Shown: positions 1 through 41,021 of the stretch, piece after piece
Layout of the letters: the number at the start of each line of letters is the position of its first letter
Position numbering within the stretch: the first letter of the stretch is position 1
Assembly (NCBI RefSeq): GCF_900155365.1
Contig: NZ_LT699742.1
Span: forward strand, 229,975 to 270,995
DNA from: Collinsella bouchesdurhonensis
GTDB lineage: Bacteria > Actinomycetota > Coriobacteriia > Coriobacteriales > Coriobacteriaceae
Direction: 5' to 3'
DNA: 41,021 nucleotides
Position numbers and translations under genes: made by a program
Notes under the pieces: generated by a model
What the model was told of the DNA's origin: nothing
Database searches by the model: none
The model's input: only the letters and a program-made list of their open reading frames with translations

Positions 1-1
1 A

Positions 2-736
2 CACGGCTGGGGCGTGTGTGCGCGGGAGCAAACGGAAGGTCGCGGTAGGCGCGGCCACGTATGGGCCTCGCCCGCCGGGAGCCTTTATCTTTCCTGCGTG
101 CTGCGCCCGGGCGTTCGCATGCAGGAGTTTACGGCGCTGCCGGCAGTGTGCGCGATGGGCGTGATTGATACGCTGCGTGAGCTTGGTCTGGCCGAGCGCG
201 TGGGCATCAAGTGGCCCAACGATATCGTGGCTCGCGTCGCGGCAGGGGAGGACGAGCCCTTTGATCGCAAGCTCGCGGGCATCTTGGTGGAGGCCAAGGC
301 GAGCGCCGACGGTCCCTTTGCCGTGGTGGGGTTGGGCGTTAACCTGCATCCGGTGACGGTCGAGGGCGATGGCTCTCAGGTGAGCCCGCAAGCACTGGAG
401 CCCATCTCGCTCGATGAACTGATGGGTGGGGACGGTTGCCCCGATGTGCAGGAACTCGCCGGCATGCTGCGCAATGCGATGATTGCTCGCGTAGATGCAT
501 GGGCTGCGAGGATGGCCACGATGCAGGCGGGCATGGGGCCCATGGCGCCGATTCTTTCTGAGTACTTCGACATGGTGCCTATGCTAGGCAAACAGGTTGC
601 TGTGATTGCGCCGACGGGTCGCGTGATGGACACGGGCACGTTTTCTGGTCTGGACATCTGGGGCCGTGCAGTGGTCATCACGCCTGCAGGCGAGCAGAAT
701 TATCCTTCGGAAGCCGTAAGCCTGCGACAAATTTAG
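2..736 (+). CDS. birA: Biotin--[acetyl-CoA-carboxylase] ligase (BirA), 5' end cut off by window
   Basis: Biotin protein ligase activates biotin with ATP and transfers it to the acceptor lysine of biotin carboxyl carrier proteins in the cytoplasm. The frame is open from base 2 without a stop, so the true start lies upstream and any N-terminal HTH domain is not visible. The biotinyl-AMP loop appears as QTEGRGRRGHVWASPAG at the left edge. It is followed by KWPNDI, with the catalytic lysine, and by LAGILVEA and VGLGVNL. The small C-terminal SH3-like domain (LGKQVAVIAPTGRV ... GRAVVITPAG) ends the protein. The gene converges on coaX with only 12 bp between stop codons. Two cofactor genes side by side is a common actinobacterial and clostridial arrangement. 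The family call is very secure. Confidence 0.95.
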   Translation, partial: HGWGVCAREQTEGRGRRGHVWASPAGSLYLSCVLRPGVRMQEFTALPAVCAMGVIDTLRELGLAERVGIKWPNDIVARVAAGEDEPFDRKLAGILVEAKASADGPFAVVGLGVNLHPVTVEGDGSQVSPQALEPISLDELMGGDGCPDVQELAGMLRNAMIARVDAWAARMATMQAGMGPMAPILSEYFDMVPMLGKQVAVIAPTGRVMDTGTFSGLDIWGRAVVITPAGEQNYPSEAVSLRQI

Positions 737-748
737 GGGCGTGTCGTA

Positions 749-1516
749 TTACTCCGTCATGCGGCGATAGATCTCGCGGATGCCGCGCAGAGTGAGCTGG
801 TTGTCGATGACGTCGAAGACGTCGGTCGATTGCGCCACCACGCTGCTGAGGCCGCCTGTGGCGATAACGCGGGCATCGGGCGCGCCGAGCTCGTTTTTAA
901 TGCGGGCCACGAGGCCTTCCGCCATGGCTGCGGCACCGATCACGGCTCCGCTCTGCACGCATTCGATCGTGTTTTTGCCGATAGCATAAGCGGGCGATTC
1001 GAGCGGAACGCTTGCCAGCTTGGAAGCGCGTGCGGTGAGGGCGTCCATGGAGATGCGGATGCCGGGGGCGATGGAGCCGCCGATATAATAGCCTTCGCTG
1101 TCGATAACATCGATATTGGTGGCGGTGCCAAAGTCGACCACGATGGCGGGCGCGCCGTAGAAGGCCTCGGCGGCAACGGCGTTAGCGATGCGGTCGGCGC
1201 CAACCTCGCTGGGGTTGGCTACGCGCAGCTTTGTTGCCTGGGCTGTCTGCGTGCCCACGACCACGGCGGTTGCCGTAAGGCGCGCTGCCACGGCGTGCCA
1301 CTCGCGCGAGAGTTCGGGCACTACGCCGGCAAAAGCGATGGCTTTGACCTGGCTAAGGTCCAGGTTGGAGATGCGAAAGTAGCCCTCAAGGCGCATGTGG
1401 ACCTCGTCGGCCGTGAAGGTGCGATCGGTGGGCATGCGCCAGGAGTGGACAAGGTCGTCTCCGTCAAACAGGCCGAGGGCGGTTTGCGTGTTTCCCATAT
1501 CCACAGCTAAAAGCAT
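749..1516 (-). CDS. coaX: Type III pantothenate kinase (CoaX)
   Basis: CoaX phosphorylates pantothenate, the first step of coenzyme A synthesis. It belongs to the ASKHA fold, has weak ATP affinity, and usually needs a monovalent cation. The 255-aa product shows DMGNTQTALGLF (first phosphate loop) at the N terminus, GADRIANAVAA (pantothenate-binding GxDR region) in the middle, DFGTATNID (second phosphate loop), GGSIAPGI, and a C-terminal ATGG. The start at 1516 (MLLAVDMGNT) is chosen because an AAGGG ribosome site lies about 7 nt upstream and family members begin right at this motif. An in-frame upstream ATG would add 16 residues unlike the family. It converges with birA. Confidence 0.95.
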   Translation of the reverse strand: MLLAVDMGNTQTALGLFDGDDLVHSWRMPTDRTFTADEVHMRLEGYFRISNLDLSQVKAIAFAGVVPELSREWHAVAARLTATAVVVGTQTAQATKLRVANPSEVGADRIANAVAAEAFYGAPAIVVDFGTATNIDVIDSEGYYIGGSIAPGIRISMDALTARASKLASVPLESPAYAIGKNTIECVQSGAVIGAAAMAEGLVARIKNELGAPDARVIATGGLSSVVAQSTDVFDVIDNQLTLRGIREIYRRMTE

Positions 1517-1674
1517 GAGTTTCCCTTCGTATGCCGCATGCGCGATGCAAATCTTTCGCGTCAATTGTATACTTCGAGCTTGCTGCCATGCGGCTGGATG
1601 GGGCGCTGAGTTTACGCCAATTGTGGATAAAGCGCCCTAAATTGTGGAGATGTGCGAGCAAGCAAAGTTTCTTC

Positions 1675-1703
1675 TTGCATCAAGCATAAGTGCATCGTAA
1701 TAT
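1675..1703 (+). promoter_or_regulatory. Promoter of initiator tRNA gene
   Basis: TTGCAT (1675-1680) and TAATAT (1698-1703) are separated by exactly 17 bp, a sigma-70-type arrangement. Transcription would start near 1710, about 25 nt before the mature tRNA. The rest of the coaX-tRNA gap shows nothing else. Confidence 0.55.
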
Positions 1704-1734
1704 ACTTTCTTGCGCACGAGGTGCGTCCAGACAT

Positions 1735-1811
1735 TGCGGGGTGGAGCAGTCTGGTAGCTCGCCGGGCTCATAACCCGGAGGTCGTAGGTTCAAATCCTGC
1801 CCCCGCGACCA
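1735..1811 (+). tRNA. Initiator tRNA-fMet (anticodon CAT)
   Basis: This is a 77-nt cloverleaf with anticodon CAT in the loop CTCATAA. Initiator features are visible: three consecutive G:C pairs at the base of the anticodon stem (GGG/CCC), an A11:T24 pair in the D stem (GAGC/GCTC), and no Watson-Crick pair at 1:72 (T opposite G). The T arm is GTAGGTTCAAATCCTGC, and the discriminator A and CCA are encoded. It is followed immediately by a terminator, so it is a single-tRNA transcription unit. It marks the left edge of the accessory region. Confidence 0.95.
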
Positions 1812-1821
1812 AGAATTTTGC

Positions 1822-1856
1822 AGCCCGGAAGCTTAACGGCTTCCGGGCTTTTTTGT
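1822..1856 (+). terminator. Rho-independent terminator after tRNA-fMet
   Basis: The perfect 11-bp stem AGCCCGGAAGC / GCTTCCGGGCT with a 6-nt loop is followed by TTTTTG. Confidence 0.9.
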
Positions 1857-1882
1857 TGCTGATTGGCCGGATTTTTTCATTT

Positions 1883-1910
1883 CCCCTCGAGGCACAGCGG
1901 CGTCGAGGGG
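1883..1910. repeat. Small inverted repeat
   Basis: CCCCTCGA (1883-1890) and TCGAGGGG (1903-1910) form an 8-bp stem with a 12-nt loop. There is no T-run on either side, so it is not an evident terminator. Nothing else is recognisable between the tRNA terminator and the first ATPase-associated palindrome. Confidence 0.4.
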
Positions 1911-1930
1911 CTAAGGCTACCGGCTCTGCT

Positions 1931-1971
1931 CTATTCCTCAAAACTGAATAATTTTCGTTTTTGAGGAATAG
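1931..1971. repeat. ATPase-associated palindrome, copy 1
   Basis: Arms CTATTCCTCAAAA (1931-1943) and TTTTGAGGAATAG (1959-1971) are perfect inverted repeats of 13 bp around a 15-nt AT-rich centre (CTGAATAATTTTCGT). Copies 2 and 3 at 2015 and 3289 have the same arms, the same 15-nt spacing and related centres. Confidence 0.9.
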
Positions 1972-2014
1972 ACTCGAGGCGAGACATCTTTCAACAGGGT
2001 ATATTGGCAGCAAG

Positions 2015-2057
2015 GTTATTCCTCAAAACTGAAAAATTATTAATTTTGAGGAATAAC
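2015..2057. repeat. ATPase-associated palindrome, copy 2 (just upstream of the ATPase RBS)
   Basis: Arms GTTATTCCTCAAAA (2015-2028) and TTTTGAGGAATAAC (2044-2057) are 14-bp perfect inverted repeats around a 15-nt centre CTGAAAAATTATTAA. It ends 13 nt before the AGGAGG of the ATPase gene, a position expected for an operator or a folded 5' leader. Confidence 0.9.
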
Positions 2058-2082
2058 GGTAGGTGCCCAAAGGAGGATGCCG

Positions 2083-3279
2083 ATGAAACTCATCAATAGA
2101 GCGTCGTATATGGATACCCTGACGAGTCTTATCGGCGTGCCGGATATCAAGGTCATTACGGGCATTCGCCGGAGTGGAAAATCGAAACTGCTCGAGTCTC
2201 TTCGCGATTTCATAGAGGCGACTCTACCTGACTCGAACGTGATTCAGATCAATTACAACCTCGATGAGTTCGAGGGACTGCTTGAGTATCATGAGCTGCT
2301 CGCTTATGTAAAAGAGCGCCGGAGGGAAGGCGCGCAGAACTTTCTGCTTATCGATGAAGTGCAGATGTGCGAGGGTTTCGAACGAGCAATCAATAGTCTC
2401 CATGCCTCTGAGCAATACGACATATTTATTACTGGATCGAACGCGTTCTTGCTGTCGAGCGACCTGTCGACGCTCTTTACGGGGCGGACATTCGAAATTG
2501 AGGTCTTCCCGTTCTCGTTTGAGGAATACCGCCTTTATAACGATGGAGGCGAGGCTGATCGCGACTTCGATGAGTATGCCCATATTGGTGGGATGTCCGG
2601 TTCCTATCCCTACCACAAGCAAGAGCAGCGCTACCAGTATCTTTCTACAGTTTTCAAGACGCTGATCGTGAGGGATATTGTACAGCGGCACAGCGTGAGG
2701 AACGAATCGGCGCTGCTGCGTATTGCCGATTACATGATGGATAACGTTTCCAACATCACGTCGGCTCGCAACATTACGGATGCCTTAAATGCGGATGGGC
2801 TAAAGATCACGAACAAGACGGTTGGCACGTATATGGGGTATCTGTGCGATGCATTCGCCTTCTATAAGGTGCGCCGGTACGACATTCGTGGCAAAAAATA
2901 TCTCAAGAGCGGTGAGAAGTATTATTTGGCAGACCATGCGTTTAAGTATGCGCTGCTCGGCACGCGCGATATGGACTGGGGACGCGTGTACGAGAACATG
3001 GTAGCTATCGAACTGTTGCGTCGCGGATACGAGGTATACGTTGGCGTTCTCTATAAGAAGGAAATTGATTTTATAGCGATCAAACGAAGCGAAAAGCTCT
3101 ATATCCAAGTTAGCGACGATATCAGCTCGGAAAAGACGTTTGAGAGGGAAATCTCGCCACTTCTTAAGATAGGCGACGCGTATCCCAAGATGATTCTGGC
3201 TCGCACGCATCACGAGACAACGGACCGTGACGGGGTGCAGATTGTGGACCTGGCGAGGTGGTTGTGCGGCGAGGCATAG
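2083..3279 (+). CDS. AAA-family ATPase with DUF4143 C-terminal domain
   Basis: The 398-aa protein belongs to the AAA_14 plus DUF4143 family, which is abundant in gut bacteria and archaea and has no established cellular role. Walker A is GIRRSGKS at about residues 27-34, Walker B is FLLIDEVQ near 88-95, and a sensor-like FITGSNA follows, then the family-typical FPFSFEEY. The C-terminal third carries the nuclease-fold-like DUF4143 region (VYENMVAIELLRRGYEVYVG, EIDFIA, KLYIQVS). The position where PD-(D/E)XK enzymes have E-x-K reads IQV, suggesting no nuclease activity. The ATG at 2083 is preferred because AGGAGG (2071-2076) lies 6 nt before it, whereas the in-frame ATG at 2077 abuts that motif. 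The gene is visibly more A/T-rich than its neighbours and is bracketed by three matching palindromes, which suggests acquisition as a unit. Confidence 0.88.
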   Translation: MKLINRASYMDTLTSLIGVPDIKVITGIRRSGKSKLLESLRDFIEATLPDSNVIQINYNLDEFEGLLEYHELLAYVKERRREGAQNFLLIDEVQMCEGFERAINSLHASEQYDIFITGSNAFLLSSDLSTLFTGRTFEIEVFPFSFEEYRLYNDGGEADRDFDEYAHIGGMSGSYPYHKQEQRYQYLSTVFKTLIVRDIVQRHSVRNESALLRIADYMMDNVSNITSARNITDALNADGLKITNKTVGTYMGYLCDAFAFYKVRRYDIRGKKYLKSGEKYYLADHAFKYALLGTRDMDWGRVYENMVAIELLRRGYEVYVGVLYKKEIDFIAIKRSEKLYIQVSDDISSEKTFEREISPLLKIGDAYPKMILARTHHETTDRDGVQIVDLARWLCGEA

Positions 3280-3288
3280 CAAAAAAGC

Positions 3289-3329
3289 CTATTCCTCAAA
3301 ATTGAAAATAATTCGTTTTTGAGGAATAG
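3289..3329. repeat. ATPase-associated palindrome, copy 3 (downstream of the ATPase)
   Basis: Arms CTATTCCTCAAAA (3289-3301) and TTTTGAGGAATAG (3317-3329) are identical to copy 1, again with a 15-nt centre (TTGAAAATAATTCGT). It begins 9 nt after the ATPase stop codon. Flanking AAGCC and AAGGCTTT could extend pairing outward, so a terminator role is possible but not clear. Confidence 0.9.
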
Positions 3330-3435
3330 AAAGGCTTTGAGCCTCTTGGAAAACCGTTGGGCTGCCTTTCCAGTGCAGATTTGTGTCCGCGCCGTGAGAA
3401 ATAATAGTTCGTGTCCTAACGATGGGGGGTGGACT

Positions 3436-4542
3436 ATGACTAACGAAGCGAATCCGGCAAGCCTGCAGGCATGGAGCGTTGCAAATACCTTATCCGAGAA
3501 AGTGCTCGCTCAAGACAAGAATGGGGTTTGGTCTCCTGCGTGCGTCGCGAGCCTGCTGACGATTGTGCGAAAGGGTGCCTCGGGCGCCACGCGTAGGGAG
3601 CTCGACATGCTCCTGGGCGGTGGCGACATGTTTGGCGAGCGAGATCCCTTTGGCATCGAGCGGGAGCGGAACTGGGGTTATGACGGTTATGATGCGAGCT
3701 CAGCAACGGCAGCTTGGCTCTCTAAGTCCGCGAACCCATCAGAGGCGTTTCTGCACGAGTGCGACAGATGCGGCGTGCATGTCTCAATCGATGACTTGGC
3801 CGATCCGTGCGTTGGCCAACGGGTGACCGATTGGATAGCCGAACAAACTCACGGCCTGTTGTCGCCAGGCATCGAGCTATCGCCAGTGGCTCTTGCCTGT
3901 CTTGTGAGCGCGCTTTACATGAAGGATGCATGGGCGGATCCGTTTGACGGCGAATCGACCAAAGTCGAGAACTTCCATGCAAAGGACGGCGATATTCAAA
4001 CAGCGTTTATGCACGGCAAGCGCGATTGTGCGGTAATTGTCGAGAACGGCAGCGTTGCCTTCTCGTTGCCCCTCAGCTCCGATGCCGGCATGTGTTTTGT
4101 TCTTCCGAGCGGCGAGGATGGTCATGTTGATGACGCGCTTGGGCTATTCGAGCGTCTGTCCCAAGGCGAGGGAGAATGGGGGCCCGTCGACCTGGGGATT
4201 CCTCGCTTTGAATGTGAGTCGACGCTCTCGGATGTCTGCTCGCTGCTAAAGGCCGCTGGCATCTCTGCGGCAACTGCGATGGAGCTTGCACCCATGGTGG
4301 GAGTAGAGGGAACTCCAACGCAGATTGTCCATGGCGCGAAGTTTGCCGTCGATGAGAACGGCGTAGAGGCCGGCGCATACACGGCGATGGTCGCTGTCGC
4401 GGGCCTTCCGCCGGAGAATCCGCCAGAGCCGCGCAAGATAACGCTTGACAGGCCTTTTTATGCAGCGCTCATGTCTCGCGCCGGCGTACCGCTCTTTGTG
4501 GCAAACGCCGCGCTACCGTCGGTGGACGTGCAAGAAAGGTGA
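3436..4542 (+). CDS. Serpin family serine protease inhibitor
   Basis: Serpins inhibit serine or cysteine proteases by a suicide mechanism in which the cleaved reactive-centre loop inserts into a beta-sheet. The 368-aa product has full serpin length. It opens with NTLSEKVLAQDKNGVWSPA and later shows the hinge VDENGVEAGAYTAMVA, the small-residue stretch that lets the loop insert. The C-terminal serpin signature follows (LDRPFYAALMSRAGVPLFVA). The region after the hinge (GLPPENPPEPRK) should hold the scissile bond, but P1 cannot be fixed by eye. No signal peptide is evident, so it appears cytoplasmic. The start at 3436 has a G-rich site just upstream, and the extra 39 upstream codons look non-coding. 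It is probably co-transcribed with the next gene (26 bp gap). Confidence 0.88.
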   Translation: MTNEANPASLQAWSVANTLSEKVLAQDKNGVWSPACVASLLTIVRKGASGATRRELDMLLGGGDMFGERDPFGIERERNWGYDGYDASSATAAWLSKSANPSEAFLHECDRCGVHVSIDDLADPCVGQRVTDWIAEQTHGLLSPGIELSPVALACLVSALYMKDAWADPFDGESTKVENFHAKDGDIQTAFMHGKRDCAVIVENGSVAFSLPLSSDAGMCFVLPSGEDGHVDDALGLFERLSQGEGEWGPVDLGIPRFECESTLSDVCSLLKAAGISAATAMELAPMVGVEGTPTQIVHGAKFAVDENGVEAGAYTAMVAVAGLPPENPPEPRKITLDRPFYAALMSRAGVPLFVANAALPSVDVQER

Positions 4543-4568
4543 GGTTGAGATTTGCGAAGGGGGCTGCT

Positions 4569-5447
4569 ATGCCAAGGGTTGCCAACGTACTCTTTCCAGC
4601 TGACTATTTTGAAAAGATAGTTCCAGATGGGTCGATGCGCATCGAATATGAGTCTGCGTGTGCTGAGGGGCGTCTTGACGTGGGGCTTTTCGATCTGGAA
4701 CTGTTCGAGGAACGTGGAGAGCTTGCGCTCGATCGCCCTTTTCTTGATGAAGCGTTGCCGTTGGTGTATCGAGGTTGGATGATGAAGCAAGACCGATACA
4801 GGGCTTTCTTTACCGCTTTGAGGGAGAAGGGGCTCTGCCCTCTGACGTCGCCGAACGCATACGAGGAGTTCCACATGTTCCCGCTTGCTTACATGCGGAA
4901 TGATGCCTTGAAGGTCCATGCTCCACGGCTCGTTGCCTTTTTAGGCCATCGGGCTGATGCGGTGGTAATCAACCGCATGTTCACGGAGTTTATGGTCAAG
5001 GACTATGTAAAGTCGGTCAAAGGGACGAGGTTTCCCGTTAGCTTTCACACTCCCGTGAGCCAAGAGCGCATGGACGGGATTGTTAAAGAGTTCGTCAGGC
5101 TCCGCGGGGACCTTTTCACGGTCGGTATTGTCTGCAAAGAGTGCGTTGATCTGGCCCGCTACGGTGGTGCAACGAATGAATGGAGAGCTTTCTATCTCGA
5201 CGGGAATCTCCTCAACGTATGCAGGAATTCAAATCAGCCGACCAATGTTGCGAAGCCGCCCGAGGAGCTTGTACTGGCGTGCTCAAATCTTGGGAGCCCC
5301 TACTACACCGTGGACTTTGCGGAGCGAGCGAATGGAACCTGGATTGTGGTGGAGACCGGCGACGGGCAGGTGTCGGGCCTCGCTGCGGCGCAGGATCCGG
5401 CTATCTACTATCAAGTGCTTGCGGATGCCCTCGAAAGGCGGGATTGA
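4569..5447 (+). CDS. R2K-type ATP-grasp domain protein (DUF4343-like), copy 1
   Basis: This 292-aa protein resembles the R2K clade of ATP-grasp enzymes (formerly DUF4343), which join carboxylates or related groups in ATP-dependent ligations. Substrates are mostly unknown. Likely ATP-grasp landmarks are VYRG near residue 67, basic VKDYVKSVKG near 141-151, GATNEWRAFYLDG near 200-212, and a C-terminal VDFAERANGTWIVVETGDGQ (to about 268) with acidic and polar residues suited to metal-ATP binding. The same landmarks recur in order in the protein at 7347-8681, so the two are paralogues. The ATG at 4569 follows GAAGGGGG; a GTG at 4539 overlapping the serpin stop is the alternative. The protein lacks the C-terminal extension of its paralogue. 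Fold assignment is fairly sure, reaction unknown. Confidence 0.75.
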   Translation: MPRVANVLFPADYFEKIVPDGSMRIEYESACAEGRLDVGLFDLELFEERGELALDRPFLDEALPLVYRGWMMKQDRYRAFFTALREKGLCPLTSPNAYEEFHMFPLAYMRNDALKVHAPRLVAFLGHRADAVVINRMFTEFMVKDYVKSVKGTRFPVSFHTPVSQERMDGIVKEFVRLRGDLFTVGIVCKECVDLARYGGATNEWRAFYLDGNLLNVCRNSNQPTNVAKPPEELVLACSNLGSPYYTVDFAERANGTWIVVETGDGQVSGLAAAQDPAIYYQVLADALERRD

Positions 5448-5467
5448 CATGAGCGGGTTTTGCCTAA

Positions 5468-5667
5468 GATTCCTCGGGCTCTTTTGTCAACAACTGGTCT
5501 TTTCCACGCTGCAAAGCGCTTGACGAGATGGACGAAGCGTGCGGCGATATTCTTAAGTCTCTTGAGGGTGGGCGTATTGGGGGCATTCTCGTAGTGCGGG
5601 ATTCCCCCCCAATGGTGAGCATGGCGAGTGGTTCCATCGTATAGTTGTGACCTTAGGCTCGTCGTAC
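5468..5667 (+). pseudogene. Possible gene remnant broken at a 7-C run
   Basis: The gap between the two convergent genes has a coding-like trace. From about 5483 one frame reads FVNNWSFPRCKALDEMDEAC and then GGRIGGILVVRDSPP, up to a run of seven C at 5604-5610, and stops at 5642. One extra C would join it to NGEHGEWFHRIVVTLGSSYL, which runs into the 3' end of the opposite gene. No clear start codon or ribosome site exists. It may be a decayed small gene, a sequencing error in the C-run, or chance. I do not recognise the family. Confidence 0.25.
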
Positions 5668-6465
5668 CTAGTCAGATATTCCCAGCACATCAAGAAAGGC
5701 GCGGTCATAGGCGTCCCATTCGGGCTTATCAAAAGACGGAACGTTGGGAATCGCCGCTTCAACCTCCTGATACGTGTGTTCGATCCAAACGTCGAGTTCG
5801 GGGACGTGCGGCATAAGATCGCTTTCGGGGATGTTGATTTTCCTTTGGACGAGCTCATCAAAAAGAGGTTTCACGGCGGGTTCGAGCTCGGCGTTGACGA
5901 GTTCCGCAAAGGGTACGGGAGGTGCCGTGCGCTTCTCGGCAACCCACTGCGCGGCCAACAGGGAGCGCATGACGTAGAAATACTTCTTCAAGCGCACGCG
6001 CTCTGCCGAGAGATGGTCCACTCGGTTCTTGCGGGCCATGTTGAGGTAGTGGTAGATGGTGGGCCGCGGTGCGAACGACGGGCCGGAGAGCTCCTTGGGC
6101 GCAGAGAACGCATCGAGTTCGCGGTAGACGATAGGGGAGTTGAGCCATTCGAAGATGGTGGGGTTTGATGCGCGCATAAGACGCAACGCCTTGCTTAGGT
6201 CCCAGCCGTTGATGTCGAGCGCCTCGTTGAGCTTCCATTCGATAACATCGCGCGCCTGTTCAAGCCGGAGGTACCACTCGGGCTCGTGCACATAGATGAA
6301 TCGGACGTCGTAGTCGCTATCTTCGGAGGCGAATCCCCAAGCACGGCTCCCCGATTCGCATGCGTAGAGTACGCGAACGTCCTTGCTCGCTTCGATATTT
6401 TTGAGTTCGGCCGCGATGCGCTCGTTCATGTGCGTGGATATCGGCTTGGCTGCGTCTTCGTTCAT
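5668..6465 (-). CDS. RlaP-type nucleotidyltransferase (YcgL / COG3541 family)
   Basis: This 265-aa member of the polymerase-beta nucleotidyltransferase superfamily matches the RlaP family, named for association with RNA ligases and predicted to act in RNA repair. The catalytic motif is GSRAWGFASEDSDYDVRFIY: the GS of the nucleotide loop sits at residues 39-40, and D51 and D53 are the metal-binding aspartates. Further conserved blocks are NPTIFEWLNSPIVY and RLKKYFYVMRSLLAAQWV. The start at 6465 has GGAGGT 7 nt upstream, and the in-frame upstream extension is not family-like. It is divergent from the GNAT gene, with a 219-bp intergenic region between them that must hold both promoters. Sitting between two R2K ATP-grasp genes supports a shared nucleic-acid or nucleotide-modification theme, but this is an inference. 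Confidence 0.82.
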   Translation of the reverse strand: MNEDAAKPISTHMNERIAAELKNIEASKDVRVLYACESGSRAWGFASEDSDYDVRFIYVHEPEWYLRLEQARDVIEWKLNEALDINGWDLSKALRLMRASNPTIFEWLNSPIVYRELDAFSAPKELSGPSFAPRPTIYHYLNMARKNRVDHLSAERVRLKKYFYVMRSLLAAQWVAEKRTAPPVPFAELVNAELEPAVKPLFDELVQRKINIPESDLMPHVPELDVWIEHTYQEVEAAIPNVPSFDKPEWDAYDRAFLDVLGISD

Positions 6466-6684
6466 GGCGTTCACCTCCGGGTGGCTTGGGAAAACCCTTA
6501 AGTTGAGTATAGGCGTCAGCACTCCTTTGGAGGACCTTGAAACGGGCTTGCCATGTGGCGGGAGTGTGTCCGCACGCGAGGGTAATATCCAAAACATAAA
6601 GGTTGAAAGCGGGTTTTTGAGAGTGGGCTTTATCGGTTCGACTCGAGTTTCAAAAGGCCGCGCGTGTGACAGGGGCGCAGGGAA

Positions 6685-7335
6685 ATGATGCAGGACTTAA
6701 GGGCTTCATTATTTTTTGATGCCGATGGTGTTTTGGCGCGTACTGAGAGGCTCGTGCTTAGGCGTCCGATAGGCGAGGACGTTATGAAGTACATCGATGC
6801 GTTCGGTGGTCCATGCCCATTGCTTGCGCGCGAGTATCGACGCAATGAAGAGCTCCGGGCGGATTATTGGAAAGGCGTGCAGGGGGAGGATTCCCTGTAC
6901 TGCACTATATGCGCTAAAGAAACCGGCGAGTTTCTAGGTTATTGCGCCATAGAGCGATTGAAAAGGCAATGCCCCGAGATCGCAATCAATTTGCTTGAGC
7001 ACTTCCAGTCAAGGGGCTTAGGGCCGGAGGCAGTGTTGGCATTCATGGGGGCCTTTTGGAGAGTGGCGGGCGTGACGCCGTTTATCGCAAAAATCGACCC
7101 GCAGAATATCGGCAGCCAAAAGATGTTCAGGCGCCTTGGATTTGTGCCTTGGGGAATCGATACGCATTTTATTAATGACCCCGCTATTCTTGAGGGATTC
7201 GAAGAGGAGCGTCTTGAGGAGCTTGGGGGAATTCCCGAGGAGTTATGCAGCTTGGCGGAGGAGTTTGGCGTAGAGCCAAGAAAGTTGCTGAGCCATGTTT
7301 TGGTATTTAGGCATCCCGCGCACATGCCAAGATAG
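6685..7335 (+). CDS. GNAT family N-acetyltransferase (RimJ/RimL-like)
   Basis: GNAT enzymes move an acetyl group from acetyl-CoA to an amine. The 216-aa product has an N-terminal RTERLVLRRPIGEDV strand-helix and a beta-4 region reading GEFLGYCAIERL. The acetyl-CoA pyrophosphate loop region is HFQSRGLGPEAVLAFMGAFW, with R/Q-x-x-G-x-G/A degenerate. It closes with FIAKIDPQNIGSQKMFRRLG, the classic N-x-x-S-x-x-x-x-x-x-x-G of RimJ-type enzymes. About 55 residues after the domain are rich in Glu and Leu and unassigned. Start ATG 6685 or 6688; an AGGGG lies about 10 nt upstream. It is probably co-transcribed with the R2K gene 11 bp downstream. The substrate (antibiotic, peptide or RNA-linked amine) is unknown. 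Confidence 0.85.
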   Translation: MMQDLRASLFFDADGVLARTERLVLRRPIGEDVMKYIDAFGGPCPLLAREYRRNEELRADYWKGVQGEDSLYCTICAKETGEFLGYCAIERLKRQCPEIAINLLEHFQSRGLGPEAVLAFMGAFWRVAGVTPFIAKIDPQNIGSQKMFRRLGFVPWGIDTHFINDPAILEGFEEERLEELGGIPEELCSLAEEFGVEPRKLLSHVLVFRHPAHMPR

Positions 7336-7346
7336 GGGCGAAAAGC

Positions 7347-8681
7347 ATGGACGGGCTCATCATCATGTTTCCTTCTGGGCCGGATGGCTGGGAAGTGGTC
7401 GAAGGCTTTGCAGAAGAATATTCCGTGGCAAGATCAATGACCTTTTTCGACGCGGTTCTTTTTGATGTCGAAAAGGCAGTGAACGAGGAAATCCTGCACT
7501 TTAATCGACGTCCAGGGAACTTTGGGGTTCCCGTTATGTATCGTGGTCCTCGGCTGCCGCTCTTGCAGTACAAGTCTCTCTACAAAGCTGCTGAGAAACT
7601 TGGCATCAGGATGATAACGGACGGCTGGCACTACGCGTTAACGCACAGGTTCACGTTCGATGATTGCCATGTTTTAGGAGAGGCCCATAGGGATACGCCC
7701 GAGACTCGAGGCGTTGGCCGGCGTGGTAACTATTGCGCATACAGCGGAGACTACAGGAGAGTCTTGACAGACTCGCAGGGCGGCTGGAAGGCCGTTGCCA
7801 ATAGCAATGGGCGCAAAAAAGTGATGAAGAATCTCGATGCCGACAATCGCGTCGTGGTGACGTTTGAGGATATGCCCGAAGAAGAATTCAACCGCTTGCT
7901 GGACAAGCATTTGAACAAAGACGCCGATGCCATTTACGGCAATCTGATCGTTCAGGAATGGGCTGAACTTAAGCGATATAGCGCTGCGACCAATGAATGG
8001 CGTGGCTGGTTCTTTGATGGACAGCTTTTCGAGATGCTCCCCAATTCTGGCCAACCACCTGACGCACCCAAGCCGCCGCAGTGGCTCATCGAGGGGCATT
8101 GCAGTGAGAGCGCGTTTTACGAGCTCGACTTTGCCGAGCTGTATGATGGGGATTGGCTCATCATTGGTGCGGATGACGGGCAGGTTGCCAAAAGAGCGTT
8201 GAATCAGAACGTCGGGGACTTTTACTCTTCGCTTGAGCGAATCGCTAAGGAGTCTCCGCACCTTCCCGAATGGATTTGGTGTCTTGTTGCGAATGTCTCT
8301 GAAGACGCTGCCCATGTGAGAAAAGACGGCACCGTAGGCCGTGGAACCAAGCATTTTTCTCCGGGTACAAAGGTGTATATCGGTAGCGAGTGGCATATTT
8401 GCGAAGGCCATTGGACATTCGTGGTGATGGGGAAACCGCGCCGCCAGAGGAGACTTATCCAGATTTACATGAGATCGGACAGGCTTTGCAACTTCCGCAT
8501 CAAGAAGGTCTACGACAAGCGAGTGATTGAGAACATGACGCGATTTGAGCGAGGCTGTCTCAGACTGGGTGCGTCTCCCAGTGTTCATGGCGGCTGGGAC
8601 AATACCGACGAGTCGAAAAAAGAAATCATGGAGTGGGTGAATCGCCTGAACGATCCTCACTTTTGGGATTGTTGCCGGTAA
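7347..8681 (+). CDS. R2K-type ATP-grasp domain protein with extra C-terminal domain, copy 2
   Basis: This 444-aa protein carries the same ATP-grasp landmarks as the protein at 4569-5447, in the same order: VMYRGPRLPLLQYKSLY near residue 57, basic GRKKVMKNLD near 155, YSAATNEWRGWFFDGQ near 211-226, and LDFAELYDGDWLIIGADDGQ near 258-277. After about residue 300 it adds roughly 140 residues absent from copy 1: WIWCLVANVSED, RGTKHFSPGTKVYIG, an aromatic/basic stretch FVVMGKPRRQRRLIQIY, and LCNFRIKKVYDKRV. I recall similar small domains attached to other bacterial proteins but cannot name one. The start at 7347 has AGGGG 9 nt upstream. A two-gene unit with the GNAT gene is likely. The fold is likely; the substrate is unknown. 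Confidence 0.75.
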   Translation: MDGLIIMFPSGPDGWEVVEGFAEEYSVARSMTFFDAVLFDVEKAVNEEILHFNRRPGNFGVPVMYRGPRLPLLQYKSLYKAAEKLGIRMITDGWHYALTHRFTFDDCHVLGEAHRDTPETRGVGRRGNYCAYSGDYRRVLTDSQGGWKAVANSNGRKKVMKNLDADNRVVVTFEDMPEEEFNRLLDKHLNKDADAIYGNLIVQEWAELKRYSAATNEWRGWFFDGQLFEMLPNSGQPPDAPKPPQWLIEGHCSESAFYELDFAELYDGDWLIIGADDGQVAKRALNQNVGDFYSSLERIAKESPHLPEWIWCLVANVSEDAAHVRKDGTVGRGTKHFSPGTKVYIGSEWHICEGHWTFVVMGKPRRQRRLIQIYMRSDRLCNFRIKKVYDKRVIENMTRFERGCLRLGASPSVHGGWDNTDESKKEIMEWVNRLNDPHFWDCCR

Positions 8682-8696
8682 AGGCCCTCGGCGGAG

Positions 8697-8764
8697 GGGG
8701 ACGTGCGCCGTTGCCCGAGCATGCCTCGCTCTTCGGGGATGCTGCCTGGAAAAGGCATGTCCCC
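8697..8764 (+). ncRNA. Long stem-loop (structured leader or small RNA candidate)
   Basis: GGGGACGTGC (8697-8706) pairs with GCATGTCCCC (8755-8764) over 10 bp with one G-U. Inside, AGCAT (8718-8722) pairs with ATGCT (8739-8743), and GC-rich CCTC/GGGG can close the apex. No U-run follows, so it is not a normal terminator. It lies between the ATP-grasp stop and the small membrane gene and could be the 5' leader of the latter. Confidence 0.4.
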
Positions 8765-8817
8765 ACGGCGCGCGAGAATGAGACCACTAATAGGTTTCCT
8801 TCGAAAGGAGCGCCGAA

Positions 8818-9048
8818 ATGCCGTTTGCAGACATCCTTTATGAGTATTTATGTCTCCTTTTAAGTCTCGCGACCATTAACCTGATCTGGTGCTTTGGCAG
8901 TCGACTGTATCGGAAAAGGAAGTTCTCCCATATGGAACTTGAGCCTCTGCGATCTGAGGTCTTTCGGGCGCTGCTGACCTCTGTGCTGGCGCCGGCCATC
9001 GTCATGATGATTCGCGCCGTGACTTCCTGGATCGCAGCACTTCTTTAG
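8818..9048 (+). CDS. Small two-helix membrane protein
   Basis: This 76-aa protein has no recognised family. It has an excellent ribosome site (AAAGGAG, 8 nt before the ATG), which supports it as a real gene. A hydrophobic helix spans about residues 9-26 (YLCLLLSLATINLIWCF). It is followed by a basic stretch YRKRK and a second hydrophobic segment from about 54 to the C terminus. Its stop overlaps that of trmO on the other strand by 4 bp (TTAG). A structured leader candidate lies upstream. Function unknown. Confidence 0.7.
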   Translation: MPFADILYEYLCLLLSLATINLIWCFGSRLYRKRKFSHMELEPLRSEVFRALLTSVLAPAIVMMIRAVTSWIAALL

Positions 9049-9779
9049 GCCGATGTCTGTATCTCAATCACCGCAAGACGCGTTCCGTCTACGGTAAACG
9101 CCACGTCGTATCCGGCGTAAGCCAAATGATAGATGCGTTCCGGCTCGTGCTTGCTGCCGGCGCGGCGCGGGTCTTGTCGCAGGACTTCTACGAGTCCCGG
9201 GAGTTTTTCGGGTTCGACGCGCCGTTGCAGCTCTTCAGGAAACTCGACTTCCAGCTCCTGCCACGGGGCGTCTTCGATCCAGCCGCCACTGGCATCCTCG
9301 TGGCAATCGGCAAAGGGGATGTAGGGCTTGATGTCGAGAATCGGCGTCCCGTCGCGCAGGTCTGCGCCAAGCACGTGGATGATGGGCCCGGTCTCGCTGT
9401 GCTCGATGCTATCGATTTTCACGCAGGTGAGACCTATCGGATTGGGCCTAAAGGGGCTGCGCGTGGCAAAAACGCCTACGCGCTCGGTGCCGCCTAAGCG
9501 TGGCGGCCGTACCGTTGCCGACCAGTTGTCGTTGGTGCCTGCCTTGTTTGCGGTTGCGCTATCGGTAGCGATGTCTTTGGCAGTACCTCCGGGCGTTCCG
9601 TTTTCAAACTGCCAGATAAGCCACAGGTGGCTAAAGCTCTCGAGTCCCGCCACGGCTGCATCCAGTGCAAACTCGGGTTCAAAAACAATCGACCCCTGCA
9701 GGTGTGGTGCCAAGAAGCTGTTGCGAGGGATGCCAAATTTTTGCGGCAGGTCGGTATGAATGTGCGCGATAGGTTTCAT
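9045..9779 (-). CDS. trmO: tRNA (N6-threonylcarbamoyladenosine(37)-N6)-methyltransferase TrmO
   Basis: TrmO (TsaA/YaeB, UPF0066) uses S-adenosylmethionine to methylate t6A37 of ANN-decoding tRNAs. The 244-aa product begins MKPIAHIHTDLPQKFGIPR. It shows SHLWLIWQFE, the SAM-pocket signature VGVFATRSPFRPNPIGLT, VLGADLRDGTPILDIKPYIP, and a C-terminal region ending with VYHLAY-like IYHLAYAGYDV. There is no Shine-Dalgarno before either possible ATG. Instead TACAAT (plus-strand 9787-9792) sits so that transcription would begin at or next to the ATG at 9779, suggesting a leaderless mRNA. The other in-frame ATG at 9803 would include the promoter-like box in the coding region. Confidence 0.92.
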   Translation of the reverse strand: MKPIAHIHTDLPQKFGIPRNSFLAPHLQGSIVFEPEFALDAAVAGLESFSHLWLIWQFENGTPGGTAKDIATDSATANKAGTNDNWSATVRPPRLGGTERVGVFATRSPFRPNPIGLTCVKIDSIEHSETGPIIHVLGADLRDGTPILDIKPYIPFADCHEDASGGWIEDAPWQELEVEFPEELQRRVEPEKLPGLVEVLRQDPRRAGSKHEPERIYHLAYAGYDVAFTVDGTRLAVIEIQTSA

Positions 9780-9786
9780 GGAACCG

Positions 9787-9792
9787 ATTGTA
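9787..9792 (-). promoter_or_regulatory. Candidate -10 box for leaderless trmO
   Basis: On the minus strand TACAAT is followed by 7 nt and then the trmO ATG. No good -35 is seen 17 bp further upstream, so this is tentative. Confidence 0.35.
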
Positions 9793-9829
9793 CCGTGCGG
9801 CATGCGGTATCGAGCGGACTATTCGTCGT

Positions 9830-9866
9830 AAAAGAGCCCGGGCGCGCGGTGGGCACGTCCGGGCTT
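9830..9866 (-). terminator. Terminator of the membrane-protein gene 9894-10859
   Basis: Read on the minus strand, AGCCCGG (9865-9859) and CCGGGCT (9841-9835) form a stem with a GC-rich loop, followed by CTTTTAC. Confidence 0.7.
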
Positions 9867-9893
9867 GGGCGGTAGCTTTTACCTTGGGACATC

Positions 9894-10859
9894 CTACTTC
9901 TTAAAACGGTGCACTAGGTAGCTGGTGGGCGCGGAGACGTCGATGCCCAGCAGCGCGTGTCCCATCCAAAGGAAGGCGGCGAGCACTAAAAGCGGAATCA
10001 GGCACGAGGTGACAATCATCACAATGGCACCCTCAATCAGGTTTGTTGCCTGCGTGATCACGCTGTCGGTCAGGCTCTGAACGCCGCTCGAAAGAGCTGA
10101 ACCAAGCTGCGCTGCGCCATCGACAAGCTGGTCCAGGAAGCTTTTGTTTTCCTGTTTCTGCTTGCTTTTGCTCTTGCTTTCCTTGGCGGCTTTTTCCTCG
10201 GCTTCCGCCTTCGCCTTCGCTTCTTCCTGTGCGATGCTCACCTGGTAGGTTTCATCGACACGCTGCGTGACCCATACGCTGGCGGGCACTACCGTGATGG
10301 CGATGGCTGCCACGATGAGCACACGCATGCCCAGGACTCGCAACACGCGGCTGGTGCTCAAGCGCCCGTGAATGCCGAGCGAGATGGCAAAGAGCACGCA
10401 GACAATGGGTATGAGCACGCCAAATGAGAGGAAGCTCAAGATTGTGAGCAGGTATTTTTCGAGGTAGAGCACCGCGAGCACAATGCCCAGGTTGCCAGCG
10501 AGCTGGGAGAGTTGCTCGGCTACGGGAGTGCCGGCGTCGTCGGGGATGGCGGTGATGGCTGCCGAGAGCGCAAGGGACGAGGTCGTGAGCGCCAAGACGT
10601 TTGTCTTCTTGGCGTCGATGACCTCTATGGTACTTCCCCAGGTCTCGACCTGCTCAAAGTGCGGGCGCAAAGCAAATTCCGAGACAAGAGCCGCAACGAT
10701 CAAAAGAACGATAAAGCCGATCTGCAAAGGGCGACGTTCGCAAATCCAATCGGAAAGGCTCAGCTGCATTGTGGGTTGCGGAATTGCCTCGGCAGTAGGG
10801 ATGACAGGCTCGATACCTTCTCGACCATCTTTTTGCGGCGTAATTTGATTTCGCTGCAT
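9894..10859 (-). CDS. Multi-pass membrane protein with charged coiled-coil insert, function unknown
   Basis: The 321-aa product starts at 10859, where AGGAGGTG lies 5-6 nt upstream. The first 45 residues are soluble and Pro/Gln-rich. Hydrophobic segments follow at about 48-66 (IGFIVLLIVAALVSEFAL), 90-108, 125-170 (two segments) and 178-196. Then comes a Lys/Glu/Ala-rich stretch (EEAKAKAEAEEKAAKES) that is probably a coiled coil, and a final hydrophobic segment near 275-300. No family is recognised; it is probably a lineage-specific envelope protein. It is divergent from the ROK kinase with 262 bp between, and has its own terminator. Confidence 0.75.
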   Translation of the reverse strand: MQRNQITPQKDGREGIEPVIPTAEAIPQPTMQLSLSDWICERRPLQIGFIVLLIVAALVSEFALRPHFEQVETWGSTIEVIDAKKTNVLALTTSSLALSAAITAIPDDAGTPVAEQLSQLAGNLGIVLAVLYLEKYLLTILSFLSFGVLIPIVCVLFAISLGIHGRLSTSRVLRVLGMRVLIVAAIAITVVPASVWVTQRVDETYQVSIAQEEAKAKAEAEEKAAKESKSKSKQKQENKSFLDQLVDGAAQLGSALSSGVQSLTDSVITQATNLIEGAIVMIVTSCLIPLLVLAAFLWMGHALLGIDVSAPTSYLVHRFKK

Positions 10860-11121
10860 GATGCACCTCCTGCAGACGCGTTCGTTGGTTGTCAAAATGA
10901 TACCCCGCGGCATGGAGAATAGATCCAGTCAGGACGCTTTCCACGCTTCTGCCCGGCTCTGGTGCTCGCGCCCGGGTCTTTCCGCCCATCGTTTTGTCAT
11001 CGCCGCTCAGCCGTTAACAAATTGGATGCTGTCAACCGTCCTGCTTTCGCGCATACAATGCATTTGGATGGAACTGACTGTCGCTCGTGTTTGCACGGCG
11101 ATTCGAAGGGGAGTGGCTACC

Positions 11122-12042
11122 ATGAAGCGTGTGTTCGGCATCGATGTGGGCGGCATGTCCGTGAAGTTTGCCATCGTCGACGAGACAGGGACCATTATTG
11201 AGCGCTGGTCTGTCCCTACGAACCTCGCCGATGCGGGTTCCCACATTCCCGATGAGATGATCTCCAGCATTAACGAAAAGCTGGCTTCGTCCCCCGAGCC
11301 TATCGTCGCTATCGGTGCGGGTATTCCCGGTCCGGTAAATGGCGAGGATGCCGTGCGCGCCGTCAATTTAGGATGGGGCAACATGCCGCTCGGCAATATT
11401 TTGCGCGAGGGAACGGGCCTGCCCGTGGCATTGATTAACGACGCTAACGCCGCTGCCGTCGGTGAGGTTTGGATGGGCGGAGAAGGTTCCGTTACGGGCA
11501 ATTCCATATTTGTCACGCTGGGCACCGGTGTTGGCGGCGGCATCATTATCGATGGCAAGATCGTGGGCGGCGACCATGGTTGTGGTGGAGAGATCGGCCA
11601 CATTCCGGTCGTGGCTCCCTCGGAGCGCGTGTGCGGCTGCGGCAACGTCAACTGCCTCGAGTGCTACGCCTCCGCGGCGGGGATTATCAAAAATGCAAAT
11701 GAGATTGCCGAGAAAGCCGGCGAGGAATGTCGCTTCACCAAGGGCGAAGAGATTTTTGAAGAAGTAAAGCAGGGCGGGGCTACTGCCACGGCGGCGCGCG
11801 ATATGACGGTCGATTATCTGGCTCGTGCGCTGGCGGGCATCATGGCGACCGTCGACCCCTCTGAGGTGATTGTGGGCGGCGGCCTCTCTGGCGCCGGGGA
11901 TTTATTGATGGTTCCCCTTGCCGAGAGGCTCGACCGATATGTCTTTCCTCCTATGCGCGGCTGCTACACGTTGCGTCGCGCAACGCTGGGCAACGAAGCC
12001 GGCATTCTCGGAGCAGCATATCAGGCCCTGCAGCTTGTGTAG
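11122..12042 (+). CDS. ROK family sugar kinase (glucokinase-like)
   Basis: ROK kinases phosphorylate glucose or related hexoses using ATP in the cytoplasm. The 306-aa product has no N-terminal HTH, so it is a kinase rather than a repressor. It starts MKRVFGIDVGGMSVKFAI (ATP phosphate loop). It has GAGIPGPVNG, then INDANAAAVGE with the catalytic aspartate, and FVTLGTGVGGGIIIDG. The zinc-binding ROK signature is GCGGEIGHIPV followed by CGCGNVNCLECYAS. A GGGGAG site precedes the ATG at 11122. The longer open frame upstream is non-coding and contains a TACAAT box (11054-11059). It converges on a LacI regulator with 15 bp between stops. The neighbouring uptake operon suggests it phosphorylates a product of that pathway. 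Confidence 0.92.
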   Translation: MKRVFGIDVGGMSVKFAIVDETGTIIERWSVPTNLADAGSHIPDEMISSINEKLASSPEPIVAIGAGIPGPVNGEDAVRAVNLGWGNMPLGNILREGTGLPVALINDANAAAVGEVWMGGEGSVTGNSIFVTLGTGVGGGIIIDGKIVGGDHGCGGEIGHIPVVAPSERVCGCGNVNCLECYASAAGIIKNANEIAEKAGEECRFTKGEEIFEEVKQGGATATAARDMTVDYLARALAGIMATVDPSEVIVGGGLSGAGDLLMVPLAERLDRYVFPPMRGCYTLRRATLGNEAGILGAAYQALQLV

Positions 12043-12057
12043 CCGTTGCTCATTAAT

Positions 12058-13065
12058 CTATTTGCGGATTGTGGACTCACGCACGACGAGCTCCGTTTCA
12101 AGAAGCATCGAGCTTGCGGAGTCCGATCCGTCCATGCGCTCGATAAGCAGGTTGCAGGCCGAAAAGCCCATGTCGTAACGCGGTTGGCTGATGGTGGTAA
12201 GCGCGGGCGTGGTCATGGCTGCGGTGTCGGTATTATCAAAACCAACAACCATGAGGTCGCGTGGGACCTCGAGACCGCATTTCTTGGCCGCGCGGATTAC
12301 GGCTGCGGCATACGTGTCCGAGCACGCAAAAACGCCATCGGGTCGGTTGGGAGATTCCAGCATATGGCAGATGGCGGAATAGGCGAGGCCAAAGTTGTTG
12401 TTGGGAATCTGAAGCATCCAAGAGGGACGCTCGACAAGGTCGTGCGTGCGGATAACCTCCAAGAAGCCTTCCTTGCGGCCGCGGGCGTACTTATAAACTT
12501 GCGGCCCGCATACGATGGAGAGCTTCTTGCATCCGCATGAAACCAGGTGCTCAACGGCGGTGCGCGCTGCTTCGCGGTCGTCGATGCTCACGAAGGGGAT
12601 ATTTGTTTCGGGGTTGTACTCGCAACACTGCACGGTAGGGACGGTGCTGGATATACGCTCGAGCGACTCTGAGGAAAGTGGACAAAGGATAATAACGCCC
12701 GCTGCTCCGCAGTTTTGCAGCATGGAGCAAAAGCGCTTGCATGATTCAACGTTGTCGGGTGAGCCCCAGGAGATAAGCATTTCCAGACCGTGCGCTTCGG
12801 CGGAAACGCGCACGCCGCGCATGATCTCGCCGTAAAAGGGGTTGTCGAGCCAGGGAATATTGACCACGATGGTACGGCGCGATGTTCCCGCCGCGGGTTG
12901 TCCGGCGATTCCGGAATAGCCGAGCTCCGACAGGCTTTTGCGCACACGCGCAACGGTGGAAGGGTTCACCAGCTCCGGATGCCTCAGTACGCGCGAGACC
13001 GTGGCAGACGAAACCTTTGCATGCTCAGCAACGTGTGCGATGGTGATTTTCTTGCTTCCGGCCAT
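12058..13065 (-). CDS. LacI family transcriptional regulator (sugar operon repressor)
   Basis: The 335-aa protein has the LacI HTH at residues 7-27 (IAHVAEHAKVSSATVSRVL) with the hinge helix, then a periplasmic-binding-protein-like effector domain (IVVNIPWLDNPFYGEIMRGV, VFACSDTYAAAVI, LMVVGFDNTD). The start at 13065 follows GGGAGGG. The longer open frame upstream runs into the intergenic region and is rejected. It is divergent from the Gfo/Idh-ABC operon across 410 bp and converges with the ROK kinase, so it most likely represses that operon and responds to its sugar. The palindrome at 13399-13422 is the candidate operator. Confidence 0.92.
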   Translation of the reverse strand: MAGSKKITIAHVAEHAKVSSATVSRVLRHPELVNPSTVARVRKSLSELGYSGIAGQPAAGTSRRTIVVNIPWLDNPFYGEIMRGVRVSAEAHGLEMLISWGSPDNVESCKRFCSMLQNCGAAGVIILCPLSSESLERISSTVPTVQCCEYNPETNIPFVSIDDREAARTAVEHLVSCGCKKLSIVCGPQVYKYARGRKEGFLEVIRTHDLVERPSWMLQIPNNNFGLAYSAICHMLESPNRPDGVFACSDTYAAAVIRAAKKCGLEVPRDLMVVGFDNTDTAAMTTPALTTISQPRYDMGFSACNLLIERMDGSDSASSMLLETELVVRESTIRK

Positions 13066-13475
13066 CGGCCCTCCCTCTCGATTCCAGTGGGTCGTTTGCT
13101 TTACAGCATGCAGTATGCGGCTGAAAAAAGCGAAAGGTAGGTTTGAATCGCTCGACGGTTTTGAAAACTTTTCATACGGTCGAAGTGCCCGGCGATAAAG
13201 CGCTTTAGCCAGCAAGGTATGCTTCTCTGAATACCACTTCTCTTTCGATTTACGGTAACTTGTGGTGCAAAAATAGAAAAGTGCAGGAATATAGCGCATT
13301 AGAACCACTTGAGTATCGTTTAATACCACTCACGGGAATAGCCAAAGCAAAACCATCTTTATCTCATTACGATGCAAGTGATGAAACACAAAATGAAAGA
13401 AATGAAAGAAATCTTTCATTTCCAAGGATCCATCGGTACGCATCGAGCCCTCTTTAGGGCCTGAAGGAGGCAAAT
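13066..13475. promoter_or_regulatory. Divergent control region between lacI-type regulator and sugar operon
   Basis: This is a 410-bp A/T-rich gene-free stretch. It contains three direct copies of an ACCACT motif (13234-13239, 13305-13310 and 13325-13330) with an opposing GTGGT at 13262-13266, and near the operon the tandem and palindromic GAAATGAAAG elements listed separately. I see no convincing -35/-10 pair at correct spacing. The operon RBS (AAGGAGG) is at its right end. Confidence 0.5.
13391..13422. promoter_or_regulatory. Candidate LacI operator: tandem repeat plus perfect palindrome
   Basis: AAATGAAAG occurs twice in tandem (13391-13399, 13400-13408). GAAATGAAAG (13399-13408) and CTTTCATTTC (13413-13422) form a perfect 10-bp inverted repeat around AAAT. 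It sits about 50 bp before the operon's start codon, where a bound repressor would block transcription. Binding by the adjacent LacI protein is inferred. Confidence 0.55.
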
Positions 13476-14513
13476 ATGGTTCGCGTGGGCGTTATCGGGT
13501 GCGGCAAGATCGCTCAGGTTCGTCATTTGCCCGAATACGAGGCAAATTCGAATGCGCAGATCACCGCAGTGTTCGACATGAACTACGACCGCGCCTGTGA
13601 AATCGCGAAAACCTACGGTGCCGTGGCGTACAAAACGCTCGAAGAGCTTTTGGCTTCCGACGTGGACGCCGTAAGCGTATGCACCGCCAATGCCAACCAC
13701 GCCGCCTCCACCATCGCTGCCCTTAAGGCAGGCAAGCACGTGCTGTGCGAAAAGCCCATGGCTATCACCATCGACGAGTGCGAGCAGATGGTTGCCGAGG
13801 CACGCGCCGCAGGCAAGAAGCTCATGATTGACCAAAATCAGCGTTTCGCTCGCGCTCACGTGCGCGCCAAGGAGTTGCTCGACGCCGGAAAAATCGGCGA
13901 TGTCCTGACCTTCCGCACGACGTTTGGTCACGGCGGGCCCGAGACGTGGAGTGTCGATCCGGGAACCGGCAGCTGGTTCTTTGACCCTAAGCGCGCCGCG
14001 ATGGGTGCCATGGCAGATCTGGGCGTTCACAAGACCGACCTCATCCAATGGCTGCTCGGCCAGACCGTCGTATCCACGACTGCTCGCGTGACGACGCTCG
14101 ATAAGCGCGATCCGCAAGGAAACCTGGTGGGCGTGGACGACAATGCCATTTGCGTTTACACCATGAGCGGAGGAGCCATCGGCTCCATGACGGCGAGCTG
14201 GACGTATTACGGTCCCGAGGACAACTCGACAGTGCTCTACGGAACTCGTGGCGTCATGCGCATCTACGACGATCCGGCTCATTCTATCGTCGTAGACCTC
14301 GCGTGCGGCGAGCATGAGACCTACGACGTCGAGGCCATTCAAACAAACGATAACCAGACCGCATCGGGCATCATCGATGCTTTTGTGGACTGCCTGGAAA
14401 ACGATACCGATCCTGCCATCTCGGGCGAAAGCGTCCTGGCCGCCATGCGAGCGGTTTTTGGCAGCATCGAGTCGAGTAAGACCGGAACCGTCGTCAACGT
14501 GAAGCAGGGGTAG
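13476..14513 (+). CDS. Gfo/Idh/MocA family NAD(P)-dependent oxidoreductase
   Basis: Members oxidise or reduce sugars and polyols (for example myo-inositol dehydrogenase). The 345-aa product has an N-terminal Rossmann fold (VGVIGCGKIAQ, residues 4-14), the family EKP motif with the catalytic lysine at about 92-94, and the C-terminal substrate domain with DLGVHKTD near 181-188, where D and H complete the active site. AAGGAGG 6 nt upstream fixes the start. It is the first gene of a five-gene operon with an isomerase and a ribose-type ABC importer. Its partner genes imply oxidation or epimerisation of an imported sugar or inositol-like polyol, but the substrate is not readable. Confidence 0.93.
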   Translation: MVRVGVIGCGKIAQVRHLPEYEANSNAQITAVFDMNYDRACEIAKTYGAVAYKTLEELLASDVDAVSVCTANANHAASTIAALKAGKHVLCEKPMAITIDECEQMVAEARAAGKKLMIDQNQRFARAHVRAKELLDAGKIGDVLTFRTTFGHGGPETWSVDPGTGSWFFDPKRAAMGAMADLGVHKTDLIQWLLGQTVVSTTARVTTLDKRDPQGNLVGVDDNAICVYTMSGGAIGSMTASWTYYGPEDNSTVLYGTRGVMRIYDDPAHSIVVDLACGEHETYDVEAIQTNDNQTASGIIDAFVDCLENDTDPAISGESVLAAMRAVFGSIESSKTGTVVNVKQG

Positions 14514-14516
14514 GGC

Positions 14517-15437
14517 ATGAAACTGGGAATTATTACCTCCATCTTTGACGGATGGACCTTTGAGGAAATGATCGACGAGGTGAGCCGCATTGGCTATGAG
14601 ACCATCGAGGTCGCCTCGTGGCCGCAGGGTAAAGCCGAGCGTCGCTATGCGGGCGTAACCCATGTGGATGCTGAGCGCGTGCTTGAAGACGACGCATACG
14701 CGCAGCATCTGCTTGACTACGCCGCCGAGCATCACGTGCAAATGGGCGCGCTGGCCTATTACCCCAATAATATGGATGCCGACCTCGAGCGTCGCCGTGT
14801 CTGTAACGAGCATCTGATCAACGTGATCCACGCCGCCAAGAAGCTCGGCGTACCCAAGGTGACGAGCTTTATCGGGCGCATGACAAATAAGTCACTCGAG
14901 GAAAACCTCGACGAGGTGGGAGCCGTTTGGAACCCCATCATGAAGGTCGCCGAGGACGAGGGCATTCTCGTTGCCATCGAAAACTGCCCTATGCTCTTTG
15001 ACGAGACCAACTGGCCCGGTGGCCAGAACATCATGACGTCACCCGCGAACTGGCGTCGCGTGTTCGAGCGCGTGCCGAGCCCGAATTTGGGCATCGCGAT
15101 CGATCCGAGCCACTTTGTGTGGCAGATGATCGATTGCGATCGTGCCATTCGCGCGTTTGCGCCCAAGATTTTCCACGTGCACTTCAAAGACATCAAGTTG
15201 CTGCGCGACCGCTTGGCCGAGTACGGCACCATGGCCTACCCGTTGGACATCATGGTGCCCAAGATTCCTGGTCTGGGCGATGTGGACTGGGGCGCATTCG
15301 TGTCTGCGCTTACCGAGGCGGGCTTTGACGGTGACGCTTGCGTCGAGGTCGAAGATCGCGCTTTTGAGTCGAGCCGCGAGCGCGTGCTTGCGAGCATCGA
15401 ACAATCCTATCGGTACATGCGCCAGTTTGTAAGTTAA
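14517..15437 (+). CDS. Sugar phosphate isomerase/epimerase (TIM barrel, AP-endonuclease-2 family)
   Basis: The 306-aa xylose-isomerase-like TIM barrel starts 3 bp after the dehydrogenase stop, so the two are translationally linked. It begins MKLGIITSIFDGWTFEEM. Metal-binding positions typical of the family are visible: a Glu in LVAIENCPM, Asp/His in LGIAIDPSHFVW, IFHVHFKDIK, and a late Glu in ACVEVEDRAF. Relatives include IolE, IolI, hydroxypyruvate isomerase and tagatose epimerase. Paired with a Gfo/Idh enzyme it probably acts on the keto product of that enzyme or on the imported sugar itself. The specific reaction is unknown. Confidence 0.9.
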   Translation: MKLGIITSIFDGWTFEEMIDEVSRIGYETIEVASWPQGKAERRYAGVTHVDAERVLEDDAYAQHLLDYAAEHHVQMGALAYYPNNMDADLERRRVCNEHLINVIHAAKKLGVPKVTSFIGRMTNKSLEENLDEVGAVWNPIMKVAEDEGILVAIENCPMLFDETNWPGGQNIMTSPANWRRVFERVPSPNLGIAIDPSHFVWQMIDCDRAIRAFAPKIFHVHFKDIKLLRDRLAEYGTMAYPLDIMVPKIPGLGDVDWGAFVSALTEAGFDGDACVEVEDRAFESSRERVLASIEQSYRYMRQFVS

Positions 15438-15489
15438 CTGGCCAGTATGTAATGCCCATCAGGGCGGAAAGCTATGGAAGGGAAACGTT

Positions 15490-16599
15490 ATGAACACCAA
15501 CATGTCTCGTCGTTCGTTCTTGGTTGGGTCCGGCAGTGCGGTGCTTGCTGCATTCCTGACCGCGTGCGGTAGCAACGATGCCGCCAAGGGCTCTGCTGGT
15601 TCCGCTGCCAAGGGCTCCGGCAAGACCATTTACGTCCTCACCCCGTCTGAGGACCACGGCTGGACCGGCTCCGTGGCAACCTTTGCCAAGGAGAAGATCG
15701 AGGAGGTCAACAAGGCTGGCGTGTACAAGGCTGAGCTGCAGACCGCCGATTCCGCATCCAAGCAGATCCAAGAGGTCGAGGACATTCTCGCCGGCAACAC
15801 CGATGAAATCGCCGGCATCGTTATCCAGCCCATGGACGACACTGTGCAGTCTGCCATCCAGTCTATCGTCGACGCAGGCATTCCGTACGTGGCCTTCGAC
15901 CGCATTATCGAGGCTGTAGCCGATACCGCCGTCTCTAACGTCAAGGGCGACAACGAGGGCATCGGCGCCGGCTCTGCTGCCTACTTTGTCGAGAACGGCA
16001 TGAAGCCGGGCGACAAGGTGTACGTGTACCAGGGCGACACCTCCTCCGTCACCACCCTGCGCGACAGCGGCTTTGGCGAGTACCTCACCGGTAAGATCGA
16101 GTTTGACGGCAAGAAGATCGCCGACGACGCCAAGTGGACCGAGGACCAGGTCAACGATGCTGTCACCAAGTCCGGCGCCATGAACTGGAGCCGCTCCGAC
16201 ACCAAGGCTTCCTTCGAGTCCCTGATGGGCGACGAGTCCAACGCCGAGATCAAGTGGTTCTACGCCGAGGACGACGAGCTTGCCATGGGTATCCTCGAGG
16301 CCCTCAACGGCGGCGGCATCTCCGACGCTACCAAGGACAAGATCTTTGCCACCAAGCCGTTCATCACCGGTTGCGGCGGCCTTGACGAGTACTACGAGGT
16401 CATCCGCGGTAACTCCTACCAGGATATCGTCAAGAACCTTGGCGGCGTTATGTCCGTCACCTACTCGCCGTCCATGATTCAGCTGGCCATTCAGGATATG
16501 GTCGACCATCTTGACGGTAAGGAAGTCGCACAGGATCACGTCATCAAGTGCGAGAACGTTACTAAGGATAACGTCAAGGACTTCAAGTCCTTCAAGTAA
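15490..16599 (+). CDS. Sugar ABC transporter substrate-binding lipoprotein
   Basis: This 369-aa solute-binding protein belongs to the ribose/xylose type (periplasmic-binding-protein-4 fold). The N terminus has a twin-arginine-like SRRSFLVG and a lipobox LTAC with the lipidated Cys at residue 26. It is therefore exported and anchored in the outer leaflet of the membrane. The mature part opens with TIYVLTPSEDHGWTGSVA, with VIQPMDDTVQSAIQSIVDAG and IPYVAFDRI in the first lobe, the usual hinge-region sequences. Codons are strikingly C-ending compared with neighbours, as expected for a highly expressed receptor. A GAAGGGAAA site precedes the start. It is followed by two intergenic hairpins before the ATPase gene. 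Confidence 0.93.
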   Translation: MNTNMSRRSFLVGSGSAVLAAFLTACGSNDAAKGSAGSAAKGSGKTIYVLTPSEDHGWTGSVATFAKEKIEEVNKAGVYKAELQTADSASKQIQEVEDILAGNTDEIAGIVIQPMDDTVQSAIQSIVDAGIPYVAFDRIIEAVADTAVSNVKGDNEGIGAGSAAYFVENGMKPGDKVYVYQGDTSSVTTLRDSGFGEYLTGKIEFDGKKIADDAKWTEDQVNDAVTKSGAMNWSRSDTKASFESLMGDESNAEIKWFYAEDDELAMGILEALNGGGISDATKDKIFATKPFITGCGGLDEYYEVIRGNSYQDIVKNLGGVMSVTYSPSMIQLAIQDMVDHLDGKEVAQDHVIKCENVTKDNVKDFKSFK

Positions 16600-16608
16600 G
16601 CCTTTCCC

Positions 16609-16686
16609 TGCCCCGTCGCAGCCTTCCAGCCGACGGGGCATTGGCTGTTTGATGCGGGCGGAGTCGCGGCTGCGCTCCGTCCGCAT
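16609..16686 (+). promoter_or_regulatory. Two stem-loops between binding-protein and ATPase genes
   Basis: Stem 1 is TGCCCCGTCG (16609-16618) with CGACGGGGCA (16631-16640), a perfect 10-bp stem followed by TTGGCTGTTT. Stem 2 is ATGCGGGCGGAG (16652-16663) with CTCCGTCCGCAT (16675-16686), 12 bp with one G-U. Such structures after a binding-protein gene usually act as a partial terminator or as mRNA protection, giving more receptor than ATPase. Confidence 0.65.
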
Positions 16687-16705
16687 TCGTTAGGAGGTAA
16701 TGCTC

Positions 16706-18190
16706 ATGGAACTCCTGAACATGAGCGGGATCTACAAAGCGTTTAGTGGCGTCTCGGTGCTTTCGGGTGTGGAGCTGCATGTAAACGTGGGCGAGATTCA
16801 CGCATTGCTAGGAGAGAACGGCGCCGGCAAGTCGACGTTGATGAACATCCTCTCCGGTTCCTATACGGCAGACGCCGGAACTGTCACCTTCGACGGTGCG
16901 GACATCACCGGCTCTTCCATCAAGCAGATCGAGGACGCAGGCATCGCTTTTGTGCACCAGGAGCTCAATCTGTTCAATGACCTGCTGGCATACGAAAACA
17001 TCTTCTTGGGGGCCGAGGAGACCACCCCGTGGGGTTCGCTCAAAAAGCGCGACATGGCAAATAAGGCTGCCGAGCTCTTTGAGCGCTTGGGCGTGGACAT
17101 CGACCCATATGCACTGGTAGACGATTTGAAACCGAGTGAAAAGCAGCTGCTCGAGATCAGCCGCGCACTGTTCCGCAACGCCAAGCTGCTCATTTTGGAT
17201 GAGCCTACCGCTTCGCTCAATACCGACGAAGTGGAGCACATGTTCCAGATCGTGCGCGGCCTGCGCGACAAGGGCACGTCGTTCATTTTCATTTCGCACA
17301 AGATGCCCGAGATTTTTGAACTTTGCGATACCTATACGGTGCTTCGCAACGGAAAATTCATCGCGAATGGCAATATCTCCGACACCACCCCTCGCGAGGT
17401 TACCAACCTGCTTGTGGGCGCTGCACTCTCTGATCGCGACGCCTACGAGCCGCGCGAGCTGGGCGAGGAGATGCTTCGCGTTGAGCATTTTAGCGGCGAG
17501 GGCTTTACAGACGTTACGTTCACGGCGCGTCGCGGGCAGATTATCGGCCTTACAGGTCTTAAGGGCTGCGGCAGCTCCGAGCTGATGCAGGGCCTTTTTG
17601 GTATCTACCATCCTTCGGGCGGCAACGTGGAGGTGTGCGGCAAGAAGCTGCACGGTGGATCGATTCACGAGGCAATGGGCGCAGGCATAGCGATGCTGCC
17701 CGCCGACCGCAAGGAAAACTCGGTGATTCCGGACATGTCGTTGCTCGAGAACATGTATCTGTCCGAGCATGTGCTTTCTGCCCGTTCGTTCGCCATCAAT
17801 ACCAAGCGTGAGAACGAGCGCTTCGAGAAATACGGCAAGCTGCTCAACATCAAGGCGAATTCCTCGGCCGATAATATCAACTCGCTTTCGGGCGGCAACC
17901 AGCAGAAGGTCTTTTTGGCCCGATGGCTCAACACCGACGCTCAGGTACTCTTGCTCGACAACCCCACACAAGGTATCGACGTTGGCGCGAAGTCCGAGAT
18001 TTATCACCTGATTTTGGATCTGGCTCGCAAGGGCAAGACGGTGATTATCAATACACTCGAGATTCCCGAGCTGCGCGAAGTGGCTGACGTCTGCTATGTG
18101 CTCTACGAGGGGCGCGTGGTCAAAGAGTTGGCGCATGACGAGATTAACGAGCAGACGGTGATGCTCTATTCGACGAACTCCGCTGCATAG
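16706..18190 (+). CDS. Ribose-type sugar ABC transporter, double ATP-binding protein
   Basis: The 494-aa RbsA/MglA-like protein has two fused ABC cassettes. Cassette 1 has Walker A GENGAGKST (36-44), a degenerate signature PSEKQLLEISRAL, and an intact Walker B LLILDEPTASLN. Cassette 2 has a non-canonical Walker A (GLKGCGSSEL, as is usual in this family), a canonical signature LSGGNQQKVFLARWL, and Walker B LLLDNPTQGIDVGAK, in which the usual catalytic Glu is Asn. One functional site is thus composed of cassette 1 Walker motifs and cassette 2 signature. The start at 16706 is 8 nt after AGGAGG; an in-frame ATG at 16700 is too close. It energises uptake of the sugar bound by the upstream lipoprotein. 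Confidence 0.93.
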   Translation: MELLNMSGIYKAFSGVSVLSGVELHVNVGEIHALLGENGAGKSTLMNILSGSYTADAGTVTFDGADITGSSIKQIEDAGIAFVHQELNLFNDLLAYENIFLGAEETTPWGSLKKRDMANKAAELFERLGVDIDPYALVDDLKPSEKQLLEISRALFRNAKLLILDEPTASLNTDEVEHMFQIVRGLRDKGTSFIFISHKMPEIFELCDTYTVLRNGKFIANGNISDTTPREVTNLLVGAALSDRDAYEPRELGEEMLRVEHFSGEGFTDVTFTARRGQIIGLTGLKGCGSSELMQGLFGIYHPSGGNVEVCGKKLHGGSIHEAMGAGIAMLPADRKENSVIPDMSLLENMYLSEHVLSARSFAINTKRENERFEKYGKLLNIKANSSADNINSLSGGNQQKVFLARWLNTDAQVLLLDNPTQGIDVGAKSEIYHLILDLARKGKTVIINTLEIPELREVADVCYVLYEGRVVKELAHDEINEQTVMLYSTNSAA

Positions 18191-18221
18191 GCTTATTGAT
18201 TGGAATGGTGAGGTGCATCTT

Positions 18222-19268
18222 ATGAAAGACGCAGCTGTGAACAAGAAACCGGCGCCGGCTGGCCTGCTCAACATTGTTAAGACTTACAGCTTTGTGCTGG
18301 TGTTCTTGGTCATCTACATCGTGTACGCATCTGTTTCGGGCGGCTTTGCCTTGGGCGCGGCCATGAACGTGTTCCGTCACAGCGCCGTGATCGGCGTGAT
18401 TGCCATTGGCATGGGTATCGTGTGCCTTACGGGCGACATCGACCTTTCCGTGGGCTCGATGCTCGCGTTTGTGGCCGGTTTCTCGGTCGTGGTGTTCAAT
18501 CAGACCAATTCCATTCCGCTGACGCTGCTGTTTGCTGTCCTTTTTGGAGCGCTGTGCGGCTTGATCAACGGTGTGCTCGTAGGCATCGTGCAGATGCCGT
18601 CGTTTATCGTCACGTTGGCAACGATGCTTATCTATCGCTCCCTCTCGCAGTATGCGTGCCAGCATATCCCGGCTGAACTTATCGGCAACGGCAGCTCGGT
18701 TTTCCGTATGTCCAATGCGCTCGACAGTTACCGGGCGTTTTATGCATTCGGCAACGGCAAGGTTGCCGGAATCATGCCGATCGTGGGCCTGATCATGGTG
18801 CTTATGGTGGTGCTGTTTGTCTATATCTGCACCTCGACGAAGTTTGGCAAGAAGATTTACGCCGTGGGCTCCAACGCTCGCGCCGCGCACCTTGCGGGCA
18901 TCAACGTGTCTGCTATGCGTACCTTGGTCTTTGTGATCGCCGGCGCTTTGGTAGGACTGGGAGCGTTTCTGTGGATCGCTATGAACGCAAGCGCCGACCC
19001 CGCCACCACGGGCAAAAGCTACGAGATGTACGCCATCGCGGCCGTTGTACTTGGCGGCATTGCCATGAGTGGCGGCAAGGGCCGCATCTTGGGCGTGCTG
19101 TTTGGCGCCATGTCGTACACCGTGATCGATAAGATCATCATCGCCCTCAAGATGGATTCGCTCATCAACGATACCATCAAGGGTGTGATCTTGATCGTGG
19201 TCATTTTGATCCAGGTTGCAGGACCACAGCTCAAGGCGCGTTTTGGAAAGAGCAAAGTGGTTAAATAG
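18222..19268 (+). CDS. Ribose-type sugar ABC transporter permease
   Basis: The 348-aa RbsC-like polytopic membrane protein has about 9-10 hydrophobic segments. The family hallmark TGDIDLSVGS is near residue 70, with NGVLVGIVQMPSFIVTLATM after it. In the second half the ATPase-coupling region is GKKIYAVGSNARAAHLAGIN, followed by AAVVLGGIAMSGGKG, typical of this permease class. The start at 18222 has GGTGAGG 7 nt upstream. It is the last gene of the operon and is followed by a strong terminator. A homodimer with two copies of the ATPase is expected from the family. Confidence 0.93.
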   Translation: MKDAAVNKKPAPAGLLNIVKTYSFVLVFLVIYIVYASVSGGFALGAAMNVFRHSAVIGVIAIGMGIVCLTGDIDLSVGSMLAFVAGFSVVVFNQTNSIPLTLLFAVLFGALCGLINGVLVGIVQMPSFIVTLATMLIYRSLSQYACQHIPAELIGNGSSVFRMSNALDSYRAFYAFGNGKVAGIMPIVGLIMVLMVVLFVYICTSTKFGKKIYAVGSNARAAHLAGINVSAMRTLVFVIAGALVGLGAFLWIAMNASADPATTGKSYEMYAIAAVVLGGIAMSGGKGRILGVLFGAMSYTVIDKIIIALKMDSLINDTIKGVILIVVILIQVAGPQLKARFGKSKVVK

Positions 19269-19294
19269 CGCACTTGCGCAATAGCGTCGTGACA

Positions 19295-19329
19295 GCCGCC
19301 GCCGGGCAGTTCTTCCCGGCGGCGGTTTT
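19295..19329 (+). terminator. Terminator of the sugar ABC operon
   Basis: CCGCCGCCGGG (19296-19306) and CCCGGCGGCGG (19315-19325) form an 11-bp perfect stem with an 8-nt loop, followed by TTTTG. Confidence 0.9.
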
Positions 19330-19449
19330 GCTGTTGGGCTTTGCCGCTGGGCGCAGGGCAGCCTCGTGCCGCTTGCCCGAGCTTGAGTTCCCATATGGCG
19401 GCTACAATGGCCGGGTGGGATAGATCATCACTTCGCCCTGGGAGGCATT

Positions 19450-19941
19450 ATGGATATACCTGTAGATTACGAGCTGCTCGTGCGGCAGATTGAGGCTTTG
19501 GCTCAAGCCGACAATCACTGGCTGCCGGTTCTGTCCAATGCATCGGCTTGTCTTTTCGAGGCTATGGACAACATCAACTGGGCGGGATTCTATGTGGTGG
19601 ACGAATCCACGCGAGACCAAAAGACGCCGGAGCTGCGCCTGGGCCCCTTCCAAGGCAAAGTTGCCTGCGTGCGCATTCCCTTTGGGCGTGGCGTGTGTGG
19701 AACCGCTGCGGCAGAGGACAAGACGCAGCTGGTCTCCGACGTGCACGCGTTTCCGGGGCACATCGCCTGCAATGCGGCGTCGCGTTCCGAGGTGGTCGTG
19801 CCGCTTCATTGCGGGGGCCGCGTGGTGGGCGTGCTAGACATCGACAGTCCTCTGCTTGACCGGTTTTCTGCATATGATGCGCGGGGACTTGAGTCTTTCG
19901 TCCGCGCTTTAGAGAACTGTATTTGCTGGAATGCTTGCTAA
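19450..19941 (+). CDS. Free methionine-(R)-sulfoxide reductase (GAF domain, fRMsr)
   Basis: fRMsr reduces free L-methionine-R-sulfoxide with thioredoxin-type reductants, protecting against oxidative stress. The 163-aa single GAF domain has the family sequence INWAGFYVVDES. The three redox cysteines are at 73 (VACVRIP), 83 (GRGVCGTA) and 107 (HIACNAASRSE), with the 10- and 24-residue spacing of the E. coli enzyme (Cys84, 94, 118). This makes activity very likely. GGGAGG precedes the ATG at 19450, and a TACAAT box lies at 19403-19408. It is a single gene between the ABC terminator and an SDR. Confidence 0.93.
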   Translation: MDIPVDYELLVRQIEALAQADNHWLPVLSNASACLFEAMDNINWAGFYVVDESTRDQKTPELRLGPFQGKVACVRIPFGRGVCGTAAAEDKTQLVSDVHAFPGHIACNAASRSEVVVPLHCGGRVVGVLDIDSPLLDRFSAYDARGLESFVRALENCICWNAC

Positions 19942-20202
19942 GCGATTTATGTAGCAAAGCGCTTTTGCCGGCGATATAAAACGCCTTTTGCGGAGGGTCG
20001 ACTTTCGGGTTGTTCCCTTCGTCGCCGCTCTGGCGGGGAAGGCGCCGCCCTCAGGCCCTCCTCGCATCTCGCCGCCTGCCGCTTGACGTATTTCCGCATG
20101 CCGATGGGCCTTTCATGCGAAGGCTTCCGTACGTTACGCTGACGCTTGCTAGCTGCGACGTCTGGATAGACCCCGGGCGCCGCCACAAAGAGAGGAGCTA
20201 TT

Positions 20203-20961
20203 ATGGGTCGTTTGGATAACAAGGTTGCTGTTGTTACCGGTGCAAACTCCGGTGTGGGTGCTGCTATTGCCAAGCTGTTTGCTGCCGAGGGCGCAAAGGT
20301 CGTTATGACCGCGCGCCGCGAGGCTGCGCTCGAAGAGGTCTCTGCCGAGATTCAGGCTGCCGGCGGCGAGACGCTCGTTGTTCCCACCGACATCTCCAAG
20401 CCCGAAGACCCCGAGCGTATGATGGCTGCTGCCGAGGAGAAGTTTGGCCAGATTGACATCCTCGTTAATAACGCGGGCATTCTTGAAAGCGGCCTTAAGC
20501 CGGTCGACCGTTTTACGGACGAGGACCTCGATCGCATTATCGAGACCAATCAGAAGGGCACCATGCGTTGCATGCGCGCGGCAACCAAGCGCATGAAAGC
20601 GGGCGCGAGTATCGTGAACATCGCATCTGTCGCCGGCGAGAAGGGCTGCGGCGGCGCGGTGTACGTTTCTACCAAGGCCGCGGTAATCGGCGTGACCAAG
20701 CATACCGCGCTGCGCTTCCAGGCAACGGGCATTCGCTGCAACGCCATTTGCCCGGGCACCATTGTGACCCCTATGGTCGCTGGCACCACTGCTGCCGATA
20801 TGGATCCCGACATGATGGGTGCCATGGCCGCGCATTCCAACCTGCAGACTCAGCCCTGCATGCCTGAGGACGTGGCGAATATCGCGCTGTTTTTGGCCAG
20901 CGACGAGTCTCGTGCCCTCACCGGTCAAATTCTCGTAAGCGACTTTGGCGCAATGCTCTAA
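20203..20961 (+). CDS. Short-chain dehydrogenase/reductase (SDR)
   Basis: The 252-aa classical SDR is an NAD(P)-dependent oxidoreductase with a Rossmann fold. The cofactor loop is TGANSGVG (13-20) and NNAG follows in the middle. The catalytic set is Ser in VNIASVAG and YVSTK (Tyr and Lys). A C-terminal GIRCNAICPGTIVTPM fits the family. The Arg after the second strand (TARREA) points to NADP(H) preference, an inference. AGAGGAGC upstream supports the ATG. The 261-bp gap before it holds no clear gene. Resemblance to glucose dehydrogenase or 7-alpha-hydroxysteroid-type SDRs is general; the substrate is not assignable, though steroid or bile-acid activity is a possibility in gut Coriobacteriia. 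Confidence 0.88.
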   Translation: MGRLDNKVAVVTGANSGVGAAIAKLFAAEGAKVVMTARREAALEEVSAEIQAAGGETLVVPTDISKPEDPERMMAAAEEKFGQIDILVNNAGILESGLKPVDRFTDEDLDRIIETNQKGTMRCMRAATKRMKAGASIVNIASVAGEKGCGGAVYVSTKAAVIGVTKHTALRFQATGIRCNAICPGTIVTPMVAGTTAADMDPDMMGAMAAHSNLQTQPCMPEDVANIALFLASDESRALTGQILVSDFGAML

Positions 20962-21061
20962 CGTGCAACTCCCCCTACGAATTTGATGGCATTTCTGACA
21001 GATTGCTGACGGAAATTGTTAGAATGTTGCTCAACATTTTTGGGGTTGCTATCGAGCCGCT

Positions 21062-21100
21062 AACCGCCCATGCGCATCATGGCGTACGGGCGGTTTTGTT
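21062..21100 (+). terminator. Terminator after SDR gene
   Basis: AACCGCCC (21062-21069) and GGGCGGTT (21088-21095) form an 8-bp stem with partial inner pairing, followed by TTGTT. Confidence 0.75.
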
Positions 21101-21224
21101 ATGTCGCTAGGGGCTGATATTCAATCGTAGTTCCCGGTTACATTCAGTTTCAGCAATCAGTTTTTATCGGGGGGGGACCTCGCGAGAGATGTTTTTTGCA
21201 GGTCCGCGATATATGCGACCCCAC

Positions 21225-21253
21225 TTGAAATGATTCCCAAAACCTCATAGCAT
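21225..21253 (+). promoter_or_regulatory. Promoter of the LPXTG surface protein gene
   Basis: TTGAAA (21225-21230) and TAGCAT (21248-21253) are exactly 17 bp apart, predicting a start near 21260 and a roughly 70-nt leader to the ATG at 21330. Confidence 0.55.
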
Positions 21254-21329
21254 CGCAATGAATATTGCTGGCTGTTTGCTGTTCTTCTGTTTGGGGCGAA
21301 CGGCCGGAAATGCTGATGGGGAGGACAAA

Positions 21330-23288
21330 ATGGAGCTTAAACGAAGTATGCACGCTCGTGCGGCGCGCCTTTTGGCGATGCTCGCCATGGCGCTTGTCTG
21401 CGCGCTGGTTGTGGCGCCGAGTGCCTATGCCGACGCTGCCGTGGCACGTATTGACGAGACTGGGCTTGAGTACAACACGTTTGATGAGGCTGTTGCCGCC
21501 GCAGAGAACAACCAGACGGTTACGCTGCTTGGCAATGCCGAGACTACCGGTCTAAATCTGAGCAAGGACCTCACCATCGATGGCGAGGGCAAGTTCGCGC
21601 TGAACTTCACCGACAAGGGCATTGCTCTTTGGGGTAAGGCGCTGACGTTCAAGAACATTAACGTGACTATGTCCGGCATCGGCTCCACCCCGTATACCTC
21701 TGAGTGGAACTGGATGTCTGTGAGTGCGGGCAAGGATGCCTCCCTTACGCTTGACGACGCTACGCTCACCATGGACGGAACCGGTGCCGGTGACGTTCAT
21801 GCCATTTATTTCGGCAGCAACAACAAGCTCAACCTCAAGAATGGCTCCAACCTCACTATCAAGAACTACGCCGAGGACGCCCTTGAATGGGATGGCGGCG
21901 ACGGCGGCTATAACGTGAACATCACGGACTCTACCTACATCTCTGACAGCAACCGCTCTGGCTTTACGGGCACGTTCTACGCCACCATCGATTCGTCGAC
22001 GGTCAAGGTTCTTAACAGCACGGGCAACGGCTCGAACGGTACGTACTTCACCATCAAGAACAAGTCTGACGTCACGTTCAATAACAACGGCACTTGGGGT
22101 ATTTCCGCCTGGCGCATCGACATGAGCAACGACTCGAAGCTCTATGCGAATAATAATGGGTACAGCGGCATCTGGACTCGCGTTCTTAACGTGGACAAAT
22201 CATGCTCGGTTGACGTTGAGGGCAACGGTACAAAGGGATTCTCTGCAGGGACCAACGGCGGCATTGTCTTTCAGGGAAATAGGATAAAGAGCGCGATTGA
22301 GAAGGGCGCAAACGTCACCATCATAAAAAATGCAGGCTCTGGTATTTACACTAAGCAAGGTGTCTGCAACCTGACCATTGGCTCTGCAACCATTACCAAT
22401 AATGGCACCGGCGCCTGCAACAAGGACGGCATTGGCGCCGACATGGGCGGCGGTGTCTATAACGTGGGTACCATGAAGCTCGATCCGTCGGTTGTTATTT
22501 ACAACAATCACGCCAAGAATGCAGGCGATGATATCTACGGCACTGGCGTTACCGAATTTGGCAATGTCGGTAACGATTGGGTGCTCGACGATTGCAATCA
22601 TGCGATTAACGGTTGGTTCGATGACTCCCAGGGTGCTCGCTGGTGCGCGCACTGGACGGATAACACTCCGTGGCATGTCAAGGCTGTCAAGGCTGGCACC
22701 TATGAGACGCCCGTTGCCCTCAAGGCTGCGCACGGCGTAACCGCCGCCCATGCAGAGATTTCTGGCACCAAGGTGCTCAAGGGTGCCGATCTTGCCGAGG
22801 GCGACTTCGAGTTCACGCTTTCGCAGAACGACGATGTCATCTCCCGTGCTAAGAATGCCGCCGACGGCTTCTTCACGTTTGGCGAGTCTGCTTTTGATGT
22901 CACGGCCGATGACATCATGGATACCGACAATCACAAGGTCTCCTACACGCTCGACGTGGCTGAGGTCAAGGGCAATAAGGCCAATGTGACCTACGACACC
23001 TCCGTCAAGAAGGTTGTTGTTACCGCCGTGCCCGAGGATGATCACGTGAAGCTGACCTATCAGGTCGACGGTAAGGACGTGGAGGACCTCGCTTCTGCCC
23101 TCGTGTTCACGAACACCTACACCAAGCCTGCTGAACCCACCACGCCTAGTGAGCCCAAGAAACCGGGCAAGACCACGAAGCAGGGTCTCCCGAAGACGGG
23201 CGACGCTTCGCTTGCCGCTCCCGTTGCGTTTGCTCTCGCGGCTGCCGCTGTCTGCGGTGCCGGTGTTGTGATGCGTCGCCGCGGCTAA
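21330..23288 (+). CDS. LPXTG-anchored surface protein with parallel-beta-helix-like and pilin isopeptide domains
   Basis: The 652-aa protein starts at 21330 (MELKRS) after GGGGAGG. A longer frame upstream lacks a ribosome site. Residues 1-36 form a signal peptide ending APSAYADA. A large Asn/Gly/Thr-rich middle (about 55-430) with repeated short strands such as LTIDGEGKFALNF and LNLKNGSNLTIKNYAED looks like a right-handed beta-helix of the adhesin or pectate-lyase type. About 480-600 resembles a Spy0128/FctA-type isopeptide-bond domain (GTKVLKGADLAEGDFEFTL ... LVFTNTY). A Pro/Lys/Thr linker leads to LPKTG near residue 620, a hydrophobic stretch and MRRRG, a complete sortase signal. It is probably a cell-wall adhesin or pilus-related protein. 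No sortase gene lies nearby. Confidence 0.88.
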   Translation: MELKRSMHARAARLLAMLAMALVCALVVAPSAYADAAVARIDETGLEYNTFDEAVAAAENNQTVTLLGNAETTGLNLSKDLTIDGEGKFALNFTDKGIALWGKALTFKNINVTMSGIGSTPYTSEWNWMSVSAGKDASLTLDDATLTMDGTGAGDVHAIYFGSNNKLNLKNGSNLTIKNYAEDALEWDGGDGGYNVNITDSTYISDSNRSGFTGTFYATIDSSTVKVLNSTGNGSNGTYFTIKNKSDVTFNNNGTWGISAWRIDMSNDSKLYANNNGYSGIWTRVLNVDKSCSVDVEGNGTKGFSAGTNGGIVFQGNRIKSAIEKGANVTIIKNAGSGIYTKQGVCNLTIGSATITNNGTGACNKDGIGADMGGGVYNVGTMKLDPSVVIYNNHAKNAGDDIYGTGVTEFGNVGNDWVLDDCNHAINGWFDDSQGARWCAHWTDNTPWHVKAVKAGTYETPVALKAAHGVTAAHAEISGTKVLKGADLAEGDFEFTLSQNDDVISRAKNAADGFFTFGESAFDVTADDIMDTDNHKVSYTLDVAEVKGNKANVTYDTSVKKVVVTAVPEDDHVKLTYQVDGKDVEDLASALVFTNTYTKPAEPTTPSEPKKPGKTTKQGLPKTGDASLAAPVAFALAAAAVCGAGVVMRRRG

Positions 23289-23321
23289 TCTTTAGATCGG
23301 ATTTAGTTTTCCCGGCTTTCG

Positions 23322-23362
23322 AAATGCGCCATCTACCTCTACGGTGGGTGGCGCATTTTTTG
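23322..23362 (+). terminator. Terminator after LPXTG protein gene
   Basis: AAATGCGCCA (23322-23331) and TGGCGCATTT (23349-23358) form a 10-bp perfect stem followed by TTTTG. It lies between two convergent genes and may work weakly in both directions. Confidence 0.85.
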
Positions 23363-23380
23363 TTGTGCGCCCCACGCGAC

Positions 23381-24178
23381 TTACGCCGCGCGGCTGGCTC
23401 CGGTGACGTAGTCGATAACGACGCCCGGCTGGTTGTTGTAGCAATAGACGTTGAAGTTCAGGCCGGCTCCATCGTCCTCGAGCGAGTAGGCTTCCATATG
23501 GACACCGCGTGCAACGAGCTCACCCTCTTCGAAAAGTGGGGTTACGCGGTAAAGCACGTGGTTATGCGTCCGTTCAATGTAGCGTACGGTTTGCTCTTCG
23601 AGCGGTTCCATGCCGTCGACATTCATGGCTCGTGTTCCGGTGATGAGGTTGCATTCGTTGTCATTTTCTCCGCAAAGGGAGAAGGCGATCAAGTGGCAGC
23701 GGTTGTAGAGAGCGCCTTCGTCGATAAACTCGTAGCTGCGCTGATCCCACCCACTGGGGTACACATGCGAGATGCTCCCGCGCGGTTGGGTGGGTAGCGT
23801 TTCTTGTCCCAGGCAGGTGAGGGCGGCTCCGCAGCGGCCGAGGTAATCGAGCCGAGAGAACTCGGTGAAAGCACCGGATTGTGCCCGGGAGATTTCCTCC
23901 AAGGTAAAAGCGGGCGCCCCTTGCGGATGTGCCGTGTCCGCATTGATATAGACGGTGGCGCTGCCGCTGTAGGCAGGAATATCTCCCAGGGTCGAAACCG
24001 AGGCGGCATTGGAGAAGCGTTGGGTTAGCGCACCCGGAAGAAGCTGGGCAAGCTGGGCGCATCCGCCAAAAGATCCGACGCCGCCGGTGGCAATCGCAAT
24101 GACGAGAGTGACGATAATCGCAGACAGGCGCAGCGTCGTATTGTTTTTGCGGCTGCTACGTCGCGGACGATACCCCAT
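23381..24178 (-). CDS. Exported DNA/RNA non-specific endonuclease (EndA/NucA-like)
   Basis: This 265-aa protein is of the DNA-entry-nuclease type. A basic N terminus (RPRRSSRKN) and one hydrophobic segment at about 17-38 indicate a membrane anchor or signal peptide with the enzyme outside. The core resembles the beta-beta-alpha-metal nucleases: YNRCHLIAFSLCGENDNECN, where the His is the expected general base (families usually have DRGH or NRGH; here Cys replaces Gly), followed by LITGTRAMNVDGMEPLEEQT with the metal-ligand Asn. AAGGAGGAG precedes the start. It lies 47 bp after larE on the same strand and may be co-transcribed. Likely roles are nutrient nucleic-acid degradation or DNA uptake. 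Confidence 0.82.
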   Translation of the reverse strand: MGYRPRRSSRKNNTTLRLSAIIVTLVIAIATGGVGSFGGCAQLAQLLPGALTQRFSNAASVSTLGDIPAYSGSATVYINADTAHPQGAPAFTLEEISRAQSGAFTEFSRLDYLGRCGAALTCLGQETLPTQPRGSISHVYPSGWDQRSYEFIDEGALYNRCHLIAFSLCGENDNECNLITGTRAMNVDGMEPLEEQTVRYIERTHNHVLYRVTPLFEEGELVARGVHMEAYSLEDDGAGLNFNVYCYNNQPGVVIDYVTGASRAA

Positions 24179-24225
24179 ATAGCTCCTCCTTACGGCATAG
24201 TACCAACTTGCCGAGACATGGCTCG

Positions 24226-25041
24226 CTAGCCGTTCATGCCGCCGTGGATATAGGGGACGACTACGGGGTCAATGTTCTTTGCGCCAAAGCCGTAAAAAGC
24301 ATCGATGGCTTCTTGGGGGAGGCTCGCATTGCCTGCTTGCTGCTCAAAGCGGCGGAGGTCGGCGGGTGCGGCCTGGACTTGCAGCTCGCCAGCGATCAGG
24401 CGCGCGCGAATCTGACGAAATCCTTGGGCGTGCAGCCAGTCCTCGCATGCGCGGATAAGGTGCAGCTTCTCGTGCGTGAGCGGCTCCTCGCAGGGAACGC
24501 GCGTGGCAAGGCAGGCGCCTGCGGGCATGTTCCAGACGCCGTAGCCCCATTCGCGCAGCAGCGCACGCTCTTCGTCTTTGCGCCAACCGCACTCCAAGAG
24601 GGGCGAACGCACACCGAGCTCCTTGCAGGCCCGCATGCCCGGGCGATAGTCGGTCGCGTCGTCGGCATTGTTGCCATCCACCACGGTATCGGCGCCATGT
24701 TCGCGCGCCGCTTGGATAATCGCTTCGAATGCGACGTGCTTGCAGTGGTAACAGCGATTGCGCGGATTGGCGGCGACGTTAGGGTTGTCGAGGGGGTCGA
24801 TGCGCAGCTCGAGGACGGGAATGCCAAAACTCAATGTGTTCGCTTCAAACGATGCTTGCTCCGGCGTGGCAATCAACGGGGTGGTGAGATGGATGAGCAT
24901 GCTTGCCTGCGGCAGCTCACGTGAGCAGACGGCTGCCAGAAAGGTGCTGTCCACGCCACCCGAGAATCCCACCGCAATGGTTCCCAGAGTGCGCAGGTGC
25001 TCTACGAGTGCCACGAGCTTTTCTTGCTGTTTTTGGTTCAT
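24226..25041 (-). CDS. larE: ATP-dependent sacrificial sulfur transferase LarE
   Basis: LarE adds sulfur to the pyridinium dicarboxylate precursor of the nickel-pincer nucleotide cofactor of lactate racemase. The 271-aa product has the PP-loop SGGVDST (27-33), NRCYHCK (Cys97, Cys100), DGNNADD, and PAGACLATR with Cys177. Cys177 matches the sacrificial Cys176 of the Lactobacillus plantarum enzyme. The additional Cys pair could mark the iron-sulfur cluster variety, which recycles sulfur catalytically; this is an inference. The start at 25041 has only a weak upstream purine tract. The other nickel-pincer genes (larA, larB, larC) are not in the window, so this copy is separated from them or serves another racemase-like enzyme. 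Confidence 0.88.
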   Translation of the reverse strand: MNQKQQEKLVALVEHLRTLGTIAVGFSGGVDSTFLAAVCSRELPQASMLIHLTTPLIATPEQASFEANTLSFGIPVLELRIDPLDNPNVAANPRNRCYHCKHVAFEAIIQAAREHGADTVVDGNNADDATDYRPGMRACKELGVRSPLLECGWRKDEERALLREWGYGVWNMPAGACLATRVPCEEPLTHEKLHLIRACEDWLHAQGFRQIRARLIAGELQVQAAPADLRRFEQQAGNASLPQEAIDAFYGFGAKNIDPVVVPYIHGGMNG

Positions 25042-25163
25042 GCTTTTGCTTTCGTTATCTCGATGGATGGGGCTATCGTACCCAATGTGGCGCATCGTCT
25101 CTGGCAAAATGGAGAACGGTGGGAACGCAGGCTAAGAGCTTACATTGTATGCGGGGGGAATGC

Positions 25164-25823
25164 ATGATTAAAGCCGTGATTTTTGACATGGATGGAACGC
25201 TTATCGACAGCGAGAGGATCGCCATCATTGCGTGGAACCGCTCGGCAAAACGTTTTGGATTCGAGATTCCCCTGGCGATGCTGCACGGATTTATCGGCAT
25301 GACGCGCGATGCCTGCATGGGTACGCTCACCGAGCACGTGGGCAGCGAACGCATTGCCAACGAGATGTTCGAGGATCATAAGGTGATTGAGGACGAGCTT
25401 TATTCCACGATGCTCGACCTCAAGCCTGGCGCTCGAGAGGTCGTAGAGAATCTTCATGCTCGCGGACTCAAGCTGGCGGTAGCTACGTCCACGCGTACCA
25501 TTCAGGCGCACGAGAAGTTCGATCGCTTTGGGCTTACCCCTTATTTTGATGTGTTCACCTGCGGTGACGAGCTCAATCGCAGCAAGCCCGAGCCGGATAT
25601 CTTCCTGCTTGCCGCCTCGCGCTTGGGCGTTGACCCCGCCAGCTGCGTTGTGGTGGAGGATTCCTTCAACGGCGTGCGCGCGGGCCATGCGGCGGGTATG
25701 CATACCATCATGGTTCCCGATATCAACAATCCGACGAAGGAGATCGCCAAACTCGCGGAGGCTGTGGTTCCAGCCTTGAGCGATGTCGAACCCAAGCTGG
25801 TTGAGCTGGGGCTTTTGGCGTAA
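25164..25823 (+). CDS. HAD family hydrolase (beta-phosphoglucomutase-like)
   Basis: The 219-aa HAD superfamily protein has a helical cap inserted after the first motif. Motif I is DMDGTLIDS (Asp nucleophile and Asp acid/base), motif II is the Thr/Ser in VATSTRT, the motif III lysine is in RSKPEPDIF, and motif IV is VVEDSFNGV. GRPEP-type context and size fit the beta-phosphoglucomutase / phosphoglycolate-phosphatase group. GGGGGAA precedes the ATG. It converges on a LacI regulator 26 bp away, which hints at a sugar-phosphate substrate but does not prove one. Confidence 0.88.
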   Translation: MIKAVIFDMDGTLIDSERIAIIAWNRSAKRFGFEIPLAMLHGFIGMTRDACMGTLTEHVGSERIANEMFEDHKVIEDELYSTMLDLKPGAREVVENLHARGLKLAVATSTRTIQAHEKFDRFGLTPYFDVFTCGDELNRSKPEPDIFLLAASRLGVDPASCVVVEDSFNGVRAGHAAGMHTIMVPDINNPTKEIAKLAEAVVPALSDVEPKLVELGLLA

Positions 25824-25849
25824 ACGAGATCCGCGCCTAGGCCGCGCGC

Positions 25850-26920
25850 CTAGAGATAGAGGCCGAGGTCGAGCTGCGAGGAGTTCTTTTGGTGTTCGGC
25901 GCCGGTGCTCTCGCGTGCCAAGACAAATGGCCTCACCAGATCTTGGCGATGCTCTTTTTCGTGTTTTGCGGCTTGTTCTGGGTCGCTTTTTGCAAGTGCG
26001 ATGCGCTCAACAAGGTGCTTGATGCCGCGCCTGCCAAGCTCGTAGCCAATGGGGGCACAGGTGGTCAGTTCGACGCCGCAGCTCCAGGCAAGCGGATTGC
26101 CATCGCATCCGCATACCAACAGGTCGTTGGGAACGCGCAGTCCTAAGTTTTCGGCGCCCCGCACGGCTCCCGCTGCCAGCATGTCGCTTAAGGCGATGAT
26201 GGCTTGCGGGCGAAGGCTGCTGGGCTGTGCCATGAGGTCGGCTACGGCAGACGCGCCGTCTTCGGGTTTGTTGGCGTCGCCTGTCTCGGTAAAATCAAAT
26301 TCAACATGGGGATAGAGCATCTCGGCAGCATGGATTCCCTTGGCACGGGCACGCAGCTTTTGGGTGGATGGGCACCCGATGATCGCGATGCGCTCGACGC
26401 CAAGGTTTATTAGATGCTCTGCCATCAAGCGTCCCTCGGCGGCGTTGTCTGCGCAGATATAATCTCCGGGGCGTTCGCTCCAAATATCAAGATAGACGGT
26501 GGGGATGGGGTCGTGGTTGGCGATGACGCCCAGCTCTGTTGTGGGGTTTGCCACAAGCATGCCAGACATTTGCGTGCCTGCAAAATAACGTCGATAAGTG
26601 CCGATTCGGGTACAGTCTTGGACGCAGCTGGCGATGAGCAGGTTGTAGCCTTCTTTGGTTGCCTGAGCGGTGGCTCCTGTGGCAATCTGCAGGTAAAGAC
26701 CATGGTTGAGCTGGGGAAGGATGAGGCCAAAGGTGCGACTCGAGCCGCCGGCAAGCACGCGGGCGCTTTGGTTGGGCGCATACCCCAGCTTGTCAACTGC
26801 TTCGGTGACTTGCTGGATTGTTTCGGGGCGCACTTTTTCGGGATGATTGAGAACATTTGAGACGGTTCCCAGCGCAACGCCCGCTTCGCGTGCGACGTCT
26901 CCGATAGTTACATTCGCCAT
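25850..26920 (-). CDS. LacI family transcriptional regulator
   Basis: The 356-aa protein has an N-terminal HTH (VTIGDVAREAGVALGTVSNV) and hinge helix, then a sugar-binding-protein-like effector domain (FGLILPQLNHGLYLQIATG, GMLVANPTTELGVI, IIALSDMLAAGAVRGAENLG). The start at 26920 follows GGGAGA. The 190-bp upstream region shared with glmS contains the near-palindromes TCGTT-ACAA-AACGA (26977-26990) and ATACCA-GT-TGGTAT (27020-27033). These could be sites for this or another regulator. There is no adjacent sugar transporter, so the regulon lies elsewhere. Confidence 0.9.
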   Translation of the reverse strand: MANVTIGDVAREAGVALGTVSNVLNHPEKVRPETIQQVTEAVDKLGYAPNQSARVLAGGSSRTFGLILPQLNHGLYLQIATGATAQATKEGYNLLIASCVQDCTRIGTYRRYFAGTQMSGMLVANPTTELGVIANHDPIPTVYLDIWSERPGDYICADNAAEGRLMAEHLINLGVERIAIIGCPSTQKLRARAKGIHAAEMLYPHVEFDFTETGDANKPEDGASAVADLMAQPSSLRPQAIIALSDMLAAGAVRGAENLGLRVPNDLLVCGCDGNPLAWSCGVELTTCAPIGYELGRRGIKHLVERIALAKSDPEQAAKHEKEHRQDLVRPFVLARESTGAEHQKNSSQLDLGLYL

Positions 26921-26976
26921 CTCATTTCTCCCATTGATGCGTTTCAATTACTGAAGATGATTGTAGCACGGAGATT

Positions 26977-27037
26977 TCGTTACAAAACGATTGCTTCGCT
27001 ATGTGGTATTTAAGAAAGCATACCAGTTGGTATTTAA
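26977..27037. promoter_or_regulatory. Operator-like repeats between LacI regulator and glmS
   Basis: TCGTT-ACAA-AACGA (26977-26990) is an inverted repeat. TGGTATTTAA occurs twice (27004-27013, 27028-27037), and the second copy also forms ATACCA-GT-TGGTAT (27020-27033). TGGTAT half-sites resemble those of amino-sugar GntR regulators (NagR/DasR type), which would suit glmS; this is an inference. Confidence 0.45.
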
Positions 27038-27110
27038 ATTCGAGCACCACTCTGCGTAGAATAGGCAACCAATGTGCGCGGCAAACTCATTTGATCCGAA
27101 AGGTTGCAAT

Positions 27111-28958
27111 ATGTGCGGAATCGTCGGATACACCGGAAGCAGGCAAGTGAGCGATATCCTGTTGAGCGGTCTTGCTCGTCTTGAATATCGCGGTTACGAC
27201 TCGGCGGGAGTGGCGCTAGAGGTGACGGGCGAGGCTGGGTGTGCGCTCGACGTTGTGCGAGAAGTTGGTAAGGTTGCGAGCCTTTCAGAGAAGCTTGGGC
27301 AACACAACGCATTCTCTACCTGCGGTATTGGTCATACTCGCTGGGCAACGCATGGACGGCCGACGGTTGAGAACGCGCATCCGCACGTGAGTTGCGATGG
27401 ACGTATCGCCATTGTCCATAACGGCATTATCGAGAATTTTGCCGAGCTTCGCGAGGAGCTGGGGGCGCGTGGGCACACCTTTAGGAGCGAGACCGATACC
27501 GAGGTATTTGCTCATCTGGTTGAGGAGGGCTATGCCGCCACGCATGATTTGATGGCTGCCGTGCGTGATGCTTGCACGCATGTGGTGGGCGCCTATGGTC
27601 TTGCGGCGGTTTGCGCGGATGAGCCAGACGTTATTGCCGTGGCGCGCAAAGATTCTCCTATTGTGGTGGGCATGGGGCAGGACGGCGCCTACTTGGCATC
27701 CGATATCGTCGCGCTGATCGATGCCACGCGTGACGTTGTAGTGCTTGAGGACGGACAGTTTGCAAAGCTAACCCCTAAGGGTATTGAATTCACCGATGCC
27801 GAGGGTGCGGTTATCACCCCCGCCGTTACGCATGTCGACTGGGATGTCGATATGGCCGAGAAAGGCGGCTATCCCGATTTTATGCTCAAGGAGATATGCG
27901 AGCAGCCGCGTGTCGTACGCGATACGCTTGTTGGACGCCTAGCGCCCACGGGTGAGCTCGATATCGATGAGCTGGGACTTTCGTTTGAGGAGCTCAACCT
28001 GATCGACCGCGTTTACGTGATTGCATGCGGAACGAGCTATCACGCCGGCTTGATTGCTAAAAACCTGATTGAGGGCTGGGCGCGCATTCCCTGCGAGGTC
28101 GAGGCGGCGAGCGAGTTTAGGTATCGCAATCCGATAATCACCCCCACGACGCTCGTGGTTGCGGTGTCGCAGTCGGGCGAGACGGCAGATACCCTGGCGG
28201 CGATTCGCGATGCGCGCATCAAGGGCGGAAAAGTCTTTGGCATCACCAATGTGGTGGGTAGTCCTGTGGCGCGCGAGTCCGACGGCGTGATTTACACCAA
28301 GGCCAATAAAGAGATTGCCGTGGCGTCTACCAAGAGCTTTATTGGGCAGATCGTGAGCCTGTCGCTGCTTTCGCTTTTGTTGGCGCAGGCCAAAGGCAAG
28401 CTCAAAACCGGTCAGGTAAAGATGCTCTTTCATGAGCTGGGCGATACCGCGGCGCAGATCCAGCATATTCTCGATACGCAAGGCCCGGCCATTCATGAGG
28501 CGGCGCTTGCCTGCAAGGATGCGGCTTCTGCCTTGTTTGTGGGCCGCGGCATGGGTACGGCCATTAGCTACGAAGGTGCGCTCAAGCTCAAAGAGGTGAG
28601 CTACCTGCATGCAGAAGCCTACGCGGCCGGCGAGATGAAGCATGGACCCATTGCACTTATCGACCCCGGGTTCCCCGTGATCGCGGTGGCTACCAAAAGT
28701 CCTACGTACGATAAAGTGGTCTCGAACCTCAAGGAGTGCGAGGCCCGCGGGGCCACGATCATCGCGCTTGCAACCGAAGGCGACGAGGACATCGCAAAGA
28801 TCGCAGACCATATCATCTCGATTCCGCCCGTGCGTGACTGCTTTAGCGCCATCACGGCGAGTGTTCCGTTGCAGCTGCTCGCGCGCGAAGTGGCTCTCAT
28901 GCGTGGCTGCAATGTCGACCAGCCGCGCAATCTGGCAAAGAGCGTCACGGTGGAATAG
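27111..28958 (+). CDS. glmS: Glutamine--fructose-6-phosphate aminotransferase (isomerizing) GlmS
   Basis: GlmS makes glucosamine-6-phosphate from fructose-6-phosphate and glutamine, the entry to peptidoglycan and amino-sugar synthesis. The 615-aa product starts MCGIVGYTG: Cys2 becomes the N-terminal nucleophile of the glutaminase domain, which fixes the start at 27111 rather than the upstream in-frame ATG at 27072. HTRWATHGRP and FRSETDTE belong to the glutaminase. Two SIS domains follow with SQSGETADT and STKSFIGQ, and the end CNVDQPRNLAKSVTVE is diagnostic. GAAAGG is the ribosome site. GCAACC (27065-27070) and GGTTGC (27102-27107) could form a stem covering it. No glmS ribozyme is seen. Confidence 0.97.
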   Translation: MCGIVGYTGSRQVSDILLSGLARLEYRGYDSAGVALEVTGEAGCALDVVREVGKVASLSEKLGQHNAFSTCGIGHTRWATHGRPTVENAHPHVSCDGRIAIVHNGIIENFAELREELGARGHTFRSETDTEVFAHLVEEGYAATHDLMAAVRDACTHVVGAYGLAAVCADEPDVIAVARKDSPIVVGMGQDGAYLASDIVALIDATRDVVVLEDGQFAKLTPKGIEFTDAEGAVITPAVTHVDWDVDMAEKGGYPDFMLKEICEQPRVVRDTLVGRLAPTGELDIDELGLSFEELNLIDRVYVIACGTSYHAGLIAKNLIEGWARIPCEVEAASEFRYRNPIITPTTLVVAVSQSGETADTLAAIRDARIKGGKVFGITNVVGSPVARESDGVIYTKANKEIAVASTKSFIGQIVSLSLLSLLLAQAKGKLKTGQVKMLFHELGDTAAQIQHILDTQGPAIHEAALACKDAASALFVGRGMGTAISYEGALKLKEVSYLHAEAYAAGEMKHGPIALIDPGFPVIAVATKSPTYDKVVSNLKECEARGATIIALATEGDEDIAKIADHIISIPPVRDCFSAITASVPLQLLAREVALMRGCNVDQPRNLAKSVTVE

Positions 28959-28994
28959 GGCGTCGATCTTGCGCGCGGCATCGGTATTGCCTCA

Positions 28995-29032
28995 CCGCCG
29001 CTCGTTCTATGGAAATTGGCGGCGGCGCTTTT
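28995..29032 (+). terminator. Probable terminator after glmS
   Basis: CCGCCGC (28995-29001) and GCGGCGG (29019-29025) form a 7-bp stem with a 17-nt loop, then CGCTTTT. The long loop and distance to the T-run make it weak. Confidence 0.4.
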
Positions 29033-29156
29033 GCCCGATGCCGTCCGGGAAACGGCTCATTCCAAAATCGGCGGCGCATATGACTAAAAAGAGCGCTTCA
29101 ATATGCGAAATTAGTCGTACTATAGTCGGGTTAAATCCCTCTTATAGAACGGATGA

Positions 29157-30197
29157 ATGCGTATGGAGTTTCTCACCGATTTCAAAAACAAATGGAAAGG
29201 CGTTTTGTTTTGCCTGGTCGTTGCCGTGCCTGCATGGTTTTTGGGCACGCGACTTGAAGTCGTGGGTGCGCCGGTCTTTGCCATCTTGCTGGGCATGGTG
29301 CTCGCCCTTGTGGTGCCCGAAGGGTCGCGTCAACCGCTTGCGGGCGGCGTGAAGTTCACGTCAAAGAAGATTCTTCAATATGCCGTGATCCTACTGGGCT
29401 TTGGCATGAATCTCTCTGAGATTTTGGCTAAGGGCGCGCAGTCTCTGCCCATTATCGTCATGACCATCTCGACGTCGCTCGTCATTGCATTTGTCCTGTG
29501 CCGTGTCATGCGCGTTCCCTCGAAGATCGCGACGCTTGTGGGCGTAGGCTCCTCCATTTGCGGCGGTTCGGCTATTGCCGCAACGGCTCCGGTTATCGAT
29601 GCGGATGACGAAGAGATCGCCCAGGCCATCTCGGTCATCTTCCTGTTCAACGTTATCGCGGCGCTGATTTTCCCCACGCTCGGCGGCATGTTGGGCCTCA
29701 CGAACGAGGGCTTTGGCCTGTTTGCGGGTACGGCTGTCAACGACACCTCTTCGGTGACGGCGGCGGCAAGCGCCTGGGACAGCATGCATCCGGGTGCCAA
29801 CGTGCTGGAGAGCGCCGCGGTGGTCAAGCTTACGCGCACGCTCGCCATCATCCCCATCACGCTTGTGCTCGCCTTCTGGCAGATGCATAAGGCAAAAAAG
29901 GCGGGCGCAGATGCGGGCAGCACCTTCTCGCTCAAAAAGATCTTCCCGTTCTTTGTGCTGTTCTTTGTTCTTGCAAGTGTAATTACTACTGTGTTTGCGC
30001 TGCCGGCGGCTGTCACGGCGCCGCTCAAGACGCTTTCCAAGTTCTTTATCGTTATGGCTATGGCGGCGGTGGGCTTTAACACCAATATCGTCGATCTGGT
30101 CAAGAAGGGCGGCAAGCCTATCGCGCTCGGCTTTTGCTGCTGGGTTGGCATTGCATGCATGGGCTTAGGGATGCAGCACGTGCTGGGCATCTGGTAG
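29157..30197 (+). CDS. YeiH family putative sulfate/anion exporter
   Basis: The 346-aa polytopic membrane protein belongs to the UPF0324/YeiH family, annotated as a putative sulfate exporter on limited evidence. It has about 10 hydrophobic segments with the family motifs [48 protein letters not shown] and [16 protein letters not shown], and ends near [19 protein letters not shown]. The start may be 29157 or 29163 (MEFLTDF): the ribosome site is poor (ACGGA), and neither is clearly better. A TACTAT / TATAGT box at 29118-29126 is a plausible -10. It forms a single-gene unit with a strong terminator downstream. Confidence 0.88.
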
Positions 30198-30285
30198 GGT
30201 TTTTGCTGCAAGTTCCTTGTGGCGCGCCGCCTTTTGGGCGATAGCCGTAGATTGCTTGGGATACCATAAGGGCTGGTCACGTATT

Positions 30286-30331
30286 GCGGCTCGCATCGGG
30301 GCTTTTGGCCTGGGTGCGAGCCGTTTTTTTA
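30286..30331 (+). terminator. Terminator after YeiH gene
   Basis: CGGCTCGCA (30287-30295) and TGCGAGCCG (30315-30323) form a 9-bp perfect stem followed by seven T. It ends 48 nt before the mazG ATG. Confidence 0.9.
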
Positions 30332-30378
30332 TTGTTGCTGTCGTCGCAGGGCCGATGGCGGCGCTTGAGGAGGACGCT

Positions 30379-31245
30379 ATGGGAGAGGCATCGCAGGGAC
30401 AACCGGAGTGCCGCAACGTCGAGACGCTCGTTCAGGCGGGCGATACGTTCCAGGATTTTGTCGATACCATCTGGCGCTTGCGTCAGCCCGACGGCTGCCC
30501 TTGGGATCGTAAACAGACACATGCCTCGATTGCTAAGAACATGATCGAGGAGGCATACGAGGCGGTTGATTGCATCGAGGCGAACGACCCTGTTCATTTG
30601 TGCGAAGAGCTGGGCGATGTTCTCATGCAGGTGGTGCTGCACGCGCAGATCGCGCGCGATGCGGAGGAGTTTTCTATCGACGACGTGGTGCGCGGTGTGA
30701 ACGAGAAGCTCATTCGTCGTCACCCCCATGTGTTTGGCGAGGCGGATGCGAAAAACTCCGATGAGGTGCTGGCTATCTGGGACAAGATCAAGCTCAAGGA
30801 GAAGGCCGCCCGCGATGCTTCTGCCGAGCGTGAAGATGGGCGACCCGAGGGCCTGCTTGACGGCGTGCCTACTTCGCTGCCTGCTTTGATGCAGGCTCAG
30901 AAGGTTTCAAAGAAGGCTGCTGCCGTGGGTTTTGAGTGGGAAAGCGTCGAGGACGTGTGGGATAAGGTTGCCGAGGAGCGCGCCGAGTTCGAGGCCGAGG
31001 AGCCGGGGACGGATGCACGTGCAATGGAGTTTGGCGACCTACTCTTTGCTCTCGTGAACGTGGCGCGCAAAGAGGGGATCGATGCAGAGAGCGCCTTGCG
31101 TGCAAGTACGATGAAGTTCCGTCACCGCTGGGAGCTTATGGAAGGCGCTGCGCTTGATGAGGGCGTTTCGCTCGAGGACCTCTCGGTCAAGGAGCTCAAC
31201 GACATGTGGGAGGGCGCCAAGGCGATCGCGGGGAATGAGAAGTAG
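30379..31245 (+). CDS. mazG: Nucleoside triphosphate pyrophosphohydrolase MazG
   Basis: MazG hydrolyses (d)NTPs to NMP and PPi, cleaning abnormal nucleotides and affecting ppGpp signalling. The 288-aa product has two MazG domains. The first has RLRQPDGCPWDRKQTHASI, EEAYEAVD and EELGDVLMQVVLHA with the metal-binding acidic helices. The second has VAEERAEFEAEE and EFGDLLFALVNVAR. The C terminus FRHRWELMEG and LNDMWEGAK is typical. The start at 30379 follows GAGGAGG; the longer upstream frame crosses the YeiH terminator and is rejected. In many Actinobacteria mazG precedes eno, divIC and ppx; here eno is absent from that position. Confidence 0.95.
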   Translation: MGEASQGQPECRNVETLVQAGDTFQDFVDTIWRLRQPDGCPWDRKQTHASIAKNMIEEAYEAVDCIEANDPVHLCEELGDVLMQVVLHAQIARDAEEFSIDDVVRGVNEKLIRRHPHVFGEADAKNSDEVLAIWDKIKLKEKAARDASAEREDGRPEGLLDGVPTSLPALMQAQKVSKKAAAVGFEWESVEDVWDKVAEERAEFEAEEPGTDARAMEFGDLLFALVNVARKEGIDAESALRASTMKFRHRWELMEGAALDEGVSLEDLSVKELNDMWEGAKAIAGNEK

Positions 31246-31567
31246 CTCCAGGGCTGCTCAACTTTTCCGTGCCGTGATTGCTCGCTGCTTATCCTGAAAG
31301 AACTTTTGAGCTTGTGGGAAATTGCAGGGCGAACAACGCTGTAAGTTGCGGCAAGAAACAGAGCTGCTGCGGCATATTTTGGGAACGTGCTGTTCATCGA
31401 GATTTGCTCCGTTGCTTTGGGGCCGGTTATGCGCCCGTATCCATCTTGTTTTACCGAATAAAGAGCTCCGTTAACCCAATTGCAGGTCAAATATGCTAGA
31501 GCACTCGCTCAAGATTCGGTACCGTTAACCTTTAATGACGCGAACTTTCTCGTGAAAAGGGGAGCGT
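31246..31567. other. Gene-free gap between mazG and TetR regulator
   Basis: In this 322-bp stretch I see no convincing ORF with a ribosome site, no RNA gene and no terminator-like hairpin with a T-run. It is A/T-richer than the genes and presumably contains the TetR promoter. The last bases hold the ribosome site AAAAGGGGAG. Confidence 0.5.
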
Positions 31568-32143
31568 ATGGCAGGCAAACCGGCAATTACCAAAGCGGAG
31601 ATTCTCGATGTCGCCTACGCGCGAGCGCAGCAAGATGGCCTAGGCGGCCTCTCCATTCGTTCGGTTGCGCGCGAATGCGGCGTAGCCGTGGGTACGCTGT
31701 ACAACTATTTTCCCGATAAAGCATCGCTTGTTTCGGCAATCGTTTTGCGTTTCTGGGGCCTTGTTTCAAAAAGTTGCGAAGGCAATTTCGTGTCGGGCGA
31801 AAGCGCACTAGATTGCTGCCGTGCTCTGTTTACCAAACTCAAAGCGCTGCTCTCGGGCTTTCAAATCAATTGGCTACGTGAGATCTCGATGCTCGATGTG
31901 CAAACGCTCGAATTGATCCGTGAAGAGAAGGTGGTCCGCCTCGACGATATCTACGAGGTTATCGAGCGCGCTTTGCTCAACGATCCTCGTATCGATTCTG
32001 GCGTGTTTGAGCACTTGGACAGCCGCAGGATGGCGCGCGTTATCTGGCGTTCTCTTTTCGATTCGCTTCGCTCGGATATCGAGGTGTTCGACGATTTTCT
32101 GGAAGTGCTGTCGCTTGCCCTGTATGGTCCAAGTGACCTGTAA
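31568..32143 (+). CDS. TetR/AcrR family transcriptional regulator
   Basis: The 191-aa one-domain-plus-ligand-domain regulator has an N-terminal TetR HTH at about 11-57: ITKAEILDVAYARAQQDG, then SIRSVARECGVAVGTLYNYF and PDKASLV. This is the classic YxxFxxK-like recognition segment. The C-terminal part is helical and unassigned. AAAAGGGGAG precedes the ATG. No effector gene (efflux pump or enzyme) is adjacent; neighbours are mazG and divIC on the same strand, so its target cannot be inferred from position. Confidence 0.9.
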   Translation: MAGKPAITKAEILDVAYARAQQDGLGGLSIRSVARECGVAVGTLYNYFPDKASLVSAIVLRFWGLVSKSCEGNFVSGESALDCCRALFTKLKALLSGFQINWLREISMLDVQTLELIREEKVVRLDDIYEVIERALLNDPRIDSGVFEHLDSRRMARVIWRSLFDSLRSDIEVFDDFLEVLSLALYGPSDL

Positions 32144-32234
32144 CCTGTCCGCAAGCCCTGCACAACTGCCGCGCGTTCGCGTGGTATAACTAAAACAAAT
32201 CAGCGCATACACACTTCAATCGTACAAGGCGCCC

Positions 32235-33062
32235 ATGGATCGTTATTCGAACAATCAGTCTGCCCATTATTCGGCTGCCGGCAGCACGCCGTCGCGCGTG
32301 CGCACCGTGCAACTTAGCCACCCCGGCCTGCGCCGTAGGACAAAAGAGCCCTCGCGGCAAGCGGCCTCGTCTGCGCCCGCCGACCGCGCTTCTCATCCGG
32401 CTGCGGGAACCGGACGCAATGTCGCCCTGGCCGATGCGGATGCTTTTGCACGCAGGGGCAAGGAGCCTTCCCATAACTGCCACGTTGCTCCTGCGCCGGC
32501 CGGGAAAGACGGCGCCGCCGCGCGCGGGCGATCGTCTTCGCGCGCAACCCGCACCAACTTCATGAAATACGCGGCAGATAATCGTGTCGTCCATGCCATC
32601 TATGAATTCACGACGGGGCGTACCAAGCCATTGGCTATCGCTCTTGTGATTCTGGCAATTCTTGGTGGACTCTATGGTCCGATGCGTGACTACTACGTTG
32701 CCTATCGTACGGGGGATATCCTTGCGCGCCAGCTGCAGGTGAGCGAGCGGTACAACAAGAGCTTGCAGTCCGATGTGAGCAAGCTGCTTTCCAAGGAGGG
32801 CATTGAGGACGAGGCCCGCTCAAAGCTTGGTCTTGTGATGCCAGGAGAGAAGCAGCTTGAAGTTAAGGGACTCGATGGTGATTCTTCTTCCGATTCTTCC
32901 GATGCAAGCTCATCGCTCACGGCTTCTGAGATTGCAAAGCGCGAAGCGGAGGTTGCGGCAGAGGCACCTTGGTATATAAAGGTTCTCGATACGGTCTTTT
33001 TCTATTCTGGCGTGGGCGGTCAGGAAGTGTCTTCATCGGGTAATTCGACTTCGGGGGAGTAG
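32235..33062 (+). CDS. DivIC/FtsB-like septum formation initiator protein
   Basis: FtsB/DivIC proteins form a bitopic divisome complex with FtsL and FtsQ. The 275-aa product has a long N-terminal cytoplasmic extension (about 130 residues, Ala/Arg/Ser-rich, low complexity), a membrane helix near 131-149 (PLAIALVILAILGGLYGPM), and a short coiled coil (ARQLQVSERYNKSLQSDVS). The family signature follows: EGIEDEARSKLGLVMPGEKQ. The tail is Ser/Asp-rich. The start at 32235 follows AAGG; internal starts would shorten the extension, so its length is uncertain. It is followed by ppx with 2 bp between, hence an operon. Confidence 0.85.
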   Translation: MDRYSNNQSAHYSAAGSTPSRVRTVQLSHPGLRRRTKEPSRQAASSAPADRASHPAAGTGRNVALADADAFARRGKEPSHNCHVAPAPAGKDGAAARGRSSSRATRTNFMKYAADNRVVHAIYEFTTGRTKPLAIALVILAILGGLYGPMRDYYVAYRTGDILARQLQVSERYNKSLQSDVSKLLSKEGIEDEARSKLGLVMPGEKQLEVKGLDGDSSSDSSDASSSLTASEIAKREAEVAAEAPWYIKVLDTVFFYSGVGGQEVSSSGNSTSGE

Positions 33063-33064
33063 CC

Positions 33065-34069
33065 ATGTGCGATGCTGCTTCGATGCGCTTTCGTATCGCG
33101 TCAATTGATTTGGGAACCGTCTCTTCGCGCCTGCTTTTGGCGACGGTTGAGGACGGGGTCATTGTCGATTCGAATAAGCATACGGTTATTACGAATCTGG
33201 GCGAGGGCGTGGACGCGACGGGTTCGCTTTGCGATGCGGCCATCGAGCGGGTGACCTCTGTGTGCCGCGAGTTTTGTCGCAAAGTGGATGCGTTTGAGCC
33301 TGATGCCGTGTGCACTACGCTGACAAGCGCCGCGCGCGATGCCAAGAACGGGGCCTTGCTTATCGATGCTTTGCGGGGACTGGGGCTTTGTCCGCAGGTT
33401 ATTCCCGGTGAGGTTGAGGCGAAGCTGACGTTTTACGGTGTGGCGCACGATTTTGAGGGCCAGGTTATCGCTGTGGCCGATTCTGGCGGCGGGTCGACGG
33501 AACTGGCGTTGGGGTCCTACGGGGCGGGCAGGCCGCTTGAGTTGAGTTCTGTCGAATCTCTCAATATCGGTTGCCGTCGCGTTACCGAGCGGTTTTTCTC
33601 AGCGTTGCCTCCGCAATATGGCGAGGTTGAGCGTGCTGCCTCATGGGCTGCGGAACAGTTTGGGGCCTTTTGGGCTGGCGCCGCCGAGCGGCCCGACCGA
33701 CTGATCGCCGTGGGAGGAACAGTGACGATGCTCGTCGCGATGGTTGAGCGCATGGAGCACTACGACTCTTCGCGCGTGCATTTGCATCGCCTGGGAATTC
33801 AGGATGTCGAGGCGTGTATTGAGGCTATGCGTGTTTTGGACGCGGCGTCTGTTGCAAATCTGCCCGGTGTTCAGGAAAAGCGAGCTTCGGTGCTCTTGGG
33901 CGGCGCTGTCATCATTCGCGAGCTTATGAAGACTGGCGGGTATGATGAGCTGACGGTGAGCGAGAACAGCTTGCTCGCCGGTATGGCGGCGACGATGTTC
34001 GAGGCGCTTGCGCATAAGGGGGATGATGGCTTTAAGTCGGTTGTTGGCTGGAAGCCAGAGTTGTCGTGA
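33065..34069 (+). CDS. ppx: Ppx/GppA family exopolyphosphatase
   Basis: The enzyme releases phosphate from polyphosphate ends or from pppGpp (ASKHA fold). The 334-aa product has ASIDLGTVSSRLLLATV near the start; the usual Asn of DxGTNS is Val here. It has TSAARDAKNG, the catalytic Glu region IPGEVEAKLTFYGVAHDF, VADSGGGSTELALG (phosphate loop 2) and AVGGTVTML. It is the short single-core version without the long C-terminal HD-like part. The ribosome site GGGGGAG overlaps the end of divIC, so translation is coupled. A second in-frame ATG at 33083 is possible. The divIC-ppx pairing is typical of Actinobacteria. Confidence 0.9.
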   Translation: MCDAASMRFRIASIDLGTVSSRLLLATVEDGVIVDSNKHTVITNLGEGVDATGSLCDAAIERVTSVCREFCRKVDAFEPDAVCTTLTSAARDAKNGALLIDALRGLGLCPQVIPGEVEAKLTFYGVAHDFEGQVIAVADSGGGSTELALGSYGAGRPLELSSVESLNIGCRRVTERFFSALPPQYGEVERAASWAAEQFGAFWAGAAERPDRLIAVGGTVTMLVAMVERMEHYDSSRVHLHRLGIQDVEACIEAMRVLDAASVANLPGVQEKRASVLLGGAVIIRELMKTGGYDELTVSENSLLAGMAATMFEALAHKGDDGFKSVVGWKPELS

Positions 34070-34086
34070 TAGACTAACTCACACAA

Positions 34087-34171
34087 GGGGGCGTGGCGGA
34101 ATTGGCATACGCAGGAGACTTAAAATCTCTCGCCGCAAGGATTGAGGGTTCGAGTCCCTCCGCCCCTACCA
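34087..34171 (+). tRNA. tRNA-Leu (anticodon TAA)
   Basis: This is an 85-nt class II tRNA. The acceptor GGGGGCG pairs with CGCCCCT (first pair G-U). The anticodon stem GGAGA/TCTCT encloses CTTAAAA, giving anticodon TAA. A variable arm is present, the T arm is GAGGGTTCGAGTCCCTC, and the discriminator A and CCA are encoded. Confidence 0.95.
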
Positions 34172-34180
34172 GGTTACCAA

Positions 34181-34208
34181 GGGTCCCGGCGACGGGACCT
34201 TTTCTTTT
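34181..34208 (+). terminator. Terminator after tRNA-Leu(TAA)
   Basis: GGTCCCG (34182-34188), loop GCGA and CGGGACC (34193-34199) form the stem, followed by TTTTCTTTT. Confidence 0.9.
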
Positions 34209-34258
34209 ACCGGGCGCCGCAGCGGGGCGCCGGCGCGCAGCGGCGGCGGAGTCCCTCA

Positions 34259-34294
34259 ATGTGACAAAACAAGACAGAGGACTTTTTGTCACAT
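34259..34294. repeat. TGTGACAAAA palindrome, copy 1
   Basis: ATGTGACAAAA (34259-34269) and TTTTGTCACAT (34284-34294) form a perfect 11-bp inverted repeat with a 14-nt centre CAAGACAGAGGACT. Confidence 0.9.
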
Positions 34295-34357
34295 CGTGGG
34301 TCTGGATAAGAAAGCAGGCCAGAACCAACATGGGCTCTGACCTGCATTTTTCATAAA

Positions 34358-34393
34358 ATGTGACAAAATAAACCTGTCGACTTTTTGTCACGT
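34358..34393. repeat. TGTGACAAAA palindrome, copy 2
   Basis: ATGTGACAAAA (34358-34368) and TTTTGTCACGT (34383-34393) pair over 11 bp with one G-T, again with a 14-nt centre (TAAACCTGTCGACT). It ends 4 bp before the stop codon of the minus-strand gene, so it could serve as that gene's terminator (arms end in T-runs on both strands). Confidence 0.85.
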
Positions 34394-34397
34394 TGGG

Positions 34398-35015
34398 CTA
34401 GTGGGCGGAGTAGTGGAATCCGTCTTCGGCGGCACGCTTGAGGTATTCGTCGCGCTTTTGGATGTTCTTGGCGTTTTCGTACTGCACGGCGATGAAGTAC
34501 TCCAGACGGCCGCGCTGGGAACCGCTTGTTTTGTCGAGTAAGGCCTCAAGCTCTCCAATGTGGTTGGATTTCCTCAGAATCATGATGTCGTACGAAAGCA
34601 GCGCATCGTGCTTGTACGGCTTGTACTCGTCGCCTTCCCAATTGAGAATCTCGTCGAGCATGCTTTTTGCCTGCTGCTTCTTACCCTGGCCAACATAGAT
34701 GTTGAAAGCCTTGAGCACCAGATCGACGCGCTGCTGATGCTTGAGCGGGTAGCGAAGTAGCATCTCGAGGATTTCGTTGGCTTTTGCGTAATCCTCTTTA
34801 AGCAAGTACGCATTGAGCTTGAAGTAGTTGATGTTGTAATCGGGATACAAGGCGTTGGTGAGCGGAGCATCGATGAGCTTGAAGAACTCGTCATACTGCT
34901 CGCGCGCAAGATAGTTACGTAGCTTCTTGTACGTTGTGCGCTTCTTGATGGCCTTGAACGAGATCATACAGATCAAAATGATGCTCAAGATAAAGGTGGC
35001 GATACGGAAGTTCAT
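34398..35015 (-). CDS. Membrane-anchored TPR-like protein, function unknown
   Basis: This 205-aa protein starts at 35015 with GAGGAG upstream. Residues 4-21 are one hydrophobic helix (RIATFILSIILICMISF), followed by a basic KAIKKR, so it is an N-terminally anchored protein. The remainder is alpha-helical with TPR-like pairs (AYLLKEDYAKANEILEMLL, FNIYVGQGKKQQAKSMLDE, YFIAVQYENAKNIQKRDEYL). Such proteins often scaffold envelope complexes, but no partner is evident here. It is divergent from the GntR regulator. Confidence 0.75.
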   Translation of the reverse strand: MNFRIATFILSIILICMISFKAIKKRTTYKKLRNYLAREQYDEFFKLIDAPLTNALYPDYNINYFKLNAYLLKEDYAKANEILEMLLRYPLKHQQRVDLVLKAFNIYVGQGKKQQAKSMLDEILNWEGDEYKPYKHDALLSYDIMILRKSNHIGELEALLDKTSGSQRGRLEYFIAVQYENAKNIQKRDEYLKRAAEDGFHYSAH

Positions 35016-35123
35016 GCCCTGCTCCTCGGGGATGCCGTTGTATAGACCAAGCTCGACACATAATAGCGCGCACCGCGTTCGAGGCATTTCGGGATTGGCC
35101 TCTCGCGAAAATATCTAGATTGA

Positions 35124-35143
35124 CTTGTACATAAGTTGTATAG
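35124..35143 (+). promoter_or_regulatory. GntR half-sites over its own promoter region
   Basis: CTTGTA (35124-35129) and TTGTATAG (35136-35143) lie about 30 bp before the TTG start. TTGTATA-type half-sites are characteristic of HutC/TreR-like GntR operators, and the same element recurs at 36216-36224 upstream of the PTS operon. Autoregulation is inferred. Confidence 0.45.
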
Positions 35144-35172
35144 TTGCGGTGCAGCAAAGAAAGGACTCGAGA

Positions 35173-35907
35173 TTGAGCAAAGCTAACGGCGAGACCCTGC
35201 ATGGCACGGTTTCGAACTATATCCGATCAAAAATCTTCGCCAAGGAGTGGGGAACGGGGGAGCGCATCCCGTCCGAGCACAGCCTGATGGATTTGTTTGA
35301 CGTAAGCCGTGGCACCGTTCGCAAGGCAATCAAAACGCTCGTCGATGAAGGTCTTTTGCAGCAAGAGCATGGTCGCGGAACCTTTGTGAGCGAGCCGCAT
35401 ATCGCGCATCCTGGCGGTGATCGACCGTTTTCGTTTGCGGCCTCACTGCAGCAGCAGGGAATTACGTTTGAGACCGAGGTCCTTTCGCGCGAGCGCATCG
35501 GCGCTACGCCAGAAGTTGCGGAGCATTTGCAGATCAAAGAAGGCGACCCTGTCCTAAAGCTTCGCCGCGTGCGTCGCGCCGGCGGTAAGGCGATTATGGT
35601 GCTGGACAGCTGGACGCCGCTGAATGTCTGTCCTGGCATCGAGGATATGCCCTTAGAAGAGATGTCGCTGTTCGATGCAGTCGAGAAGGCAACGGGCGCG
35701 CACATCGCTGTTTCGCAGATGGCTTACTCGGCGCGCTCTGCGGGCAAGGATCTGGCAAGCGTGATGGGCGTGTCCGAGGTGTCGCCCGTGCTTAACCTGG
35801 AACAGCTGATCTTCTTGGATGACGGCCGTGCTATTGAGTGGGGCGATACGATGCTGGCTGCGGGTCAGACCATCGTGGGAACCGCGCATCAGCGCCTTGA
35901 GTCATAG
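35173..35907 (+). CDS. GntR family regulator, HutC subfamily (UTRA domain)
   Basis: The 244-aa protein has an N-terminal winged helix (VSNYIRSKIFAKEWGTGERI, PSEHSLMDLFDVSRGTVRKA, LVDEGLLQQEHGRGTFV). A C-terminal UTRA ligand domain follows (about 90-240: FSFAASLQQQGITFETEVLS, LKLRRVRRAGGKAIMVLDSW, LEQLIFLDDGRAIEWGDT), the fold that binds sugar phosphates in TreR and NagR. The TTG at 35173 is preferred because AAAGGA is 9 nt upstream; an earlier TTG at 35125 would overlap the predicted operator. It lies before a PTS operon on the same strand after a 439-bp control region and is its probable regulator. Confidence 0.9.
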   Translation: MSKANGETLHGTVSNYIRSKIFAKEWGTGERIPSEHSLMDLFDVSRGTVRKAIKTLVDEGLLQQEHGRGTFVSEPHIAHPGGDRPFSFAASLQQQGITFETEVLSRERIGATPEVAEHLQIKEGDPVLKLRRVRRAGGKAIMVLDSWTPLNVCPGIEDMPLEEMSLFDAVEKATGAHIAVSQMAYSARSAGKDLASVMGVSEVSPVLNLEQLIFLDDGRAIEWGDTMLAAGQTIVGTAHQRLES

Positions 35908-36346
35908 GGTTCGTTTCACTTTCGTTTTTTAATTCCCACACTTTCGCTCTTTCGAATGGCTTGAAGCAAGTAGAGCTGAGCTTACGGCTTGAAACTGAAC
36001 GATGTTCAGCGAAACGTCACAGACCCTTCAAATTTACGGTTGTGGACAAAGCGCGTGTGGAATGGTGTAACGTTTTACCAACGACAAAATCGCTCCTTTG
36101 AAGAAAATGCTCCATTTGACACACCGTTCATCGAAGATAACGACCGTTTGCGAGATGCCCGCAACAATGCGTTTTTCTCAACTTGTCTCCATTAGAATGT
36201 ACAAGCAGAAGGCAACTTGTATAGCATTTTGAGTGCGAGTTGCCGTATCATTCCAAACGGCAGATGCATCTGCACCGAGTGGGGCATCTGGCAGATCAAA
36301 CGTGCTTGCGTCCAAGCAGCGAGCACCCGATAGCGGAGATGATGTA
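35908..36346 (+). promoter_or_regulatory. Control region of the TIM-YjbQ-PTS operon
   Basis: This 439-bp A/T-rich gap has a weak open frame without a ribosome site that I do not accept as a gene. ACTTGT-type half-sites cluster near the right end: ACTTGT (36181-36186), the inverted TACAAG (36200-36205), and CTTGTATAG (36216-36224). The latter two form TACAAG-10 nt-CTTGTA. TATCAT (36246-36251) is a possible -10. CAGATGCATCTG (36261-36272) is palindromic and could fold with a downstream GCATCTGG in the leader. Confidence 0.5.
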
Positions 36347-37045
36347 ATGGAGAAAAAGCAGCTTCGTTGGCCGTTCTTTGTGGTCAATCCCAAGTCCTAC
36401 CTCTATGGCGAGGACATTCTCAAACTCGCTAAGTACACGGACAAACTGGCCGAGAAGTATGACTTTGACGTTCTGTTCACCGCGCAGCTCATCGACCTGC
36501 CGCGCATCATCGATGAGTGCCCTCACCTGGTACCTTGCGCCCAGTACATGGAGAGCCTCAAGCCGGGTCGTGGCATGGGCCACGTTCTGCCCGAGGCACT
36601 TGCCGCCGCTGGCGTAAAGGCAACCTTCCTCAACCATGCCGAGAACCCCTCTACCGTGCATGAGCTGGCAGCTACCATCGCTCGCGCCAACGAGGTTGGC
36701 ATCCTTACTGTCGTGTGTGCCGATTCCGTCGAGGAGGGCGAGATGATCGCCTCTCTGAAGCCCGACGTCATGGTTTGCGAGCTCACGAGCCTTATTGGCA
36801 CCGGCACCGTTGCCGGCGAGGACTACATGCGCGCTTCCACCGAGGCCGTTAAAGCCGTCTCTCCCACCACGCAGGTGCTCCAGGCTGCGGGCATTCATTC
36901 TGGCGAGAACGTCTATGATGCCATCAAGTACGGCGCCGACGGCACGGGCGGCACGTCTGGTATCGTTGCGGCCGAGGATCCGTTTGCAACCCTCGACGAG
37001 ATGTTCGAGGCACTCGACCGCGCACGTACCGATTTCGCAAAGTAA
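36347..37045 (+). CDS. Triosephosphate-isomerase family protein (archaeal-like, PTS operon)
   Basis: The 232-aa protein is shorter than bacterial TpiA (about 250) and closer to archaeal TIM in style. The catalytic set is recognisable: Asn14 and Lys16 in VVNPKSY, His97 in LNHAENPST (bacterial enzymes have GHSERR), and Glu145 in CELTSLIGTG. The phosphate-binding end GADGTGGTSGIV is intact. Catalysis of an aldose-ketose phosphate isomerisation is therefore likely. As first gene of an operon with YjbQ and GAT-type PTS genes, it probably isomerises a short sugar phosphate (for example an erythrulose or tetrose phosphate) rather than serving glycolysis; this is an inference. The start at 36347 follows GCGGAG. 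Confidence 0.85.
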   Translation: MEKKQLRWPFFVVNPKSYLYGEDILKLAKYTDKLAEKYDFDVLFTAQLIDLPRIIDECPHLVPCAQYMESLKPGRGMGHVLPEALAAAGVKATFLNHAENPSTVHELAATIARANEVGILTVVCADSVEEGEMIASLKPDVMVCELTSLIGTGTVAGEDYMRASTEAVKAVSPTTQVLQAAGIHSGENVYDAIKYGADGTGGTSGIVAAEDPFATLDEMFEALDRARTDFAK

Positions 37046-37068
37046 TTCAGACGGACAAGGATTTGCAC

Positions 37069-37590
37069 ATGACTGTTTACAAGGGTCTCGTTAAGGTTTC
37101 CACCCTCGAAGGTAAGCCCACCTACCTGGACATCACCAAAGAGGTCGAGGACATCGTTCGCGAGTCTGGCGTCAAGGAGGGCATCGTCACGGTTATCTCC
37201 TGCCACACTACCTGCGCCGTCTTCTCCGAGGAGTATGACCACGATCACACCCCTACGGGCGACACGTTCCTGCAGGCCGATCTTTCCGATGGCCTCAACC
37301 GCATCTTCCCCGAGCAGCACGACTGGAGCACCTATCGCTATCCCGGTCTCGACCATTTCGAGGAGGTCGAGTCTTGGCCCAACCCCGAGCAGTACCTTCC
37401 TAACATGGACCGCAGGATGCTGTGGAACGGCGACGCCCATCTTCGCTCGACGCTCATCGGTTCCAATCAGACGTTCGAGGTCGAGAACGGCGAGCTTCAG
37501 CTCAATGGCCTGGCAAGCATTTTCTTCGTCGACTTCGACCGTACGCGTGAGCGCAACCGCAAAATCAAGGTTTGCGTTATCGGCGAGTAA
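37069..37590 (+). CDS. Divergent YjbQ / UPF0047 family protein
   Basis: YjbQ proteins are small trimeric enzymes; some show weak thiamin-phosphate-synthase activity, but their real role is unknown. The 173-aa product is longer than the usual 130-140. Conserved elements are SCHTTCAVFSEEY, DGLNRIFP, and NGDAHLRSTLIG with the conserved His, then GELQLNGLASIFFVDFDRTR. Most family members have LGTWQGI and FDGPR there, so two signature spots differ. About 30 extra residues (YRYPGLDHFEEVESWPNPE) precede the NGDAH motif. AAGGA is 7 nt before the ATG at 37069. It is in an operon with the TIM-like gene (23 bp gap) and the PTS genes. Confidence 0.82.
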   Translation: MTVYKGLVKVSTLEGKPTYLDITKEVEDIVRESGVKEGIVTVISCHTTCAVFSEEYDHDHTPTGDTFLQADLSDGLNRIFPEQHDWSTYRYPGLDHFEEVESWPNPEQYLPNMDRRMLWNGDAHLRSTLIGSNQTFEVENGELQLNGLASIFFVDFDRTRERNRKIKVCVIGE

Positions 37591-37615
37591 GCGCTAGCTT
37601 TTTCAATGGCTTTTC

Positions 37616-37667
37616 GCCGGCGTCGCTTCGCATACTGCCCGATAGCGAAGCAAGTTCGAGCGCCGGC
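37616..37667 (+). promoter_or_regulatory. Two-segment stem-loop between yjbQ-like and EIIB genes
   Basis: GCCGGCG (37616-37622) pairs with CGCCGGC (37661-37667), and inside it GCTTCGC (37625-37631) pairs with GCGAAGC (37645-37651). There is no T-run. It may be an RNA processing or protection element that sets different levels for the enzyme and transporter parts. Confidence 0.6.
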
Positions 37668-37715
37668 TGAAGTAGTAGAATGTGAACATCGTTTGTTTAC
37701 GAAAGGAGAGAGTAA

Positions 37716-38000
37716 ATGAAGAAGATCGTTGTCGCTTGTGGTTCCGGTGTCGCAACCTCCACGGCTGTCGGCCATAAAATTGCCGACCTCCTGGATGCTA
37801 ACGGCCTTTCCGGTCAGTACCACATCGTGCAGTGCTCCATCGCTGAGGCTCCGTCTCAGTGCTCCGACGCTGTACTTCTGGTCGCAACCACTATCGCTCC
37901 CGCAGGCATTACCTGCGAGTATGTGAGTGGCGTGCCCTTCCTGACGGGTATGGGCAAAGCTGATGCAGAGAAGAAGATCGTGGAGATCGTCTCCGCGTAA
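37716..38000 (+). CDS. PTS galactitol-type EIIB component
   Basis: The 94-aa GatB-like protein accepts phosphate from EIIA on a cysteine and passes it to the sugar during uptake. The N terminus VVACGSGVATSTAVGHKI contains the phosphorylated Cys8 and the P-loop-like turn of the GAT family. GAAAGGAGAGAG precedes the ATG. It is followed 70 bp later by the EIIC gene. No EIIA gene is in this operon or in the window, so phosphate must come from an EIIA encoded elsewhere. Confidence 0.9.
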   Translation: MKKIVVACGSGVATSTAVGHKIADLLDANGLSGQYHIVQCSIAEAPSQCSDAVLLVATTIAPAGITCEYVSGVPFLTGMGKADAEKKIVEIVSA

Positions 38001-38070
38001 TTCCAGGCATCAGAGTCTGATCGCATCTGACCGCTGACGCGGTCACCTTATCCGAGAGTGAGATTACTCA

Positions 38071-39471
38071 ATGGACGCAATTGTTGCATTTTTTGGCGGC
38101 GTCTCCAGCCTAGGCGTCTCCGTCGTTATGCCGATCGTGCTCACCATTCTGGGCGTGCTGTTCGGCGCCGGCTTTGGCAAGAGCCTTAAGGCCGGCCTGA
38201 CCGTTGGTATCGGTTTCATCGGCCTGAACCTGGTCATCAACCAGCTCATGGGTACCGACCTTGCCGGTGGCGTTAACGCCATGGTTACCCGCTTCAGCCT
38301 GTCCCTGAGCGTCATGGACGTGGGCTGGCCTGCGGCTTCCGCAATCGCCATGGGCTCCATCGTGGGCACCATCATCATTCCTCTGGGCCTGCTCGTGAAC
38401 GTGCTCATGCTGCTCACCAACACCACCCAGACCGCTGACGTCGATATCTGGAACTACTGGCACTTCGCCTTCACCGGCGCTCTCGTTGCCATCGTTACCA
38501 ACAACATCGCTTTTGGTATCGCCGCCGCTATCATCAACGAGGTTGTCGTCCTCATCATCGGCGACCTGACCGCTCCGCTGGTCGAGAAGTCCCTCGGCCT
38601 CCCCGGCGTCTCCATCCCTCACGGTTTCTCCGGTGCTTATGCTCCGATCGCCTTCGCCGTCAACTGGGTTATCGACAAGATTCCTGGCCTGAACAAGATC
38701 GACATCAACGTTCGTTCTATGCAGAAGCAGTTCGGCGTCTTTGGTGAGCCCGTCCTTCTGGGCGCCATCATCGGCCTGCTTATCGGCTTGCTTGCTGGCT
38801 ATGGCTTCCTGCCCAGCACCGCCGCTGACGGCACCACCATCCCGAGCGTTCTGTCCATGGCCGTCTTCATGGGCGCCGTCATGGTCCTGATCCCGAAGAT
38901 GGCTGCCCTCCTCATGGAAGGCCTCATGCCCGTCTCCGACGCTGCTTCTAGCTTCATCCAGAAGCACTTCCAGAACCGCGGCAAGATCTACATCGGCCTT
39001 GACTCCGCTGTTGGCACCGGTCACCCCGTGACCCTGACCATGGCGCTTATCCTCGTGCCGGTCTCCATCTTCCTGGCCTTCATTCTCCCGGGCAACCAGG
39101 TTGTGCCTCTGGCCGACCTCGCCTGCATCCCCTACATGCTCGTGCTCATCACCCCGATCGTTCATGAGAACGGCTTCCGTGGCCTGATCGTCGGCATCAT
39201 CGTCCTGGCTGTTGGTTTCTACATCGCCACCGACCTGGCTCCGCTCATCACCTCTGCTGCTGCAAACGTGAACTTCGACATGGGTGGCGCCGCTGCCATC
39301 TCCTCCATCTGCGATGGCGCTAACCCGCTCACCTGGGTCATCACTCGCCTCGGCCAGCTTGGCGACGGCATCGGCCTGGTCGTCCCGGCTGTTGTTGCTA
39401 TTGCCATGGCTGTCTGGAACCGTATGCGCATCGTCAAGGAGGCCAAGGAGCTGCACGCCGAGCAGGCGTAA
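38071..39471 (+). CDS. PTS galactitol-type EIIC permease
   Basis: The 466-aa GatC-like polytopic protein forms the sugar channel of the PTS. It has about 10-12 hydrophobic segments. Conserved family parts are PIVLTILGVLFGAGFGKSLK, VGIGFIGLNLVI, MDVGWPAASAIAMGSIVG and DVDIWNYWHFAFTGA near the first third, with GTGHPVTLT and TPIVHENGFRGLIVG in the second half. Codons are strongly C-ending, as in the ABC binding protein, which suggests high expression. A weak GAG-rich site precedes the ATG at 38071. The gene ends the operon before a very strong terminator. GAT-family EIIC proteins carry galactitol, pentitols and other polyols or ketoses; the substrate is not readable here. Confidence 0.93.
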   Translation: MDAIVAFFGGVSSLGVSVVMPIVLTILGVLFGAGFGKSLKAGLTVGIGFIGLNLVINQLMGTDLAGGVNAMVTRFSLSLSVMDVGWPAASAIAMGSIVGTIIIPLGLLVNVLMLLTNTTQTADVDIWNYWHFAFTGALVAIVTNNIAFGIAAAIINEVVVLIIGDLTAPLVEKSLGLPGVSIPHGFSGAYAPIAFAVNWVIDKIPGLNKIDINVRSMQKQFGVFGEPVLLGAIIGLLIGLLAGYGFLPSTAADGTTIPSVLSMAVFMGAVMVLIPKMAALLMEGLMPVSDAASSFIQKHFQNRGKIYIGLDSAVGTGHPVTLTMALILVPVSIFLAFILPGNQVVPLADLACIPYMLVLITPIVHENGFRGLIVGIIVLAVGFYIATDLAPLITSAAANVNFDMGGAAAISSICDGANPLTWVITRLGQLGDGIGLVVPAVVAIAMAVWNRMRIVKEAKELHAEQA

Positions 39472-39512
39472 TGCACCGACCTCTATGCCCAAGACGCATA
39501 TGAGCTAGCATC

Positions 39513-39552
39513 ATTTGGGGCCCACGACGAGTTTCGTGGGCCCCAATCTTTT
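39513..39552 (+). terminator. Terminator of the PTS operon
   Basis: TTGGGGCCCACGA (39515-39527) and TCGTGGGCCCCAA (39534-39546) form a 13-bp perfect stem with a 6-nt loop, then TCTTTT. Confidence 0.95.
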
Positions 39553-39612
39553 ATCGAGACGTCGCGCCACATGCTGGAATGCCCACGCAAGCGCGCTAGA
39601 GGAGTTTTGACG

Positions 39613-40203
39613 ATGGCGAAGAAAGCCGAAAAAAAGATTGAGACCGCTTCTGTGCCTAAGGTGCTCAAAGTTGGCGTCGCTGCGGGTGTGCCTCCCGAGG
39701 AGAAGAGGACGTACACCTATGACGCTCGCAGCTACCGTTCTGACGTGTTGATCCCCGCATATTCATGCATCTTTTTTGCATGCGTCGCCATTTACTGTGT
39801 GGTTATCGGCTTCTTTGCGCCTATTGCCATCCTGGCGCTTGTTGTGTGCGCCTATACGCTGCTTAACACTTTTGTGGCCCATGCGTATCCGCGCGTGATC
39901 GAGCTTGATGCTACGAGCATCAGCTTTGAATCGTTTGGTCAGAAAAAGGTTTTTGCGCTGGACAGGCTCGAGCAATGTTCGCTTCGCTCTGCAGGCAACA
40001 GCGGCCATCTGTACTTGCGTATTGCCGAGAAGAACGACGCGGGGAGCGGTCGCGGGGCTCATGCGCGTTATTTTATTGACACCGAGGATAGCGTTGACCA
40101 GGACGGCAACTCCGCAATGGAGCTCAAGGATTTTCTGCTTGCCACCGAGGAGCGCGTCGATCCCGAGAATATTCGTGTTATCGCTCGTAAGCAAGGACGC
40201 TAG
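39613..40203 (+). CDS. Membrane protein with two helices, function unknown
   Basis: The 196-aa product starts at 39613 (MAKKAEKK) after AGAGGAG; the ATG at 39571 lies too close to the preceding terminator and lacks a ribosome site. The N-terminal 50 residues are soluble and Lys-rich. Hydrophobic segments cover about 58-78 (LIPAYSCIFFACVAIYCVVI) and 80-100. The C-terminal cytoplasmic or extracellular part (about 105-196) is a beta-rich segment reminiscent of PH-like or YcxB-like domains (RVIELDATSISFESFG, LDRLEQCSLR). That likeness is only an impression. It forms a single-gene unit with its own terminator. Confidence 0.75.
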   Translation: MAKKAEKKIETASVPKVLKVGVAAGVPPEEKRTYTYDARSYRSDVLIPAYSCIFFACVAIYCVVIGFFAPIAILALVVCAYTLLNTFVAHAYPRVIELDATSISFESFGQKKVFALDRLEQCSLRSAGNSGHLYLRIAEKNDAGSGRGAHARYFIDTEDSVDQDGNSAMELKDFLLATEERVDPENIRVIARKQGR

Positions 40204-40258
40204 AACTCTGCGGGCTTTTGGTCCCTTATATGCCGCATGGCGCTACAACTGACGTAAG

Positions 40259-40292
40259 ATTAAAGCCGCGCCGCTTGGTGCGGCTTTATTTG
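40259..40292 (+). terminator. Terminator after membrane protein gene
   Basis: TAAAGCCGC (40261-40269) and GCGGCTTTA (40280-40288) form a 9-bp perfect stem, then TTTG. Confidence 0.85.
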
Positions 40293-40329
40293 TAGGCAAC
40301 GCGTGCGAGCGCAGATGGGAGAATCGAGT

Positions 40330-40710
40330 ATGGCAACGATGGGTGAGGGTAATCCGGTAGAGCTCTTTAACATGCACGTGGCGCACGTGGGGATCAATGC
40401 AAAGGATCCGGACGAGGCGCAGCGTATTGCCAAGCAGTTTGAACTTTTGCTGGGTTTGACCCCGCGTGAGACGCCCATTTCGTTTTTCTCGGACACGCTG
40501 GTCGAGACAATGAAGCAGAATGGACGCGGCGAGCACGGCCATATCGGCCTTGCGGTAAACGATACGGCAGCTGCCGAGGCGTGGCTGCGTGAACGCGGCG
40601 TAGAGTTTATCGAGGAATCCCGCGTGCTTAACGAGGATGGTTCGACGTTCTTGATTTACCTCAAGGACCAGATCGGCGGCTTTGCCATTCATCTTTCTCA
40701 GGGCAAGTAG
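40330..40710 (+). CDS. VOC superfamily (glyoxalase/bleomycin-resistance fold) protein
   Basis: The 126-aa single VOC domain has two beta-alpha-beta-beta-beta units. The first opens HVAHVGINAKDPDEAQRIAK with the typical metal-ligand His, followed by LLGLTPRE. The second opens GHIGLAVNDTAAAEAWLRER and ends with FLIYLKDQIGGFAIHL, where a Glu ligand would be expected. Members bind divalent metals and act as isomerases, lyases or dioxygenases, or as resistance proteins; the substrate is unknown. The start at 40330 follows GGGAG by 8 nt; earlier in-frame ATGs at 40303 and 40315 are less well placed. Confidence 0.85.
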   Translation: MATMGEGNPVELFNMHVAHVGINAKDPDEAQRIAKQFELLLGLTPRETPISFFSDTLVETMKQNGRGEHGHIGLAVNDTAAAEAWLRERGVEFIEESRVLNEDGSTFLIYLKDQIGGFAIHLSQGK

Positions 40711-40762
40711 GCAACTTTTGACATCCGAGTCGAACGGTTCGAAAGAAATTAAAAAAAAGAGC

Positions 40763-40791
40763 TTGAATCGCTCGCTCCGCTCGAGTATTAT
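40763..40791 (+). promoter_or_regulatory. Promoter of tRNA-Leu(CAG)
   Basis: TTGAAT (40763-40768) and TATTAT (40786-40791) are exactly 17 bp apart, with an A-rich stretch upstream that could act as an UP element. Predicted start is about 40798, 4 nt before the mature tRNA. Confidence 0.7.
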
Positions 40792-40801
40792 TTAACAGCA
40801 C

Positions 40802-40888
40802 GCGGGCGTGGCGGAATTGGCAGACGCGTAGGCTTCAGGTGCCTATGGGCTTCGGCTCGTGAAGGTTCAAGTCCTTTCGCCCGCACCA
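40802..40888 (+). tRNA. tRNA-Leu (anticodon CAG)
   Basis: This is an 87-nt class II tRNA. The acceptor GCGGGCG pairs with CGCCCGC. The anticodon stem TAGGC/GCCTA encloses TTCAGGT, giving CAG. The long variable arm is GGGCTTCGGCTC, the T arm is GAAGGTTCAAGTCCTTT, and the discriminator A and CCA are encoded. Confidence 0.95.
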
Positions 40889-40898
40889 TCAAATGTTT

Positions 40899-40927
40899 AA
40901 GGCTTCCAGCAATGGGGGCCTTTTTTG
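40899..40927 (+). terminator. Terminator after tRNA-Leu(CAG)
   Basis: AAGGC and GCCTT, with partial inner pairing TCC/GGG, close a hairpin followed by TTTTTG. Confidence 0.75.
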
Positions 40928-40976
40928 TTAGGGCGCCGTGAGCGGACTTGAACCGATGAGGTCGCGAGGCGTGAAG

Positions 40977-40999
40977 CGGGCAGGCCGGCGGCCTGCCCG
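40977..40999. repeat. GC-rich perfect palindrome at window edge
   Basis: CGGGCAGGCC (40977-40986) and GGCCTGCCCG (40990-40999) form a 10-bp perfect stem with a 3-nt loop. The sequence from 40931 onward has no ORF with a ribosome site and may belong to a feature continuing beyond the window. Confidence 0.7.
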
Positions 41000-41021
41000 T
41001 AGCCGAGCGTGCGAGCGGGCG

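What the first reader, a model, noticed from the sequence alone, without database searches (positions are those of the whole stretch)
1931..3329. Three matching palindromes bracket an AAA/DUF4143 ATPase
Copies at 1931, 2015 and 3289 share 13-bp arms (TATTCCTCAAAA core), an invariant 15-nt centre and similar centre sequence. Two lie upstream and one directly downstream of the gene. This is too regular for chance. They could be an autoregulatory operator set, recognition sites for the ATPase itself, or the ends of a small mobile unit. The gene is visibly A/T-rich relative to its surroundings. I know of no described function linking this ATPase family to such sites.
Basis: partly seen in the sequence, partly recalled or inferred. 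Interest (0 to 1): 0.65.

Follow-up and report, generated by a model that had tools for sequence, protein, structure and literature searches.

The report
ATPase gene bracketed by private palindromes
A gut bacterium's gene for an uncharacterised but very common candidate phage-defence ATPase carries its own private DNA palindromes, two around its promoter and one behind it, which look like self-control switches and also mark a spot where neighbouring DNA differs in every combination between strains.

Summary
Three near-identical palindromes (1930-1972, 2015-2057, 3289-3329) bracket one AAA_14/DUF4143 gene, a strong match to candidate phage-defence family PDC-S01. They occur nowhere else in this Collinsella assembly. 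The layout is conserved in 11 of 11 modules examined: P1-P2 85-86 bp apart around an invariant TATATT, P2 28 bp before the ATG, P3 core 10-14 bp after the stop (10 of 10 measured). A Bacteroidota relative (39% identity) has the same arms just upstream. Other PDC-S01 genes have palindromes of different sequence: 88 of 121 distinct upstream regions, against 7 of 45 ordinary genes, with an excess of -10 hexamers. Best reading: autoregulatory operator, probably bound by the ATPase itself, which has a predicted winged helix; binding is untested. The property is not exclusive: Fic_N-type Fic genes show it in 15 of 15. At the birA-coaX site 22 related genomes have the full module (9), one palindrome (7), a pair (1) or none (5), with flank types reshuffled across it, so it is also a recombination joint. 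Mobility driven by the ATPase is unproven.

The parts
1930..1972 (.). Palindrome P1 (upstream operator candidate)
   Evidence: present in 11 of 11 modules (the G003 copy has one arm mismatch)
2000..2005 (+). TATATT, invariant -10-like hexamer between P1 and P2; no recognisable -35 (the consensus scan does not list it)
   Evidence: invariant in 11 of 11 modules; not listed
2015..2057 (.). Palindrome P2, begins 9-10 bp after the TATATT, about at the expected transcript start (inferred)
2072..2076 (+). Ribosome-binding site GGAGG
   Evidence: sequence
2083..3279 (+). PDC-S01 ATPase (AAA_14 + DUF4143), 398 aa from ATG 2083 (alternative ATG 2077)
   Evidence: start supported by relatives (ATGAAACTC)
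2764..2850 (+). Predicted helices 228-237 and 244-256, read by me as the helix-turn-helix of a winged-helix domain
   Evidence: AlphaFold2 model, mean pLDDT 91.8; fold matches
2977..3165 (+). PD-(D/E)XK-like C-terminal part: E304, E327-x-D329, Q342 invariant in 44 aligned sequences; usual catalytic Lys replaced by Ser (Q-V-S) in the window protein
   Evidence: the motif assignment is my reading; PMC12988326 calls the family's domain so (passages)
3289..3329 (.). Palindrome P3, 9 bp after the stop codon

Best explanation
The palindromes are DNA dyads, operator sites through which this single-gene PDC-S01 module controls its own transcription. P1 and P2 lie on either side of the promoter's TATATT, 85-86 bp (about eight helical turns) apart, so a protein dimer on P2 would block the transcript start, and joint binding of P1 and P2 (possibly P3) could loop the promoter. 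The binder is most likely the ATPase itself through its winged-helix domain, as it is the only gene between P1 and P3. Shown: anatomy, conservation, promoter-like hexamer between the sites, and the family-wide association of gene-specific upstream palindromes. Inferred: protein binding, repression, and that signal-driven ATP binding relieves it. At the birA-coaX site the same palindromes are also joints of recombination, which can remove the gene and leave one or two palindromes (inferred from the states, not observed).
For: (1) Fixed geometry in 11 of 11 modules, invariant TATATT between P1 and P2. (2) 88 of 121 distinct upstream regions of PDC-S01 relatives (genus, order and one Bacteroidota locus) hold a palindrome at p<=0.05, against 32 of 120 downstream regions and 7 of 45 ordinary Collinsella genes (Fisher 6e-13 and 3e-11). 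(3) Separate sample from viral contigs: 16 of 41 upstream against 1 of 42 control genes. (4) -10-like hexamers in or near the palindromes in 56 of 88; 25.3 +- 3.7 in shuffles. (5) G-T is 24 of 94 mismatches inside the stems: no strong wobble preference, which favours DNA over RNA (no formal expectation computed). (6) In 84,980 species the arm pattern gave 17 stretches outside Collinsella; one of them, in a Bacteroidia bacterium, ends 37 bp before the ATG of a PDC-S01 gene. (7) Of the ORFs of 100 aa or more between P1 and P3 only the ATPase has a Pfam match; the three overlapping ones have none. (8) The predicted fold is closest to SSO1545-type archaeal ATPases and, less closely, Orc1/Cdc6. (9) Fic genes as a second family: Fic_N-type 15 of 15 with palindrome, others 4 of 13 (split made after seeing the data).
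Against: Palindrome similarity does not follow winged-helix similarity beyond overall protein similarity (partial Mantel r = -0.03, p = 0.76; window scan inconclusive). No -35 found. In the viral-contig sample downstream palindromes are as common as upstream ones (14 against 16 of 41; p = 0.82). Plasmid relatives: 4 of 9 upstream at p<=0.05, 2 of 9 downstream. 33 of 121 upstream regions do not reach p<=0.05. P3 is not explained by simple repression. Solo palindromes in genomes without a close relative of this ATPase keep perfect arms, which an operator of a lost gene should not. The DNA-bound Orc1/Cdc6 matches fit poorly (rmsd 8.4 and 10.4).
Confidence: 0.62

Rival explanations
1. Small mobile or homing unit: the palindrome is the recognition site at which the ATPase-nuclease (or a host enzyme) promotes insertion, excision or exchange; P1 and P3 are its ends and a solo palindrome is the target or the scar.
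For: Among 22 close relatives the birA-coaX gap holds the full module (9), one palindrome (7), a pair 85 bp apart (1) or none (5), intermixed on a coaX tree with few supported branches. Left flank types L0, L1 and right flank types R1, R2, R3 occur in all 6 combinations. In G000 the module is on the other side of coaX and a tRNA, and its protein is 92-93% identical to theirs while coaX is about 75%. Extra ectopic copy in G003 (L144).
Against: No transposase domain. A downstream copy of the upstream arm in only 8 of 88 family members (3 with shuffled arms, a strict test that misses the window's own P3); a looser test gives 13 of 88 against a shuffled mean of 6 and maximum of 13. The usual PD-(D/E)XK lysine is absent. 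No empty-site comparison: none found for the G003 copy, not sought for G000. Since the flank types are not alike, the palindrome and module are the only sequence shared there, so ordinary recombination would also break there.
Confidence: 0.2
2. RNA hairpins: P2 forms a 5'-end and P3 a 3'-end hairpin that stabilise or terminate the message.
For: P2 would start about at the transcript start and the P3 core lies 10-14 bp after the stop; in some relatives an arm covers the ribosome-binding site (L043, L099 by eye).
Against: P1 lies upstream of the TATATT; -10-like hexamers are over-represented in or beside the family's palindromes; no clear wobble preference; P3 lacks a T run and is not listed as a terminator; in the Bacteroidota homologue the palindrome precedes a -7-like box (sequence; the box is recalled knowledge).
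Confidence: 0.1
3. Operator of a host regulator, not of the ATPase.
For: Solo palindromes keep 22 of 22 arm positions in 7 genomes where no close relative of this ATPase was found, while 27% of coaX third positions vary among them.
Against: No other site in the G000 assembly; 25 of 43 genus genomes have none at 3 mismatches; the same palindrome stands before a homologue in Bacteroidota.
Confidence: 0.08

Closest known systems
PDC-S01, PADLOC phage defence candidate (AAA_14 + DUF4143)
   Same: Profile PDLC04787, E = 8e-146 over residues 3-398 of the 400-aa reading; single gene; ATPase fused to a PD-(D/E)XK-like part, as described in PMC12988326 (passages)
   Different: In the passages read no palindromes are mentioned, and validation of most such candidates is called pending. 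Here: an operator set, one of three palindromes downstream, and a recombination joint
Autoregulated repressors of defence islands, e.g. RptR (PMC12255303, passages)
   Same: Palindromic sites overlapping the -10 box of the own promoter
   Different: RptR is a dedicated repressor with 6-bp palindromes; here the only gene of the module is the presumed effector ATPase, with 41-bp palindromes
Archaeal AAA+ ATPases PABY2304 (2qen), SSO1545 (2fna) and Orc1/Cdc6
   Same: Predicted fold: 2qen Z 17.2, rmsd 3.2, 262 aligned; 2fna Z 16.8, 3.5, 265; 1w5t (Orc2) Z 13.1, 4.8, 263; 2qby Z 14.0 but rmsd 10.4
   Different: At most 18% identity; match ends near residue 293; Orc1/Cdc6 binds origin repeats (titles); no regulatory role known to me for 2fna/2qen
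Fic genes with Fic_N domain (SoFic-like; name by recall)
   Same: Own upstream palindrome in 15 of 15
   Different: Different enzyme; no flanking copies or recombination states examined

Membership tests
PDC-S01 (PADLOC) | Match to a PDC-S01 profile over the whole protein | tested here: met
   E = 8e-146
PDC-S01 (PADLOC) | PD-(D/E)XK nuclease part | tested here: inconclusive
   E304, E327-x-D329, Q342 invariant in 44 sequences, usual Lys absent in the window protein
PDC-S01 (PADLOC) | Anti-phage activity | not testable with these tools
   Validation of most such candidates pending according to PMC12988326 (passages)
Autoregulatory operator | Dyads at the gene's own promoter, conserved position | tested here: met
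   the promoter itself is inferred from an invariant TATATT
Autoregulatory operator | Protein with DNA-binding domain encoded by the module | tested here: inconclusive
   Winged-helix-like helices in the model; no covariation of that part with the palindrome
Autoregulatory operator | Binding and repression | not testable with these tools
   bench assay needed
Insertion sequence / transposon | Transposase gene | tested here: not met
   ATPase gene gives AAA_14 and DUF4143 only; the three overlapping ORFs of 100 aa or more between P1 and P3 have no Pfam match
Insertion sequence / transposon | Target-site duplication | tested here: inconclusive
   No shared direct repeat seen outside P1 and P3 (by eye), but the palindrome itself could be the duplicated target
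REP/RAYT | Y1 tyrosine transposase beside REP palindromes | tested here: not met
   no such domain among the ORFs between P1 and P3 or in the five neighbouring genes scanned

The most novel reading that the evidence does not exclude
PDC-S01 ATPases each own a private palindrome that serves both as operator and as a recombination or homing site: the ATPase-nuclease recognises it on DNA, silences itself there, and when activated opens or cuts it, which spreads, removes or relocates the gene and leaves solo palindromes that stay usable as landing sites.
Probability: 0.18. Interest if true: 0.85.

Novelty: new variant of a known kind. Interest (0 to 1): 0.6.

Why it matters
PDC-S01 is reported as the fourth most common defence across prokaryotes (29,494 bacterial and 9,986 archaeal copies), with validation pending for most candidates of this class (PMC12988326, passages). 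A gene-specific palindrome before most members tested here gives a concrete ligand to test: it says where the protein may bind and how it may be kept silent, and it supplies a DNA probe for biochemistry. That Fic_N-type Fic genes show the same layout suggests that single-gene systems with a helix-turn-helix commonly carry their own switch. The solo, pair and full states offer a natural series for asking whether the site is also a recombination target.

Tried and rejected
Chance: rejected (no other site in the assembly at 3 mismatches; 17 non-Collinsella stretches in 84,980 species).

Winged-helix specificity code: suggested by eye (window and Bacteroidota L132 share SARN/NKTV and the palindrome), not supported by partial Mantel or window scan.

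Exclusiveness to PDC-S01: rejected. Fic 19 of 29 and AAA_21 4 of 11 distinct usable upstream regions also have palindromes; together 23 of 40, not clearly different from 88 of 121 (p = 0.08). One Fic row (L385) proved a wrong frame and was dropped afterwards (19 of 28), one (L400) had too little upstream DNA. Of 30 AAA_21 loci 16 were given, 4 were not usable and 1 was a near-duplicate. Five of the 15 Fic_N assignments (L378, L379, L386, L390, L407) are under Pfam's own cut-off.

Downstream copies as a family feature: 8 of 88 against 3 with shuffled arms; a looser test gives 13 of 88 against a shuffled mean of 6 and maximum of 13. Not shown.

Rows of the main count: 146 loci given; 8 near-identical modules (L024-L031) and 7 partial or weak ones (L115-L121) were left out beforehand; 1 was too short upstream and 24 were near-duplicates. 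Further hits listed were not fetched. An earlier count with 60 shuffles on 59 genus loci, not dereplicated, gave 41 upstream and 23 downstream. Viral set: 64 loci returned, 62 given, 61 usable, 41 distinct. Plasmids: 9 of 229 records read.

First structure model (6 sequences, pLDDT 52.8) discarded. Ectopic region of G003 matched no other genome beyond the palindrome. No palindrome with these arms in viral contigs. The fold comparison barely tests the C-terminal part. Sequence search of solved structures: nothing convincing. NCBIfam: none for the window protein.

Literature: DUF4143 in 1 paper (passages), PDC-S01 in 3 (passages of two), COG1373 with ATPase in 6 (listing only), PADLOC candidates in 4 (passages of one), guilt-by-embedding in 4 (passages of one more). 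None linking the family to palindromes was seen in these listings and passages. Searches gave nothing relevant; one search was ill-posed (whole-word setting).

Full report
WHAT IS THERE. The window is part of a Collinsella genome (G000, 1.88 Mb, 15 contigs; genus inferred from relatives whose contigs are named). Palindromes P1 (1930-1972), P2 (2015-2057) and P3 (3289-3329) share identical 11-bp arms ATTCCTCAAAA/TTTTGAGGAAT around a variable, A/T-rich 15-nt centre. They bracket a 398-aa gene (2083-3279) with AAA_14 and DUF4143 domains, which matches the PADLOC profile of phage defence candidate PDC-S01 at E = 8e-146. Three overlapping ORFs of 100 aa or more in the same interval have no Pfam match. 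It is the only DUF4143 gene found in the genome, and no other copy of the palindrome was found there at up to 3 mismatches.

CONSERVATION IN THE GENUS. 18 of 43 genomes carry the exact-arm palindrome. Ten have the three-copy module (in G003 one copy has a mismatch); an eleventh, strain D40t1, was found by the species-wide scan. In all 11 modules P1 and P2 are 85 (G000) or 86 bp (the other ten) apart, P2 ends 28 bp before the ATG, and an invariant TATATT lies between P1 and P2; the ATTCC core of P3 starts 10-14 bp after the stop in the 10 where it was measured. No -35 consensus was found. The ATPase protein is 92-93% identical between G000 and the others, while coaX is about 75% and birA about 40%, so the module has moved between lineages. 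Against G020 the gene differs in 148 codons synonymously and 28 non-synonymously, that is, it is under purifying constraint. In G020 the neighbouring serpin (88%) also follows P3.

ONE SITE, FOUR STATES. In the relatives the module sits between the convergent genes birA and coaX: coaX is next to it in all 9 (with the serpin between in G020) and birA is seen in 8 of 9 (the G003 contig ends first). In G000 the module lies beyond coaX and a tRNA-Met. Among the 22 genomes of the close group the gap holds the full module in 9, one palindrome in 7, two palindromes 85 bp apart without the gene in 1 (G031), and none in 5; these states are intermixed on a coaX tree in which few branches are well supported. 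A pair and a solo are what recombination between P2 and P3, or P1 and P3, would leave. The flanks fit: of the types found among 20 genomes, two left types (L0, L1) and three right types (R1-R3) occur in all six combinations; three further types (R0, L2, L3) are confined to one to three genomes. The types differ right up to the palindrome. This is recombination, but not necessarily site-specific, since only the palindrome and module are shared between flank types. In the 3 genomes with a 145-bp gap the junction looks like a deletion between GGGGAATGGG and GAGGAATAGG (by eye). The seven solos show 0 of 22 variable arm positions, while 27% of coaX third positions vary in the same genomes; the rough chance of this under neutrality is 0.001 at the third-position rate and 0.08 at the overall rate. 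So solo palindromes may be maintained, corrected or young. In these genomes the nearest relatives of the ATPase are 40% identical or less, or none was found (G032 is only 72% complete). G003 also has an ectopic copy near a dnaB-like gene, in a stretch that matched no other genome of 43 beyond the palindrome itself.

A FAMILY PROPERTY. Homologues do not share this sequence but mostly have palindromes of their own right upstream. The formal test took 146 loci of PDC-S01 relatives from the genus, the order (81 of 120 genomes have one at E<=1e-60) and one Bacteroidota locus; 121 had distinct upstream DNA. The best palindrome in 150 bp beats dinucleotide shuffles at p<=0.05 in 88 of 121 upstream regions, 32 of 120 downstream regions and 7 of 45 ordinary genes of Collinsella. 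56 of the 88 have a -10-like hexamer in or near the palindrome; 25.3 +- 3.7 expected from shuffles. Typical forms are an arm ending in AAAA, a 15-17-nt A/T-rich centre and the mirror image, or two palindromes on either side of a -10-like hexamer (L108, L113). Relatives on viral contigs, a separate and more diverse set, give 16 of 41 upstream against 1 of 42 control genes, but also 14 of 41 downstream. Plasmid relatives give 4 of 9 upstream and 2 of 9 downstream.

THE SAME PALINDROME IN ANOTHER PHYLUM. A scan of 84,980 species for the arms with a 10-20-nt centre gave 34 stretches: 17 in Collinsella and 17 elsewhere. Of the 17, one (L132, a Bacteroidia bacterium) has the palindrome 37 bp before the ATG of a PDC-S01 gene 39% identical to the window's; in the other 16 no ATPase of this family was found in the stretch held. 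Such a coincidence is very unlikely for a random site (my estimate, below 1 in 1,000; not computed).

THE PROTEIN. With 44 sequences AlphaFold2 gives mean pLDDT 91.8. Nearest solved folds are the archaeal ATPases PABY2304 (Z 17.2, rmsd 3.2, 262 aligned) and SSO1545 (Z 16.8, 3.5, 265), then STAND NTPases (plant NLRs Z about 15, CED-4 14.7, the bacterial EfAvs5 12.9) and Orc1/Cdc6 (Z 12.5-14, the DNA-bound ones with rmsd 8-10), mostly over residues 1-300. I read helices 228-237 and 244-256 as the winged helix's helix-turn-helix. The C-terminal part has E304, E327-x-D329 and Q342 invariant, a PD-(D/E)XK-like pattern without the usual lysine in the window protein, so cutting activity is open.

MECHANISM. 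I conclude that the palindromes are operators of the gene itself. Steps shown: position at a promoter-like hexamer, fixed geometry, family-wide association, transfer together with the gene. Steps inferred: a dimer of the ATPase binds each palindrome through the winged helix, shuts the promoter, and is released on activation. Against it: palindrome similarity does not track winged-helix similarity once overall similarity is allowed for; the test is noisy, because sites of very different layout were compared.

NOT UNIQUE. As a control I took two other families from the same order. AAA_21 gave 4 of 11 and Fic 19 of 29. Within Fic it is the Fic_N-Fic type (15 of 15) against 4 of 13 others (the split was made after seeing the data, and five Fic_N matches are under Pfam's cut-off); 8 of the 15 show a weak C-terminal helix-turn-helix match. 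This supports the operator reading in general but means PDC-S01 is not special in having a private palindrome.

WHAT IS KNOWN. PDC-S01 is listed as the fourth most common defence across prokaryotes (29,494 bacterial and 9,986 archaeal copies), found by guilt-by-embedding, with an ATPase fused to a PD-(D/E)XK-like domain; for most such candidates validation is pending (PMC12988326, passages). It is the most frequent single locus in a rumen survey (PMC13356809, passages). Palindromic sites over the own -10 are known for the dedicated repressor RptR (PMC12255303, passages). No paper linking DUF4143 or PDC-S01 to palindromes was seen in the listings and passages; the library holds open-licence papers only.

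Noticed in passing
window 34258-34292 and 34357-34391: 35-nt repeat AATGTGACAAAA...TTTTTGTCAC twice, behind a tRNA-Leu; a similar TGTGACAAAGGGAC palindrome stands on both sides of another PDC-S01 gene (L047), so it may be a dispersed intergenic palindrome family.
   Followed up: no
window 3436-4542: Bacterial serpin gene next to the module; an 88% identical serpin follows P3 also in G020 at a different place relative to coaX, so ATPase and serpin may travel together.
   Followed up: partly
L075, L076, L077, L079: birA-coaX gap: Other Collinsella carry a different repeat there (around GGGACAGGCACTTTT), so this gap may collect repeats.
   Followed up: no
L378-L407: Fic genes of the Fic_N type in the order have palindromes of their own upstream (15 of 15), e.g. 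GGAAGTGAATTTGAATTCACTTCC before L386.
   Followed up: partly
L144 6135-6171: Ectopic solo palindrome in C. aerofaciens D31t1, about 450 bp upstream of a dnaB-like gene (by its translation).
   Followed up: partly
G072: One genome of the order has 9 matches to PDC-S01 at E<=1e-60; those read have different palindromes (L189, L195, L214, L227).
   Followed up: no
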